A DNA stretch of 64,000 nt from the NCBI GenBank assembly GCA_016281605.1, contig JAEEJA010000027.1, forward strand, positions 151,123 through 215,122, given 5' to 3'. The position numbers and the translations under genes are program-made. This document shows, in pieces, positions 1 to 64,000 of this stretch; position 1 is the stretch's first letter; each line of letters starts with the position of its first letter. This DNA is from Lachnospiraceae bacterium (lineage in GTDB: Bacteria > Bacillota > Clostridia > Lachnospirales > Lachnospiraceae). A model generated the notes under the pieces. It searched no databases and had not been told where the DNA came from. It was given only the letters and a program-made list of their open reading frames with translations.

Positions 1-519
1 CTTTTTCTTAGCTGCTTTAATCTTTTTGGCTTTATTTTTTATAGCTACCTGTAAGAGTTGCTCTTTATCTCCGGCTTTAATTAGGATATTTACTCTCTTA
101 CCTCTTTCTTTAGCTGATTCTCCTGTAGCAGAAACACTTAGTACACCGGAAGCAGTCGTAACCTTTATAAGGGTAGGATCAGAACACTCTACACCTATGG
201 ATGAAAAAGTTGCAGGTGCTATCAATGTTGTAATCCTCTTAGTCTCATTGGGAGCAATTACTATCTTATCCTTCATAAGCATCAAAGCTGCTACAGATGT
301 ACTTTGAGTAATAATTGAAACATTAGTCGTAACAACAGAAGGGGTAGTAGGCTTTATAATAGCTCCACCGGTACTGGCACTGCTTTCTACTTTTTTTATA
401 TCTTTATAAGCATTACTGCTAACTTCCTTTGCTGAAATCTGAACAAAAGGAAGAAGCATAGCAAATATGAGGCAAATACATATATTGTATCTAATCTTAT
501 GTAAATATTTATTATCCAT
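1..519 (-). CDS. Secreted protein with signal peptide and probable bacterial Ig-like domain (3' end beyond window)
   Basis: Open minus-strand frame from ATG at 519 (RBS-like GGAGG just upstream) to window edge; hydrophobic N-terminus (MDNKYLHKIRYNICICLIFAMLLPFVQISA), then a beta-rich Ig-like segment and lysine-rich tail KNKAKKIKAAKKK. Missing from ORF track because it is open at the edge. Confidence 0.65.
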   Translation of the reverse strand, partial: MDNKYLHKIRYNICICLIFAMLLPFVQISAKEVSSNAYKDIKKVESSASTGGAIIKPTTPSVVTTNVSIITQSTSVAALMLMKDKIVIAPNETKRITTLIAPATFSSIGVECSDPTLIKVTTASGVLSVSATGESAKERGKRVNILIKAGDKEQLLQVAIKNKAKKIKAAKKK

Positions 520-687
520 CTTTTCCTCCATCCCAAAAAAACTAATACAATCCCATCTTCTAATATTATAATTTTATTGAAGATTTATAATTTTGTCAAA
601 TTATTTTTAATAAGTGGAAAATTATAGGCAAATATAGTATTATATTAGTATGATTTTTATATATTAATTACTAATGAGGTTAAATAA

Positions 688-1272
688 ATGACAAAAAACA
701 ACAATGAAACTTACGATGAAAGATATTCAGTAGTGGATAAAGCCATAAAAGACGCTTTTCTCCTTCTTGCAAAAGAAAAGGATATAGAGAAAATATCAGT
801 TTCTGATATCATCAAAAAAACCGGTATTGTTAGATCTACCTTCTATAATCATTATGAAAATGTATCGGATCTTATTACAGCTTTAGAAGAAGAAACCATA
901 AATGATACGCTAAAGTTTATAAAAAGCCAAAAACTAGATAAAGATAAGGATATATGTGAAGCATATTTTCTAACCATATGTTGTTATACAAAGAAAAATC
1001 CATTTTTTTCCAGACTCATCCAGTGTAAGAGGGGTGATGTGTACATGAATAAAGCAATTAATATTCTTCATGATTTTGTATTTTTACTATCTGAAGATAA
1101 AAAGAATAAAAACAACAATAAACAATACAGCTTTATAGTTGCAGGTGCTATCGGATTTACTCTGGGTATACTCCATAAGTGGATTTCAGACGGATTTGAT
1201 GCTTCTGAAGAGTATGTAGCCAATCTTTTGTCAAGTATTTTCCTTGAAAGCATATTGCCATACATGAATTAG
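688..1272 (+). CDS. TetR/AcrR family transcriptional regulator
   Basis: 194 aa; N-terminal HTH with typical TetR pattern (AIKDAFLLLAKEKDIEKISVSDIIKKTGIVRSTFYNHYENVSDLI). Confidence 0.9.
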   Translation: MTKNNNETYDERYSVVDKAIKDAFLLLAKEKDIEKISVSDIIKKTGIVRSTFYNHYENVSDLITALEEETINDTLKFIKSQKLDKDKDICEAYFLTICCYTKKNPFFSRLIQCKRGDVYMNKAINILHDFVFLLSEDKKNKNNNKQYSFIVAGAIGFTLGILHKWISDGFDASEEYVANLLSSIFLESILPYMN

Positions 1273-1293
1273 ATGTAATACATGTATGGCAAT
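1254..1293. other. 13-bp perfect inverted repeat overlapping the 3' end of the TetR gene
   Basis: ATTGCCATACATG-N14-CATGTATGGCAAT; followed by A-run on +, so on the minus strand a T-run lies before rather than after the hairpin. Confidence 0.6.
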
Positions 1294-1318
1294 AAAAAAA
1301 GTTTATAATTGGTTAAAG

Positions 1319-2872
1319 TTACTCTATAGGCTCGTCTATAAGCACTTCCTGTCTCTTTATCTTTCTTGTGGAGTTCTTTATAAACGGATATTTCCTAATA
1401 TAAAGACCTGTTATCTGTCTGTAGGTTGGCTGCTTTTTATTATATTCATCTATACACTCTCTTAATTTACTTTCTATCTCAGTATCTGACATCTGAAGTC
1501 TTTCAGCTGCTTCCTTATCAGGATAGATTCTTGCCATAAGACCATTATCCTCACCTGTGATAACTACCTCTCCTACAAGCGGATTAAGTGCAAGCTTTCC
1601 TTCTATTTCCTCAGGTGAAACATTTTCTCCGTTTGATAATATAATAAGATTCTTTACACGTCCGTTTATGAAGAGGAAACCGTCTTCATCTAAGTACCCC
1701 TTATCTCCGGTATGTAACCATCCATCTACTATTGTTTCATTAGTCTCAGAAGGCATTTTGTAGTATTCTCTCATGACAGATGTACTTTTTACAAGAATCT
1801 CACCAATTTCTGAGATTTTTATTTTTACATTAGGTAATGGTCTTCCTATAGAACCCACTTTATGATCTTCAATACTGTTTGAACTTATTACAGGTGCACA
1901 TTCTGACATACCATAACCCTCAAGTATAAGTACTCCGTAGTCTTCAAATTCCTTGATGTAATATGGATCTAAGTGAGCTCCACCTGTAAAAACAACCTTA
2001 AGATTGCCACCTAAAACCTTTTCCTTAAGCACTTCCTTAGGAGTTGTTTCACTGGCTACAGCAAGTCGCTTATAGATAGTCTCAATCATAAGCGGAACCA
2101 TAAGCATAACCTTTGGCTTAAATATTCCTATATTCTTTATCATATGAAGCAGTGAATCATTTATACATAAGGTTGAACCTATAGAAAATCCCTTAAACCA
2201 ATCCATAACGAGACAAAATGCATGATGTATGGGAAGTACACTTAATACAGTATGCTGTGATTCAGCATTAAAACCTACTGCTTCAACATTTTCTGCCAGG
2301 TTATAATGAGTAATAACAACACCCTTACTCTTTCCTGTTGTACCTGAAGTAAATATAATCATCGCAGTATCATTTGCCTTAGGTGCATTGCTTTCGATAT
2401 TAACATCATCTCCCTTTATAAGCTCATTTAAAGGTCTTACAATATCGTCAGCTTCTTCTATGTCATCCTCAGTAAGAATCCATATCTTCTCAATAGCAGG
2501 GCAGTTTTTCTTGATTTCATCTATATAACCCTTTAATTTTACTCCTATAAATACTCCTACTGAATCAGAGCGATTTAAAAGCTCAATAAGATCTTCTAAA
2601 GGGAGTCCTGCGTCCAAAGGCACTGCTACATTGTTTCCGGTAACAATCGCATAATATGATTCAATCCATTCTATAGAGTTCTGACCTATTAAAGCAAAAT
2701 GTTTTTTTTCATAACCCATCTCAGTAATACTGTTACGAATCTTTCTTATATAAGCTATGGTATCAGTATAATTTCTCTCCATAATCTCTTTCTTTTTTAA
2801 CCATTTTACTGCTATAGTGTCACTGAATTTTTTTTGACTGTCATCTAATATTTCTCTTATTAATTTACTCAT
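1319..2872 (-). CDS. AMP-binding acyl/aryl ligase (acyl-CoA synthetase / acyl-AMP ligase family)
   Basis: 517 aa; P-loop-like core IIFTSGTTGKSKGV, GYGMSEC, GWLHTGDKG, C-terminal NSTRKIKR lysine motif. Confidence 0.9.
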   Translation of the reverse strand: MSKLIREILDDSQKKFSDTIAVKWLKKKEIMERNYTDTIAYIRKIRNSITEMGYEKKHFALIGQNSIEWIESYYAIVTGNNVAVPLDAGLPLEDLIELLNRSDSVGVFIGVKLKGYIDEIKKNCPAIEKIWILTEDDIEEADDIVRPLNELIKGDDVNIESNAPKANDTAMIIFTSGTTGKSKGVVITHYNLAENVEAVGFNAESQHTVLSVLPIHHAFCLVMDWFKGFSIGSTLCINDSLLHMIKNIGIFKPKVMLMVPLMIETIYKRLAVASETTPKEVLKEKVLGGNLKVVFTGGAHLDPYYIKEFEDYGVLILEGYGMSECAPVISSNSIEDHKVGSIGRPLPNVKIKISEIGEILVKSTSVMREYYKMPSETNETIVDGWLHTGDKGYLDEDGFLFINGRVKNLIILSNGENVSPEEIEGKLALNPLVGEVVITGEDNGLMARIYPDKEAAERLQMSDTEIESKLRECIDEYNKKQPTYRQITGLYIRKYPFIKNSTRKIKRQEVLIDEPIE

Positions 2873-2966
2873 TCTCCATCTTATATAATTATGGTATTGT
2901 TTTTAATCCATAATCATACTTTCCTTTCTGAATTATAAATGATTCTAATATAATAAAACATTTCTT

Positions 2967-3200
2967 TTATTCGCCTTCTGTCAAATTCTTCATAATTTCA
3001 AGAGCGTCTGCCACTGTGAATACGGTTGCAGCATTCTCTTCTTCGAACTCAACATCAAATTCATCTTCTAATTCACCAAGAAGAGACATAAAATCAAGGG
3101 ATGTAAGTCCTAAATCCTCTCTGAATTTCTTGTCATCTGTTATTTCCTCAACAGGTACCTTTGCATACTGTGCGATAATTTCCTTAAATTTCTGTTCCAT
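2967..3200 (-). CDS. Acyl/peptidyl carrier protein
   Basis: 77 aa acidic protein with phosphopantetheine-site motif DLGLTSLDFMSLL. Confidence 0.92.
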   Translation of the reverse strand: MEQKFKEIIAQYAKVPVEEITDDKKFREDLGLTSLDFMSLLGELEDEFDVEFEEENAATVFTVADALEIMKNLTEGE

Positions 3201-3227
3201 TTTCTTAATCTCCTTTTATTATTATTT

Positions 3228-3255
3228 AGTCAAGACTCGCTTGCGAGTCTTGACT
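3228..3255. repeat. 12-bp perfect inverted repeat between carrier-protein and condensation genes
   Basis: AGTCAAGACTCG-CTTG-CGAGTCTTGACT; T-run follows on the + strand only, while the flanking genes are on the minus strand. Confidence 0.7.
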
Positions 3256-3262
3256 TTTTTTA

Positions 3263-4645
3263 TTATACGGTCTCCATGATTTCGCCTATTGTTTTATCAG
3301 GCTCATCGACACCGGTAAATATTATTCTCATTAAGTAGTAATATAATAATTCCATATCATGTTCATCATATACAGCTGTCTGATAATGGAATGAAAAGTT
3401 CATACCACCTTTTGCGTGAGAAACCGTTAAGTACATTTTTTTTGTTGCAGCACCGTTAGCAAACCACTTTGCATGAACATTAATGTTCTTAAGCTTTGGA
3501 TTACTTACCTTAACAGGCATTGGCTGATAAGTCAGATAACAGCTTTCATAAGCTGTATTATCAGGTGTTTTGTAACGCTTCTTCATTTCATCTCGTATAA
3601 AAGCAGGATCATAATTACTGTGAAGATAGGTTTTATTCTGCATATTCTGTATTTCATAAGCGGCTGTCAAAAAGTCTGTATCCGGTGTAATTATGGTTCT
3701 GCAGGGGAACATTATCGTTCTGCTGCCGCCTGATGTCCATTCATCCTGAGTTGATCGTCTGGATATGAAGTTTTGTATAGTTATATCTTCCTGACCATTA
3801 TTTACCTTTGATAAATATGTCCTTATGCCTAAAAGTAACAGATTTGTCATAGATATCTGATGAGTCATACAAAAATCTATAAGTCTTTGAGTTGGCTCTG
3901 GTTCAAGTAAATAGTCTTTCACTGTAACAAACAAGTCATCCATTACTATATCTGCAGAACGTAGTTTTTTATTCTTATGTTTTTTTCTGGCTTCTTCTAA
4001 AACAGAAGGTCCTTTTATATCAGAGTAAAGTGGTTCTCCCCAATTATCCAACATGTCATCCCAGAATTTTTTATCTTTTGCAAATCTTTTTTCGTTGGTT
4101 GCCTTTTTTATATCCTTCATAAGTACTTCTTCATAATCCGCAAGAGGATCCGGATAATCTCCTTTGTATCTATAATGAATATAAAGACTTATGATATCTG
4201 ATATCATAACTACAAGTGCACAGGAATCAACCAATCTATGATCCATATGAACAAAAAAACCGTTATATCCTTCTGGTAGCTTAACCATGATAAATTCACA
4301 CATTGGGATATCATCACCATCAAATGTGTTATATGCCCATGTCTGCATCAAATCATCTGCTTCCTTTAAAGTCATACCTGTTAAATCCTTTAAAGGAATA
4401 TCTCCTCTCTTTCTATCTATCAGATATTGCTTAACCTGACCATCTTTATCCGGCTTCGTAAACTGAAGTCTTAAGCATCCATATCTTTGATACTCTTCCT
4501 GGATACATTTTTTCATCAAACCAAAGTCCATCTCAATCTGTAACGAAGCAACAACGCTTACTCCTGAAACCTGTTGAGTCTTATAATTCATAATCCAGTC
4601 ATGATGCATCCTTTGAGCCGCTGTAAGTGGATATAACTTTTGCAT
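3263..4645 (-). CDS. Stand-alone condensation-domain / chloramphenicol-acetyltransferase-like acyltransferase protein
   Basis: 460 aa; HxxxD motif in FVHMDHRLVDSCALVVMISDIISLY; size and N-terminal YPLTAAQRMHHDWIM resemble NRPS condensation-like proteins. Confidence 0.75.
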   Translation of the reverse strand: MQKLYPLTAAQRMHHDWIMNYKTQQVSGVSVVASLQIEMDFGLMKKCIQEEYQRYGCLRLQFTKPDKDGQVKQYLIDRKRGDIPLKDLTGMTLKEADDLMQTWAYNTFDGDDIPMCEFIMVKLPEGYNGFFVHMDHRLVDSCALVVMISDIISLYIHYRYKGDYPDPLADYEEVLMKDIKKATNEKRFAKDKKFWDDMLDNWGEPLYSDIKGPSVLEEARKKHKNKKLRSADIVMDDLFVTVKDYLLEPEPTQRLIDFCMTHQISMTNLLLLGIRTYLSKVNNGQEDITIQNFISRRSTQDEWTSGGSRTIMFPCRTIITPDTDFLTAAYEIQNMQNKTYLHSNYDPAFIRDEMKKRYKTPDNTAYESCYLTYQPMPVKVSNPKLKNINVHAKWFANGAATKKMYLTVSHAKGGMNFSFHYQTAVYDEHDMELLYYYLMRIIFTGVDEPDKTIGEIMETV

Positions 4646-4831
4646 AGTTTCTTTTTCTTCCTTTCATTTTTTATTTCGTGAAAAAAAATACCATAAAAAA
4701 AACAAAAAGAAAACCCCCTTTTCCACTTAATGAACACTTATGTATAAATTGTCTTATAATTCTTGATAATAATATTAAAGACTAACTTTCTTTCTGGATT
4801 TCCTTGAAACGCGCTCTACAAGGCACCCAAT

Positions 4832-4865
4832 AAAAAAAGATCTTTGAAAAAATCCAAAGATCTTT
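4832..4865 (-). terminator. Rho-independent terminator after the C39-like gene
   Basis: Perfect 11-bp stem AAAGATCTTTG/CAAAGATCTTT, with T-run TTTTTTTATT on minus strand. Confidence 0.8.
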
Positions 4866-4876
4866 GAAATCCAATA

Positions 4877-4896
4877 AAACTTCGACTGAGTTAAAG
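4877..4896 (-). repeat. Short copy of CTCAGTCGRAG repeat directly after a stop codon
   Basis: Minus strand TTTAACTCAGTCGAAG, matching the conserved edge of the larger copies at 33482 and 56955. Confidence 0.5.
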
Positions 4897-6366
4897 TTAT
4901 TCTGTAGCTTCAAGCAAGAAGTACATTCTTGATTTTAGCGACCCGGATAAGAATCTTTTTCCTCTTATCCAGCATCCAAATGGATTTGTTTTTCTTATAT
5001 AAGTTGCATAAGGATCTAATACAAGGTACTTACCGTTACTAAAATCCGCAACAGCTATGTAATGATTAGGAACATTGGCAACTGCCGTACCACCATTTAT
5101 AAGATGCTTTTTTACTTCCGAAAGAGAATAGGTGTATTTAACAAATCTATATCCATAATCTCCACCAAACTTATCAGCACAGGCCTTTACAAAATGATAA
5201 TCTGTACCTTGTCCTTCCACACGATATCCACTCTTTACTGCATAATCTGCAACCATCATCGGATCCATAAACTGTCCGTTAAGGGCATAAACTGCATTAA
5301 CAGAAGATAATACCCCACAAGCTGAGCCGGCCATAGTGTTATATTTACCATAGAGATTAGCTCCCCATGCTGAATCATATTGAGAAAAGACATGCCAGTA
5401 TTTAAGATTCTTTCCTCCATACATAACTATTCTATACCTTTGATTTGCTGTATTATCTTTATTATCAACTAAGAAATTCTTATTAAAGCAAAAATATTTA
5501 TTATTATACTTATTCTTTAAATAATAATATCCTTCACTTCTTTCAAGTATCCAAAGCTGTGAATCGTTATATGCATTGTTTTCAACTGCGCTTAAAAGAA
5601 TTTTATTATTATATATTTCTCCTTCAGGTGTCAAGCCTATGCAAAGCTGAGTAGTATTATTCTTTATAACATAGGTTCCATCCCCTAAAAAATCAATAAA
5701 AAATACATCATTAGCGCTTATACCTTCGGCTTTATTCTTAAAAGTAAGGGTATTACTCTCTCCTAACGAAAGCAGCATACTATTATCAGCACTTGTTAGA
5801 GTATAAGTTCCTTCTGACATTATCTTTTTCTCTGCTCCGTCAAAAATCCTTATACATCTTAAATATTCCTTTTTCTTGAGCCATGAAATCCAATAATTCT
5901 CATTATATTTATAAAGAAGTTGAAACCATTTTCCTCTTTTTCCTATAACATCTACATCTGTATAATCCGGAATTGTTCCTACGCTTAATCCTTTTGGACG
6001 AGTGTAAGCCATTGCATCATAACGTAGCATCCCATCAATTTTTTCAAATCCGGGATTTGATAGTATTATTGACTTCTCAATCCAACCACTGTAAGTCTCA
6101 CCATCTATCTGATATCTGCAATGATATGAATTATTTTCTCTTGATGTTATAACAAGCTTAATATCCTTATCGTTTACATGATTAATCTTAGTAGAAAGTG
6201 CTGAATCCATATATATATCAAATCCACTTGGTGCAACCGTATATGTATTTACATTGATTTCATCCGATAGAATCTCAATTTCAGCCGCATATACACCTTT
6301 CTTAAATAAAATCATAAAAGAAAGAATAAATAAAAAGCTAATTAACTTTAATATATGTTTTTTCAC
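4897..6366 (-). CDS. Secreted SH3-like / ricin-B-like / C39-type cysteine peptidase protein
   Basis: 489 aa, signal peptide; central QLWILERSEGYYYLKNKYNNKYF (ricin/beta-trefoil-like) and C-terminal SACGVLSSVNAVYAL...NHYIAVADF...YLVLDPY (C39-like Cys/His/Asp). GTG start overlaps deoB stop. Confidence 0.7.
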   Translation of the reverse strand: MKKHILKLISFLFILSFMILFKKGVYAAEIEILSDEINVNTYTVAPSGFDIYMDSALSTKINHVNDKDIKLVITSRENNSYHCRYQIDGETYSGWIEKSIILSNPGFEKIDGMLRYDAMAYTRPKGLSVGTIPDYTDVDVIGKRGKWFQLLYKYNENYWISWLKKKEYLRCIRIFDGAEKKIMSEGTYTLTSADNSMLLSLGESNTLTFKNKAEGISANDVFFIDFLGDGTYVIKNNTTQLCIGLTPEGEIYNNKILLSAVENNAYNDSQLWILERSEGYYYLKNKYNNKYFCFNKNFLVDNKDNTANQRYRIVMYGGKNLKYWHVFSQYDSAWGANLYGKYNTMAGSACGVLSSVNAVYALNGQFMDPMMVADYAVKSGYRVEGQGTDYHFVKACADKFGGDYGYRFVKYTYSLSEVKKHLINGGTAVANVPNHYIAVADFSNGKYLVLDPYATYIRKTNPFGCWIRGKRFLSGSLKSRMYFLLEATE

Positions 6367-7568
6367 TTAATAATCACATCCTCTAAAAAACTTTCCCCAA
6401 TTTGCAGTGGTTTTATATTATCTTCCGGTAATAATAGTTTTAATACACTTTGACCAATACATGCAAAGCTTTTAAGTGTGTGTAAATTAATACCTTTTTT
6501 AATATTATTACCATATATTATCAATGGCACATACTCTCTGGTGTGATCTGTACCTTTAAATGTCGGATCACATCCATGGTCAGCTGTAATAATAAGATAA
6601 TCATCTGAAGGAGAATCTTTATATTTCCCCATTTTTGAAAGTAGCTCTCCTAATCTCTTATCAAAAGCCTCTAACCCCTTAGCATAACCCAAAGCATCTC
6701 TTCTATGCCCCCAGGTGGAGTCAAATTCTACCAAATTAGTAAAAATTAACCCTGAAGCTTGTTTCCTAAGAGCCTCTATAGTTTTATCCATACCATCTTC
6801 ATTATCTTTGGTATGAATAGCTTGTGTTATTCCGCTTCCTGCAAATATATCTTCTATCTTCCCCACAGCATATACATTCTGTCCATGATTCTTTAATCTC
6901 ATAAGCAGATTATCATCATCCGGAAGTCGCGAAAAATCCCTTCTTGAAGAGGTCCTTACGAAGGAATCACCTTTCTTGATAAAAGGCCTTGCTATTACTC
7001 TGGCCACATTATCCTTCCCTGTAAGTATCTCACGGGCCGCCTCACACATCTTATATAGCGAGTTTATATCATATATTTCTTCATCACATGCTATCTGAAA
7101 CACACTGTCTGCAGAGGTATAAATAATAGGTTTTTTGGTCTCTCTATGTAGGTTTCCATACTGATTTATAACAACCGTACCGGAAGCAATACTGTTACAC
7201 AAAACTCCTGGAACGGAAGTTTTTTCAATAAACTTAGAGATTATCTCATCACTAAAGCCTTCAGGATAAACCGGGAATGGCTCTAAAGTATGAATACCTA
7301 TCATTTCCCAATGTCCGGTTGTAGTATCCTTTCCGGCACTGATTTCCTCAAGTCTTGCATACGAAGCAAGTGGTGAGTCAACTCTTTTTAACCCCTCCAT
7401 ACCATCTATATTGCCATATCCTAGGGATAATAGATTAGGTATATAAAGTTCAGGATACTTTTGTGCTATATGACCAATGGTATTAGCTCCATTATCTCCA
7501 AATGAGCCTGCATCCGGAGCTTCTCCCATACCAACACTATCTAAAACTATCCATATAACTCTGCTCAT
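6363..7568 (-). CDS. deoB: Phosphopentomutase
   Basis: 401 aa; N-terminal WIVLDSVGMGEAPDAGSFGDNGANTIGHI and C-terminal TADHGCDPTFKGTDHTREYVPLI. Confidence 0.95.
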   Translation of the reverse strand: MSRVIWIVLDSVGMGEAPDAGSFGDNGANTIGHIAQKYPELYIPNLLSLGYGNIDGMEGLKRVDSPLASYARLEEISAGKDTTTGHWEMIGIHTLEPFPVYPEGFSDEIISKFIEKTSVPGVLCNSIASGTVVINQYGNLHRETKKPIIYTSADSVFQIACDEEIYDINSLYKMCEAAREILTGKDNVARVIARPFIKKGDSFVRTSSRRDFSRLPDDDNLLMRLKNHGQNVYAVGKIEDIFAGSGITQAIHTKDNEDGMDKTIEALRKQASGLIFTNLVEFDSTWGHRRDALGYAKGLEAFDKRLGELLSKMGKYKDSPSDDYLIITADHGCDPTFKGTDHTREYVPLIIYGNNIKKGINLHTLKSFACIGQSVLKLLLPEDNIKPLQIGESFLEDVIIK

Positions 7569-7579
7569 ATATAATTCCT

Positions 7580-8947
7580 TTATTTTATTTTTATCTTAAA
7601 ACTTAGTTCTTTGCTCTCACCATTATCCATTGTAACAGTTACCTTAACTAAAGCAACACCCTTTTTTCCCTTTGCTTTTACAAAATAATCATAGAAGTGA
7701 TATCCATCTTCTTCATCCATACCGTAATCTACAAGTTTAATTAGCTTCTTACCCTTAGTTACAGTATAATCCACGGTATCTACGTTATTTATATAATCCT
7801 TGGAAAATACAATCTGTATATCGTTACTTCTTTTTCTTTTAAGCTTCATAACACCCTTTGGATATCTTAAGAGTATAACATCGTCAAAATTATAGCTTTT
7901 TGAATTTGAAGCCTGGGTTGCAGTGCTACCGGTAACACCACTATTATTAGGGTTTGTATTTGTATTATTATTAATTACAGGTTGCTGAGTCGGTGTCACG
8001 CTAGGCTGAGACGGATTATAGGGCTCTACAGGAGTGTTATCTTCCTTTGGTGCAGGCGGATTGGCTGGATCGTATGAATTAGCTTCTATCGGAAATTCAA
8101 TAAGATATAAAGAATTGTTGTATTCATCATCTAATGTATGTGGCTGTGATGGATCTGCTTCATCAAAATCAGACTTACCCTTCAAAAAGTAATCATGATT
8201 ATATGAATTATTCTCATCATCATCGTCCCAAGTAGAATCAACATAATACCATCTTCCACCTATCTTTACTATATTCCATGCATGTCCTCCGGCATCCTTT
8301 CCGGTCCCGGCTTTTCCTCCTATATACTTACATCCTATACCGGCAGTATTTAAAAGCTTACACATGCAAAGAGCATAGGAATTACATAATCCCTTTCCTT
8401 CTATAAGTCCACTGTAAGCTGATGAACCATTATCAGAATCATCAACATAGGTTACATTACTGCATATATAATCATGTATAGCTTTAACTTTATCATATTC
8501 ACTTGACATAGTACTTATCTGAAGCTCATTTAGGATTTCGTTAGCCTTTTGATTAACACTAATAGTTTCCTCTAAGCTTTCAAAATACTTATGATTAAAG
8601 ATCATCTCACCATTTTCATCCGTTTCAAACGAACCGAAAGATGTAGGATCGATAAGCCCCAAAAGATAATCACCATCATCTGTTGAAGAAGGATCATCAA
8701 AACGTAAAGAAACAAGATTATAATAATAAATAGAATAATCCTTGAAAAAATATTCAAAATCAGCATCAGTACCATTGTATGCTACCGTGAATTCTGTATC
8801 TCTTTCTAAAGCGGTTGTCTTTATAATCTGAGTAAGCTCATCGATTGTTGAAGCATTGTAATCAGCAGCAAATGCAGACACCTGACTAAAAAGAATGGAT
8901 GAAATCAGTAAAAATGAATAAAATACATTTTTGAATTTTTTAAACAT
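7580..8947 (-). CDS. Secreted transglutaminase-like domain protein
   Basis: 455 aa; signal peptide; GLCNSYALCMCKLLNTAGIGC...GGHAWNIVKIGGRWYYVDSTWDD (Cys-His-Asp); Pro/Asn-rich linker and C-terminal beta domain. Confidence 0.88.
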   Translation of the reverse strand: MFKKFKNVFYSFLLISSILFSQVSAFAADYNASTIDELTQIIKTTALERDTEFTVAYNGTDADFEYFFKDYSIYYYNLVSLRFDDPSSTDDGDYLLGLIDPTSFGSFETDENGEMIFNHKYFESLEETISVNQKANEILNELQISTMSSEYDKVKAIHDYICSNVTYVDDSDNGSSAYSGLIEGKGLCNSYALCMCKLLNTAGIGCKYIGGKAGTGKDAGGHAWNIVKIGGRWYYVDSTWDDDDENNSYNHDYFLKGKSDFDEADPSQPHTLDDEYNNSLYLIEFPIEANSYDPANPPAPKEDNTPVEPYNPSQPSVTPTQQPVINNNTNTNPNNSGVTGSTATQASNSKSYNFDDVILLRYPKGVMKLKRKRSNDIQIVFSKDYINNVDTVDYTVTKGKKLIKLVDYGMDEEDGYHFYDYFVKAKGKKGVALVKVTVTMDNGESKELSFKIKIK

Positions 8948-9058
8948 AATACCTTTAAGTGAATAATCACTTTTTCCTTTCTAAAAAATAATTAATAAAA
9001 TCTAATCACTGTTTTAATATAAAGTAATGTATAATAAAAGCAAAAACAATTGCATATA

Positions 9059-11047
9059 TCATGTTTTTTTCTTTTTCTTTTTATTATCCTTATCATTCTC
9101 ATTATCTTTATTATTTTCTTTTTTGAATGATTTACGGTTATTTGAGTCTTTTTCTGATTTTTTCTTGTTTTTTGCTTTATCTTTATTCTTTTTATTATCC
9201 CTTAAGTTCTTATCTTTCTGAGTCTTGTTAGTCTTTAAGGCCTTTTCTTCTTGATTTTTAAGGCTCTTCTTAAGAGATTTGGTATATGTAAAATAATAAT
9301 ACTTTTCCAATGCTGTATACTCATCTGAATATATATAATTAACATCAGATATCATATCATTATCATCCACATCTTCATTTTGAGAGTTTCTTGAAAGCAC
9401 CCTTATAGATATAGTTCTTGAATGATAAGCAATTCTCTCGCAACTGTTAATAATATCATAAAATACAGTTTGAGCTTTTACAGAGCACTGTCCTTCCTGT
9501 AGTCTTTCCACATGATGATTTTTAAGTAATTCATTGAATCTGGAAAGAGCAGCTACCATAGCTCTTATCTTCCTTGCTGTAGCTATATCATCATTATCAA
9601 AGGATATAAATGTATTATCCAATATTTCACGTAGATTAGAAAGTAGGATTTTAAGCTCTTTCTTAGCATTGTTAGAAAGATCTATCTTTTCCTGATTCAT
9701 ATTCGATAATGCATAAGCAATATTCATGCAATAATCTCCTATTCTTTCATAATCTCCTACCGACTTAAGGATTTCAGTTACCAAAAGCTTACTTTCTACA
9801 GGAAGTCGTTTTCTGTTTATATGTATAACATAGCCTGAAAGATAGGTTTCACATTTATCGATATAAGCTTCATTATCATCTAAATCTTTAAATTGATTTT
9901 CATCATACTTTTCAAGAAGTGAACTGATAATAACCATATTATTTCTTATTCTGTCTCCTGCATTTTTCATTATAAGCTTAGACTGATTAAGTGCGATTGC
10001 AGGAGTTTTAAGAAGCATATCATCAAGTCTCTTGAAGTCTTCATCCTTAACATCTTCATCATTATCCTTAAGAATAACGGCAGAAAGACGGGAAATTGCA
10101 TTGGAGAAAGGCAAAAGCACAATACTAGTGATGAGATTAAACAGTAAATGAACGTTAGCTATGTCTCCTCTGTTTACAATTTTTTTCATTGATTCAATTT
10201 CATTTATTGCATTTACGGAATAAATGATTATACCAAACATAGTAACGAGAATTATATTGAAAAAAATATATACAAATGCTGCTCTTTTTGCCTTTTTATT
10301 AGAGCCTATACTTCCCATAAGTATAGCACTGCACTTACCTATATTCTGTCCAAGTATAAGAGGGATGGCAATTCCGTAAGAAATGGTTCCGGTAGCACTT
10401 AACGCCTGAAGTATACCAACAAAAGCACTTGAGCTTTGTATAACTGCAGTAAGAGCAACACCGGTCAATATACCAATAATAGGATTTTCAAAAGAAGTAA
10501 ATAGCTTTTGGAATTCTTTTGACTCTTTTAGCGGCGCAAAAACACCTTCCATAATAGTCATACCATAAAACAACACTCCCAATCCTACCATTATTCCGGC
10601 TATATCTTTATATTTTTGTTTTTTGGAAAAAATCATGACTGCAACTCCTGATGCAATAAGCATCGGAGCAAATGAAGAAGGTTTTAAAAGAGTTAAAACT
10701 ATATTTCCTGAACCTAGATCACCCAATCGAAGTATCTGAGCTGTAACAGTACTACCTACATTAGCACCAAATATAACAGGTATCGACTGAGATACCTTCA
10801 TAATTCCGGCATTAACAAAGCCGATAATCATAATAGTAGTTGCGGCAGAGCTTTGTATAACTCCGGTTACACCCATACCAAGAGCCCACCCCTTGATAGC
10901 ACCTACGCCTTTTTTCTTACTAGTTGTGAGAGTTTCAAGTATCTTTTCAAGTTTAGATCCGGCAAGCTTTTCCAAAGACTTTCCCATAAGGCTCATACCA
11001 AATAAGAAAAGCCCGACACCTCCAAATAATTCTATAACAGCTAGCAT
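9059..11047 (-). CDS. Na/Pi cotransporter family protein with PhoU-like domain and Lys/Asn/Asp-rich tail
   Basis: 662 aa; two QSSAA/QSSSA repeats (VTGVIQSSAATTIM, VIQSSSAFVGIL), PhoU-like helical region, then a ~60-aa KNKKKSEKDSNN... tail. Confidence 0.92.
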   Translation of the reverse strand: MLAVIELFGGVGLFLFGMSLMGKSLEKLAGSKLEKILETLTTSKKKGVGAIKGWALGMGVTGVIQSSAATTIMIIGFVNAGIMKVSQSIPVIFGANVGSTVTAQILRLGDLGSGNIVLTLLKPSSFAPMLIASGVAVMIFSKKQKYKDIAGIMVGLGVLFYGMTIMEGVFAPLKESKEFQKLFTSFENPIIGILTGVALTAVIQSSSAFVGILQALSATGTISYGIAIPLILGQNIGKCSAILMGSIGSNKKAKRAAFVYIFFNIILVTMFGIIIYSVNAINEIESMKKIVNRGDIANVHLLFNLITSIVLLPFSNAISRLSAVILKDNDEDVKDEDFKRLDDMLLKTPAIALNQSKLIMKNAGDRIRNNMVIISSLLEKYDENQFKDLDDNEAYIDKCETYLSGYVIHINRKRLPVESKLLVTEILKSVGDYERIGDYCMNIAYALSNMNQEKIDLSNNAKKELKILLSNLREILDNTFISFDNDDIATARKIRAMVAALSRFNELLKNHHVERLQEGQCSVKAQTVFYDIINSCERIAYHSRTISIRVLSRNSQNEDVDDNDMISDVNYIYSDEYTALEKYYYFTYTKSLKKSLKNQEEKALKTNKTQKDKNLRDNKKNKDKAKNKKKSEKDSNNRKSFKKENNKDNENDKDNKKKKKKT

Positions 11048-11087
11048 ATGTATTCTCCTGTGATAATCGAAAATCCTGAATTTCTTA

Positions 11088-11591
11088 TTACTTATGTTTA
11101 TAATCTGTAAGTGATACTCTTACAACAATATCTGTTCCAAGGTAATCATGTATTTCTCTTACAATATCGTTGCAAACCTTGGTTCTTGTAATATCAGACT
11201 CTTTATAATTCTTAATGACCTTTACTACAATATCTGTAATATCATCTTGATTCTTTACTATTCCTTTTTTTGCCTTATTGAATTTGGGATAATTGGAATT
11301 TAAAACCAAAGTATATCCGTCTATTTCTACATAATGAGGATCTTCACCCTCTAAAACCTTTATTTCAATGGTTTTTTTCTTATCAAAAATCACAGGATAA
11401 TTAACAAGCTTTTCTTCAACTATCTGTGTATCTATTTCATCCAGATTTATCTTTAATAGTTTTGTTACCTTTAGAATAATATCATCTGTATGCGCATATT
11501 TGGGCACATTTAATGCAATTATTGCGACAGTCCCGATTATCAGTAATATAGTAACTACAAATACTATAATATTGACTGCATTTTTCTTCAT
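11088..11591 (-). CDS. Hypothetical single-pass membrane protein
   Basis: 167 aa, N-terminal TM; good RBS (ggaggttttt region); no family recognised with confidence. Confidence 0.7.
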   Translation of the reverse strand: MKKNAVNIIVFVVTILLIIGTVAIIALNVPKYAHTDDIILKVTKLLKINLDEIDTQIVEEKLVNYPVIFDKKKTIEIKVLEGEDPHYVEIDGYTLVLNSNYPKFNKAKKGIVKNQDDITDIVVKVIKNYKESDITRTKVCNDIVREIHDYLGTDIVVRVSLTDYKHK

Positions 11592-11700
11592 GAAAAACCT
11601 CCATGTCTAAACACTTATCTTTGTATTATAGGAAAACCCATACAAAGTACATGATACACTAAAACCAAATGATTGTAAACTATTTAGTTTATTATATAAT

Positions 11701-12483
11701 TTAGTTTACGCTGTAATAAGACTGAACAAGTTCAGTACATAAAAGATCATTGGTAATAGTAATCATAGTCCCCTTCATTCCCAGTGACTTTGTACATAAA
11801 ATTCCGGCAGACTCACACTTTTTAAGGGCATTTATAATAACAGTACGGGTTATACCAAGCTCATTTGCGAGCTTACTCGATACTATCCTACCTTCCTTTT
11901 GTCCATTAAGCATATTTAATATACTTATAAGAGCCTTTAACTCAAGCATGGAAAGCGATGATAAAGCGATAGATACATCATCTGTTTTCATGTTTTTCGT
12001 TAAGTTCTCCTCTGTCTTAGATATTCTCATAGCAAGTCCAATTAAAGTAATACTGTGCTCTAAAAGTATGATATCATCAATTGTAAACGGACTGGAATTA
12101 TTGTAAACAATCAAAGAACCCATTCTGTTTTTTGAAATCTTTACAGGTGATATCATGGCGTGATAGTTGTCAGCGCCTTCAAAATCCATGCCCATTGTTG
12201 TTAAATTTATATTTTCATGAGTAGAGAGTATTGACATAAATCTATCTTTTATAACATTATCTATCATCATCCCTCTCTCAAGATGTTTTAGTTTAGGTAT
12301 TGATGGAATTGATGGTTGTTCTTTTACTCCGAGCACCTTTCCTTTTCTGCTGAATAATACAACATTTACATTCATAATGTCAGACAAGTATCCACAAAAA
12401 GTATTAAAATCAAGCTTTTGAGAGCTATCCTCTATTATAAGCCAGTTTATCTTCCTTGTCTTATCCAATAAATCCAGACTCAT
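11701..12483 (-). CDS. codY: GTP-sensing transcriptional pleiotropic repressor CodY
   Basis: 260 aa; GAF-like N-terminus and C-terminal HTH SKLANELGITRTVIINALKKCESAGI. Confidence 0.95.
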   Translation of the reverse strand: MSLDLLDKTRKINWLIIEDSSQKLDFNTFCGYLSDIMNVNVVLFSRKGKVLGVKEQPSIPSIPKLKHLERGMMIDNVIKDRFMSILSTHENINLTTMGMDFEGADNYHAMISPVKISKNRMGSLIVYNNSSPFTIDDIILLEHSITLIGLAMRISKTEENLTKNMKTDDVSIALSSLSMLELKALISILNMLNGQKEGRIVSSKLANELGITRTVIINALKKCESAGILCTKSLGMKGTMITITNDLLCTELVQSYYSVN

Positions 12484-12485
12484 CT

Positions 12486-14567
12486 TTACTCCTTATTCTT
12501 ATCTTCTTTTATATCCATAACATGTTCGCACTCTTCATTGGTACAAACAAGTTTATTTTTCTTTTCAACCATTACACTACCACACTTAGGGCAAGGAGAG
12601 GCTGATGGTTTTTGCCATGAAACAAAGTCACACTCAGGGAATGATATACATCCGTAAAATCTTCTTCCCTTTCTGGTTTTCTTTATAACTAGGTCCGACT
12701 TACACTTAGGACATAAAAGACCTGTTTTTTCAAAATATGGTTTAGTGTTTTTACACTCAGGAAAACCGGGACAAGCCAAGAATTTACCATATGGACCGTA
12801 CTTTATTACCATATTTCTTCCGCATTCTTCACATATTTCATCGGAAACCTCATCGTGTATCTCTACATGTTCAAGCTCTTCGGATGCTATATCAACAGCT
12901 TCCTTAAGATCCGGATAAAAGTTTTCTATAACAGTTTTCCATCTTATATTTCCGTTTTCAACGCCATCCAGAAGGCTTTCAAGATTAGCTGTAAAATCAA
13001 CATTTACAATACTTGGAAAGGATGTAAGCATAATATTGTTTACAACTTCTCCAAGCTCTGTCATATACAGGTTCTTTTTTTCTTTTGAGACATAATGCCT
13101 GTTTATAATAGTTGATATGGTAGGTGCGTAAGTACTAGGCCTTCCGATGCCAAGTTCCTCTAAAGTCTTTACCAAAGAGGCCTCAGTAAAATGTGCAGGA
13201 GGTTGTGTAAAATGCTGCTTTTCTTCTAATTGAAGCAAATCAATCTTCATTCCTGTTGAAAGATTCTTAGGAAGATGAGTTTTACTTGTTTCTTTATCCT
13301 CATCCGTCTGATAAACATTCATATATCCGGCAAATACTGATTTTGAGGAGCTTGTATTAAATACATAATCCTTCGATGATATCTTTACCGATGTACTTTC
13401 ATACTGCGCCGGAGCCATACAGCTTGCTAAAAATCTTCTCCATATAAGCTGATATAATCTGAATTGATCTCTATTTAGATCATCCTTTACCTGGGCAGGT
13501 GTCAACTCAACGTAAGTAGGCCTTATAGCTTCATGTGCATCCTGAATCTTTTTTGAGTTTTTAGCATTATTTACATTTGATTTACCTACATACTCTTTTC
13601 CATAGGTATTTTCGATGTAATCAGATGCAGCTAAAGCCGCCTCTTCTGATATTCTGGTTGAATCTGTTCTTAAATAAGTTATAAGACCAATATTTCCTCT
13701 TCCCTTAATCTTTACACCTTCATAAAGTCCCTGAGCAATTCTCATGGTCTTTACTGTTGAAAAATTGAGACTTTTTGAGGCTTCCTGCTGTAGAGTTGAT
13801 GTTGTAAACGGAAGTGGTGATTTTTTATTAATTGTTCTTTTCTTAATATCTGAAATCACATACTTCTGTTTTAATATCTCTTTTTTTATTTTATCTACTT
13901 CTTCTATGCTCTTTAATTCCAGCTTACCATTAGTGCTTCCATAAAATAAAGCATCAAAAGAAAGCTTGGACTTTTCAGGTGAAAAATCACCCTTTATAGA
14001 CCAATACTCATCAGGTATAAAGTCATTTATACTATTTTCCCTGTCACATATAATTCTAAGAGCAACAGACTGTACTCTTCCGGCACTTAACCCTCTTTTA
14101 ACCTTCGCCCATAGAAGAGGACTTATTTGATAGCCAACCATTCTGTCAAGCACTCTTCTGGCTTGCTGAGCGTCTACCAAATCCGTATCTATCTCTCTTC
14201 CGTTTTTTATAGCATTTTTAACTGCGTTTTTGGTTATCTCATTAAATGTGATACGTTTGGCTTTTTTATCTTCAAGCTTAAGTGCCGCCATCAAGTGCCA
14301 GCTTATAGCTTCTCCCTCACGGTCCGGGTCGGTTGCAAGATATATCTTATCAGCCTTCTTTACAGCCTTTCTAAGTCCTGCAAGAAGTTCTCCCTTTCCT
14401 CTGATAGTTATGTATTTAGGCTCAAAATCATTTTCAACATCAACACCCATAGTGCTTTTAGGCAAATCTCTAACATGACCGTTAGAAGCCATAACTTCAT
14501 AATTTTTCCCTAAAAACTTCTTAATTGTAGCTGCCTTAGCAGGCGACTCAACGATAACAAGATTCAT
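12486..14567 (-). CDS. topA: DNA topoisomerase I
   Basis: 693 aa; NLVIVESPAKAATIKKFLGKNYEV, ATDPDREGEAISWHL, LITYLRTDSTRIS, C-terminal zinc ribbons. Confidence 0.98.
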   Translation of the reverse strand: MNLVIVESPAKAATIKKFLGKNYEVMASNGHVRDLPKSTMGVDVENDFEPKYITIRGKGELLAGLRKAVKKADKIYLATDPDREGEAISWHLMAALKLEDKKAKRITFNEITKNAVKNAIKNGREIDTDLVDAQQARRVLDRMVGYQISPLLWAKVKRGLSAGRVQSVALRIICDRENSINDFIPDEYWSIKGDFSPEKSKLSFDALFYGSTNGKLELKSIEEVDKIKKEILKQKYVISDIKKRTINKKSPLPFTTSTLQQEASKSLNFSTVKTMRIAQGLYEGVKIKGRGNIGLITYLRTDSTRISEEAALAASDYIENTYGKEYVGKSNVNNAKNSKKIQDAHEAIRPTYVELTPAQVKDDLNRDQFRLYQLIWRRFLASCMAPAQYESTSVKISSKDYVFNTSSSKSVFAGYMNVYQTDEDKETSKTHLPKNLSTGMKIDLLQLEEKQHFTQPPAHFTEASLVKTLEELGIGRPSTYAPTISTIINRHYVSKEKKNLYMTELGEVVNNIMLTSFPSIVNVDFTANLESLLDGVENGNIRWKTVIENFYPDLKEAVDIASEELEHVEIHDEVSDEICEECGRNMVIKYGPYGKFLACPGFPECKNTKPYFEKTGLLCPKCKSDLVIKKTRKGRRFYGCISFPECDFVSWQKPSASPCPKCGSVMVEKKNKLVCTNEECEHVMDIKEDKNKE

Positions 14568-14712
14568 CTCTGTTTTTACCTCCGATTACCATATGCAAAG
14601 ATAAATATAGTATATTTAGGCATTTACCCCTATTGTATATCACATAACAGTAATTATTTATACAAAACATTACAAATAGTACACCATTTAAAAAAATGTT
14701 GCAAGACTTATT

Positions 14713-15813
14713 TTATAATCTTATAGCATAATTATGATTTCCTATATCTCTTATATACCCTTTTATCTCCATTTTTATTAGTATTTTCATGATTTTCGGT
14801 AAAGGAAGCATAGTTTTTTCTAATATATACTCTAGGGGGCAAGGATTTAGGTTTAGTAATCCTATAACTTCTTTTTCGGTACTGTTAAGATCCTTATATA
14901 TCTTTGTTTTTTCTTCCTCTATGTCATTATCATAAAAAATGCCCAGGCAATCTAGTATATCCTTGACTTCCGTAACAAGACAAGCTCCTCCTTTTATAAG
15001 CTCATTACTTCCAAAATAAAGCCGGTCTCTTATATTTCCCGGTATGACCATGAGTTCACGTCCCTGATCAAGTGCCATAGATGCAGTAATAAGTGATCCA
15101 GAGTTTTTACCTGCTTCAATTACTAAAACTCCATCGGATAGTCCTGATATTATTCTGTTTCTCATCGGAAAATTCCTTGCAATGGGTGGAGTTTTGGGCG
15201 GAAATTCTGAAATTATACCACCGTTATTAATAAGTTCTATATATTCATTTATATTACTTCTTGGATAACATATATCCACGCTACAACCTAAACAGGCAAA
15301 TGTTTTCCCTCCTGTTACACTCAAAGCTCCTCTGTGTGCACAAATATCAATTCCATATGCAAGGCCGCTTATAACTTCTATTCCATACTCTGCTATCTGC
15401 TTTGAATACTTTTCTGAGAGCTCTCTTCCTTCATGATTAGCATTTCTGGCTCCAATTACAGCAATGCTCTTTTTATTATCATCCGGTAATTCTCCTTTAT
15501 AATAAAGACAAAATGGAGGATTTTGTATATGCCTTAATTTTTTAGGATATCTAATATCCTGTAAATATGTAAAGTTGATATTATCCTTATCCATTATTTC
15601 TCTTGTTAAATTGTATTTTTTCATATTTTTTGATTCTATCATCATTAAAATCTGCTTTTCATTAAGTATGTTAGTATTGATCAAGGATTTTTCTGATGCT
15701 TTAAATATATCCTCGAAGCATTTATATACATTAAGAAGCTTACTTATATGAGCATTTCCAATACTGTAATCTATATTTGCTATCCATATAGCATAATCAT
15801 AATCATTCATCAC
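14713..15813 (-). CDS. dprA: DNA-processing protein DprA
   Basis: 366 aa; AVIGARNANHEG...VISGLAYGIDICAHRGAL...GGIISEFPP...VIEAGKNSGSLITASMALDQGRELMVIPG. Confidence 0.96.
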   Translation of the reverse strand: MMNDYDYAIWIANIDYSIGNAHISKLLNVYKCFEDIFKASEKSLINTNILNEKQILMMIESKNMKKYNLTREIMDKDNINFTYLQDIRYPKKLRHIQNPPFCLYYKGELPDDNKKSIAVIGARNANHEGRELSEKYSKQIAEYGIEVISGLAYGIDICAHRGALSVTGGKTFACLGCSVDICYPRSNINEYIELINNGGIISEFPPKTPPIARNFPMRNRIISGLSDGVLVIEAGKNSGSLITASMALDQGRELMVIPGNIRDRLYFGSNELIKGGACLVTEVKDILDCLGIFYDNDIEEEKTKIYKDLNSTEKEVIGLLNLNPCPLEYILEKTMLPLPKIMKILIKMEIKGYIRDIGNHNYAIRL

Positions 15814-17351
15814 ACTACACCCCCATTATACTTTTTATCTATTCCTCTATAACTTATAGCCTCCGTTATATGTTCTTCTTCTATTATTTCTTTTCCCATG
15901 GTATCAGCTATGGTTCTGGCCACTTTTAATACCTTATGATAGCCTCTGGCCGAAATAAACTCCGAGTCAAATATTTCCTTTATAAGATCTGAAGCATACT
16001 TATTTAATTTACAGTATTTTTTTATACTGCCCGGTGAAAGCTCACAATTAAAGGAATAATCCTCATTCTTATACCTTTCTTTCTGTATATTATGAACCTC
16101 ACAAACTCTTTCTCTCATATTGTTGGTACTGTAATAGTCTTCATTATCAGAAGTATTTATATCCGAGTACTTTAAAATATCTGTTTCGGTACTTATATCA
16201 ATCCTATCGAGTATGGGTCTGCTTACCCTTGAAAGGTATTTTTTCACGGATACTACAGAACAATTACACTTTTTATAATCAGGGTAATACCCACAGGGAC
16301 AGGGATTCATAGCAGCAACTAACATAAAGTTAGCCGGATAAACTGTATTAAATCCAACTCTTGATATGTTTACAAGACCTTCTTCCATAGGTTGTCGAAG
16401 TACTTCAATTGTCCTTCTGTTAAATTCCGGAAGTTCATCTAAGAAAAGAACTCCTTTATTTGCAAGGCTTATCTCTCCAGGTTTAGGATATAATCCGCCA
16501 CCTGCTAAAGCTGTCTGAGTTATGCTGTGATGGGGCGATCTAAAGGGCCTTTTATCTATAAGAGGCTTATCTTCCGAAAGAAGTGCTGATACACTATAAA
16601 GCTTAGAAATCTCCATAATATCATCAAATTCCGGTAAAGGCATAATCCCGGGAATCCTTTTAGCAAGCATAGTTTTACCTGATCCCGGAGGACCTATCAT
16701 AAGTACATTATGCATACCACTGACGCCTATTTCTATAGCTCTTTTGGATCTAATCTGACCTTTAACATCTATAAAATCAATATTATCATTGCTTTTAGTA
16801 TAATCAGTAAAACTTATCTTTTCTGTTTCAACATATGCTTCCGGATCTTTTAAAATATCAAAAAGATCATTGATATGGGTTACGCCTATAACTTTAATAT
16901 TTTCAACTATAAGGGCTTCTTTTACGTTTTCTTTTGGTAAAATGATATATTTGAAACCTTTATTGGCAGCAGTATAAGCCATGGGTAATATTCCCTTTAT
17001 CCTTCTTATGCTTCCGTCTAAAGATACTTCACCCTCAAATACCATATCAGGAACAAATGTATTATCCAACACCTCTAATGCTGTTAAAACAGCAACAACT
17101 TTGGTTAAATCGTAAGACGTCCCTTCCTTCCTAAGGTTTGCAGGAGCCAGATTGATTGTGATTTTTTTTGGTGGAAATCTAAAACCGGAATTTTTGACAG
17201 CTATCCACACTCTTTCTCGAGCCTCTCTTAATTCACTTGAGAGATAGCCAACCAAAGAAAACCCAGGCAGGCCGTCAGATACGTCTGCCTCGGTTTTTAC
17301 GACATGCCCATTGATACCATCAATGGCAATAGAATTTGTTTCATGATACAT
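15810..17351 (-). CDS. YifB/ComM family Mg-chelatase-like AAA ATPase
   Basis: 513 aa; MIGPPGSGKTMLAKRIPGIMP, RPFRSPHHSITQTALAGGG, GEISLANKGVLFLDELPEF, AAMNPCPCGYY. Confidence 0.96.
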   Translation of the reverse strand: MYHETNSIAIDGINGHVVKTEADVSDGLPGFSLVGYLSSELREARERVWIAVKNSGFRFPPKKITINLAPANLRKEGTSYDLTKVVAVLTALEVLDNTFVPDMVFEGEVSLDGSIRRIKGILPMAYTAANKGFKYIILPKENVKEALIVENIKVIGVTHINDLFDILKDPEAYVETEKISFTDYTKSNDNIDFIDVKGQIRSKRAIEIGVSGMHNVLMIGPPGSGKTMLAKRIPGIMPLPEFDDIMEISKLYSVSALLSEDKPLIDKRPFRSPHHSITQTALAGGGLYPKPGEISLANKGVLFLDELPEFNRRTIEVLRQPMEEGLVNISRVGFNTVYPANFMLVAAMNPCPCGYYPDYKKCNCSVVSVKKYLSRVSRPILDRIDISTETDILKYSDINTSDNEDYYSTNNMRERVCEVHNIQKERYKNEDYSFNCELSPGSIKKYCKLNKYASDLIKEIFDSEFISARGYHKVLKVARTIADTMGKEIIEEEHITEAISYRGIDKKYNGGVV

Positions 17352-17411
17352 ACGCTTCCTTTCCTGATGTAAAAGAAGCTTATTCCCGGATTAAATACAA
17401 AAATATTATTT

Positions 17412-17861
17412 TTAATTTTTTAATTCTTGAATAACATCAATAAATGTATCGACGTCATTAAACTCTTTATAAATAGATGCAAATCTTACATAGGCAACGC
17501 TATCTAAATCCTTAAGCTTTTCAAGAACAAGCTCTCCTATGAAACTACTCTGAATTTCCTTTGCATCCTGCTTAAATATATCATTTTCAATGCTGTTAAG
17601 CATTTCAGAAACCTGCTCCATAGATATAGGTCTTTTATTTATGGAGCGGAATATACCACTTTTAATTTTATTCCTGTCATAACCCTCTCTGGACTGATCC
17701 TTCTTTATGACTACAACCGGAATTGCTTCTACTCTTTCATATGTTGTAAAACGTTTTTTACACTTTATACACTCTCTTCTTCTTCTGATTGACGAGTTAT
17801 CGTCAGCAGACCTTGAGTCAATTACCCTGGTATCATCGACACCGCAAAACGGACACTTCAT
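17412..17861 (-). CDS. nrdR: Transcriptional regulator NrdR
   Basis: 149 aa; N-terminal zinc ribbon MKCPFCGVDDTRVIDSR...RRRECIKCKKRFTTYERVE plus ATP-cone. Confidence 0.98.
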   Translation of the reverse strand: MKCPFCGVDDTRVIDSRSADDNSSIRRRRECIKCKKRFTTYERVEAIPVVVIKKDQSREGYDRNKIKSGIFRSINKRPISMEQVSEMLNSIENDIFKQDAKEIQSSFIGELVLEKLKDLDSVAYVRFASIYKEFNDVDTFIDVIQELKN

Positions 17862-17870
17862 ATAAACCTC

Positions 17871-19928
17871 CTACTGATAGTTTAAGTCTTTATAATAAAT
17901 AGGATCTGTCTGACTTAGTATGACCCCACTTTTATTCTCAACTACTATTTTAAATGAATTTGGTCTTTCTGTCGATAACTTTTTTTCTTCATCCCAAGTC
18001 TCATAATCTACATCGGCATCTTCATCAATCTCTATTTCACCATCTATACGTAGATTATTTGTATTTAGGACTGTTCCTTCCACTTCTTCTCCGTTAAAAT
18101 ATAATTTTGTATAATCAGAGAAGTATTTTCCTTTTGCATACTTCACACCATCTTCATCATTAATACTGTCAAATACGAGTTTATGGGTACCAAGCTGCAA
18201 TTCGGTAGGAACAAACGGGTTCTCACCACCATATAAATAATTATCACCATAGAGGAAGTCATACTCAAGCTCTTTAAGGCTTTCCTGATAATCCGGTGCA
18301 TTCCAATCATATTGCTGATGAAATTTATTTATAATACCATCGTGAATACCTATCATATTTAATAAATATGGATACACCTGATATGATTTAATATTCATAT
18401 TCTTTTTTTGTAAATTAAAATTATCCCATATCAAATAATCCGTCTGATAAATACTTCCATTCTTAAGATCGTCCTTCGTAAGACCAAGAGTAGGTAGATG
18501 ATCTCCGTAAAAGAAAACTATTGTTTCTTCATCACGCTTTTCCAAAGCCTCTGTTAATTCTCCTATCATTTTGTCAACTTCGTATATCTGGTCAACATAA
18601 TAATTAAACTGAGACTCAAAGGTTTCAGGACCTCCTGAACATGTCAAATGCGTATTTTCATATCCTTCGATATCATATATTCCATGACTTTGAACTGTTA
18701 TCGCAAGAATAAAGTCAGATTCTTTTGTTGCATCCAAACTATCTATAACTTCCTTTGTAAGACAAGCATCCTTTGCCCATCCATTAGGTGTTTTCGATAT
18801 GTTTTTCATGAATTCCAATGTTTGAAATGTATCAAATCCCAGATTCTTAAATACTTTATTTCTTTCGTAAAATGTTGCGGTATTGTTATGTACTACATGA
18901 CACTTATAATCCTCATTTTTTAAATCATAACAAATACTTTCACAGGTTGTATCCTTAAGCTGCGTTTTATAAGGATATTCACTGGTTCCAAAGTCTAACT
19001 GACTCATACCCGTAAGCATCTCAAATTCAGTATTAACAGTTCCTGCACCTACTGTGGGCACAGTAAGATAACCATGAGAGTATTTCTTTTGCAGACTATG
19101 AAAATTAGGAATAGGGTCTTTTGAAAACGTCATTCCCTTAACACTTGTTACATCGAAAAATGATTCGAGCTGAACAAATATAATATTTGGTTTTTTTGTA
19201 TTATTCTTAACCTTATGTAAATTTTTAAGTAAATCATCAATCTTTTCATTGGAGTAAGATTCAGGCTTTTCAATACCCGAATCCACTACACTGTTAGCAA
19301 AACAGTATACAAAGCCGTAATTTTTATATACTTCGGTTATATTGGTATAATTATCCTTTAATGAGTAAACAGGATAACTAAAATTAATAAATAAAAGGAT
19401 TACTATTATATCAAGAACAAAGGCAAATGAAGGAATAATTATATATACTTTATCCTTTTTAGAATCCTGTGGACATTTTAAGAACAGAATAACAATAAAA
19501 AATGTCACAGCCAAAAGTCCTAATATAATAAGCACTATACCAAAACCACTAAAATAATGACTTGAAACATCAATAGCACTTTTAATCAACGAAAAATCGA
19601 CCGCAGAAAATGGTGTAACCCTGTACTGCAACATAATAAAGTCAACTACACCTATCCCTATCCAGAATATGTTAACAAGACAAAATACAAATATTCTTCT
19701 TTTAAAAAACAGTGAAACCTCATATGTAAACAATACTATCAAAGTTCCAAAAATCCATAAAATAGGATTTTCAATCAAAAATTTCACCCCTGATATGACG
19801 GATTTCCTATTAAAGCACTCTAATAAAACATTAATAAATAATGCAAACACAAAATATATAAGAATAATTTTAGATAAATCTTTTAAAGTATTTTTAAATT
19901 CAGGCTTTTTAAAAAAATCTTTAAACAT
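17871..19928 (-). CDS. LTA synthase family membrane sulfatase
   Basis: 685 aa; five N-terminal TM segments, PNIIFVQLESFFD, TVGAGTVNTEFEMLTG, FFYGDHLPTL; extra C-terminal beta domain. Confidence 0.92.
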   Translation of the reverse strand: MFKDFFKKPEFKNTLKDLSKIILIYFVFALFINVLLECFNRKSVISGVKFLIENPILWIFGTLIVLFTYEVSLFFKRRIFVFCLVNIFWIGIGVVDFIMLQYRVTPFSAVDFSLIKSAIDVSSHYFSGFGIVLIILGLLAVTFFIVILFLKCPQDSKKDKVYIIIPSFAFVLDIIVILLFINFSYPVYSLKDNYTNITEVYKNYGFVYCFANSVVDSGIEKPESYSNEKIDDLLKNLHKVKNNTKKPNIIFVQLESFFDVTSVKGMTFSKDPIPNFHSLQKKYSHGYLTVPTVGAGTVNTEFEMLTGMSQLDFGTSEYPYKTQLKDTTCESICYDLKNEDYKCHVVHNNTATFYERNKVFKNLGFDTFQTLEFMKNISKTPNGWAKDACLTKEVIDSLDATKESDFILAITVQSHGIYDIEGYENTHLTCSGGPETFESQFNYYVDQIYEVDKMIGELTEALEKRDEETIVFFYGDHLPTLGLTKDDLKNGSIYQTDYLIWDNFNLQKKNMNIKSYQVYPYLLNMIGIHDGIINKFHQQYDWNAPDYQESLKELEYDFLYGDNYLYGGENPFVPTELQLGTHKLVFDSINDEDGVKYAKGKYFSDYTKLYFNGEEVEGTVLNTNNLRIDGEIEIDEDADVDYETWDEEKKLSTERPNSFKIVVENKSGVILSQTDPIYYKDLNYQ

Positions 19929-19966
19929 AGGTCCTCTCCCATAAAAAAAGAAAGAATTGGTGATAT

Positions 19967-20008
19967 AACAAAACGGGTAAGGGGAAGGTATTTAACTCCC
20001 CATACCCG
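19967..20008 (-). terminator. Rho-independent terminator after L,D-transpeptidase gene
   Basis: Minus strand CGGGTATGGGGA-N-TCCCCTTACCCG followed by TTTTGTT. Confidence 0.75.
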
Positions 20009-20014
20009 AAAAAC

Positions 20015-21418
20015 TTACCTCGACACTACCGACCCTGTAACCGGTTGATTGGTTGGCGAAACCGGTGTAGGAGTTGGTGACACAAGAGGCGACTGCTGCT
20101 GTGTAAAGTAAATAATCACCTTTCTCTTTCTACCTGCAGCATCAAATGCCTTATAGACAACCTTCACTCTGGTGGTTTCATTTACAATCTTTATCTTAAC
20201 ACTATCTTTACTTATAACTGTAATATCATCACTTACTTCGATAAGACTTCTTGCATACTCTTTACTTACCGCTGACATGGAAGCTAAGTAGTAAGTATTG
20301 CCATTAACAACACCTGTAATTGTAGGCTTCTGTTTATCTAAATAAACATATATGTAAGCATTAGCAGGCTTAGATGCATACTGAGCAGTAATATCAGCCT
20401 TCCACTGACCCTGTTTAACCTTCTTAAATGATACGGTTATATACTTATTATCAAGCTTAGTAGAACCCTGAGTTACAGTAATTGAGTTCTTAACAAGATC
20501 CGGCTTAAGAGCGCTCTTAGACTTGATATAAAGATCATGTGTACCTGTAATAACAGGAGTCACTTCAGCACCTGTAACAAAAACTTTTGTTTTAACAGGC
20601 TTAGCTTTTCTTCCTATCTCATCTTTAAGCTTATATATTACTCTATACATACCCGGCTTCGAAGTATCAAGCTTCTTTACCTTAGCTCCGTTATACTTGA
20701 TTACAGTCTTTACAAGACTCTTTGCATCGCAACCTGTAGTATTGGTAGCTGTAACATTACTCATTACATCATAAGAAGTACCAAAAGGAACATCTACCTT
20801 CTTCTTAGCCTTAATTACAGGCTTCTTTGAATTCCAAGGATTACCCTCGCTCCAGATATCTGTAGGATCCCATGCAACATTGTTAGGAATTTTAATTGAT
20901 GCTGGCTTTCCAAGAGGTCCGGGATTAGAATCAGCATAAATCTGAACGGTTGAACCTGTAGGCACATTGTCATATAACCACTTTGCATCAGCAACAGTAA
21001 GTCTGATACATCCGTGTGAACAGGTAGTTCCAAGCTGATTATATGAGCTTACGGAAAGTGTGCCCGGATTACTCTGTCCATAATACCATACAGAGTGGAA
21101 AAGAACTCCTCCGTAGATTCTTGCACAGTACTGTCCATAGCAAGGACCATCGAGAGTATGCCAACGAATCTTTTCTCCCATAGCAAATGTACCGGACTGT
21201 GTAGCATATCCGGATGAACAAATCATAGCCTTAACAGGCTGATATTTACCATTATCATCCATCTTATAAACAGTAACACAGTTAGCCTGTTTATTTACTT
21301 TTACAAGATAAGTTGTAGCAGCACTTGCTTTATCAGAAGCAAACATAACGCCTGCTATAGCAAATACAGCAAATAAAAGTAGCGCCTTTTTTGTAATCAT
21401 TTCCTTTAATGATTTCAT
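20015..21418 (-). CDS. L,D-transpeptidase (YkuD domain) with Ig-like repeats
   Basis: 467 aa; signal peptide; catalytic SHGCIRLTVADAKWLYDNVPTGSTV; C-terminal Ig-like modules and TPTPVSPT tail. Confidence 0.93.
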   Translation of the reverse strand: MKSLKEMITKKALLLFAVFAIAGVMFASDKASAATTYLVKVNKQANCVTVYKMDDNGKYQPVKAMICSSGYATQSGTFAMGEKIRWHTLDGPCYGQYCARIYGGVLFHSVWYYGQSNPGTLSVSSYNQLGTTCSHGCIRLTVADAKWLYDNVPTGSTVQIYADSNPGPLGKPASIKIPNNVAWDPTDIWSEGNPWNSKKPVIKAKKKVDVPFGTSYDVMSNVTATNTTGCDAKSLVKTVIKYNGAKVKKLDTSKPGMYRVIYKLKDEIGRKAKPVKTKVFVTGAEVTPVITGTHDLYIKSKSALKPDLVKNSITVTQGSTKLDNKYITVSFKKVKQGQWKADITAQYASKPANAYIYVYLDKQKPTITGVVNGNTYYLASMSAVSKEYARSLIEVSDDITVISKDSVKIKIVNETTRVKVVYKAFDAAGRKRKVIIYFTQQQSPLVSPTPTPVSPTNQPVTGSVVSR

Positions 21419-21444
21419 AATATCCTCCTAAATTAATTAGTTGA

Positions 21445-22185
21445 TTATTCTGTCATATTCTTATAAATCTTAGCAACCTTTTCAACATTACCCTTTGCAA
21501 CAATATGGCCTCCGTCCAAAATTATCGCTTTATCACATATTCTGAGAACCTGATCAAGTGAATGCGATACGAAAAGGACGGTAACACCCTTATCAAACAT
21601 GTTCATGACTTTTCTTTCACTTTTTCTCTTAAATCTCTTATCACCAACAGATAAGACTTCATCAAGTATAAGTATATCGGGTTCAACTATGGTAGCAACT
21701 GAAAAGCCAAGTCTTGCTTTCATACCTGAAGAATAATTCTTTATAGGAACATCTATAAACTCTCCAAGCTCTGAAAAATCAACGATTTCATCAAACTTTT
21801 CATCTAACAATTCTTTACTGTAACCTAACATAGCGCCGTAAAGATATATATTTTCTCTACCTGTATACTCAGGTGTAAAACCAGCCCCTAATTCAAGTAA
21901 TGGAGCAACCTTACCTCTGGTAACCACATTTCCCTTTGTGGGTTTAAGTACTCCGGAAACAATCTTTAATAATGTCGACTTTCCCGAACCATTTAATCCA
22001 AGTACTCCTAATCTTTCACCTTTATGTATCTCAAAACTAACATCTCTGAGAGCCCAAAAGTCGTTAAATCTTAGTTTTCTCGTTAAAAGCTTTATAATAT
22101 ACTCTTTAAGGTTATCTACTCTTTCCTGGGTAAGATTAAATCTCATCCCAACATTAGAAACCTTAACAGTTACTTCCTTTTTCAA
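21445..22185 (-). CDS. Polysaccharide/teichoic-acid ABC exporter ATP-binding protein (TagH-type)
   Basis: 246 aa; GLNGSGKSTLLKI, YSSGMKARLGFSVA, DILILDEVLSVGD. Confidence 0.93.
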   Translation of the reverse strand: MKKEVTVKVSNVGMRFNLTQERVDNLKEYIIKLLTRKLRFNDFWALRDVSFEIHKGERLGVLGLNGSGKSTLLKIVSGVLKPTKGNVVTRGKVAPLLELGAGFTPEYTGRENIYLYGAMLGYSKELLDEKFDEIVDFSELGEFIDVPIKNYSSGMKARLGFSVATIVEPDILILDEVLSVGDKRFKRKSERKVMNMFDKGVTVLFVSHSLDQVLRICDKAIILDGGHIVAKGNVEKVAKIYKNMTE

Positions 22186-22201
22186 TTTATATGCCTCCTG
22201 A

Positions 22202-23008
22202 TTATAGGTAAAGTATAAATTTATCTTGTTTCTTATAGAATAACAAAATGCCTATAAGCATAAGAAATATTCCAAGTCCAAGCGAAACAAGTGTATACTG
22301 CATATTAAGCGGTTTACCGTAAAGAACGGTATTTCTGAAGTTTGCAATGCACATATATATAGGATTTAAGTCAAATACAAAGCCATAACCGTTTTTATAT
22401 AATCTCTCTACAGGATAAAATATAGCGCATGTATAGGAAATAAGCATGCTTCCTACTTGCCATATATAGTCTATATCTCTGAAGAACACATTAAGTGTAG
22501 CTAATATAAGCGAAGCTCCGCTTGTTATAATAAATATAATAATAAGTGGTACAATGGCTTCGAGCAGGTATATAGTAGGTCTTACATCCAATACTGCTGC
22601 AACAACAACAAGAACTATAAGTGATAAAAGGAATGTTACAAAATTTGAAATTATATTGGCAAGTACATACATATACTTTGGAACATATACTTTTTTTATC
22701 ATTGAAGCATTACCACTGACACTTCTTAAAGCTGATTTTGTTCCTGATGAGAAAAACGAGAATAATAATCTTCCTGTAAGTATGTAAACCGGCCACTGTT
22801 TATCATCTCTACCAAAGAAAACTCCAAATACCACAGAAAGCACAATCATTACAAGGAGTGGTTCTAACAGTGTCCATAAAATTCCAAGATACGATCTTCT
22901 ATATTTAAGCTTTATATTTTTCTTAACTAATTCATACAATAAAAACTGATATTTCCTAAAATTGGCTATACTAGTTTTAAATGCATTCATAAAATTACCT
23001 ACTCTCAT
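22202..23008 (-). CDS. Polysaccharide/teichoic-acid ABC exporter permease (TagG-type)
   Basis: 268 aa; KKNIKLKYRRSYLGILWTLLEPLLVMIVL, six TM; directly upstream of the ATPase. Confidence 0.93.
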   Translation of the reverse strand: MRVGNFMNAFKTSIANFRKYQFLLYELVKKNIKLKYRRSYLGILWTLLEPLLVMIVLSVVFGVFFGRDDKQWPVYILTGRLLFSFFSSGTKSALRSVSGNASMIKKVYVPKYMYVLANIISNFVTFLLSLIVLVVVAAVLDVRPTIYLLEAIVPLIIIFIITSGASLILATLNVFFRDIDYIWQVGSMLISYTCAIFYPVERLYKNGYGFVFDLNPIYMCIANFRNTVLYGKPLNMQYTLVSLGLGIFLMLIGILLFYKKQDKFILYL

Positions 23009-23085
23009 CTGTAATCACATACATAAAGATGCATGCGTAACCGATATTATAACATACTACAATTAAAAGTCAAATCAAAAACAAA

Positions 23086-23117
23086 TAAAAAGGAGCGCCT
23101 TTAAACGCCCCTTTTAT
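23086..23117 (-). terminator. Terminator after [FeFe]-hydrogenase-like gene (potentially bidirectional)
   Basis: AAAAGGAGCG-N8-CGCCCCTTTT with one mismatch; TTTTTATTTG on minus strand. Confidence 0.7.
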
Positions 23118-23175
23118 CGTACTTCATGGTTATTTTCAAAAAGTTTTCAAAAAAATGTCATTTAATATTAATAAT

Positions 23176-24663
23176 TTACATAGAACCATCTCTCTTCATA
23201 GAGAATTTATCCATAGGATAATCCTTAAGATTATCAAGAACTTTTCTTGAATCAGCCTGCTTGAAGAGGTTTTCACGAGCCTTTATGATATCGTTACTGG
23301 CAACTGTATTAGAAGGTCCGCCTACACAACCTCCAACACAAATCATACCCTCAATAAAGTCAGCCGGAAGTCGTCCTAACTTAAGCAAGGTGAGTGCCTT
23401 CTTACATTCATTTCCTCCTGCACACTTTTCAAGCTTAATATCTTTAGTATCTTCTCCTCTTTCCTGCATTACTTCGATAACTGCCGCTGCAACACCACCG
23501 CTTCCCGCAAACTTCTTACCGAATAATGATGCTTCCTGATACTCACTTTCAACCGGTTTAAGCTCTACATTGGCTGATTTAAACAGTGATAAAAGCTCAC
23601 CAAATGTAATTACATAATCTGCATTATCGGGAACTTCAGGATCCTTTGCTTCTGTTTTCTTTGCTATACATGGACCAACAAATACTGTTATGCATCCGGG
23701 GTGAATAGCTTTAAGGTATCTTGAAACCGCACACATAGGTGAAACTGTGGATGACATATTTTCTTTATACTGATCAGGAAAATGCTTTTTAAGCATATTT
23801 ATAAATGCAGGACAGCAGGAAGTGGTCATCTTCTTACCCTCCTTGTAGGCCTCAGACCACTCTTCAGCTTCATAAGCTGCAGTCATATCACCTCCGAGAC
23901 CAACCTCGACCATATCTGTAAAGCCTATCTCTTTTAAAGCATTTTTAATTGATAACATAGAAATATCTGATCCAAACTGTCCTTCAGCAGCCGGTGCACA
24001 CATAGCATATATTTCTTTTCCTTCTTTAATAGCTTTAATAATCTGAGTAAGATAAGTCTTTGATCCGATAGCTCCAAAAGGACAATTATGTATACAGTGA
24101 CCACAATGTATGCACTTTTCTTCGTCTATCTTACAAAAACCGTATTCATCGAAGGAAATAGCATCAACAGGACATGCTCTCTTACAAGGTCGAACAAGGT
24201 GAACTATTGCTCCAAAAGGACATGCCTTAGCACATAATCCACATTCTTTACATTTATCTGAATCAATATGGGTTCTGAACTCTCCTTGAGTTATAGCCCC
24301 GAATTTACAAGCACTTAAGCATGCTTTACCGAGACAAAGTCTGCAATTATCCGTTACCGAATAAGAAGCAATAGAGCACTCATCACATGCCGGTTTTATA
24401 ACCTGCACCTCATTGGTTGAATCCTTATTTGCTCTGGTATTTTCACCCATTGCAAGCTTTACTCTTTGTCTGACTATCTCTCTTTCCTTATAAACACAAC
24501 AACGATAAGCGGGTCTCGGTCCGGGAATCACCTCATATACCAAATCCTCAAGATGCTCTTCATCAAGTTCATCTTTCCATGCCAATCTTGCTACATCCTC
24601 CATAATACGATGTTTAAGGTCTACTATCCCCTTATCATTCTGAATCATAAGCAATTCCTCCAA
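23176..24663 (-). CDS. Monomeric [FeFe]-hydrogenase-like iron-sulfur protein
   Basis: 495 aa; multiple CxxCxxC ferredoxin clusters and H-cluster-type motifs TTSCCPAF, VGPCIAKKTEA, EGMICVGGCVGGPSN. Confidence 0.88.
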   Translation of the reverse strand: MEELLMIQNDKGIVDLKHRIMEDVARLAWKDELDEEHLEDLVYEVIPGPRPAYRCCVYKEREIVRQRVKLAMGENTRANKDSTNEVQVIKPACDECSIASYSVTDNCRLCLGKACLSACKFGAITQGEFRTHIDSDKCKECGLCAKACPFGAIVHLVRPCKRACPVDAISFDEYGFCKIDEEKCIHCGHCIHNCPFGAIGSKTYLTQIIKAIKEGKEIYAMCAPAAEGQFGSDISMLSIKNALKEIGFTDMVEVGLGGDMTAAYEAEEWSEAYKEGKKMTTSCCPAFINMLKKHFPDQYKENMSSTVSPMCAVSRYLKAIHPGCITVFVGPCIAKKTEAKDPEVPDNADYVITFGELLSLFKSANVELKPVESEYQEASLFGKKFAGSGGVAAAVIEVMQERGEDTKDIKLEKCAGGNECKKALTLLKLGRLPADFIEGMICVGGCVGGPSNTVASNDIIKARENLFKQADSRKVLDNLKDYPMDKFSMKRDGSM

Positions 24664-24804
24664 TTTAAATAATAATAAAACTCTATTATGTTTTTGCCAT
24701 AGTAATATCCGTCATCTAATAAAATTAATAAAATCAATCTTAATCTACGGACTCTCTTTTATATTATATATTAAAAAATCAAAAGATTAAAGTATTTTTT
24801 ACAT

Positions 24805-24840
24805 AAAAAAAGGCTCTGATGATATCACCAAAGCCTTAAA
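24805..24840 (-). terminator. Rho-independent terminator after dnaJ
   Basis: Minus strand AAGGCTTTGGTGATATCATCAGAGCCTTTTTTT. Confidence 0.75.
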
Positions 24841-24844
24841 AAAA

Positions 24845-26020
24845 TCATTTCTTTTTCTTGTCCTTTTTAAAGAAGTTTTTCTTTGAGCTACCTTCTTCTT
24901 TTTCCTCTTTTTTATCATTCTTTTCTTGATTCTGAGGATACACAGATTTATCAAACTCTTTTAAAAGTTCAATTTGTGCGTGCGTTAGTTTTGTTGGAAC
25001 CTCAACAACCAAAGTTACATAATGATCACCACGTATATTAGCATTCCTTAAAGATGGAACACCTTTTCCTTTAAGTTTAATCCTTGAGTCTGTTGGCGTT
25101 CCTGATTTAATTTTCTGCAGTACATCGCCATCTATGGTAGGTATACGAATATCCCCTCCAAGAGCAGCCTGAGGGAATGTAATACCTACTGTTGAGAATA
25201 TATCATTTCCCTGGCGTTGGAACTTAGGATGACGAGCAACCGTAACCTCAACTAAAAGATCTCCTCTTTCGCCACCGTTAATTCCAGGCTCTCCTTTTCC
25301 TCTGATACGGATACTCTGACCATTATCTATTCCAGCAGGAACAGAAACAGATATGGTCTTACGTGATCCTATATACCCTGTTCCGTTACAATCAGAGCAC
25401 TTTTCTTTAATTATCTTTCCTGTACCTCTACAATCAGGACAGCTTTGAACATTTCTAACTGTTCCAAAGAAGGATTGTTGTTCATATACGACTTGACCGT
25501 TTCCGTTACACTTTGTACAGGTAACAGGACTGGTTCCCGGTTTAGCACCGGTACCATGACAGGTTTCACATTCTTCTTTTATATTTAATGATAGTTCTTT
25601 ATCAACACCAAAGCAAGCTTCTAAAAAAGTTATTCTAACGGAAGCTCTCACATTCTGTCCTCTCATTGGACCATTTCTGCTTCCTCTGGATCTTCCTCTG
25701 CCTCCACCAAAGAGATCTCCGAATATATCTCCGAATATATCTCCCATATCGAAGCTGTTAAAGTCAAATCCACCTGCACCACCTGCACCGCCTTCAAATG
25801 CAGAATGACCAAATTGATCATACTGGTGACGTTTATCCTCATCACTAAGAATTGCATATGCTTCAGAAGCTTCTTTAAACTTAGCTTCAGCTTCTGCATC
25901 ACCCGGATTCATATCCGGGTGATACTTTTTAGCAAGCTTTCTGTATGCTGATTTAATTTCCGACTCAGAAGCGTCCTTTGAAACCCCTAAGACTTCATAA
26001 TAATCACGTTTGTCAGCCAT
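24845..26020 (-). CDS. dnaJ: Chaperone DnaJ
   Basis: 391 aa; J domain with HPD, Gly/Phe region, four CxxCxGxG zinc motifs. Confidence 0.98.
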
Positions 26021-26038
26021 ATATTATCTCCATATTAA

Positions 26039-27925
26039 TTATACTTCTCTGTAATCTCCATCTACCACATCATCGTCGGCACCACTGTTGTCCTGAGGAC
26101 CAGCTCCACCTGCAAATCCACTCATGTCCGGACCTGCACCACCCATGTTAGGGTTAGCACCTGCTGTCTGCTCATACATCTTTGAGAATACTGACTGAGC
26201 AGCTTCCATAAGTTTCTGTGTACCGCTCTTAAGTGCGTCCACATCGCTGTCAGAAATATCATCAGGATTTACCTTTTCAACTAAAGACTTGAGAGAATCG
26301 ATTTCTGTCTGAACCTTGCTCTTCTCATCAGCATCAATCTTATCTCCAACCTCATCTAATGCCTTCTGTGTCTGGAATACAGCTGAGTCCGCTTCATTTC
26401 TGGCATCTACTGCCTCTTTTCTCTTCTTATCCTGAGCTTCGTACTCAGCAGCTTCCTTAACTGCCTTATCTATTTCATCATCTGAAAGATTTGAACCACC
26501 TGTAATTGTGATATGATTCTCTTTATTAGTTCCCATATCCTTTGCAGATACATTTACAATACCATTTGCATCTATATCAAATGTTACTTCTATCTGTGGG
26601 ATTCCTCTTGGAGCAGGTGGAATTCCATCAAGTCTGAACTGTCCAAGTGACTTATTGTCCTTAGCAAACTTTCTTTCACCCTGAAGAACATTGATATCAA
26701 CAGCACTCTGATTGTCAGCTGCTGTTGAGAATACCTGACTCTTCTTCGTAGGGATTGTAGTATTTCTTTCAATAAGAGGAGTAGCTATACCTCCCATAGT
26801 CTCGATAGAAAGTGTAAGAGGAGTTACATCAAGAAGAAGAATATCTCCTGCACCCTCATCACCTGAAAGCTTACCACCCTGAATTGAAGCTCCGAGAGCT
26901 ACGCACTCATCAGGGTTAAGACTCTTACTTGGCTCCTGTCCTGTAAGCTGTTTAACTTTATCCTGTACAGCAGGAATACGTGTAGAACCACCAACTAAAA
27001 GAACCTTTCCTAACTCAGAAGCAGTAATACCTGCATCAGAAAGAGCTGTACGTACAGGCTCTGCTGTAAGTTCAACAAGATCTGATGTAAGTTCATCGAA
27101 TTTTGCTCTTGTAAGATTCATATCAAAATGCTTAGGACCCTCTGCAGTAGCTGTAATGAATGGAAGGTTTATATTAGTGGTTGTTGCACTGGATAATTCC
27201 TTCTTTGCCTTTTCAGCTGCTTCTTTAAGTCTCTGAAGAGCCATCTTATCTGTTGAAAGATCAATTCCCTCTGTCTTCTTAAATTCATCTATCATGTATT
27301 TGGTAATCTTCTCATCGAAGTCATCACCACCAAGACGGTTATTACCGGATGTTGCAAGAACTTCGATAACTCCATCACCGATTTCAATGATAGAAACATC
27401 AAATGTACCACCACCAAGGTCATAAACCATTATCTTCTGCTCTTTTTCATTATCAAGACCATAAGCAAGAGCTGCAGCTGTAGGCTCATTGATAATACGC
27501 TTAACGTCAAGTCCTGCAATCTTTCCTGCATCCTTAGTTGCCTGACGCTGTGAATCGTTAAAGTAAGCCGGAACTGTAATAACTGCCTCTGAAACAGATT
27601 CTCCAAGATAACCTTCAGCATCACTCTTTAACTTCTGAAGTACCATAGCTGATATTTCCTGTGGAGAATACTTCTTATCATCAATTGAAACTCTGTAATC
27701 TGAACCCATATGTCTCTTGATTGATGAAATAGTTTTGTCTGCATTTGTAACTGCCTGACGCTTTGCAGGCTCTCCTACAAGTCTCTCACCTGATTTTGTA
27801 AATGCAACTACAGATGGAGTTGTACGAGCACCCTCAGTGTTTGTAACTACTACAGGTTTTCCACCTTCCATTACTGCAACACATGAGTTTGTTGTTCCTA
27901 AATCGATACCAATTATCTTACCCAT
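26039..27925 (-). CDS. dnaK: Chaperone DnaK (Hsp70)
   Basis: 628 aa; [17 protein letters not shown], full Hsp70 signatures. Confidence 0.99.
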
Positions 27926-28009
27926 AATAATTTCCTCCTATTCTTATTAAAATACATTAATTGCTGTAAAAAATTCATCATGAATATATATTAACAAGCT
28001 AAAAGCTTA

Positions 28010-28714
28010 TTAATTAACCACTTTAACCATGCTGTGTCTTACAACCTGATCTTTAAATATATAACCCTTCTGAAGCTCTTCTGCTACTGTTCCGCTTTCC
28101 TTTTCTTCATCGTCAACCATCATTACAGCGTTGTGAAGTTCAGGATTAAACTCAGTTCCAACAGCCTCTATAGGCTTAACGCCAAGTTCATCAAAAATCT
28201 GATCAAACTGCTTAAATATTAACTGTATACCATCTACAAAAGCCTTACTTTCTTCACCTTCAGGTAGATTGATAAGCGCTCTTTCAAAGTTATCTTTTAC
28301 GGGAAGCATCTTTTCAATAACATCTCTCTGCCCCATCTCAAACCTTTGACTTTTTTCCTTTTCGGAACGATTTCTAAAGTTTTCAAATTCAGCAAGCTGT
28401 CTAAGTCTTTGATCCTCTAATTCTTTAATCTTTTCTTTGAGTTTCTTTAACTCTTTTGCAGCTCTTTTGCTAAAAATTGACATTTTATCTCCATCACCTT
28501 CTTCGGTGTCTTCATCTGAAGAATTATCATCTTCAGAATCATCTTCATCGTCTAAGGCTTCTTTTGTATTTGGTTCTACGATTACTTCTTCATCTGTTTC
28601 AGAAGAATCTACGGAAGAATCGTTAAGCTCTAACGAATCAGTATTTTCAATATTTTCAGCTTCTTCAGAAAAATCATTAATAAAATCATTTTCCACTTCA
28701 TTGTTAATATCCAT
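28010..28714 (-). CDS. grpE: Nucleotide exchange factor GrpE
   Basis: 234 aa; acidic N-terminus, coiled coil, C-terminal ELQKGYIFKDQVVRHSMVKVV. Confidence 0.97.
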   Translation of the reverse strand: MDINNEVENDFINDFSEEAENIENTDSLELNDSSVDSSETDEEVIVEPNTKEALDDEDDSEDDNSSDEDTEEGDGDKMSIFSKRAAKELKKLKEKIKELEDQRLRQLAEFENFRNRSEKEKSQRFEMGQRDVIEKMLPVKDNFERALINLPEGEESKAFVDGIQLIFKQFDQIFDELGVKPIEAVGTEFNPELHNAVMMVDDEEKESGTVAEELQKGYIFKDQVVRHSMVKVVN

Positions 28715-28737
28715 CAGATAACCACCTTTTAAATAAT

Positions 28738-29769
28738 CTAATCATTTTCCTTAAAGATATCATCAAGCTCATTCATAAGAGTCTGTAAGGTCGATACAAC
28801 TTTATCATAATCCATACGTTTAGGACCTACTATACCGATTTTACCATATACACCATCATTTACTCTGTAAGTTGCTGTAACCATAGAGCAATCCTTCATA
28901 GATTCAACATTGGTTTCGTTACCGATGTAAACCTGTATAGCATGACCGTTATCCTCAACCGTCTCAGGAGGTTGCCACTTAGTTATAAGCTCTCTTTCTT
29001 CAAATGTATCTAAGAGCTTTACAACATTTTCCTTATCAGCAAGCTCCGGATACTTAAGAATATTGGTAGCTCCGCTGGTATAAACCTCAAAATCGTCGTC
29101 CTGAGTAAGTGCATTACCAATAACATTTAGTACCGAATCTATAATCCTATTATGATCACCTGCCTGCTCTTTTATGGATTGAATCACAGCAAGATTCATC
29201 TCTGATACATCAAGACCGTTTAAACATGTGTTTAGAACAAAATTCAATTTTGCAACACCTTCAGTATCTACTTTACTATCAGTCTTAATGATTTCATTCT
29301 TAACTATATTGCCATCTAAGACAACTATGGTAAGTAAATGACTTTCATCAACTTCTGTTAGCTGTATAAACTTAACTCTTTTAGACTTATATTGAGGTCC
29401 TGAAACCATGGTAGCATAATTGGTTGAATTGGCTAACAGTTTTGCAACTGACTTTAATAAGGTCTCCATCTTGTCAGCTTTTTCACGAAGGTTTTCCTTG
29501 AGATCCATAACCTCCTGAACCTTGTCATCCATCATGGTATCCACATAGAGTCGATATCCCTTATCTGTTGGAATACGTCCTGCTGAAGTGTGAGGCTGTA
29601 TAATATAGCCCATCTCTTCAAGATCTGACATCTCATTTCTTATTGTCGCAGAGCTTAAGTTTAAATCAGAGAACTTAGAAATAGTTCTGGAACCAACAGG
29701 TTCACCTGTTTCAAGATAAGTCTTAATAATGGCATTCATTATTTTTTGCTTTCTGTCACTCAGTTCCAA
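28738..29769 (-). CDS. hrcA: Heat-inducible transcription repressor HrcA
   Basis: 343 aa; ELSDRKQKIMNAIIKTYLETGEPVGSRTISK, HTSAGRIPTDKGYRLYVD. Confidence 0.98.
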   Translation of the reverse strand: MELSDRKQKIMNAIIKTYLETGEPVGSRTISKFSDLNLSSATIRNEMSDLEEMGYIIQPHTSAGRIPTDKGYRLYVDTMMDDKVQEVMDLKENLREKADKMETLLKSVAKLLANSTNYATMVSGPQYKSKRVKFIQLTEVDESHLLTIVVLDGNIVKNEIIKTDSKVDTEGVAKLNFVLNTCLNGLDVSEMNLAVIQSIKEQAGDHNRIIDSVLNVIGNALTQDDDFEVYTSGATNILKYPELADKENVVKLLDTFEERELITKWQPPETVEDNGHAIQVYIGNETNVESMKDCSMVTATYRVNDGVYGKIGIVGPKRMDYDKVVSTLQTLMNELDDIFKEND

Positions 29770-29818
29770 AAAACCACTCCTTTCCTGTCTGATATCTTTT
29801 AGTATACTAATTTTCTTG

Positions 29819-29845
29819 TTAGCACTCTTTAGTGTGGAGTGCTAA
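29819..29845. promoter_or_regulatory. CIRCE operator
   Basis: TTAGCACTC-N9-GAGTGCTAA, perfect match to the known consensus, upstream of hrcA. Confidence 0.98.
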
Positions 29846-29857
29846 CATCTAATTAGT

Positions 29858-29886
29858 AAGATAACACTCCCCTAGATAATTGTCAA
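29858..29886 (-). promoter_or_regulatory. Sigma-A-like promoter of hrcA-grpE-dnaK-dnaJ
   Basis: TTGACA-N17-TATCTT on minus strand just upstream of CIRCE. Confidence 0.75.
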
Positions 29887-29940
29887 GCATTTTATAGGAT
29901 TATTTCTGTGTTTTTTATGTTTTTTCGTTAACAGACATGA

Positions 29941-29970
29941 AAAAAAGCCCATTATTAAAAAATAATGGGC
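29941..29970 (-). terminator. Rho-independent terminator after aldo/keto reductase gene
   Basis: Minus strand GCCCATTATT-N-AATAATGGGCTTTTTTT. Confidence 0.85.
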
Positions 29971-29979
29971 ATAAATATA

Positions 29980-31158
29980 CTATTTTAACATGAATCTACG
30001 AGCTACTCTTACTCCAACATTCAGTGGAAATGGCATAAGTGCTCTGTTTGCTTCCTTTAACTTCTTTCTTATCTCTATATGCTGCGGACAATGACTTTCA
30101 CATTTACCACATCCTACGCACTGACTGGGAAAAGCAGGCTCCTTTCTGATTCCAACTGCTCTAAAGTACTCAAATCTTGCCTCTGTCTTTTTACTGATGT
30201 ACATTTCATTATAAAATCTAAATGCTCCCGGTATATCGACTCCCTTTGGACAGGGCATACAGTATCCACAACCGGTACACCCCACCTTGGTTCTTTCGTT
30301 AATACTATCTTTTATACGTTCTATAAGCTCAAAATCGGCTTGTGAAAACTCATCAATCTCAACTTCAGATGCAATCCTACAGTTTTCTTCAACCATCTCT
30401 ATAGAGTTCATACCCGAAAGCACACAGGTAACCTCCGGCTGATTCCAAAGCCATCTAAGTCCCCACTCAGCTGCAGAACGCTTTTTTTCATATAGCTCTA
30501 TATACTTTTTAGCCTGATCAGGAAGCATATCTACAAGCTTACCACCCCTTAAAGGTTCCATAATAATAACCGGTATATGCTTAGCTGCAGCGGCTTTTAA
30601 ACCCTTTACTCCTGCCTGAGATACATCATCCAGGTAATTATATTGTATCTGACAGAAGTCCCAATCATACGCATCTAATATCTTTATAAACATATCAGAG
30701 TTTCCATGAAAGGAAAAACCGATATTTCTTATAGCTCCTTCTTTCTTTTTTCTTATAATCCAATCCTTTATGCCCAGCTTTACAAGGTTTTCCCAAGCAG
30801 ATATATCCGTAAGCATATGCATTAGATAATAATCTATATAATCAGTTCTTAGTCTTTTTAGTTGTTCATTAAAGTACTTATCTATAGCTGATTTTGAACT
30901 GATTAGATATTGAGGAAGCTTAGTTGCAATATTAACATTTTTTCTAATATTATTTCTTTCCAGGATTTCTCCTAAGCACTCTTCACTTCCGCTGTAGATA
31001 TAAGCTGTATCATAATAATTAACACCTAACTCATATGCCTTCATTATTTCTTTTTCTGTTTTAGAAATATCTGTAGATAGTCCTTTTTTGGTAAATCTCA
31101 TACATCCATATCCAAGCAAGGACATAGGTTCACCATATTTATCATTTCTATATTGCAT
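29980..31158 (-). CDS. Aldo/keto reductase with C-terminal 4Fe-4S domain
   Basis: 392 aa; NYYDTAYIYSGSEECLGEIL, C-terminal GCTGCGYCMPCPKGVDIP and CVGCGKCESHCPQHIEI. Confidence 0.93.
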   Translation of the reverse strand: MQYRNDKYGEPMSLLGYGCMRFTKKGLSTDISKTEKEIMKAYELGVNYYDTAYIYSGSEECLGEILERNNIRKNVNIATKLPQYLISSKSAIDKYFNEQLKRLRTDYIDYYLMHMLTDISAWENLVKLGIKDWIIRKKKEGAIRNIGFSFHGNSDMFIKILDAYDWDFCQIQYNYLDDVSQAGVKGLKAAAAKHIPVIIMEPLRGGKLVDMLPDQAKKYIELYEKKRSAAEWGLRWLWNQPEVTCVLSGMNSIEMVEENCRIASEVEIDEFSQADFELIERIKDSINERTKVGCTGCGYCMPCPKGVDIPGAFRFYNEMYISKKTEARFEYFRAVGIRKEPAFPSQCVGCGKCESHCPQHIEIRKKLKEANRALMPFPLNVGVRVARRFMLK

Positions 31159-31234
31159 ATGCTTTCCTCCAATTAGAAGTCATGCTTTTTGACTATTAGC
31201 AAAAGATTTATAAAAAGACTCTAGCTTTCATTAA

Positions 31235-31813
31235 TCATGCATATATAACAAAATCACATTTCTGATCTTTATCATCTATAGGAATATACTCGGTTATTTG
31301 TGCTTTAAAGCATATTCCTACAGAAATAAAGCCATTATTTTTATATTTTTCTATATATCTGTCATAAAACCCCCCACCATAACCAAGTCTGTTTCCATCT
31401 TTACTGAAAAGAAGTCCGGGTATCAAAAGAAGGTCTCCTTTTTGAGGAATTCTTATATTTTCATCTCTGTTGCTATCATCTATCACAGGTTCAGGTATGC
31501 CAAGCTTTGACTCTTTTAAGGCTTCTAAATTATTAATATTATAAAAATTAATCATATCCCCTTCTACAACAGGTACATTAACTTCTACATCCGTATCATT
31601 AAGAAGCTTTAATATTATATTTCTAGTATCTGTTTCTGACTTATAGGATACATAAGTAAAAACATTTTTTATATTTTCTTTATCTATATAATCCATAACC
31701 TTTTGGCATATAATACAATTACCATCATCTCTTTTTTCCTTGGATATAGTATTTCTGACCAATGTAGCGTTCTTTCTGACTTTGTATTTATTATCATAAA
31801 ACATATGCATCAC
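31235..31813 (-). CDS. 5-formyltetrahydrofolate cyclo-ligase family protein
   Basis: 192 aa; DLLLIPGLLFSKDGNRLGYGGGFYDRYIEKY. Confidence 0.93.
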   Translation of the reverse strand: MMHMFYDNKYKVRKNATLVRNTISKEKRDDGNCIICQKVMDYIDKENIKNVFTYVSYKSETDTRNIILKLLNDTDVEVNVPVVEGDMINFYNINNLEALKESKLGIPEPVIDDSNRDENIRIPQKGDLLLIPGLLFSKDGNRLGYGGGFYDRYIEKYKNNGFISVGICFKAQITEYIPIDDKDQKCDFVIYA

Positions 31814-31890
31814 CTTGTTTCATATTATTTTTTGTAAATATTAAACTATAAAAATAAAAATGTCAAATCAGACCATAATCTCTTTAGTCT

Positions 31891-31925
31891 AAAAAATAGG
31901 CAGAAGTCAAAAAACTTCTGCCTAT
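31891..31925 (-). terminator. Rho-independent terminator after htrA-like gene
   Basis: ATAGGCAGAAGT-N-ACTTCTGCCTAT, TTTTTT on minus strand. Confidence 0.85.
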
Positions 31926-31972
31926 CGTCACTTTCCTATGTATATGTATTCATAATAATTTATAAGATATTA

Positions 31973-33262
31973 TCAACCAAATGGGAATAATCCAAAGCCT
32001 GATCCGTAATTATCATTATATGAGTTTCCATTTTCATCGTCCTTGGATCTATCCTCATTATCCTGTCCATCCTGATTATTCTGCTGATCATTGGATGCAT
32101 AATCAGATTTCTTTCCTAATGTTACCTTGATTTCTTTCTCTACATACTCATTTCCGTCAAGTCTCTTAACTGTGATAGTAACTGTATCACCACTTGTTTT
32201 TCTAAGAAGCTTTTCTTTAAGCGATTCATAACTGGATATCTCTGTATCATCAACCTTAACAATTATATCTCCACGAAGGATTCCGGCTTTCTCTGCCGGA
32301 GAAGAACTAACTACCTCATTTATGTATATACCACTTGGTATATCTAATGCAGACTCTTCATTGTCAGTATAATTACCAACTATACCAAGATAAGCTCTAT
32401 CTCCTTCTGATACTTCTTTAGCTTCAACTATTTCTTTGATTACAGGAACAGCTGTGCTGATTGGAATTGAAAAGCCCATTCCTTCAATTTCAGAATCTAC
32501 ATACTTAGCTGAATTAATGCCAATAACCTCTCCTTTACTGTTAATCAAAGGTCCGCCACTGTTACCCGGATTTATAGCTGCATCAGTCTGAATAAGAGTA
32601 ATATTGAAATCATCTCCTGCATACTCTCTGTCTTTGGCGCTGACAATACCTACAGTAACACTTGTACCATATCCTAAAGAATTACCGATTGCAATTGCTT
32701 CTTCTCCGACTTTTATTTCATCAGAATCGCCTAGTTTTGCAACCTTTATATTATCAAGAGTAGTTTCCTTAATGCTATCCTTTGGAACAAAAACAACTGC
32801 AACATCTATATCACTGTCAGCCCCCTTAACAGTAGCATCGTATGACTCTCCATCGTTAAACTTAACCTTAACTGAAGTTGTATCCTTTACAACATGGTTA
32901 TTAGTTGCTATATAAAGATTGTCATCATCTTCGCCTACTATAAAGCCTGATCCACTACCCTTGCTCTTCTGGGTATATTGCTGTCCAAATATATCGGAAA
33001 CTGTAGAATTCATTTCTACATCTATAGCTACAATACTTGGAAACAATTCTTCTGCTACATCCGAAACACCATCTGATGAAGAAGAGCTTGATGATACTGT
33101 CTTTACTTCAGGTATGGTTTCACTTGTTTTTGTTTCAGAAACCACTGCTGTGTCATTATTGAATCCACCAACAGCATAATTAACACCTTCAAAAGCACAA
33201 CCACTTACCAATCCAAACACTGCCGCATATGCAGTTACCTTTAAAAATTGTTTTTTATTCAT
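31973..33262 (-). CDS. HtrA/DegP-like trypsin-family serine protease with PDZ domain
   Basis: ORF track begins at 33331, but ATG at 33262 (MNKKQFLKVTAYAAVFGLVSGC) has an AGGAGG RBS and N-terminal membrane/lipobox-like segment; GNSGGPLIN, PDZ present. Confidence 0.93.
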   Translation of the reverse strand: MNKKQFLKVTAYAAVFGLVSGCAFEGVNYAVGGFNNDTAVVSETKTSETIPEVKTVSSSSSSSDGVSDVAEELFPSIVAIDVEMNSTVSDIFGQQYTQKSKGSGSGFIVGEDDDNLYIATNNHVVKDTTSVKVKFNDGESYDATVKGADSDIDVAVVFVPKDSIKETTLDNIKVAKLGDSDEIKVGEEAIAIGNSLGYGTSVTVGIVSAKDREYAGDDFNITLIQTDAAINPGNSGGPLINSKGEVIGINSAKYVDSEIEGMGFSIPISTAVPVIKEIVEAKEVSEGDRAYLGIVGNYTDNEESALDIPSGIYINEVVSSSPAEKAGILRGDIIVKVDDTEISSYESLKEKLLRKTSGDTVTITVKRLDGNEYVEKEIKVTLGKKSDYASNDQQNNQDGQDNEDRSKDDENGNSYNDNYGSGFGLFPFG

Positions 33263-33267
33263 AATAA

Positions 33268-33360
33268 CCTCCCTGCCGAACACTTTGTGTGAGGCACCGC
33301 ACGAGAATCTCAAATTCTCGTGTCGGATCATTAGCTATTTGGGTTCGGTTCAAATAGCTT
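33268..33360 (-). promoter_or_regulatory. Candidate structured 5' leader of htrA-like gene
   Basis: Two 9-bp hairpins (33300-33322 and 33333-33359) plus complementary hexamers CCGAAC (33276-33281) and GTTCGG (33343-33348) just upstream of the RBS. Confidence 0.45.
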
Positions 33361-33481
33361 TTACCTCCCTTAATTAAGTATTTCATTTAAGATGAGATTA
33401 TATTATTCCTTATTTGTGAATGAAATGTGACTTATTATTGAACCGTTTGTGAAAAAAACATTTATAATCAAGACTCATTTG

Positions 33482-33566
33482 GATATTCAAGCTCCGACTG
33501 AGTGAAGCTTGTTATAACCCCCACCTATGCTACGCTTAGAGGTGGGGGATTTCTCCGACTGAGTTA
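33482..33566 (-). repeat. Palindromic repeat (copy A), possible IS200/IS605-type end
   Basis: Minus strand TTTAACTCAGTCGGAGAAATCCCCCACCTCTAAGCGTAGCATAGGTGGGGGTTATAACAAGCTTCACTCAGTCGGAGCTTGAATATCC; nested hairpins, shared ~35-nt block with copy B. Confidence 0.65.
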
Positions 33567-33905
33567 AATTTCAACAATATCAGCATCCTTCCAGATTCTC
33601 TCTAAATCAAAGAAAGAACGACTGTCGCGATCAAAAAGATGAACTACAATATCCTTAAAATCTATTAAAACCCAACCGGATTCATTGTCTCCCTCAATGC
33701 TTTTAGCATATGATTTATCCTTCATCATAGCTTCTTCCACATTATCTCTTATTGCCTTCATCTGCTGCTTATTATCTACTGTTGCAATAACAAAATAGTC
33801 TGCTAAAACAGAAATTTTACTAATATCAAGTACTTTAATATCCTCTCCCTTTTTATCATCAATAGCCTTTACTATGATATTAACTTTATTTAGTATCTCG
33901 TTCAT
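33564..33905 (-). CDS. rsfS: Ribosomal silencing factor RsfS
   Basis: 113 aa; KGEDIKVLDISKISVLADYFVIATVDNKQQMKAI, WVLIDFKDIVVHLFD. Confidence 0.96.
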   Translation of the reverse strand: MNEILNKVNIIVKAIDDKKGEDIKVLDISKISVLADYFVIATVDNKQQMKAIRDNVEEAMMKDKSYAKSIEGDNESGWVLIDFKDIVVHLFDRDSRSFFDLERIWKDADIVEI

Positions 33906-33949
33906 ATGTACCTCCGAAATAATTATTAGTGTTTTTATTTACTGTATTT

Positions 33950-34558
33950 CTATCTTTTATTTATAGTTTTATAAAAGTTATAAGCCTCCATAGTAAATTT
34001 ATCAAAGCTCTTTGCCTTTTTTTCATCACTTTCAAGATAATTGATAGTGGACTCTAATTCTGTTAAAACTGCATTATCCAAATTTTTAAAGGCCTCTCTT
34101 CTTGCCTTTATAATAGAGTCAATAGGTTTTCTGTTTGGTTCTATATAATCAGCAATAAATATGATTTTTTCAAGTAAATTCATATCTGCTCTTCCGGTTG
34201 TATGCCATCTTATGGCTGATAGTATCTCTTCGTCCTTGATTTTGTACTTATGCTTTGCAAGATGGGCACCAACAGGTGCATGAAGTAAGTTGTTGGGTGC
34301 AACTTTAGAAGACTCATTTACCTCTATATCATGCTCTAAGGCATAAATAAGGATTTCTTCATCAGACATTGATTTTGCACAATCATGTAAAATACCTGCA
34401 ATTTGTGCTTTTGTAATATCTGCACCGTAAGTCATCGCAAGACTGGCAGCTGTGTATCTGACACCTATGGTATGTATATATCTCTTATCCTTCAGATTAT
34501 CCTTAACCTTTTTTTGTAATTTTGTAAGATCTATATCATATATATTATCTGTTTTCAT
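33950..34558 (-). CDS. yqeK: YqeK-type HD-domain hydrolase
   Basis: 202 aa; HTIGVRYTAASLA, AGILHDCAKSMSDEE, HAPVGAHLA, IRWHTTGR. Confidence 0.94.
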   Translation of the reverse strand: MKTDNIYDIDLTKLQKKVKDNLKDKRYIHTIGVRYTAASLAMTYGADITKAQIAGILHDCAKSMSDEEILIYALEHDIEVNESSKVAPNNLLHAPVGAHLAKHKYKIKDEEILSAIRWHTTGRADMNLLEKIIFIADYIEPNRKPIDSIIKARREAFKNLDNAVLTELESTINYLESDEKKAKSFDKFTMEAYNFYKTINKR

Positions 34559-34573
34559 GTTTTCCTCTCTAAA

Positions 34574-35209
34574 TCATAAATATAATTCATTATTTAAAAT
34601 ATAATCATATACTGACAAAGGAAGCTTATCCGAAATATCTTTTTTCTCTTTAATAGATTCTCTTATGTTCGTTGAACTTATATCCATACCTTCCATAGAG
34701 ACCACATTAATATCAGCATTATACTTTTCTTTTAGAAAGTCTATCTGATTATACAAATCATTATTATCAAGAAAACCTCTTCTTTTAATGACTACGATTC
34801 CGGATAAAGAACAAATAATATCCGGTTTATGCCACTTATGGAGGTAAGCCAGAGAATCTGCTCCCATTATAAAAAAGAATTTTATATCCGGATAATTATT
34901 AGTTAAATATATCAATGTATCGGATGTATAGGTCACTCCATCCCTTTTTAATTCTATATTCGAAAACAGGAAGTCTTTATTATCCTTAATCGCCAGCTTA
35001 ATCATATTTACTCTATCTTTATCAGATACGCCTATAATCTGTTTATGAGGTGGTTTCCTATCAGGTATAAACAAAACCTTATCAAGCTTTAAGCCTGATA
35101 AGGCAGTCTGAGCCATCCGAAGATGTGCATTATGAATCGGATTAAAGGTTCCACCCATAATTCCAACACGCTTAAAACCTGTAAGATCAAGATTTTCGTC
35201 TTGAAACAT
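34574..35209 (-). CDS. nadD: Nicotinate-nucleotide adenylyltransferase
   Basis: 211 aa; VGIMGGTFNPIHNAHLRMA and C-terminal DISSTNIRESI. Confidence 0.97.
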   Translation of the reverse strand: MFQDENLDLTGFKRVGIMGGTFNPIHNAHLRMAQTALSGLKLDKVLFIPDRKPPHKQIIGVSDKDRVNMIKLAIKDNKDFLFSNIELKRDGVTYTSDTLIYLTNNYPDIKFFFIMGADSLAYLHKWHKPDIICSLSGIVVIKRRGFLDNNDLYNQIDFLKEKYNADINVVSMEGMDISSTNIRESIKEKKDISDKLPLSVYDYILNNELYL

Positions 35210-35214
35210 ATGTT

Positions 35215-35637
35215 TTACCCTTTCCGCTTTTTTGATTCAAGTTTTTTTGACCTTTCCTTCATAGACTTTTTGTTATAATTAAATGTCTTTGAAGACTTAG
35301 AAGTATTTGTGGATTTATGATTCTTGTTAGATTTTGATTGAGACTTACTATCCTTCTTCTCTTTTTTATGCAAATCCGGATTCTCTTTGTAAAGAACAAT
35401 CTTTCTGCCTATAACCTGAACAACCTGAGAATGGGTTCTTTCAGCAATAGTTATGGCAAGTTCCTTGATATCATAATCACAATTCTTTAAAACGCTTATC
35501 TTTATAAGCTCCCTTGTTCTCAGAGCTTGTAAAACAGCTTCCGTAAACTCCGGTGTGAGCCCAATTTTTCCAATATTAAATATTGAATCTATAAGCATCG
35601 CTTTGCTTTTAAGCTCAGCTCTTTCCTTTGTTGTCAT
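35215..35637 (-). CDS. yhbY: YhbY/CRM-domain RNA-binding protein with basic tail
   Basis: 140 aa; GKIGLTPEFTEAVLQALRTRELIKISVL; Lys/Ser-rich C-terminal extension. Confidence 0.92.
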   Translation of the reverse strand: MTTKERAELKSKAMLIDSIFNIGKIGLTPEFTEAVLQALRTRELIKISVLKNCDYDIKELAITIAERTHSQVVQVIGRKIVLYKENPDLHKKEKKDSKSQSKSNKNHKSTNTSKSSKTFNYNKKSMKERSKKLESKKRKG

Positions 35638-35660
35638 ATAAACCCTTTCTGAAATTATCG

Positions 35661-36743
35661 TTAAACTCCGGTAGACATGGCTCCGGCTGTCACGGAAGGG
35701 GTACCTGAATACTTAAATTCTCCCTTTCCGTTATAATCAAATATAAACTCATTTAAACCACTGGCATTATCATCTCTGGTATCAAGTATAAGACTTGATC
35801 CGGCATTGGTTGTGCCACCGTAGAAATAACCATTCATAGGAATCTGAAGCGTATCTATCGAAGTCTGACCCATGGTTATAACGTCAGTAATAAAAGATAA
35901 TATTTCTTTTTTACTGATATCTGTTCTTATATTCTTTGAAATATCTTCAAATATATCAAGCCACTTAGACATAGGCATGGTTTTAACTCTGTCAAATGCA
36001 GCTGAAATCGTTGTTCTTTGTCTGTAAGTACGAGCATAATCATCAGTCAATCCTGTAACCGTAGTACAATTCTTTCTGATTCTGCAGTATCCAAGAGCTT
36101 GAACACCATTCATATGATTCCAGCCCTTTTTAACATTTCTATACTTCTTTCTGCTGATATAATTGGTTGTATTTAAGTACTCAGCCTCAGACTCTGAAAG
36201 CTCTATATCTACACCACCGACGCCATTAATAACCTTTACAAAGGATTCAAAACCAACCTCAACATATCCATCTAGCTTTATACCGAAGTTATAAGCTATG
36301 GTCTGATATAATAAGGATATACCTCCGCCGTCCTTAGCACCGCCTCCAAGAGGATATGCAGCATTTAACTTATTACCGCCGTGACCCGGAATTTCTACAT
36401 AACAGTCTCTAAGAAGTGATGATAATTTTAATCTCTTATGTTTCAAATCCATAGTACCAATCATCATAACGTCAGAAAGACCACCTTCTGTATAAGTACC
36501 ACCGTAGGCATTCTTCTCTTCTCTTTGATCATTACCGACAATAAGTATGTTTATAATGTCCGAATCAGATTTAAGCTTTACATCCGGTAATTCAACATCA
36601 TCCAAATCTACGTCAACGTCAGTATGAAAGTTTTCTGTCACCTTAGTAAAGGTAGCATTTATTCGTCCGGCATAAAATCCACCAAAGCCACTCAAAACCA
36701 TTGCAATTATAAGTAAAACACTTTTTACTATCTTGCTTACCAT
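35661..36743 (-). CDS. LytR-CpsA-Psr (LCP) family protein
   Basis: 360 aa; TM anchor; MMIGTMDLKHKRLKLSSLLRDCYVEIPGHGGNKLNAAYPLGG, ALGYCRIRK. Confidence 0.95.
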   Translation of the reverse strand: MVSKIVKSVLLIIAMVLSGFGGFYAGRINATFTKVTENFHTDVDVDLDDVELPDVKLKSDSDIINILIVGNDQREEKNAYGGTYTEGGLSDVMMIGTMDLKHKRLKLSSLLRDCYVEIPGHGGNKLNAAYPLGGGAKDGGGISLLYQTIAYNFGIKLDGYVEVGFESFVKVINGVGGVDIELSESEAEYLNTTNYISRKKYRNVKKGWNHMNGVQALGYCRIRKNCTTVTGLTDDYARTYRQRTTISAAFDRVKTMPMSKWLDIFEDISKNIRTDISKKEILSFITDVITMGQTSIDTLQIPMNGYFYGGTTNAGSSLILDTRDDNASGLNEFIFDYNGKGEFKYSGTPSVTAGAMSTGV

Positions 36744-36780
36744 TATTATCCCTCCGAATTATAATAATCTGAATAATTGA

Positions 36781-39069
36781 TTATTGATGATTTCTGTAAT
36801 AATTTATCAGACATCCGTCTGCAATTATCTCACGTTCATCATCAGTAAGATCACCAACACTAAGATAAAATTCCTTTAATTCATCACCTACTACATACGC
36901 TTTTATTATGTCTTCCTTCTCTGTTATTGCTTTTCTAATTCCTTTAACTACGATATAATCACCGTTTTTAAATGGAATTTCATCTGGGAATATAAATGGA
37001 AGCATACCCCAGTTAATCAGATTAGAGCGATATCTCTTAGTTGCATACTCTTTGGCAACATTAGCAAAGCCACCTAAAACCTTCTGACAGGAAGCTGCCT
37101 GCTCTCTTGCTGAACCATCTCCCGGTTTAACAGCATATACAAAGCTACCAATCTGAGTATTTTCTTTATCGATATTAAGAGAAGCGATTCTCTTATAAAC
37201 ATCTTCAAGCTCCGGTAAAGCTTTTATTATATCCTCACCATTTACTCTTGCCTTTTCAGCAAGCCCAACTTCCTTAGCACGTCCTACATAAAGCGGATCT
37301 TTTCTGGATAAAGTAAATTCTGCAAGGCCAAGAGGATTTGATCTGTAAGATGATGTCTCACCTGAAGGAATGAGCTCATCTGTAGTTGTAACAGGATCAT
37401 GGATTTCTGATACACATTTTAAGATTATATCATCTGTTAATGCTGTCATCTCAGGCCAATCCTTTATATTGGGCCCAAACTTTATCTCTGTTTCCGGCTT
37501 TGGATTCTTATATCCATTGTATACTCTGTTTTCATATATCTTTGAATCAAAGTAATACTTTGGTTTTGTAAAGTTAATATCAAAGTCGGTTGCAGGTGTA
37601 AGTATGCCCTTATTCGCTGCTGTAGCTGCTATAGAACGAGCATCCATAAGCGCTACCGAAGCTATCTGACCATTGGTAACCTTTGAGCCTTCTCTATTAG
37701 GGAAGTTTCTGGTTGAATGTCTTATAGATAAACCGTTATTGCAAGGTACATCTCCTGCACCAAAGCAAGGTCCACAGAATGCAGATCTTATAGTTGCTCC
37801 TGCCTCCATAAGAGTTGCAATACTACCATTCTTAACCAATTCCATAAATACAGGCTGACTGGATGGATAAACATTTAAAGTAAATTCATCAGATCCTGTT
37901 GATTTACCCTTAAGTATATCAGCTGCATCACAAATATTTTCAAAGCCACCGCCTGCACAACCTGCGATTTCTCCCTGTTCTACATAAAGATGACCATCTC
38001 TGACCTTATCCTTAAGGGTATACTTGATATTCTTATTATTACTAAGTGAAACCAATGCACTCTTCTCTACTTCATCAAGTATATCAAGAAGATTTGTATT
38101 TAATTCTTCGATAGTATATACATTGCTTGGGTGGAACGGCATAGCGATCATAGGCTTTATCTTAGAAAGATCTACATAAACCATTCCTTCATAATATGCA
38201 ACCTGTCCAGGCTTTAATTCTGCATACTCTTCCGGTCTTCTGTGAATCTCATAGAACTCTTTAATAGTATCATCAGTTTCCCAGATAGATGAAAGACAGG
38301 TTGTTTCTGTTGTCATAACATCGATACCGATTCTAGTATCTGCAGAAAGATTATGAACTCCGTCTCCGACAAACTCCATAACTTTATTTTTAACATAACC
38401 GTTTTTAAATACGGCTCCGATTATTGCAAGTGCTATATCCTGAGGTCCAACACCCTTTTGTGGCTTTCCGGTAAGATAGACAGCAACAACATCCGGAAGC
38501 TTAACATCATATGTTCTGTTTAGAAGCTGTTTTACAAGCTCAGGTCCGCCCTCACCTACTGCCATTGTACCAAGAGCTCCGTATCTGGTATGTGAATCAG
38601 AACCGAGAATCATCTTTCCGCATCCGGCACTCATTTCTCTAGCATACTGATGAATAACTGCCTGATGAGGAGGTACATATATACCGCCGTACTTTTTAGC
38701 ACAAGAAAGACCAAACATATGATCATCTTCATTTATTGTTCCTCCAACAGCACAAAGTGAATTGTGACAATTGGTTAAAACATAAGGCATCGGAAACTCT
38801 GTAAGACCTGAAGCTCTTGCTGTCTGTATGATACCAACAAATGTAATATCATGAGAGGTAAGCTTATCAAATCTTATCTTGAGATTATCCATATTATCTG
38901 AGGTATTATGCGCTTTTAATATGTTGTATGCAATAGTACTTTGCTTTGCCTCGCTTTTAACAACTTCCTTTCCGATGTTTTCTTTAATCTTAAGAGTAGC
39001 ATCCTGAGTATCTGCGATTATCTGTTCACCGTTTACAAGATATACTCCCGAATCATATAACTTTATCAT
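36781..39069 (-). CDS. Aconitase-family hydratase (YbhJ-like)
   Basis: 762 aa; [43 protein letters not shown]. Confidence 0.88.
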
Positions 39070-39152
39070 CTTATATCAGCCTTTCATATTTTTTAGGGTA
39101 ATAGTACCCACATCCTTCTAATTATCATGGAAAAATCCATAATTGTCAAGAA

Positions 39153-39608
39153 TCAACTGTTAATACCATGCTTTTTATTAAATTTTGTCTCGCAGTATAC
39201 ACATCTATATATACCTTTTTCTCTGTCTGTAAGCTTGAATTTATGTACAAGGCCCTGTTCTATGGAGGTTATACAACGAGGATTTTTACATTTGATAACA
39301 TTGGTAACGTAGGCCGGAAGATCAAGTTTTCCTTTTTCAACAATCTTATCATCCTTTATAATGTTTATCGTTATATTTCTATCCATGATTCCTATTACAT
39401 TAAGGTCAATATTATCAAGAGGCCCTTCAATCTTAATAATATCTTTTCTTCCCATAACATTACTGGTAGCATTTTTAATAATGGCAACAGTATAATCATA
39501 ATTATCAAGATCAAGATAATCATAGATTTCCATAGCCCCACCTGCTTTAATATGGTCAATAACCACACCTTCATGAATACCACTGATATTTAACATATAT
39601 ACCTCCAT
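39153..39608 (-). CDS. pyrI: Aspartate carbamoyltransferase regulatory chain
   Basis: 151 aa; GVVIDHIKAGGAMEIYDYL and Zn site CKNPRC...CVYC. Likely start is the internal Met of LNISGIHEG. Confidence 0.92.
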   Translation of the reverse strand: MEVYMLNISGIHEGVVIDHIKAGGAMEIYDYLDLDNYDYTVAIIKNATSNVMGRKDIIKIEGPLDNIDLNVIGIMDRNITINIIKDDKIVEKGKLDLPAYVTNVIKCKNPRCITSIEQGLVHKFKLTDREKGIYRCVYCETKFNKKHGINS

Positions 39609-39673
39609 TCCTGATAATTAATTATTTATATAATAAAAGATATAATAATCATATATATTTGACATTGAAAAAA

Positions 39674-40243
39674 CTAAAAATCAAATTTTAATTGAGCTTC
39701 TTCCTCTGCTTCGTTTTTAAAGTCTTCAACTGTTTCAGGCTTTATTTCAGGCAAATCAGATAATGAACCCAGGCCGAAATTGCGAAGAAAATCTTCTGTA
39801 GTTGCAAAAAGTATCGGACGTCCGGGTGCATCAAGTCTTCCTGCTTCACAAACAAGATTATACTCAATTAGCTTATTTACGGCATGATCTGACTTAACAC
39901 CTCTTATTCTTTCAATCTCCAACTTTGTTACAGGCTGCTTATAAGCCACTATAGATAGGGTTTCTAATAGAACATCTGTTAACATATGTTTTTTAGGAAC
40001 ATGAGTAATATTTACAATATGCTCATACATTTCAGGTTTAGTACACATCTGAAACGAGCCCTCAAGCTCTATAATTTGTATTCCATGGCCTTTTTCGTTA
40101 TAGTTTGCCATCATGTTTCTGATTACATTTCTGACTGTTTCTTCGTCCTGATCGGTGGCCGCAGCTATAACCTCTGATGAAACAGCATCTCCCATGGTAA
40201 AAAGTATAGCCTCAATAGCCGCTTCTAATTCTTTTATGTTCAC
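39674..40243 (-). CDS. scpB: Segregation and condensation protein B
   Basis: 189 aa; LEAAIEAILFTMGDAVS, LETLSIVAYKQPVTKLEIERIRGVKSD. Confidence 0.97.
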   Translation of the reverse strand: MNIKELEAAIEAILFTMGDAVSSEVIAAATDQDEETVRNVIRNMMANYNEKGHGIQIIELEGSFQMCTKPEMYEHIVNITHVPKKHMLTDVLLETLSIVAYKQPVTKLEIERIRGVKSDHAVNKLIEYNLVCEAGRLDAPGRPILFATTEDFLRNFGLGSLSDLPEIKPETVEDFKNEAEEEAQLKFDF

Positions 40244-41091
40244 GTATTATCCACCACCATTTCTTCTGCGTTCTCTTTTTTTCCTAAGTTAGAATTATCT
40301 TCTGTTTCTTTATCTTTTACTTCATCATCCTTAACTGTCTCAATATTAATATCAGCAAAGATTTCATCTTGACTTACTCTGATTTTACCAATCTTCATAA
40401 GCTCTAAAACCCCAAGAAAAGTTACAATAACAGTTACTTTGTCCTCTGCCTTAAGTAAAAGCTCTTTAAAAGAAAATCTGTCATGAGTATAGGCATAATT
40501 CTCTATGTAATAAATTCTATCTTCCAAAGAAACAGGTTCTTTTTTTATGGTACCAAAGCTACTTCTGATAGGATCTTTTCTATCAATCTGACGATGCATA
40601 ACATCGTAAAAAATTTTTTCTAATTTTGAAAGAGTTACATCTTGAAGTATCTCAGCTACATTTATCTCTTCTTTTATGTCATACAGGTCTTTTGGTACGC
40701 TAGAGCCTCTAAATACAAGCTTTTCAGCATCATTATGCTTATCTCTGAGTTCTTCGGAAACATACTTATAAACCTTATATTCCAACAATCTTTCAACGAG
40801 CTCTAATCTAGGATCTATCTCCTCTCCTGTCTCATCATCAACCTGTTTAGGCAGAAGCATCTTGGATTTGATATTGAGTAGAGTAGCTGCCATAAGCATA
40901 AAATCACTCATTTCATCCATGCTCTCTTCTACGCCCTCATTTTGAAGAGTCATTTCGGATATATACTGAAGATATTGATCTGTTATCTCAACTATAGGGA
41001 TATCAAATATATCAATTTCATTCTGCTCTATCAAATGTAGGAGAAGATCTAACGGTCCATCAAAGCTTTCCAATTTAATTGATAATTTCAT
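40240..41091 (-). CDS. scpA: Segregation and condensation protein A
   Basis: 283 aa; FDGPLDLLLHLIEQNEIDIFDIPI; overlaps scpB by 4 nt. Confidence 0.97.
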   Translation of the reverse strand: MKLSIKLESFDGPLDLLLHLIEQNEIDIFDIPIVEITDQYLQYISEMTLQNEGVEESMDEMSDFMLMAATLLNIKSKMLLPKQVDDETGEEIDPRLELVERLLEYKVYKYVSEELRDKHNDAEKLVFRGSSVPKDLYDIKEEINVAEILQDVTLSKLEKIFYDVMHRQIDRKDPIRSSFGTIKKEPVSLEDRIYYIENYAYTHDRFSFKELLLKAEDKVTVIVTFLGVLELMKIGKIRVSQDEIFADINIETVKDDEVKDKETEDNSNLGKKENAEEMVVDNT

Positions 41092-41127
41092 ACTTTCCTC
41101 TTAAACCTCTTGAAGTAAGATATGTAT

Positions 41128-42417
41128 TTATTTAAAGTATTCAAAGCTTAAGCTTACAAGTCTTACAGTATCGCCCTCTTCTATACCAAGCTTTTCAAGT
41201 TCATCTATAATGCCATTGTTTCTTAAAAACTTCTGGAAGAAATCAAAACCCTTCTCTGAATCAAGATTGGTATATCCAAGCATCCTTTCAACTCTAGAGC
41301 CTTCCACAACATATTCCTTTTCATCTTCGTCATAATAAACGCTGATAGGCTCTTCTGATTCTTCTGTAAGCTCAGGAAAGAATTCCTGTTCATATGTTAA
41401 TGTTTCTTCAGGTAATTCGTCAAGCATTTGTCTGACTTTAAACAAAAGTTCTTTTATACCCTTACCGCTAACAGAAGAAATACTAAAAACAGGATACCCA
41501 AGAGGTTCATACTTTTCTTTAAGTGAAGTAATAACCTCATTTTCTTCATTCTCAGCAAATGCATCTGCCTTTGAAGCAACTATTATCTGAGGTCTCTTGA
41601 CAAGCTCTTCGTTATACTTTCTTAACTCACTGTTAATTATCTCAATATCTTCAATAGGATTTCTGCCTTCTACACCGGCTCCATCCACCATATGTATAAA
41701 AAGCTTGGTTCTCTCTATATGTCGTAAAAACTCATGACCAAGACCTATTCCCTCGCTTGCGCCTTCGATAAGTCCGGGAATATCAGCAACTACAAACCCT
41801 TTATTTCCAGGCATATCCACAACTCCCAGCATAGGAGTCAGTGTAGTAAAATGATAGTTTGCAATCTTTGGCTTAGCATTACTGATTCTCGATAATAAAG
41901 TAGATTTACCAACATTCGGAAATCCAATTAAACCGACATCAGCTATAAGCTTTAATTCTAACAAAACCTCTAACTCTTTTGCAGGACGTCCTGGTTGTGC
42001 ATACTTCGGAACCTGCATAGTAGGAGTGGCATAGTTCATATTTCCTTTTCCACCTCTACCACCTTTAAGTACAGTAAATCTCGTTGTCTCTCCGGACATA
42101 TCTACTATTACTTTCCCACTCTCTGCATCCTTTATGACAGTACCCTCAGGAACCTTAAGCACGAGGTCTTCTCCGTTTTTACCGTGCATCTTACGTTTGC
42201 CGCCCTCATCACCGTTTCCGGCACTATATTTACGCTTATATCTATAATCATTAAGGGTATTTATACTTTTATCAACTTCAAATATAAGATCACCGCCATC
42301 ACCGCCATCACCGCCATCCGGTCCGCCGGCTGCTACATAAAGCTCACGTCTGAAGCTTACATGACCATCTCCACCTTTACCTGACCTTATAAATATCCTC
42401 ACTCTGTCAGCAAACAT
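41128..42417 (-). CDS. obgE: GTPase Obg
   Basis: 429 aa; Gly-rich Obg domain, GFPNVGKSTLLSRIS, C-terminal OCT domain. Confidence 0.98.
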   Translation of the reverse strand: MFADRVRIFIRSGKGGDGHVSFRRELYVAAGGPDGGDGGDGGDLIFEVDKSINTLNDYRYKRKYSAGNGDEGGKRKMHGKNGEDLVLKVPEGTVIKDAESGKVIVDMSGETTRFTVLKGGRGGKGNMNYATPTMQVPKYAQPGRPAKELEVLLELKLIADVGLIGFPNVGKSTLLSRISNAKPKIANYHFTTLTPMLGVVDMPGNKGFVVADIPGLIEGASEGIGLGHEFLRHIERTKLFIHMVDGAGVEGRNPIEDIEIINSELRKYNEELVKRPQIIVASKADAFAENEENEVITSLKEKYEPLGYPVFSISSVSGKGIKELLFKVRQMLDELPEETLTYEQEFFPELTEESEEPISVYYDEDEKEYVVEGSRVERMLGYTNLDSEKGFDFFQKFLRNNGIIDELEKLGIEEGDTVRLVSLSFEYFK

Positions 42418-42483
42418 AAATTACATCCTTTCATCTGGAATCATAAAAAATCATCAATAATATATTAAAGTTATATATGTTAT

Positions 42484-42519
42484 AAAAAAGACTGCCTTAA
42501 AAGCATATTCAAGGCAGCC
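42484..42519 (-). terminator. Rho-independent terminator after rplU-ysxB-rpmA
   Basis: Minus strand GGCTGCCTT-N-AAGGCAGTCTTTTTT. Confidence 0.8.
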
Positions 42520-42540
42520 TATAGTCGATTACATAGTACA

Positions 42541-42627
42541 ACTTCAGCAGGTTTCGTTTACGAAATCTGCGTAGACACGAAGTGTCTCATAAGTCATCGT
42601 GAAAATTTCAAAGGAAATTTTTACGGT
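42541..42627. repeat. String of three short hairpins in rpmA-obgE intergenic region
   Basis: CAGGTTTCG-TTTA-CGAAATCTG, AGACAC-GAA-GTGTCT, AAATTTC-AAAG-GAAATTT consecutively. Confidence 0.6.
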
Positions 42628-42653
42628 TAAACCTAAATTTACTTCGTATAGTA

Positions 42654-42941
42654 TTACTGAGCCTCTACAGGATAAACAGAAGCCTGCTTCTTATCTCTAC
42701 CCTTACGCTCAAATCTGAGGATACCACTCTCTGTAGCAAAAAGTGTATCATCACTACCACGTCCTACATTGATACCTGGGTGAATCTTAGTTCCTCTCTG
42801 TCTGTAAATAATATTTCCAGCCTTTACGAACTGACCATCAGCACGCTTAGCACCAAGTCTCTTTGACTCAGAATCTCTACCGTTCTTAGTAGAACCAACA
42901 CCCTTTTTATGAGCAAATAATTGAAGATTCATCTCTAACAT
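42654..42941 (-). CDS. rpmA: 50S ribosomal protein L27
   Basis: 95 aa; [36 protein letters not shown]. Confidence 0.99.
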
Positions 42942-42947
42942 GAGTAA

Positions 42948-43292
42948 TTACCTTCCTTTCCTTGTTATCTCTAATTCAACATACTCTTTTCCATAAGCCT
43001 GAGCAATCTTCTCAAGTCCCAGACACATGGACTTCAGAAGAAGTTGCGATTCCGATGATATATCTCCATCAAAAATAAAACTCAAAGAATCCTTTGATAA
43101 ATCTCCGGTAAAATCTGAATTCACTTTGAACCCGTCATCGGTAAATATTTCAATCGAATTGATGAAATTAATCATAAGCGCTGAAACACCGGCACAAACT
43201 ATGTCTTCGTCTTTATCAGCAAAGCAAGCATGTCCAATTGTTTCAAAACCATCTAAAATCCCATCTTGATTTTCATATACAACAATCTTCAT
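42948..43292 (-). CDS. prp: Ribosomal-processing cysteine protease Prp (YsxB)
   Basis: 114 aa; GHACFADKDEDIVCAGVSAL; between rplU and rpmA. Confidence 0.95.
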   Translation of the reverse strand: MKIVVYENQDGILDGFETIGHACFADKDEDIVCAGVSALMINFINSIEIFTDDGFKVNSDFTGDLSKDSLSFIFDGDISSESQLLLKSMCLGLEKIAQAYGKEYVELEITRKGR

Positions 43293-43307
43293 ATCTCTAA
43301 CTATTCA

Positions 43308-43613
43308 CTAAGCATTGATAGATTCAATCTTAACCTGTGTAAATGCCTGTCTGTGACCATTCTTCTTATGGTAGCCTGATTTTCTCTTGTATCTGTAAAC
43401 GATAACCTTTTTAGCTTTTCCTTCTTTAACAACACTTGCGTTAACAGAAGCGCCCTTAACCTGATCGCCTGCTTTGAGAGATGAACCGTCATTAACAGCT
43501 ACAACATCAAATGAAACTGAAGCTCCTTCTTCAAGACCAAGCTTCTCAACATTGATAACATCTCCTTCTGATACCTTATACTGCTTACCACCTGTTGCAA
43601 TAATAGCGTACAT
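43308..43613 (-). CDS. rplU: 50S ribosomal protein L21
   Basis: 101 aa; MYAIIATGGKQYKVSEGDVINVEKL...KRKSGYHKKNGHRQAFTQVKI. Confidence 0.99.
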   Translation of the reverse strand: MYAIIATGGKQYKVSEGDVINVEKLGLEEGASVSFDVVAVNDGSSLKAGDQVKGASVNASVVKEGKAKKVIVYRYKRKSGYHKKNGHRQAFTQVKIESINA

Positions 43614-43624
43614 GTTTCTTCCTC

Positions 43625-43705
43625 CTTACTAATATTTACTCGCCGGTTTTGGTGATTATCATATGATGATAATGCTTCTGGGAACCTCGCCGAGCGGCAT
43701 ACCTT
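43625..43705 (-). promoter_or_regulatory. Candidate L21 leader (ribosomal-protein autoregulatory 5' UTR)
   Basis: ~90-nt 5' UTR with CCGCTCGGCGAGGTTCC, ATTATCATCATATGATAAT palindrome and ACCGGCGAG between mapped promoter and rplU RBS. Confidence 0.6.
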
Positions 43706-43708
43706 GGT

Positions 43709-43737
43709 ATAATAGCATTACAATATATCTTTGTCAA
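43709..43737 (-). promoter_or_regulatory. Sigma-A-like promoter of rplU operon
   Basis: TTGACA-N17-TATTAT on the minus strand. Confidence 0.85.
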
Positions 43738-43743
43738 CTCATT

Positions 43744-44601
43744 TTAATCCAAATTCTTTAAATTTTTCATGGAAATATCTAAGATTGGAGCAGAATGTGT
43801 CAGCGCTCCGCTAGATACATAATCAACTCCTGTTGATTTTATCTTTTCAATATTTTCTTTTGTTACATTACCGGAGCACTCAGTCAGTGCTCTCTTATTT
43901 ACTATCTTCACAGCTTCCCTCATCTGTTCAGGTGTCATATTGTCAAGCATAATTATGTCCGCTCCTGCCTCGCAGGCTTCTCTTACCATATCAAGATTCT
44001 CTGTCTCAACCTCAATCTTATGAACAAAAGATGCATAATCCTTAGCAGCCTTAACAGCCTCCTTTACACCACCCGCCGCTGCAATATGATTATCCTTAAG
44101 CATAATAGCATCAGAAAGATTGTATCTATGATTTTTTCCACCTCCGATTCTTACAGCATATTTTTCAAATATACGCATATTCGGAGTGGTCTTTCTAGTA
44201 TCAAGCAAGGTGATTTTTGTTCCCTCAAGCAGCTCAACAAGCTTTGATGTATAAGTTGCTATGCCACTCATCCTTTGAAGATAATTTAAGGCTGTTCTTT
44301 CACCTGAAAGTAACACTCTTATATCTCCTGTAACTACTCCTAACAGATCTTTATTTTTAACTTTATCCCCATCCTTAAAAAAAAGCTTAACCTCTGTAGT
44401 TTCATCGAGTAGTTCAAAGGTTCTTTTATATACATCAAGTCCACATATTACTCCGTCTTCCTTTGCTATAAGCTCTACGCTTCCCTTTTTATACTCCTTT
44501 ATAACACAATTTGTTGATATATCTTCACTTGTTATATCTTCCTTCAATGCTGATAAAATGTATTTATCCACATTTACTTTAAATTTAATCAAATCTGCCA
44601 C
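43744..44601 (-). CDS. nadC: Nicotinate-nucleotide pyrophosphorylase (carboxylating)
   Basis: 285 aa; SGIATYTSKLVELLEGTKITLLDTRKTTPNMR, GGGKNHRYNLSDAIMLKDNHI. Confidence 0.97.
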   Translation of the reverse strand: MADLIKFKVNVDKYILSALKEDITSEDISTNCVIKEYKKGSVELIAKEDGVICGLDVYKRTFELLDETTEVKLFFKDGDKVKNKDLLGVVTGDIRVLLSGERTALNYLQRMSGIATYTSKLVELLEGTKITLLDTRKTTPNMRIFEKYAVRIGGGKNHRYNLSDAIMLKDNHIAAAGGVKEAVKAAKDYASFVHKIEVETENLDMVREACEAGADIIMLDNMTPEQMREAVKIVNKRALTECSGNVTKENIEKIKSTGVDYVSSGALTHSAPILDISMKNLKNLD

Positions 44602-44619
44602 TTTTTTATCTCCTTATGT

Positions 44620-45954
44620 TTACTTGATTTCTTTATGCTTTTGCACTTTACTCTTTTGCTTTTCAATAAGTTCGTTTTTTAATGTTTCAATGGTCTGCAG
44701 AACCATTTCTTTATTATCCTTTTGAAGCTTCTTAAGATCATTATACTTGCTGTAATCAACTAAAAATCCTGCTTCATCGGATATCTCTACTCCATCTATG
44801 TGCACAGCCACTTCAGAAGCCGCCTTTTCAGCAAATACCATAGATTCAAGAAGAGAATTACTAGCCAAACGGTTTTCGCCATGTACTCCGTTACATGCGG
44901 TTTCGCCAACAGCATAAAGCCTATCCATGGAGGTTTTACCTGAGTACCCAACCTTTATGCCTCCCATGAAGTAATGCTGCGCCGGTACTATAGGCACCGG
45001 TTCCTTAAGGCAATCGTAGCCTTCCTCTAAACACTTTCTGTATATATTAGGAAAATGTGTCCTTATCTTTTTTTCCGGTATCTTCTCAAACGAAATCCAC
45101 TCATAAGGTGTCTTATCCTTCTCCATTTCCTGCCATATAGCATTTGCAACTACATCTCGCGGCAAAAGTTCATTAACAAATCTCTCATGATTCTTATTCA
45201 GAAGAATTGCACCCTCACCTCTTACAGACTCAGATATAAGAAATCTTCTTCCGGGCTTTTCTGAGTAAAGAGTTGTAGGATGGATCTGCACGCACCCCAT
45301 ATCTCTAAGCTCTATACCGTGATTCATGGCAATAGCTATGGCATCAGCCGATATATGCCTAAAATTAGTTGTGTTTCTGTATATACCTCCTACGCCACCA
45401 CATGCAAGAATAGTATACTTGGCCTGTATAATGGATACGGAACCATCGGAATTTTCTACAACAATACCTTCACACTGATTATCATCACTTACAATCAGAT
45501 CTATCATAGTTGTATACTCAAGGATGCTTATGTTTTCTCTTTCTCTTACTCTCTTAAGAAGCTTACTCGTTATTTCTTTACCGGTCTGATCTTCATGAAA
45601 TAGTATCCTCGGTCTTCCGTGAGCACCTTCCTTTGTAAACGCCAAATGACCATGATGATACTCAAAATCAACTCCGTATTCCATCAATTGATTTATAATA
45701 CTCTGTGATGATCTTATCATAATATCCACAGATTTCTTATCATTTACATAATGCCCCGCCTTCATGGTATCCTCAAAGTACCCGGAATAATCCTCTTCAT
45801 CTCTGAGCATACATATACCACCCTGAGCAAGATATGAATCACTTTGTTCTGCTTCCTTTTTTGTTATCATCAATACATGTTTTCTCGAAGGCAGGTGTAA
45901 TGCCGCAAATAATCCGGCCGCTCCTGTTCCTACAATCAATATATCTGTTTTCAT
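44620..45954 (-). CDS. nadB: L-aspartate oxidase
   Basis: 444 aa; FAD site VGTGAAGLFAALHL, QGGICMLRDEEDY, VHGENRLASNSLLES; shorter than typical NadB at the C-terminus. Confidence 0.93.
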   Translation of the reverse strand: MKTDILIVGTGAAGLFAALHLPSRKHVLMITKKEAEQSDSYLAQGGICMLRDEEDYSGYFEDTMKAGHYVNDKKSVDIMIRSSQSIINQLMEYGVDFEYHHGHLAFTKEGAHGRPRILFHEDQTGKEITSKLLKRVRERENISILEYTTMIDLIVSDDNQCEGIVVENSDGSVSIIQAKYTILACGGVGGIYRNTTNFRHISADAIAIAMNHGIELRDMGCVQIHPTTLYSEKPGRRFLISESVRGEGAILLNKNHERFVNELLPRDVVANAIWQEMEKDKTPYEWISFEKIPEKKIRTHFPNIYRKCLEEGYDCLKEPVPIVPAQHYFMGGIKVGYSGKTSMDRLYAVGETACNGVHGENRLASNSLLESMVFAEKAASEVAVHIDGVEISDEAGFLVDYSKYNDLKKLQKDNKEMVLQTIETLKNELIEKQKSKVQKHKEIK

Positions 45955-48395
45955 GTAAAAAATCCTCTCCTTTCAGGTGCCCTTAGCTGTTTAGATTTTT
46001 TCTTAACTTCTTCAACAACCAACAAAGGTTCCTTTCTCATAAGCGGTATAACTATTGTTCCTACACCTAAATCCTTAGAGCTCACTGTAAGTATAAGTTC
46101 CTTTTCCCCTTGCAGAGCACGTACTATCGCTTGTCCTTTACCATTAAAAAGCTTAAATATATTGTTATCCGAAGTATCATTATATACTGGATCTCCATTG
46201 TTTAGCAATAGTATTTCTCCACCTTTACAATCAACTTTAACTTCTATGTCAGCATCTACAACCTCATTACCTCTCGAATCAATTGCAACAATTTTTACAG
46301 GGATTGTATCCGCCCCATCATTATACATCTTAGTGCGATAGGGAACAACCTTTAATCTGACAGCTCTTCCGGTTGTAATCTTGACATCATGAGCTATCCT
46401 GACTCCTGAATTGTATCCAATAAGCTCAATATAACCGGGTTCGTAAGGAACTTCCCATACTACTTGCTTAAAAAGATTTACTTTCTTTCTTCCCATAGAT
46501 TTTTTATTAACGATTAACTCAGCCTCTTCACAATTAGTCATGGACATAACACGTATAATCTCTCCTTCTCTTCCCTTATGATTCCAATGAGGAAGTACGT
46601 GAACAAAAGGCTTAGAGTTAAAAAGTGCCTTAATATAAAAGTAACCATCCTTAGGGAAACCGCAACTATCCATAAGACCTGTTACATTGAAGACTTCCGG
46701 CCAATCACAAGGCATGTTGCCACCCATATAGTCAAAGCCTGACCACATACATGCACCTATAATATAATCATGAGTAAATACCTGTTTCCACGTATCTCTC
46801 AATGATTGACCTATAACACCGAAATCCTCATCATAATTAGAGAATTTGATTTTTTCTTTGTCAGTATTATATTCACCCCTTACTGCATAGGCAGATGTTG
46901 TAGCCATAGCAATTATAGGCTTATCAGGAAATAGTTTATGATATTCATCATACTTATCATGATTGAAATTAATTCCACATATATCCAGCTCATTATCTAC
47001 GCTTACATCATCTAAAAATCCATCAGAAAGCCCTGCGGTTATTAATTTATCCTGATCCAGACGAAATATCTCATTACACATATGTCTTGCTATTCTTTCA
47101 CCCTCTTCCTTGTTCTGCAGATATTCATCATCACATAGAGAATACATAATAACAGAAGGGTGATTTCTGTCTCTCATCACCATGGTTCTTAAGGATCTTA
47201 AGTTGTTTTCAGATGTATCAAGATGAGAGTTTTCATCTATTAGAAGAATACCTATCTTATCGCAATAAGAAACCAATTCATCCGAAGCCATACCCTTCTT
47301 ACATCTGTAAGCATTACTTCCCATATTCTTTAATCTGTGCAGCTTATATTCGAGTATACCATCCGGAAGAGCCGCTCCAAGACCTGAAAAAGTATGAGAA
47401 TTAACTGTTCCAAACAGCTTTATTGGTCTTTTATTAAGTAAAAAGCCTTTTTCAGGGTCAATCTCTATAGTTCTGAAACCACAAACTGTCTTATCTTGAT
47501 CTATTATTTCATCTTTTAAGTAAATCTGAGTCAAGACATTATAGGTATTGGGCTCATCTATATCCCATATTTTTGGATCTTCTATGGTGAACTCCGTTTC
47601 AACCTGACACTCTTCACCGGCTTCACTTAAAACACCTTCATTGTTGATATCAATCTGCAGTTCTCTATCCGCATCAACCAGAGTAGTTACTATCCTAAGC
47701 TTCTCATTTTTAGAAGTCATATTTATAACATTTACAAAAAGATTTACCTTCCAGACATTAGATGACACTTCCTTCATCCTTATGTTTATACCATACTTAG
47801 GAATATGAATATAATTCATAACCTTCATGGTAACATGTCTATATATACCGGCTCCTTCATAGGCAGCATCTTCATACTCGGATGCATCAACATAAACAGC
47901 CAATACATTTTCCTCATCTCCGAACTTTGCTCTATCGGTAATATCAATTTCAAAAGGTGTATAGCCCGAATAACTTCTGTGCATAACAGCGCCGTTAAAA
48001 TATACCTTAGCATGAGTTAGTATTCCGCCAAAATCAATTGTTATATTGCAATCCTTATACTCTTCAGGCAAATTGAATACCTTTCTGTACCATGCTTTTC
48101 CTCTTTTTTTATAACCAAAGGTCTTAATAGCATCACTTTCAAAAGGCATATGAGCCTGCCAATCATGAGGAATAACTACATGTTCCCAATCACTATCATC
48201 GTAGTTAATATCCGGAACACCCGGTGTCAAACCGGATCTCACCTTCTTTTTAATCCCTTCATAGGTTAAATCCAAATCATCTTCGGTTACACTTACATCA
48301 CCAAGATGAAATGTCCAACCCGTGTCCATAGATAATACTTTTCTTCCGTTAATCAAATTAAATCTATACCTCCTAATTCCTATCCCTAAGTCCAA
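45951..48395 (-). CDS. Glycoside hydrolase family 2-like protein with altered catalytic motifs
   Basis: 814 aa; GH2 sugar-binding, Ig-like and TIM-barrel-like segments (VPHDWQ, YEGAGIYRHV, RNHPSVIMYSLCDDE); overlaps nadB by ATGA. Confidence 0.85.
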   Translation of the reverse strand: MDLGIGIRRYRFNLINGRKVLSMDTGWTFHLGDVSVTEDDLDLTYEGIKKKVRSGLTPGVPDINYDDSDWEHVVIPHDWQAHMPFESDAIKTFGYKKRGKAWYRKVFNLPEEYKDCNITIDFGGILTHAKVYFNGAVMHRSYSGYTPFEIDITDRAKFGDEENVLAVYVDASEYEDAAYEGAGIYRHVTMKVMNYIHIPKYGINIRMKEVSSNVWKVNLFVNVINMTSKNEKLRIVTTLVDADRELQIDINNEGVLSEAGEECQVETEFTIEDPKIWDIDEPNTYNVLTQIYLKDEIIDQDKTVCGFRTIEIDPEKGFLLNKRPIKLFGTVNSHTFSGLGAALPDGILEYKLHRLKNMGSNAYRCKKGMASDELVSYCDKIGILLIDENSHLDTSENNLRSLRTMVMRDRNHPSVIMYSLCDDEYLQNKEEGERIARHMCNEIFRLDQDKLITAGLSDGFLDDVSVDNELDICGINFNHDKYDEYHKLFPDKPIIAMATTSAYAVRGEYNTDKEKIKFSNYDEDFGVIGQSLRDTWKQVFTHDYIIGACMWSGFDYMGGNMPCDWPEVFNVTGLMDSCGFPKDGYFYIKALFNSKPFVHVLPHWNHKGREGEIIRVMSMTNCEEAELIVNKKSMGRKKVNLFKQVVWEVPYEPGYIELIGYNSGVRIAHDVKITTGRAVRLKVVPYRTKMYNDGADTIPVKIVAIDSRGNEVVDADIEVKVDCKGGEILLLNNGDPVYNDTSDNNIFKLFNGKGQAIVRALQGEKELILTVSSKDLGVGTIVIPLMRKEPLLVVEEVKKKSKQLRAPERRGFFT

Positions 48396-48439
48396 AAAAC
48401 AGTTATGTTTATTTTACAATATTTGCAGTTTAATGTAAA

Positions 48440-48467
48440 GAAAAAGGGTGCTTATCCGCACCCCTAA
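48440..48467 (-). terminator. Rho-independent terminator after GH94 gene
   Basis: Minus strand GGGTGC-GGATAA-GCACCCTTTTT. Confidence 0.75.
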
Positions 48468-48564
48468 GTATGATATAAAACAAACAAAAATTATGTGAAT
48501 TTATCATACTACACAAAATGCAAACAAGCACCCAAATATTCATAATAATTTTTATTAATTTGTA

Positions 48565-50967
48565 TTAAAGAACAACCTTTACTTCTGTAACATCGGTAAG
48601 CTTATCCTCAGGAACATAATTATCATCAAGTTGCTCTCCGTTTACATAGAACTCTGAGAAACCGCTCTCCTTACCATTCGGATTAGAAACACTTATAACA
48701 AGCTTCTTACCTCTGAATGATTTTTCCATAGTAAACTCTTTCCAATCAGAAGGAATAGAAGGAGCAATACGAATTCCGTGAAGGTCCGGTCTAATACCGC
48801 ATATACCCTCAACACAACCTACCATACATGTAGAAGCTGTACCTGTAAGCCAATGTACATGAGAACGTCCATGGAAAGGACTTTCATTACCCTCTGTATA
48901 CTGACCGTGTACATAAGGCTCTAACTTACGTATTTCAGCCTTATCATTCTGTGAAGATGGTGAACTCTCTTCGAAGTACATAAAAGCTTTATTACCATGT
49001 CCCATAAGAGCTTCAGCAAGTATTATCCATCCCTGTGTCTGAGAGAAGATACCACCATTTTCCTTAGTTGATGGTGGGAAAAGACCTGCAAGAGCTCCAT
49101 CAAAGTAATGATCCACATAAGAAGGTGCCATAACACGAGCTCCATAAGCTGTATTAAGTTCTCTCTCAACAGACTCTAAAGCCTTTTCAGCCTGTTCCTT
49201 TGTTGCAAGTCCTGAAATTACTGCCCATGACTGAGGATTGAGCCACATACTTGCTTCAGGATCCTTCTTAGAACCGATAAGCTCTCCTGTATCCTTGAAA
49301 CCACGATTGTATCTGTCATCCTCCCACCAGAGGTCATTAATCTTATCGCCAACCTCCTTTTGTGTCTTGTCAAGATATGCAATATAATCAGCATCATTCT
49401 TTTCCTGTGCAAATATACGCATGATATTAAATGCATAGTATAGCTGCATAGCTACGAATGAAGACTCTCCATCCTTACCAAGTCTTAAGCAATCGTTCCA
49501 GTCAGCATGTAAGCCTGCAGGAAGACCATGTGGTCCTAAGTGATTCATAGAGAAATCTATAGCTCTTTTAAGATGTTCATAAACAGAGGCCTTTTCTTCA
49601 ATATTTGACCATGTTATCTCTTCATCCATAAATGCAAGGTTTCCTGTTTCGGAAACATACTTAAATACAGTTGGGAAAAGCCAGAGAGCATCGTCTGCTC
49701 TGTAAGCAGGATGTCCTGTCTCCTTTACATAATCCGGATCATCCGGTGTTCCCTCATGTCCTGCTCTTTCATCATGATCAAAACGAACCAGAGGAAGTCC
49801 TCCACCATTATCAACCTGTGCTGAAAGCATAAAACGAATCTTATCAAGTGCTGCTTCAGGATCTGTATGGATAACACCCTGAATATCCTGAACAGTATCT
49901 CTATATCCATAACCGTTTCTCTCACCGCAATAAACGAAGGAAGCTGCTCTTGACCATGTAAATGTAAGGAAACACTGATATGCGTTCCATGTATTTACCA
50001 TAGCATTAAAAGCTTCACTTGGTGTATTAATCTTGAAATTCTCTAATTTAGCATGCCAATGAGACTTAAGCTCTTCAATTTCCTTATCACATACAGATAC
50101 ATCTTCATAAGAAGCGATTATCTTATCTGCTTCTGATTCTTTATATCTTCCAAGAAGGAAAACTACTGTCTTTGTCTCGCCCGGCTCAAGCTCTAAAGCT
50201 GTATGAAGACCTCCGCAACTGTTCTCATTATAATTGCAAACACCGTCACACTCGCCTCTTTCAACAGCAACAGGATTACCATAATCATGATACATACCTA
50301 TAAAAGCTTCCTTATCACCATTATAAGATGTAACACTCTGTCCTGCCATACCGAAGAAACGCTCTTTTCCGTTGCTTCCATCCTCGCCCTTGTACCAGTT
50401 AGGATTAATCTGCTGATAAATCTTATTGGTTCTAAAGGATGTAACTGTAGTACAAAGTGTGTACTGAAGATTAACCTGATCCTGATTATAATTATCATCG
50501 TTGGATAACTCAGCATATCCGAATACAGATATCTTACGTTTCTTATCAGAAAGATTTGTAACCTTTTCACACCAAACTTCATAAACCTTGTTAAGAGGTA
50601 CGTAATACATAGCTTCCGACTTAATATCAGAGTACTCTGCAAACATCTTTGTATATGCAGTACCATGTCTAACCTCTGATTTATACTGATCTAAAGGCTT
50701 TCCTACAGGTTGCCATGAAGCAGACCAATAATCACCTGTTTCATCATCTCTGAGATAGATATAACGTCCCGGTGTATCATCACTGTTAAAATGATATCTT
50801 AATATACGTCCGTTTGCTCCACTTTTTACAAAGCTGTAACCCCCCGCATTATTTGAAATGATTGCACCATACTCAGGTGAACCAAGATAATTACACCATG
50901 GTGCCGGAGTATCCGGTCTGGTTATAACATACTCCCTATTCTGCTCATCAAAGTAACCAAAATTCAT
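48565..50967 (-). CDS. Cellobiose phosphorylase-like GH94 glycosyl phosphorylase
   Basis: 800 aa; N-terminal FGYFDEQNREYVITRPDTPAPWCNYLG, catalytic-region LHADWNDCLRLG. Confidence 0.93.
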   Translation of the reverse strand: MNFGYFDEQNREYVITRPDTPAPWCNYLGSPEYGAIISNNAGGYSFVKSGANGRILRYHFNSDDTPGRYIYLRDDETGDYWSASWQPVGKPLDQYKSEVRHGTAYTKMFAEYSDIKSEAMYYVPLNKVYEVWCEKVTNLSDKKRKISVFGYAELSNDDNYNQDQVNLQYTLCTTVTSFRTNKIYQQINPNWYKGEDGSNGKERFFGMAGQSVTSYNGDKEAFIGMYHDYGNPVAVERGECDGVCNYNENSCGGLHTALELEPGETKTVVFLLGRYKESEADKIIASYEDVSVCDKEIEELKSHWHAKLENFKINTPSEAFNAMVNTWNAYQCFLTFTWSRAASFVYCGERNGYGYRDTVQDIQGVIHTDPEAALDKIRFMLSAQVDNGGGLPLVRFDHDERAGHEGTPDDPDYVKETGHPAYRADDALWLFPTVFKYVSETGNLAFMDEEITWSNIEEKASVYEHLKRAIDFSMNHLGPHGLPAGLHADWNDCLRLGKDGESSFVAMQLYYAFNIMRIFAQEKNDADYIAYLDKTQKEVGDKINDLWWEDDRYNRGFKDTGELIGSKKDPEASMWLNPQSWAVISGLATKEQAEKALESVERELNTAYGARVMAPSYVDHYFDGALAGLFPPSTKENGGIFSQTQGWIILAEALMGHGNKAFMYFEESSPSSQNDKAEIRKLEPYVHGQYTEGNESPFHGRSHVHWLTGTASTCMVGCVEGICGIRPDLHGIRIAPSIPSDWKEFTMEKSFRGKKLVISVSNPNGKESGFSEFYVNGEQLDDNYVPEDKLTDVTEVKVVL

Positions 50968-51011
50968 CTTATTAACCTCCTAAGTTTTATTCTTGGATAA
51001 ATGTACAAATG

Positions 51012-51040
51012 ATTATATCATGTAAGCAAATTAACGTCTA
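51012..51040 (-). promoter_or_regulatory. Putative promoter of GH94 gene
   Basis: TAGACG-N17-TATAAT on minus strand; perfect -10. Confidence 0.5.
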
Positions 51041-51047
51041 GAAATAT

Positions 51048-51081
51048 ATTTTGATATAATAACACAATTTTGATATTATTA
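51048..51081. repeat. Tandem direct repeat ATTTTGATATWATWA upstream of the GH94 promoter
   Basis: ATTTTGATATAATAA (51048-51062) and ATTTTGATATTATTA (51067-51081), 19 bp apart. Confidence 0.5.
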
Positions 51082-51101
51082 AATTCAAATTATATTCCCA
51101 T

Positions 51102-51134
51102 AAAAAGGCTAAACACCATAAAATAAAGCTTTTT
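51102..51134 (-). terminator. Possible terminator after galT
   Basis: AAAAAGC...GCCTTTTT imperfect stem with T-run on minus strand. Confidence 0.35.
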
Positions 51135-51139
51135 CAATC

Positions 51140-52651
51140 TTAAACGCTTTCGATAAATCTTAAGAATGCTTCTCTTCCTTCATTTGTATCCTTATAGACA
51201 CCTGCACACGAAAGAACTTTCATAAAGACAATACCAACCTCATCCTGAACTATTTGAGTTACATTTTCTTCATTGATATCTGCATACTTTTTTCTTATCA
51301 TGTCAACCCAATCAGCATGCTTTTCTAAATCCTTATCCATTCTTACATCTTGATTTGATACAAGCGCCTTCTCAACCTTCTTAAATTCTTCTTTAAGACG
51401 GGCAGGCAGAACCGCAAGTCCCATAACCTCGATTAGTCCGATATTTTCTTTTTTGATATGATGAAGTTCTTGATGTGGATGGTAAACTCCCAGCGGATGC
51501 TCTTTTGTAGTTATATTGTTCCTCAACACCAGGTCAAGCTCATATTCAGAATCTCTCATACGCGCAATAGGAGTGATGGTGTTATGGGCTACTCCTTCGG
51601 TCTTTGCGTAGATAAATGCTTCTTCATCGGTATAACCTCTCCATTTATCCAATATACGTGTAGCCAAAGAAACCATAGATTCAGCATTCTTTGATTTTAA
51701 TCTAATAACAGACATAGGCCACTTAACAATACCTGCCTTTATATCATCAAAGCCCTCAAATACTATCTCTTTATCAATCGGAGCCCTGGCCATAGCAAAC
51801 TCATAATTACCACCCTGGAAATGCTCGTGAGCAAGGATAGAGCCGCCTACTATGGGAAGATCAGCATTAGAACCCACGAAGTAATGAGGGAAACTCTTTA
51901 CAATTGATAAGAGTTTTCTAAATACAGCCTCATCAATCTTCATAGGAACATGCTTAGTATTAAAGACTATACAATGCTCATTATAGTAAACATAAGGAGA
52001 GTACTGAAATCCCCATTCAGAATTATCGACATTTATCCTTATTACTCTGTGATTTCCCCGTGCAGGATGATTAAGTCTGCCCTTGTAACCTTCATTTTCA
52101 AGGCAAAGCTGACATCTGGGATAGACAAAACCTGTTTGAATTCCGGCTAAAGCAATTGCTTTCGGATCTTTTTCAGGTTTAGAAAGATTAATGGTAATAT
52201 CAAGTTCACCATAATCTGTTTGAGCCTTCCACTTAACATCCTTTTTTATCCTGTCACGCCTAATATAATTATTATTACATGAAAGCTTATAAAAGTAATC
52301 TGTTGCTTTAACAGGTGATTCTTTATATAATTCATTAAATGTATTGTTAACAACAGAAGGGGCCGGAGTAAGACAAGCCATAAGAGAACTATCAAATATA
52401 TCTTTATATGTTATACTATCCTCTATAAGCGATTGAGAACATGCATATCTAAGTATATCCTCTAATATTTCATGTAATTGTCTATTGATTTCTATGCGAC
52501 TACCGTCCCACTGTTCATATATTCCTTCATATGAGTCAAGCAAAAGAAGGTCTAAGATGTTATTAATAACATAATTTACATCAGTTTTTTCTATCAGTTC
52601 TTTATCTAAACCATATGAAATTAGTTCATCTATTAATTCATTTATTTTCAT
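51140..52651 (-). CDS. galT: UDP-glucose--hexose-1-phosphate uridylyltransferase
   Basis: 503 aa; Firmicute-type GalT; PLGVYHPHQELHHIKKENIGLIEVMGLAVLPARL, GGSILAHEHFQGG. Confidence 0.95.
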   Translation of the reverse strand: MKINELIDELISYGLDKELIEKTDVNYVINNILDLLLLDSYEGIYEQWDGSRIEINRQLHEILEDILRYACSQSLIEDSITYKDIFDSSLMACLTPAPSVVNNTFNELYKESPVKATDYFYKLSCNNNYIRRDRIKKDVKWKAQTDYGELDITINLSKPEKDPKAIALAGIQTGFVYPRCQLCLENEGYKGRLNHPARGNHRVIRINVDNSEWGFQYSPYVYYNEHCIVFNTKHVPMKIDEAVFRKLLSIVKSFPHYFVGSNADLPIVGGSILAHEHFQGGNYEFAMARAPIDKEIVFEGFDDIKAGIVKWPMSVIRLKSKNAESMVSLATRILDKWRGYTDEEAFIYAKTEGVAHNTITPIARMRDSEYELDLVLRNNITTKEHPLGVYHPHQELHHIKKENIGLIEVMGLAVLPARLKEEFKKVEKALVSNQDVRMDKDLEKHADWVDMIRKKYADINEENVTQIVQDEVGIVFMKVLSCAGVYKDTNEGREAFLRFIESV

Positions 52652-52685
52652 TTTAATTTACATCCTTTTTAACTTTAAATAATTA

Positions 52686-53120
52686 TTATGAAACTCCCGT
52701 ACTTCCAAAACCTCCTCTGTCAGGTCCCGTTAGCTTATCTACTTCTTCGAATTCTATAGGAGGCTGATTTTTAAATATTCGAAATTGGCAAATCCTGTCA
52801 TTAACACTTATATGAGTGTCGCGTATGGCATAAACCGGCATTTTCCACTCATCATTATCACCACAGTATGTAGAATCAATTATTCCACAGTGATTTGTCT
52901 GTATAATACCGAAATTTTTAAAAGTAGAGCTTCTCGGAACTATATGTGCTTCATATCCTGCAGGAAGCTTCATGGCAACACCTAATGAAATAAGACAAAA
53001 CTCACCTGCCTTTAAATCATAATCCGAAGCAGCACGCAGATCAATCCAATCACTTTTTCCATCTATATACTCCAATTTTTCTATCTTATCGGTAAAATAC
53101 TTGATAATTATCTTTTCCAT
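52686..53120 (-). CDS. dut: dUTP diphosphatase-like protein
   Basis: 144 aa; AHIVPRSSTFKNFGIIQTNHCGIIDSTYCGDNDEW, C-terminal RGGFGSTG. Confidence 0.92.
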   Translation of the reverse strand: MEKIIIKYFTDKIEKLEYIDGKSDWIDLRAASDYDLKAGEFCLISLGVAMKLPAGYEAHIVPRSSTFKNFGIIQTNHCGIIDSTYCGDNDEWKMPVYAIRDTHISVNDRICQFRIFKNQPPIEFEEVDKLTGPDRGGFGSTGVS

Positions 53121-54037
53121 TATTGATCCCCTTTTATAGAAAGAGTTTCCAAAGGAACTGCAATATTTATCGCTCTCCTTAGATTCTTAATTCTGATTTC
53201 CTTATATTCGCCACCATTTTCTCCATCCAATGTCCAAAGAATATCATTCTCGCATGTCATCTTCACATCTGATGATTGGAATCTCACTATATATTCCGAA
53301 TGAAGATTTCTGGTAACAAGTGCATTAATTACACTTTGAGCCTCTATCACATTTTTGATTTTTTTGACGAGAAGCACTTCAAAGACACCATCATCCATCT
53401 TTATATTCTTCTTACTATATGCATCAAATCCAGCAACATACTCTGAATTACTTATAAGACCAAGTATAAAATCATCTTCTATATTCTTATCTTCACTCTC
53501 GATTTTTATATGATTTGGTGTATACTCATTAAATCTCTTAATTGCTTCAAAGATATAAGCCATCTTACCCCATGTATTCTTTAAGTCTTGTGGTGTAGTA
53601 AATGAAACATCTGTAAAAAGTCCAAATCCTGCAACATATGAAAAAACATTATTGTTAAATTCACATAAATCACAATTAAAATAGTTTTCCTCAGTTATCA
53701 TCATAGCAGCTTCTTTTAACTTCATAGGAATCCTTAAGCTATTAGCAAAATCATTTACTGTTCCTGTAGGTATATAGCCACAATTTGGTTTAGTATCAAT
53801 CATCATAAGAGCATTTGCCATCTCATTCATAGTGCCATCACCACCGCTTGTAACTATGACATCATACTCATTAGCATAAGTCTTAATAAATTCTATCACG
53901 TCTCCCTTTTTTTGAGTAGGCATAACAGTAACTATAAACCCTGCATAACTAAAGGTTTCAACTATAGTTGATAAATCTTTTCTTACCATTTCTTTTCCGG
54001 CTATAGGATTAAAAATAAATAATAATTTCTTTACCAT
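53120..54037 (-). CDS. Diacylglycerol kinase family lipid kinase (YegS/DgkB-like)
   Basis: 305 aa; FIFNPIAGKEMVRKDL, VTSGGDGTMNEMANAL, GYIPTGTVNDFANSLRIP. Confidence 0.94.
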   Translation of the reverse strand: MVKKLLFIFNPIAGKEMVRKDLSTIVETFSYAGFIVTVMPTQKKGDVIEFIKTYANEYDVIVTSGGDGTMNEMANALMMIDTKPNCGYIPTGTVNDFANSLRIPMKLKEAAMMITEENYFNCDLCEFNNNVFSYVAGFGLFTDVSFTTPQDLKNTWGKMAYIFEAIKRFNEYTPNHIKIESEDKNIEDDFILGLISNSEYVAGFDAYSKKNIKMDDGVFEVLLVKKIKNVIEAQSVINALVTRNLHSEYIVRFQSSDVKMTCENDILWTLDGENGGEYKEIRIKNLRRAINIAVPLETLSIKGDQ

Positions 54038-54063
54038 TTGAGCACCTCCTATTAAAAAAATAA

Positions 54064-55089
54064 TTATATAATTATCATAGCGTCACCGAATGAAAAGAAT
54101 CTGTATCTCTCATTTACTGCTTCGGTGTACGCTTTTAATACATTTTCTTTACCTGCAAAGGCACTTACAAGCATAAGCAAGGTGGATTTTGGAAGATGAA
54201 AATTGGTAATAAGCCCATCTACAGCTTTAAAAGTATAACCCGGATAAATAAATATATCTGTATCTCCCTCTCCTGCTTTTACATGTCCATCATTATCAGA
54301 ACTTGATTCTACAGTCCTTACACTCGTTGTACCAACGCATACAACTCTTCCGCCATTATCTCTAGCTGTATTTATAATATCAGCTGCCTCTTTGCTAACC
54401 CTGTAAAATTCAGTATGCATATGATGTTCTGCAATATTTTCAGCCTTAACCGGTCTGAAAGTTCCAAGTCCTACATGAAGTGTAACCCTTGCAATTTTAA
54501 CTCCCATGGTCTCTATTTCTTCCATGAGATTGTTAGTAAAATGAAGTCCTGCAGTTGGTGCTGCAGCAGAACCATCGTACTTTGCATATACTGTTTGATA
54601 TCTGTTTTTATCCTTTAATTCATGAGTTATGTACGGCGGGAGCGGCATCTGACCAAGCTTATCCAGGATTTCTTCAAATATTCCATCATAGGAAAACTGA
54701 ATTATCCTGTTTCCCTCATCAATTATATCCTTTACACAACCCTTTAACAGACCGTTTCCGAATACAATATTTTGTCCAATATGAGCTTTTCTTCCGGGTC
54801 TTACAAGAGTCTCCCAACTATTATCGGATAATCTTTTAAGAAGCAAAACTTCAATCTTTCCTCCGCTTCCCTCTCTCTGACCATAAAGCCTTGCAGGTAT
54901 TACCTTAGTATCATTTATTACAAGGACATCACCCTTTTTAAGATATTTTTTTACATTTTTAAATATTGTATGTTCTATATCTCCCGTTTGTCTCCCTAAT
55001 TTAAGAAGTCTCGAGGATGTCCTGTCTTCCAATGGATCCTGAGCTATAAGCTCCTCAGGAAGATAATAATCAAAATCCGATGTTTTCAA
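54064..55089 (-). CDS. queA: S-adenosylmethionine:tRNA ribosyltransferase-isomerase
   Basis: 341 aa; [48 protein letters not shown]. Confidence 0.98.
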
Positions 55090-55090
55090 T

Positions 55091-55978
55091 TTATTTCCTT
55101 GACCTCCGTAATCTATCTTTATTCTTTACAGGCGAAAGCAAATGTGCCGATATACAAAGAATAATAATTGAAATGATAATTCTCATGGAAATACTTATTA
55201 ATTCCCAATATTTCATAATATCAGCACTATCAATCATATTTATTATCTGCGTATTAAGCGATCCTATAAAAAAACTGTCTCCCGATACAGCATGAATTAT
55301 ATCTATAACAGGATTAAGCATAATAACAAATGCAATCCAATTTAAATTTAAATCCTGTATATTTAACCCAAAGAATCTTATGTACATATACGTAATCAAT
55401 ACAATGCCCACTGTAAATATACTTACAACTACTATAGTTACATAAGAACATATGGTTGCACTTATAACCTTTTTAAATATACATGAAGACAGTATACCCA
55501 TACTTCCGATAAATATACTACTAACTATTATTTCAAATATAAACTGTATTATATTTAATATGGATATACCTCCTATAGTAAATATAATGGATATAACAGG
55601 CAGACTAGATAAAACATAAAGTATCAACAGACTTAATGATTCAAGCAGTTTTCCAAGAACTATTGTATAACTATTTATCCCTGTAGACAAGATTAAATCC
55701 AAAGTTTGTTTTTCTCGCTCCGAAGCAATACTGGCAGCCGTAAAGAAAGGAACCATTATAAGAACCATGAGCGTCTCTAATACTATCATAATATTGTATA
55801 TATCCTGTGAAGCAGCATAATCAATATTATCGTTAATATTTATATTAAATTTCATTTCAAATATAAACATAGATATAATAAGCAATATGAGATTATAAAT
55901 CATAATACCGAAAACAAACTTAAAAGAACGACTTCTAAGTCTCATTTGTTTTAAAAAAATAGAATTTATCCTTAACAT
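55091..55978 (-). CDS. ABC-2 type transporter permease
   Basis: 295 aa, ~6 [32 protein letters not shown] motif typical of ABC-2 permeases. Confidence 0.88.
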
Positions 55979-56017
55979 AATCTATCTCCGTTTAATATTA
56001 AGAAAAGTATACTTAAT

Positions 56018-56938
56018 TCATGCATTATCTTTAATATGCAAAAATACTTTTTCCAGATTACCTTTTTTCCTATCAAAGCTTTGTATCTTAACTCCACTTT
56101 TTATAAGACTTGTCAAAAGATCTGCTTCATCGTTTTTTGTGCCGTTAAAATTGATCATAAGAAGCATGTCATCAATTGAAATACTATTTACAAATCTGTT
56201 TTCCTTTAGTATTTTAATTGCTCTTTGCTTCTCTTCGCATATATTTATGTATATGGGATCTTTCTCATTTATAGATTTCATTATTTCGTCCATAGAGCCA
56301 TTAATAACCATCTGATTCTGATCAAGCACTCCTATAGATGTACATAGATCAGAAAGATCGGTAATTATATGTGAACTTATTATTACTGAAGTTCCATCCA
56401 TTGCCAATTCACTTAAAAATTGCTTTACCATTATCCTAGAGGAAGTGTCCATACCGGAGCAGGGTTCATCTAATATTAATAGTTTAGGTGAATGTATGAC
56501 ACTCCTTAACAGACACAGCTTTTGTTTCATACCCTTTGATAAAGTATCAACATACTCCTGCATAATATCCTTCATGCCAAAAAGTTCTAGAAGCTCTATA
56601 CATCTTTTATCCGCCTTTTTATCATAAATACCGTATATTCCTGCAAAAAAGAGCATGTATTCAATAACCTTTATATTATCATAAACTCCGAAAAAATCAG
56701 GCATATAACCAATATTTTTTTGATACGAATTTATATTTGCATATATATTTTCATCATAAAAATATATATTTCCCTTGTCAGGCATTAAAAGTCCGGATGT
56801 AATCTTCATTAAAGTGGTTTTCCCGGCTCCATTTTCACCCATTAAGCCAAATATACTGCCTTCTTCAATCTCGATATTTATATCCTTTAAAGCGCTAAAC
56901 CCAGAATAGCTTTTACTAATATTGTCAATTCTAAGCAT
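56018..56938 (-). CDS. ABC transporter ATP-binding protein
   Basis: 306 aa; GENGAGKTTLMKI, LSKGMKQKLCLLRSVIHSPKLLILDEPCSGMD. Confidence 0.95.
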   Translation of the reverse strand: MLRIDNISKSYSGFSALKDINIEIEEGSIFGLMGENGAGKTTLMKITSGLLMPDKGNIYFYDENIYANINSYQKNIGYMPDFFGVYDNIKVIEYMLFFAGIYGIYDKKADKRCIELLELFGMKDIMQEYVDTLSKGMKQKLCLLRSVIHSPKLLILDEPCSGMDTSSRIMVKQFLSELAMDGTSVIISSHIITDLSDLCTSIGVLDQNQMVINGSMDEIMKSINEKDPIYINICEEKQRAIKILKENRFVNSISIDDMLLMINFNGTKNDEADLLTSLIKSGVKIQSFDRKKGNLEKVFLHIKDNA

Positions 56939-56954
56939 ATTAACCTACTTTCAT

Positions 56955-57024
56955 CAGGATTCGCTTGTCAATACCCCTGCCTACACTTAAGCTTAGAGGT
57001 GGGGGATTTCTCCGACTGAATTAA
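56955..57024 (-). repeat. Palindromic repeat (copy B), related to copy at 33482
   Basis: Minus strand TTTAATTCAGTCGGAGAAATCCCCCACCTCTAAGCTTAAGTGTAGGCAGGGGTATTGACAAGCGAATCC. Confidence 0.65.
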
Positions 57025-57027
57025 AGC

Positions 57028-59811
57028 TTATTTCTTCGAAATCAAAAGATTCGGCAATTTTAAGCCTGTAGACTCAATCTTTGAATCAATCCTATAATTA
57101 AGTGTCATATAACCATCTTTATCTATATAATCTTCCAACTTTATAAGAGTTTTTTCCACTCCACTTTCAAAAACAACATCATAATCTTTGGTCCTTAGGT
57201 TATAAGCTGCTATATTTCCGTTAAAAACTTCTGAATATATGGAGCTGTATATATTAAATTCAGGATTGTCCTGAGTACTGTAAATAATTGCATTTGGCAA
57301 GTCATTTGGATCAAATTTATATTTTATGGATACATTTTTACTGTCCTCAAAGAAGATATTAATACCATCAGTAATGCTGTCATCAAATAAAACAGCATAC
57401 ATATCAATAGATGTATCTGCTTTTCTTCCTTCAAACATGTAACTAATATCAATGTTTTCACTAAAAGCCGTAACTCCATGACTATTTAGTTTCATCTCAT
57501 CTATAAAATAATTGGATGGAGAATCTAAAAATCCGTAAATATATATTCCCTGCGTATTTAAAGGAGATGTAACATAAGCATCTATCAAGCTTTTCATACG
57601 TTGCTCCGTTATACTGTATGAAGATTTGGATGCATTTATATTCTCTTTAAGAACAAGGGCGCTGATATTTTTCAAATCATAATTATAATCCTGGGGAGTC
57701 ATATAATTAACACTTGATACTATTGTACTATTCTCCTTGGTTACAGCGCTGATTTCTTCATTAACATCAGCCTCTTCAACCGAAGAATCAAAAGAAAACT
57801 CTTCTCCCTTCTTTAAGTCACCTATACAAACTATATAACCATTTCTGTATATAAACGCTTTTTTTATATCAGCCTCAAAATTATTGATGATTTTTCCATA
57901 TATACGTTCCGAATCATTATAAATATCAGCAATAACCTTTTCATCAGAATTTATAGAAGCCCTGTCTAAAAAGTTTTTTCCGTTAAACGACTTATTGTTA
58001 TTTAATAAAAGGCTTGTACCCTCCTTAGTATACTCTATTCCAAAATCATATTCTGAAGATTTTTCTTCTGAGTCCTTTACTATCAGTGAAGTATCTGGGT
58101 TATTACTTATATCATCATCTACAAAAAAAGGCGTAATATCTCTATTTTCTTCAAATTCCATATTTAAATTAAGACTCTTTACAGGCACAATACTAAAATA
58201 AGTATCCATTTGAAGCTTTCCGCCATCATTAACCTTTATCTGAGACAAATAATTTACAAAAGATTCATCTAGTCTCGTACTGGATCCCAGCAAAAATATC
58301 AATACTGAAAAGAAGCATGAAAAAGCAGGAATCGATACCCATAAGAGCATATTTCTGTTTCTTTTGTTTAAAAAACTGTATAATAAAGGACAACTTATAA
58401 TTAAATATATGACAACTATTATAGCATATAATTTAAGATTTGGTAAGGATGTAGCATCATTTTTACTTAATCCCTCAAGATAAGTTGTCTCGGAATTATT
58501 GGTAAAACTGTTAAATCTTTCTCTCTTAATCCTAGTCTTTGCGTTATCAGAAATATTGTCATTTATTAATTGATATATATTTGTGCCTAAAACCTTTGAG
58601 TCATTATCATCATTAAAAGAAATATCGGTTTCAAAAAATAACACTCTTCCCAGTCTGACATCTTTATATTGTATTATGGGTTCATTATTTTCCAGTATCA
58701 AATGAGTCGAATCCATAATATTTATATTGGTTATATCTCTTTTTAAAACCTTTATTTTTAAATTTGAAACATACTCTTCTTCATCTGTTGAAGGAGATAA
58801 TGATAATCTTTTATCGAGCTCGGAAGAAGGATATGTTTCAAGTAATTTGTTATATAATTCGCCCGACTTTGAAACAAGATAAGTATTATCCTCAAGATGG
58901 GCTATTTCATAATTCCACTTTTTATAATCCTGAGAATTTAAATTATCAACAAGAAATTGTTTAACATCCTCATAAATCTGTTTCTTTAAATCTTCCTTTA
59001 AGAATTCTTTTATCATTGGAAGCCTGGATTTCTGAAGACCGAATGTTGTTTGATTAATAAGTGCTGAACCAATGGACTTAATACTATACATATCAGAAGC
59101 AAATTCATTTATATATCCGATATCTTGATCCTTCGCAGAAAGAACAAGAGTCCCTCCGTTATATACCCACTCTTTCAAAGCCAAAATAACATCGTTAGAA
59201 AGTGATGTAGCTGTAGGATCGATAATAATACAATCATATTGATCATATACTTTATAATCATCCATTAAATCATTTTCAGTCATATAAAAAAGTTCCGAAT
59301 CTGATTTATCCAGATAATCATATGCAGAATAATTCTCTGATATTACACCAATATATATTTTTTCTGAATTTGAAACAAGGTTTAAACCTAAATTATCAGA
59401 AAGAATAACATTTTGCTTTTTATCCACCAAAGAAAAAATAAAATAATAGTTATTAAATTCGGCAGGAAATATAAGAGAATAATCTTGTTCTCCCTGTTTT
59501 ACGGATATTTGTTTTTGAAACATGTTTTTTTGTTTTCCGGGAAATGTTACTCTTAAATATCCGCTGAAATCATCTCTTTCGGATTTTAAATTAATATTTA
59601 ATACAACGTACCTATCTTCCTTTACATATCTGGAATTCCTGCATGTAATATCACAGGAAATCTTGTCGCCTTTGATATTTACGCTTATCCTACTTGAAAG
59701 CTTTTTTATGGAATCCACATTTGCATACGAGTTTTTGGGATTAAATGCTAAAATACCAAAGACAAAAACAAACAAATATAAAGATATTTTAAATATTTTT
59801 AATATTTTCAT
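57028..59811 (-). CDS. Large membrane-anchored extracytoplasmic protein with glutamine-amidotransferase-like region, ABC-associated
   Basis: 927 aa; signal peptide, DYKVYDQYDCIIIDPTATSLSNDVILALKEWVYNGGTLVLSAKD, two central TM segments (YAIIVVIYLIISCPLLYSFL; MLLWVSIPAFSCFFSVLIFLL), large C-terminal domain. Confidence 0.75.
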   Translation of the reverse strand: MKILKIFKISLYLFVFVFGILAFNPKNSYANVDSIKKLSSRISVNIKGDKISCDITCRNSRYVKEDRYVVLNINLKSERDDFSGYLRVTFPGKQKNMFQKQISVKQGEQDYSLIFPAEFNNYYFIFSLVDKKQNVILSDNLGLNLVSNSEKIYIGVISENYSAYDYLDKSDSELFYMTENDLMDDYKVYDQYDCIIIDPTATSLSNDVILALKEWVYNGGTLVLSAKDQDIGYINEFASDMYSIKSIGSALINQTTFGLQKSRLPMIKEFLKEDLKKQIYEDVKQFLVDNLNSQDYKKWNYEIAHLEDNTYLVSKSGELYNKLLETYPSSELDKRLSLSPSTDEEEYVSNLKIKVLKRDITNINIMDSTHLILENNEPIIQYKDVRLGRVLFFETDISFNDDNDSKVLGTNIYQLINDNISDNAKTRIKRERFNSFTNNSETTYLEGLSKNDATSLPNLKLYAIIVVIYLIISCPLLYSFLNKRNRNMLLWVSIPAFSCFFSVLIFLLGSSTRLDESFVNYLSQIKVNDGGKLQMDTYFSIVPVKSLNLNMEFEENRDITPFFVDDDISNNPDTSLIVKDSEEKSSEYDFGIEYTKEGTSLLLNNNKSFNGKNFLDRASINSDEKVIADIYNDSERIYGKIINNFEADIKKAFIYRNGYIVCIGDLKKGEEFSFDSSVEEADVNEEISAVTKENSTIVSSVNYMTPQDYNYDLKNISALVLKENINASKSSYSITEQRMKSLIDAYVTSPLNTQGIYIYGFLDSPSNYFIDEMKLNSHGVTAFSENIDISYMFEGRKADTSIDMYAVLFDDSITDGINIFFEDSKNVSIKYKFDPNDLPNAIIYSTQDNPEFNIYSSIYSEVFNGNIAAYNLRTKDYDVVFESGVEKTLIKLEDYIDKDGYMTLNYRIDSKIESTGLKLPNLLISKK

Positions 59812-59820
59812 TATCTGCCT

Positions 59821-61053
59821 CTATTCTTTATCATCGCCCTTCATCTGAGGAAGGCTCATGGTAAAGGTCGTACCTGTTATATCACTTTTTACCGTTAAAT
59901 CACCATCATGCATAAGCATAACTTCTTTTGCTATGTTAAGTCCAAGACCTGTTCCACCCGTGGATTCTGACCTGGAATCTTCAACTCGATAAAACTTTTC
60001 AAACAGATGAGAAAGACTTTCTTCCGGAATGACAAGTCCAAAATTAGTAACAGCTATATAATACATATCATCCTTCTTAGAAAATTTAACTATAAGTTTC
60101 TTTCCATCTTTGCCGTATTTACATGCATTTGAAAACAGATTAGATAAAGCTCTCGCAAAAAGTGAAACATCTACACAAACCGTAGCCGTCTTTTCATCAT
60201 TTATAAATGTACACTCCATCTGATTAGATTCAAGCATAGGATAGAATTCTTCTATCATCTGTTCTATAAGCATTACAAGATCAATCTCAGTCTTTTTTAG
60301 CTTTAACTCACCACTTGAAATTTTAGTATAGTTAAATAAGTCTTCTATCATTTTTTCAAGTCTATTGGATTTTTGGACTGCAATATCTGCATATTTCTTT
60401 CTTTCTTCCGAAGTAAAGTTTTCTTCATCCACAGCTAACTGTATATAACCAACAACCGATGTAATAGGCGTTCTTAAATCATGGGCTATGCATGTAATAA
60501 GATCTTTATTAGCTTTAAGAACCTGTCTTTCCTTATCCATAAGATTTTTTACGGTTATATTCAAAGCATTTACACTTTTTGATATATCTCCAATTTCATC
60601 ATTCTTTTTATATTTTATCTTTTCATCGGTTTCGCCCTTTGCAATTCTTTTGATATTATAAGAAATCATAGATAAATCATTGGTAATTTTTCTACAAAAA
60701 AGACTGTAATAAAAACCAAATAATAATATACTTGAAATAACAACAAGCAAAATAATAATGATCATGGTGGATAAATCAATTCCAAAAAGCGTCTTTATCT
60801 TATCTTCAAGTCTTTCAGGGCGCGCCTTATAAACACCGCCTAACCCCATAATATCACTTGAAGGAGGTTCATCTTGAACCTCCTCATAATTCATACCAAA
60901 TCCTTTATCAGTGCTTCCTAAATTAACAGAAACAAGATAAATAAGACTTCCTATAACAAAAATTGTAGTCATAGTTAAGATAAGACTGATAATAGCATAT
61001 AAAACCAGACTTAATCTTAGACTCTTAAATAAACTTCTTTTATTATATGACAT
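59821..61053 (-). CDS. Sensor histidine kinase
   Basis: 410 aa; two TM, HAMP, IAHDLRTPITSVVGYIQ, NLFSNACKYG, GGTGLGLNIAKEV. Confidence 0.96.
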   Translation of the reverse strand: MSYNKRSLFKSLRLSLVLYAIISLILTMTTIFVIGSLIYLVSVNLGSTDKGFGMNYEEVQDEPPSSDIMGLGGVYKARPERLEDKIKTLFGIDLSTMIIIILLVVISSILLFGFYYSLFCRKITNDLSMISYNIKRIAKGETDEKIKYKKNDEIGDISKSVNALNITVKNLMDKERQVLKANKDLITCIAHDLRTPITSVVGYIQLAVDEENFTSEERKKYADIAVQKSNRLEKMIEDLFNYTKISSGELKLKKTEIDLVMLIEQMIEEFYPMLESNQMECTFINDEKTATVCVDVSLFARALSNLFSNACKYGKDGKKLIVKFSKKDDMYYIAVTNFGLVIPEESLSHLFEKFYRVEDSRSESTGGTGLGLNIAKEVMLMHDGDLTVKSDITGTTFTMSLPQMKGDDKE

Positions 61054-61055
61054 AA

Positions 61056-61748
61056 TTATTTATTAACCTTATATCCGACTCCCCATACCGTCTTTATAAT
61101 TTGTGAACCATCTTTACCCTTTTCTATCTTTGCTCTGAGTCTTCTTATATGAACCATAACAGTATTACTCATCTGACAGACTTCTTCCTTCCATACATTC
61201 TCAAAAATCTCATCAGTGCTATATGTAACTCCCGGATGTGAGGCAAGGAAATACAATATATCAAACTCTATTGGTGTTAATTCTACAAATTCACCGTAGG
61301 CCTTTACTCTTCTTCCATCCTTATCCATCCAAAGATTTTCAACAGTAAGCTCACTTGTATGTTTATTATCATTAGCGCCACCGAGTTCATTATATCTTCT
61401 TAATGCAGATTTAACACGAGCCAGTAGCTCTAAATTTTTAAAAGGTTTTGTTATGTAATCATCAGCACCATTTTCAAGTCCGGTGACCTTGTCAAATTCA
61501 GTATCTCTGGCACTTAACATGATAATCGGTATCTGACTGCTTTGTCTTATATTACGGCATACTTCGTTACCATCAATCCCCGGCATCATGATATCGAGTA
61601 TAGCAAGATTAATATCATTTTCTTCAAATATTTTTAAAGCAGTATTACCATCATTTGCTTTTAAAACATTGTACCCCTCTGATGTTAAATGAATTTCAAT
61701 CAAATCAGCAATTTCTTTTTCATCATCAACAACAAGAATATTATACAT
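61056..61748 (-). CDS. OmpR-family response regulator
   Basis: 230 aa; ILVVDDEKEIADLI, AILDIMMPGIDG, C-terminal wHTH. Confidence 0.97.
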   Translation of the reverse strand: MYNILVVDDEKEIADLIEIHLTSEGYNVLKANDGNTALKIFEENDINLAILDIMMPGIDGNEVCRNIRQSSQIPIIMLSARDTEFDKVTGLENGADDYITKPFKNLELLARVKSALRRYNELGGANDNKHTSELTVENLWMDKDGRRVKAYGEFVELTPIEFDILYFLASHPGVTYSTDEIFENVWKEEVCQMSNTVMVHIRRLRAKIEKGKDGSQIIKTVWGVGYKVNK

Positions 61749-61796
61749 TATTTACCTCCGTTTTTTTTTTTTAGTACAAAAAAACTATATACTTTT

Positions 61797-62990
61797 TTAC
61801 TTGATTAGAGCTTTAAGTTCCTCAACTTTATCAGTTTTTTCCCAAGGAAGAGAACAATCCAAGCGACCAAAATGACCATATGCCGCAGTTTGCTTATAGA
61901 TAGGCCTTCTAAGATCAAGCATCTTTATTATTCCGGCAGGTCGGAAGTCAAATACTTTTCTGATTGTTTCAGCTATTTTTTCGTCATCTGTTATTCCTGT
62001 TCCGAATGTATTAACAGAAATACTGGTCGGCTCTGCAACACCTATAGCATATGAAAGCTGAATCTCACACTTCTTGGCAATAGCTGCAGCAACAATATTC
62101 TTAGCAGCATACCTTGCAGCATAACAAGCAGACCTGTCAACCTTTGTACAATCTTTTCCGGAAAATGCACCACCGCCGTGACGAGCATAACCGCCATAAG
62201 TATCAACTATAATCTTTCTTCCTGTCAATCCACTGTCTCCGTTAGGACCGCCTATAACAAATCTACCGGTTGGATTTATATATATCTTGGTATTATCATC
62301 TATTAGTTCCTTAGGAACAACTGTATCTATGACATACTTCTTAATATCATCATGAATCTGCTCCTGAGTAACATCAGGAGAATGTTGAGAAGATACAACA
62401 ATTGCATCAACAGATGCAACACAACCTTCTTCATCATACCTAACCGTAACCTGACTTTTACCATCAGGTCTTAAATAAGGTAAGGTATTATTCTTTCTAA
62501 CTTCCGTAAGTTTTCTGGATAACTCATGAGCAAGAGCAATCGGAAAAGGCATGAGCTCTTCAGTTTCATCTATAGCATAACCAAACATCATCCCTTGATC
62601 TCCTGCACCTATACCCATAAGTTCATCATCTGACATTTCGGATTCATTTCTCTTTTCAAGACTTTCATTAACTCCCATGGCTATATCAGAAGACTGTTTA
62701 TCAAGTTTTATATGAACCTGACAGGTATCACAATTAAATCCTTTTTCATCAGAGTCATAACCTATCTCTCTGATTGTTTCTCTCACTATGGTTTCATAAT
62801 CAATATCTGCATTAGTAGTAATCTCTCCCATAACAAGGACAAAATCTGTAGTGATACAGGTTTCACATGCAATCCTGGCATAAGGATCCTTCTGTAAGAT
62901 TGCATCAACTATTGCATCCGAAATAGTATCACATATCTTATCCGGATGTCCTTCGGTTACAGACTCAGATGTAAACAAACGTTTTTCCAT
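61797..62990 (-). CDS. metK: Methionine adenosyltransferase
   Basis: 397 aa; [55 protein letters not shown]. Confidence 0.99.
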
Positions 62991-63084
62991 TCTAATATTT
63001 CCTCCAAAAAATCAAACAATATCACTTAAATTTTAAACTTAATACACTCTAACGTCAAGAAGAAAATAAAATGAGTAAAGAAGA

Positions 63085-63120
63085 AAAAAGAGACAACAAA
63101 AAACTCTGTTGTCTCTTTAA
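63085..63120 (-). terminator. Rho-independent terminator after Ala/Lys-rich protein gene
   Basis: AAGAGACAACA/TGTTGTCTCTT 11-bp stem with TTTTTTC on minus strand. Confidence 0.85.
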
Positions 63121-63146
63121 AATGCTTTAACAAAATGAATTCAAAA

Positions 63147-63587
63147 TTAGAATTCTACGCCATCACCAAATGGCTTTCCATTAATTACAGGATATGCCTT
63201 GCGCTCATCAATATTTAAGTATACTCTGAGATCCTTAATAGATGAAGCATAGTGACCATCTGCAACGTAAAGAGCTTCAATACGCTTTAAAAGATCCATG
63301 GTCTCTACTACATCCTGTCCACCGTTCTGTACGAATACCTGATTAATTCTTTCAACCTTCTTTGCAGGCTTCTTAGCTGCCTTCTTAGCAGCCTTATCAG
63401 CATCACTCTTAGTAGCTTTTTTCTCTACCTTCTTAGCAGGTTCCTTCTTTGCAACAGCCTTAGCAGTTTCTTTAACCTCAGCCTTTACTTCAGCCTTCTT
63501 AGCAGTTGTAGCTGCTACTGTAGAAGCAGTTGCCTTCTTGGTATCTGCGGCCTTTGTGGTAGTAGTCTTCTTATTCTCTGCCATCAT
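63147..63587 (-). CDS. Small protein with histone-H1-like Ala/Lys-rich N-terminal tail and compact C-terminal domain
   Basis: 146 aa; KKAAKKPAKKVE repeats then VFVQNGGQDVVETMDLLKRIEALYVADGHYASSIKDLRVYLNIDERKAYPVINGKPFGDGVEF. Confidence 0.8.
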   Translation of the reverse strand: MMAENKKTTTTKAADTKKATASTVAATTAKKAEVKAEVKETAKAVAKKEPAKKVEKKATKSDADKAAKKAAKKPAKKVERINQVFVQNGGQDVVETMDLLKRIEALYVADGHYASSIKDLRVYLNIDERKAYPVINGKPFGDGVEF

Positions 63588-63834
63588 TTTCTCCTTTTCT
63601 AATATGATAATATTTAATATCTCTAAAAGTAGAGATACAAGAAACTAAATTACACAACAAAAATTCTTAAATGATTTTTGTTGTGAAAAGTATAATCCTT
63701 TTCTTTTTAATATTCAAGACTTTTTTTGAAATTTTTTTGAAATATTCCTAAAAAAAGCTTTTTTATATAAGTTTTTAGAATTTTTAATTGTAAATTTTGC
63801 ACAATTATTTTCGAAAATATAGTCATTTTTACTT

Positions 63835-63880
63835 CAAAAATATTTAAAGCCACTTTTAATTTTATAAAAGCGGCTTTAAA
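63835..63880 (-). terminator. Putative terminator of the gene truncated at the right edge
   Basis: TTTAAAGCCACTTTTA/TAAAAGCGGCTTTAAA imperfect 16-bp stem; TATTTTTG after it on minus strand. Confidence 0.5.
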
Positions 63881-63954
63881 TATACAAAAAAAAATCAAAA
63901 ATACAGTAAAATATTTGTGCAAATTCACAAAATCAACTAAAATCAATTAAAATA

Positions 63955-64000
63955 TTATTTACTTAAATATTCATCAATAGCCTTCGCAGCCTTCTTTCCG
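63955..64000 (-). CDS. C-terminal fragment of a CDS (possibly glutamate-synthase/FAD-oxidoreductase type)
   Basis: Minus-strand ...RKKAAKAIDEYLSK-stop, resembling the C-terminus of GltD-like NADPH oxidoreductases; only 14 codons visible. Confidence 0.4.
   Translation of the reverse strand, partial: GKKAAKAIDEYLSK

Follow-up and report, generated by a model that had tools for sequence, protein, structure and literature searches.

Described fatty acid amide operons

GPR119 is one of the host receptors on which bacterial fatty acid amides (FAA) act, and recent work links these compounds to GLP-1 release and body weight (PMC13060934). In Coprococcus eutactus, oleoyl aminovaleric acid is the product of three separate proteins: OaaA is the ligase that charges the carrier OaaACP with fatty acids, and the free-standing condensation protein OaaC couples the carrier-held chains to aminovaleric acid or GABA (PMC13142362). 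A crystal structure (12KH) and an in vitro reconstitution are available for OaaC, which by itself formed no product from oleoyl-CoA (PMC13142362); it is described as a homodimer that is opened by the holo- or acyl-carrier. The C_FAA class of condensation proteins is characterized by the motif (D/H)HxxxD(S/A/G), in which the second His and the Asp are conserved (PMC13142362). Blautia species with a three-gene CTA operon, as well as a Coprococcus catus isolate with it, produce more acyl ethanolamines than operon-less relatives; Blautia wexlerae fed oleic acid and dopamine makes oleoyl dopamine, and amines rescue this bacterium from fatty acid toxicity (PMC13060934). Chang et al. 2021 (Nat Microbiol 6:792) is named in PMC13142362 as the origin of the FAA system and is the source of the CTA query proteins in PMC13060934. 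As described in these two papers, the FAA clusters of gut Clostridia in that study resemble the locus described below in consisting of three free-standing proteins, which join exogenous fatty acids to amines.

A condensation-carrier-ligase operon in a Lachnospiraceae genome

The window analyzed here is a stretch of 64,000 nucleotides on a 215-kb contig of a Lachnospiraceae genome assembly (2.72 Mb in 103 contigs, with 90% completeness and 3% contamination). A preliminary description of the window reported three consecutive minus-strand genes for a ligase, a carrier protein and a condensation protein, with a TetR-type gene convergent to them, and the open reading frames and Pfam domains agree with this description in both positions and motifs. 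The first gene of the operon (3263..4645, minus strand) encodes a stand-alone condensation protein of the C_FAA/OaaC type (460 aa; Pfam Condensation, E 8e-32) with the motif DHRLVDS (D135-H136...D140-S141). It is followed by the gene for a free-standing acyl carrier protein of 77 aa (2967..3200, minus strand; PP-binding, E 6e-13), in which Ser34, within DLGLTSLDFM, is the attachment residue, and by the gene for a stand-alone adenylate-forming ligase of 517 aa (1319..2872, minus strand; AMP-binding, E 4e-59) with the motif SGTTGKSKG. All three Pfam matches exceed the cut-off by a wide margin. Three free-standing proteins encoded together in the order condensation-carrier-ligase, with the carrier in the middle, are the arrangement by which FAA/CTA operons are recognized. 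The carrier matched NCBIfam acyl carrier protein models, in each case below the cut-off, and the ligase most closely resembled acyl-CoA ligases, under all NCBIfam cut-offs shown; the ligase is predicted to charge the carrier with fatty acids. The TetR-type gene (688..1272, plus strand; TetR_C_8 of Pfam, E 3e-7) contains an HTH with GIVRSTFYNHYEN and weakly resembles the DhaS activator, under the model cut-off.

The gap between the condensation and carrier genes contains a perfect 12-bp hairpin (3228..3255), the only one of its kind in the window, the sequence of which is not kept in relatives. We rejected it as a terminator splitting the operon because it is not followed by a U-run when read along the operon and has no conserved counterpart in relatives; it is perhaps an element of mRNA processing or stability. 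A terminator-like hairpin (4836..4865, minus strand) follows the upstream gene 4897-6366 and might mark the operon boundary, a weak suggestion given that two terminator-like hairpins were found where 1.7 are expected by chance. The product of the co-directional gene 4897-6366, which immediately precedes the operon, looks secreted and has a ricin-B-type lectin domain (PF14200) and a C-terminus that, judged by eye, is C39-like peptidase.

The condensation protein groups with OaaC and its Blautia counterpart among stand-alone relatives

When a profile built from the condensation protein and 30 relatives was compared with PDB chains, by far the best match was 12KH (691 bits, E 4.5e-207, the next chain reaching 58 bits), which is OaaC of C. 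eutactus, entered as 'condensation domain protein'. The two proteins are 51% identical over 459 positions, so that the acceptor preference may differ; they share the stand-alone architecture, the (D/H)HxxxDS motif, the separate carrier and ligase and the fold family. Identity to the B. wexlerae counterpart is considerably higher, 75.5% over 462 positions, which places the protein above the threshold of at least 70% identity over 80% of the length used in the CTA search of PMC13060934. The carrier is 53% identical to that of B. wexlerae and the ligase 63.5%, below the same 70% cut-off, in a comparison with one reference and against a number that is a search threshold rather than a property of the system. 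The B. wexlerae operon (locus L028) further shares with ours the gene order, a convergent TetR-type gene and the upstream element discussed below; it differs in having an upstream alpha/beta hydrolase gene (L028:8757-9743), none of which was found in our source genome.

The DHRLVDS sequence matches the C_FAA class motif, and H136 and D140 are invariant among 31 aligned sequences. The structure predicted by AF2 (mean pLDDT 90.6, pTM 0.88) shows the two-lobed condensation fold, as the preliminary description had anticipated from the HRLVD motif, and its top Foldseek matches are condensation domains, namely 5DUA, 4JN3 and the starter domain RzmA (E 1e-27 to 1e-23; the database extended to 8 April 2026, and 12KH was not among the matches listed). 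Starter (lipo-initiating) C domains of NRPSs such as RzmA have in common with our protein an acyl donor and the condensation fold, but they reside within large multidomain proteins, use a carrier-bound amino acid as acceptor and are only about 15% identical.

Maximum-likelihood analysis of 55 condensation proteins, all of them stand-alone relatives, placed the protein within a clade of 37 rows that includes B. wexlerae (support 99/99) and joins OaaC in a larger clade (100/96). Within the 37-row clade no supported sister of our protein was recovered, nor any supported grouping with relatives from its own genus. Nonsynonymous divergence of the condensation gene from four relatives is low (dN 0.16-0.18), with dS saturated so that the dN/dS of the window's gene is a bound; for relatives that are closer to one another, the pairwise ratio is about 0.04. 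The gene is thus under strong purifying selection and is maintained.

Distribution and gene neighborhood

A matching condensation gene (E <= 1e-30) was detected in 55 of the 397 Lachnospiraceae genomes sampled, representing 48 of 334 genera, and several named relatives are rumen MAGs. The view that trios of this kind are few and mostly uncharacterized does not agree with this spread through the family, nor with the biochemical (12KH, PMC13142362) and physiological (B. wexlerae, PMC13060934) study of two of them. We term close the 39 loci whose condensation protein shares 60% or more identity with the window's; 37 of them have both the carrier and the ligase gene, and the other two end at contig edges. 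This co-occurrence, together with the purifying selection, shows that the trio is not a chance arrangement, and the co-occurrence supports the shared pathway that had been proposed for its three parts. A TetR-type gene is found within 6 kb in 32 of the 39 close loci, and in 21 of the 22 that have ample flanks. The recognition helix of its product, GIVRSTFYNHYEN or close to it, is nearly constant among the sequences compared across loci.

In 43 of 56 loci across the family, the condensation gene has a further neighbor no more than 3 kb away, in upstream, divergent or downstream position, that encodes an alpha/beta hydrolase (Hydrolase_4; about 320 aa) whose N-terminus is hydrophobic. By profile, its relatives are cinnamoyl and other esterases and monoglyceride lipases, and the protein might supply fatty acids, edit misloaded carrier or recycle the product. 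The hydrolase gene is absent from the window's locus and had no match in the source genome searched; with the genome 90% complete, the absence is certain for the locus and likely for the genome. In at least one relative from the same genus (L045) the gene is divergent from the condensation gene, and in another (L048) its start lies at a contig edge. The word 'hydrolase' appears in neither PMC13142362 nor PMC13060934.

A more distant group of operons (condensation proteins 34-40% identical to the window's) has a different TetR-type gene and an extra gene for an SCP2-type lipid carrier, which is located upstream of a hydrolase-C-T-A array (L049:10262-10591; also L051, L052, L093, L096, L097 and L100). 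The hydrolase with its hydrophobic N-terminus, or in this second group the SCP2-type carrier, gives many related trios lipid surroundings, as might be expected if the condensation protein acylated a membrane lipid or a cell wall amine, yielding an acylated envelope or lipid component of the kind considered in the preliminary description. We regard such a product as improbable and found no direct support for it: neither accessory gene is present at the window's locus, the source genome yielded no hydrolase, and free small amines are the reported acceptors of both close and more distant homologs (PMC13142362, PMC13060934). An acylated small molecule, the other kind of product that had been envisaged, is likely.

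A conserved element upstream of the operon and its candidate regulator

An operator-like element of about 31 bp (4724..4754, minus strand) precedes the condensation gene by about 79-109 nt and matches the consensus GGTCAATTT-N6-AARTGTTYRTTAAGTC at 22 of the 25 scored positions. In the 220 nt ahead of the condensation gene, scores of at least 18 of 25 were reached by 29 of 32 loci, against 32 of 6400 dinucleotide shuffles, a comparison that overstates the significance because the motif was derived from the scored sequences themselves and the loci are related. An independent check on the motif is its uniqueness genome-wide: nine genomes contain one or two sites each (allowing up to 2 mismatches), the operon copy being the sole site in the source genome, and the window has this single match where 0.01 are expected. 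The element persists across genera in which the upstream sequence has otherwise diverged, and many loci have a second, more perfectly palindromic copy, TATCAAACACTT-N7-AAGTGTTYGATA, about 35 nt further upstream. Where the hydrolase and condensation genes share a strand, the element is located between them and thus appears to serve the three-gene operon.

Judging from sequence and gene position, the TetR-type protein is the natural candidate to bind this element and probably controls the operon through it. The element might instead be occupied by another regulator, such as one governing fatty acid synthesis, with the TetR-type neighbor acting elsewhere. In line with this possibility, the region upstream of the TetR gene yielded no clear copy of the element, which leaves autoregulation through the element unsupported as well, and loci L089 and L090 keep the TetR gene with no recognizable element. 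We nevertheless consider a different regulator rather unlikely, since the element occurs once or nearly so per genome, unlike the sites of a global regulator, and the TetR gene stays beside the operon in most close loci. This alternative concerns regulation only and is compatible with a fatty acid amide function of the enzymes. Neither PMC13142362 nor PMC13060934 describes the regulator gene or the upstream control-like site, and TetR is not mentioned in the former; a literature search found no papers addressing either the control of such operons by TetR proteins or N-acyl amides in the rumen. The companion regulator gene and the conserved element offer concrete handles on operon control.

Predicted function of the operon

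The locus is very probably a fatty acid amide (CTA) operon. Its gene content, conservation, motif, fold and unique upstream element are observed, and the profile match to OaaC, the identity to B. wexlerae proteins, the DHxxxDS motif, the placement in the tree, the condensation fold, the recurrence of the trio in 37 of 39 loci, the element and the presence of two PPTase-type genes in the genome (one within a 236-aa open frame) all point in this direction. Some features fit less well, namely the ligase identity below the published cut-off with the one reference compared, the placement of the condensation protein with no supported sister, and the lack of a PF00282-type amino acid decarboxylase, none of which was found in the source genome; the amines would then probably come from the surroundings.

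By homology with the described systems, from which both the chemistry and the fatty acid detoxification role are taken, the carrier would be activated beforehand by the product of one of the two PPTase-type genes, and the ligase would use ATP to adenylate a free, probably exogenous, fatty acid and load it onto the carrier at Ser34. The condensation protein would then catalyze the attack of a small, freely diffusing amine on the acyl thioester, which moves the acyl group off the carrier and onto the amine nitrogen. Direct release of the N-acyl amine in this manner would make a thioesterase or a second module unnecessary. The TetR-type neighbor would control the operon through the element just upstream of the condensation gene. 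The likeliest benefit to the cell would be the defusing of toxic free fatty acids, as proposed for B. wexlerae, with effects on an animal host being secondary. The outline of the preliminary interpretation, that is, one pathway, a condensation fold and an acylated small molecule, is thereby retained, in contrast to the rarity, the uncharacterized status and the envelope option.

Contig C44 of the source genome also encodes an A-T-C fusion protein (1005 aa; L055:10569-15253), directly followed by a carboxylesterase gene (PF00135). The fused protein has a 68% relative in one genome of the same genus and weaker relatives elsewhere, and the pair may constitute a second small acyl-conjugating system. 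The existence of this protein and the adjacent carboxylesterase could suggest that the trio provides a starter unit, its acyl group being handed to an NRPS elsewhere in the genome. Such a hand-over appears highly improbable, given that the fused gene is unlinked to the trio and occurs in few relatives (8 of 61 genomes), that the trio is widespread without it, and that C_FAA proteins operate with no acceptor carrier partner (PMC13142362).

The predicted fatty acid amide function places the trio, as far as its sequence indicates, in a system already known from the gut bacteria B. wexlerae and C. eutactus, as an ordinary, real and functional-looking member. To that system our analysis adds a modest amount of new information: the frequent hydrolase neighbor, the kept TetR-type gene, the upstream element and the spread of the condensation gene through Lachnospiraceae. 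More tentatively, these observations might be read jointly as a dedicated local stress response, in which the TetR-type protein would sense a free fatty acid or the acyl-carrier and switch the operon through the element, with a detoxification role in the rumen and with the hydrolase and the SCP2-type protein supplying or trafficking the fatty acid. Were this the case, rumen members of the family (Butyrivibrio, Pseudobutyrivibrio and relatives) would have a second way, beside biohydrogenation, to disarm toxic fatty acids, and the two accessory proteins would gain a place in the supply or traffic of the substrate.

Other related loci

Several further loci were noticed in the course of this survey. 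In an Alistipes (Bacteroidota) metagenome assembly, a short contig bears an operon of the Lachnospiraceae type (L023), most likely through a binning error. Related stand-alone condensation genes with no carrier or ligase gene within 6 kb were found in L092, L094 and L095 and form a clade of their own (100/100). A distant trio (L098:7757-11717), the condensation protein of which is 27-29% identical to the window's, has the order C-A-T and is directly followed by its own phosphopantetheinyl transferase gene (PF01648).
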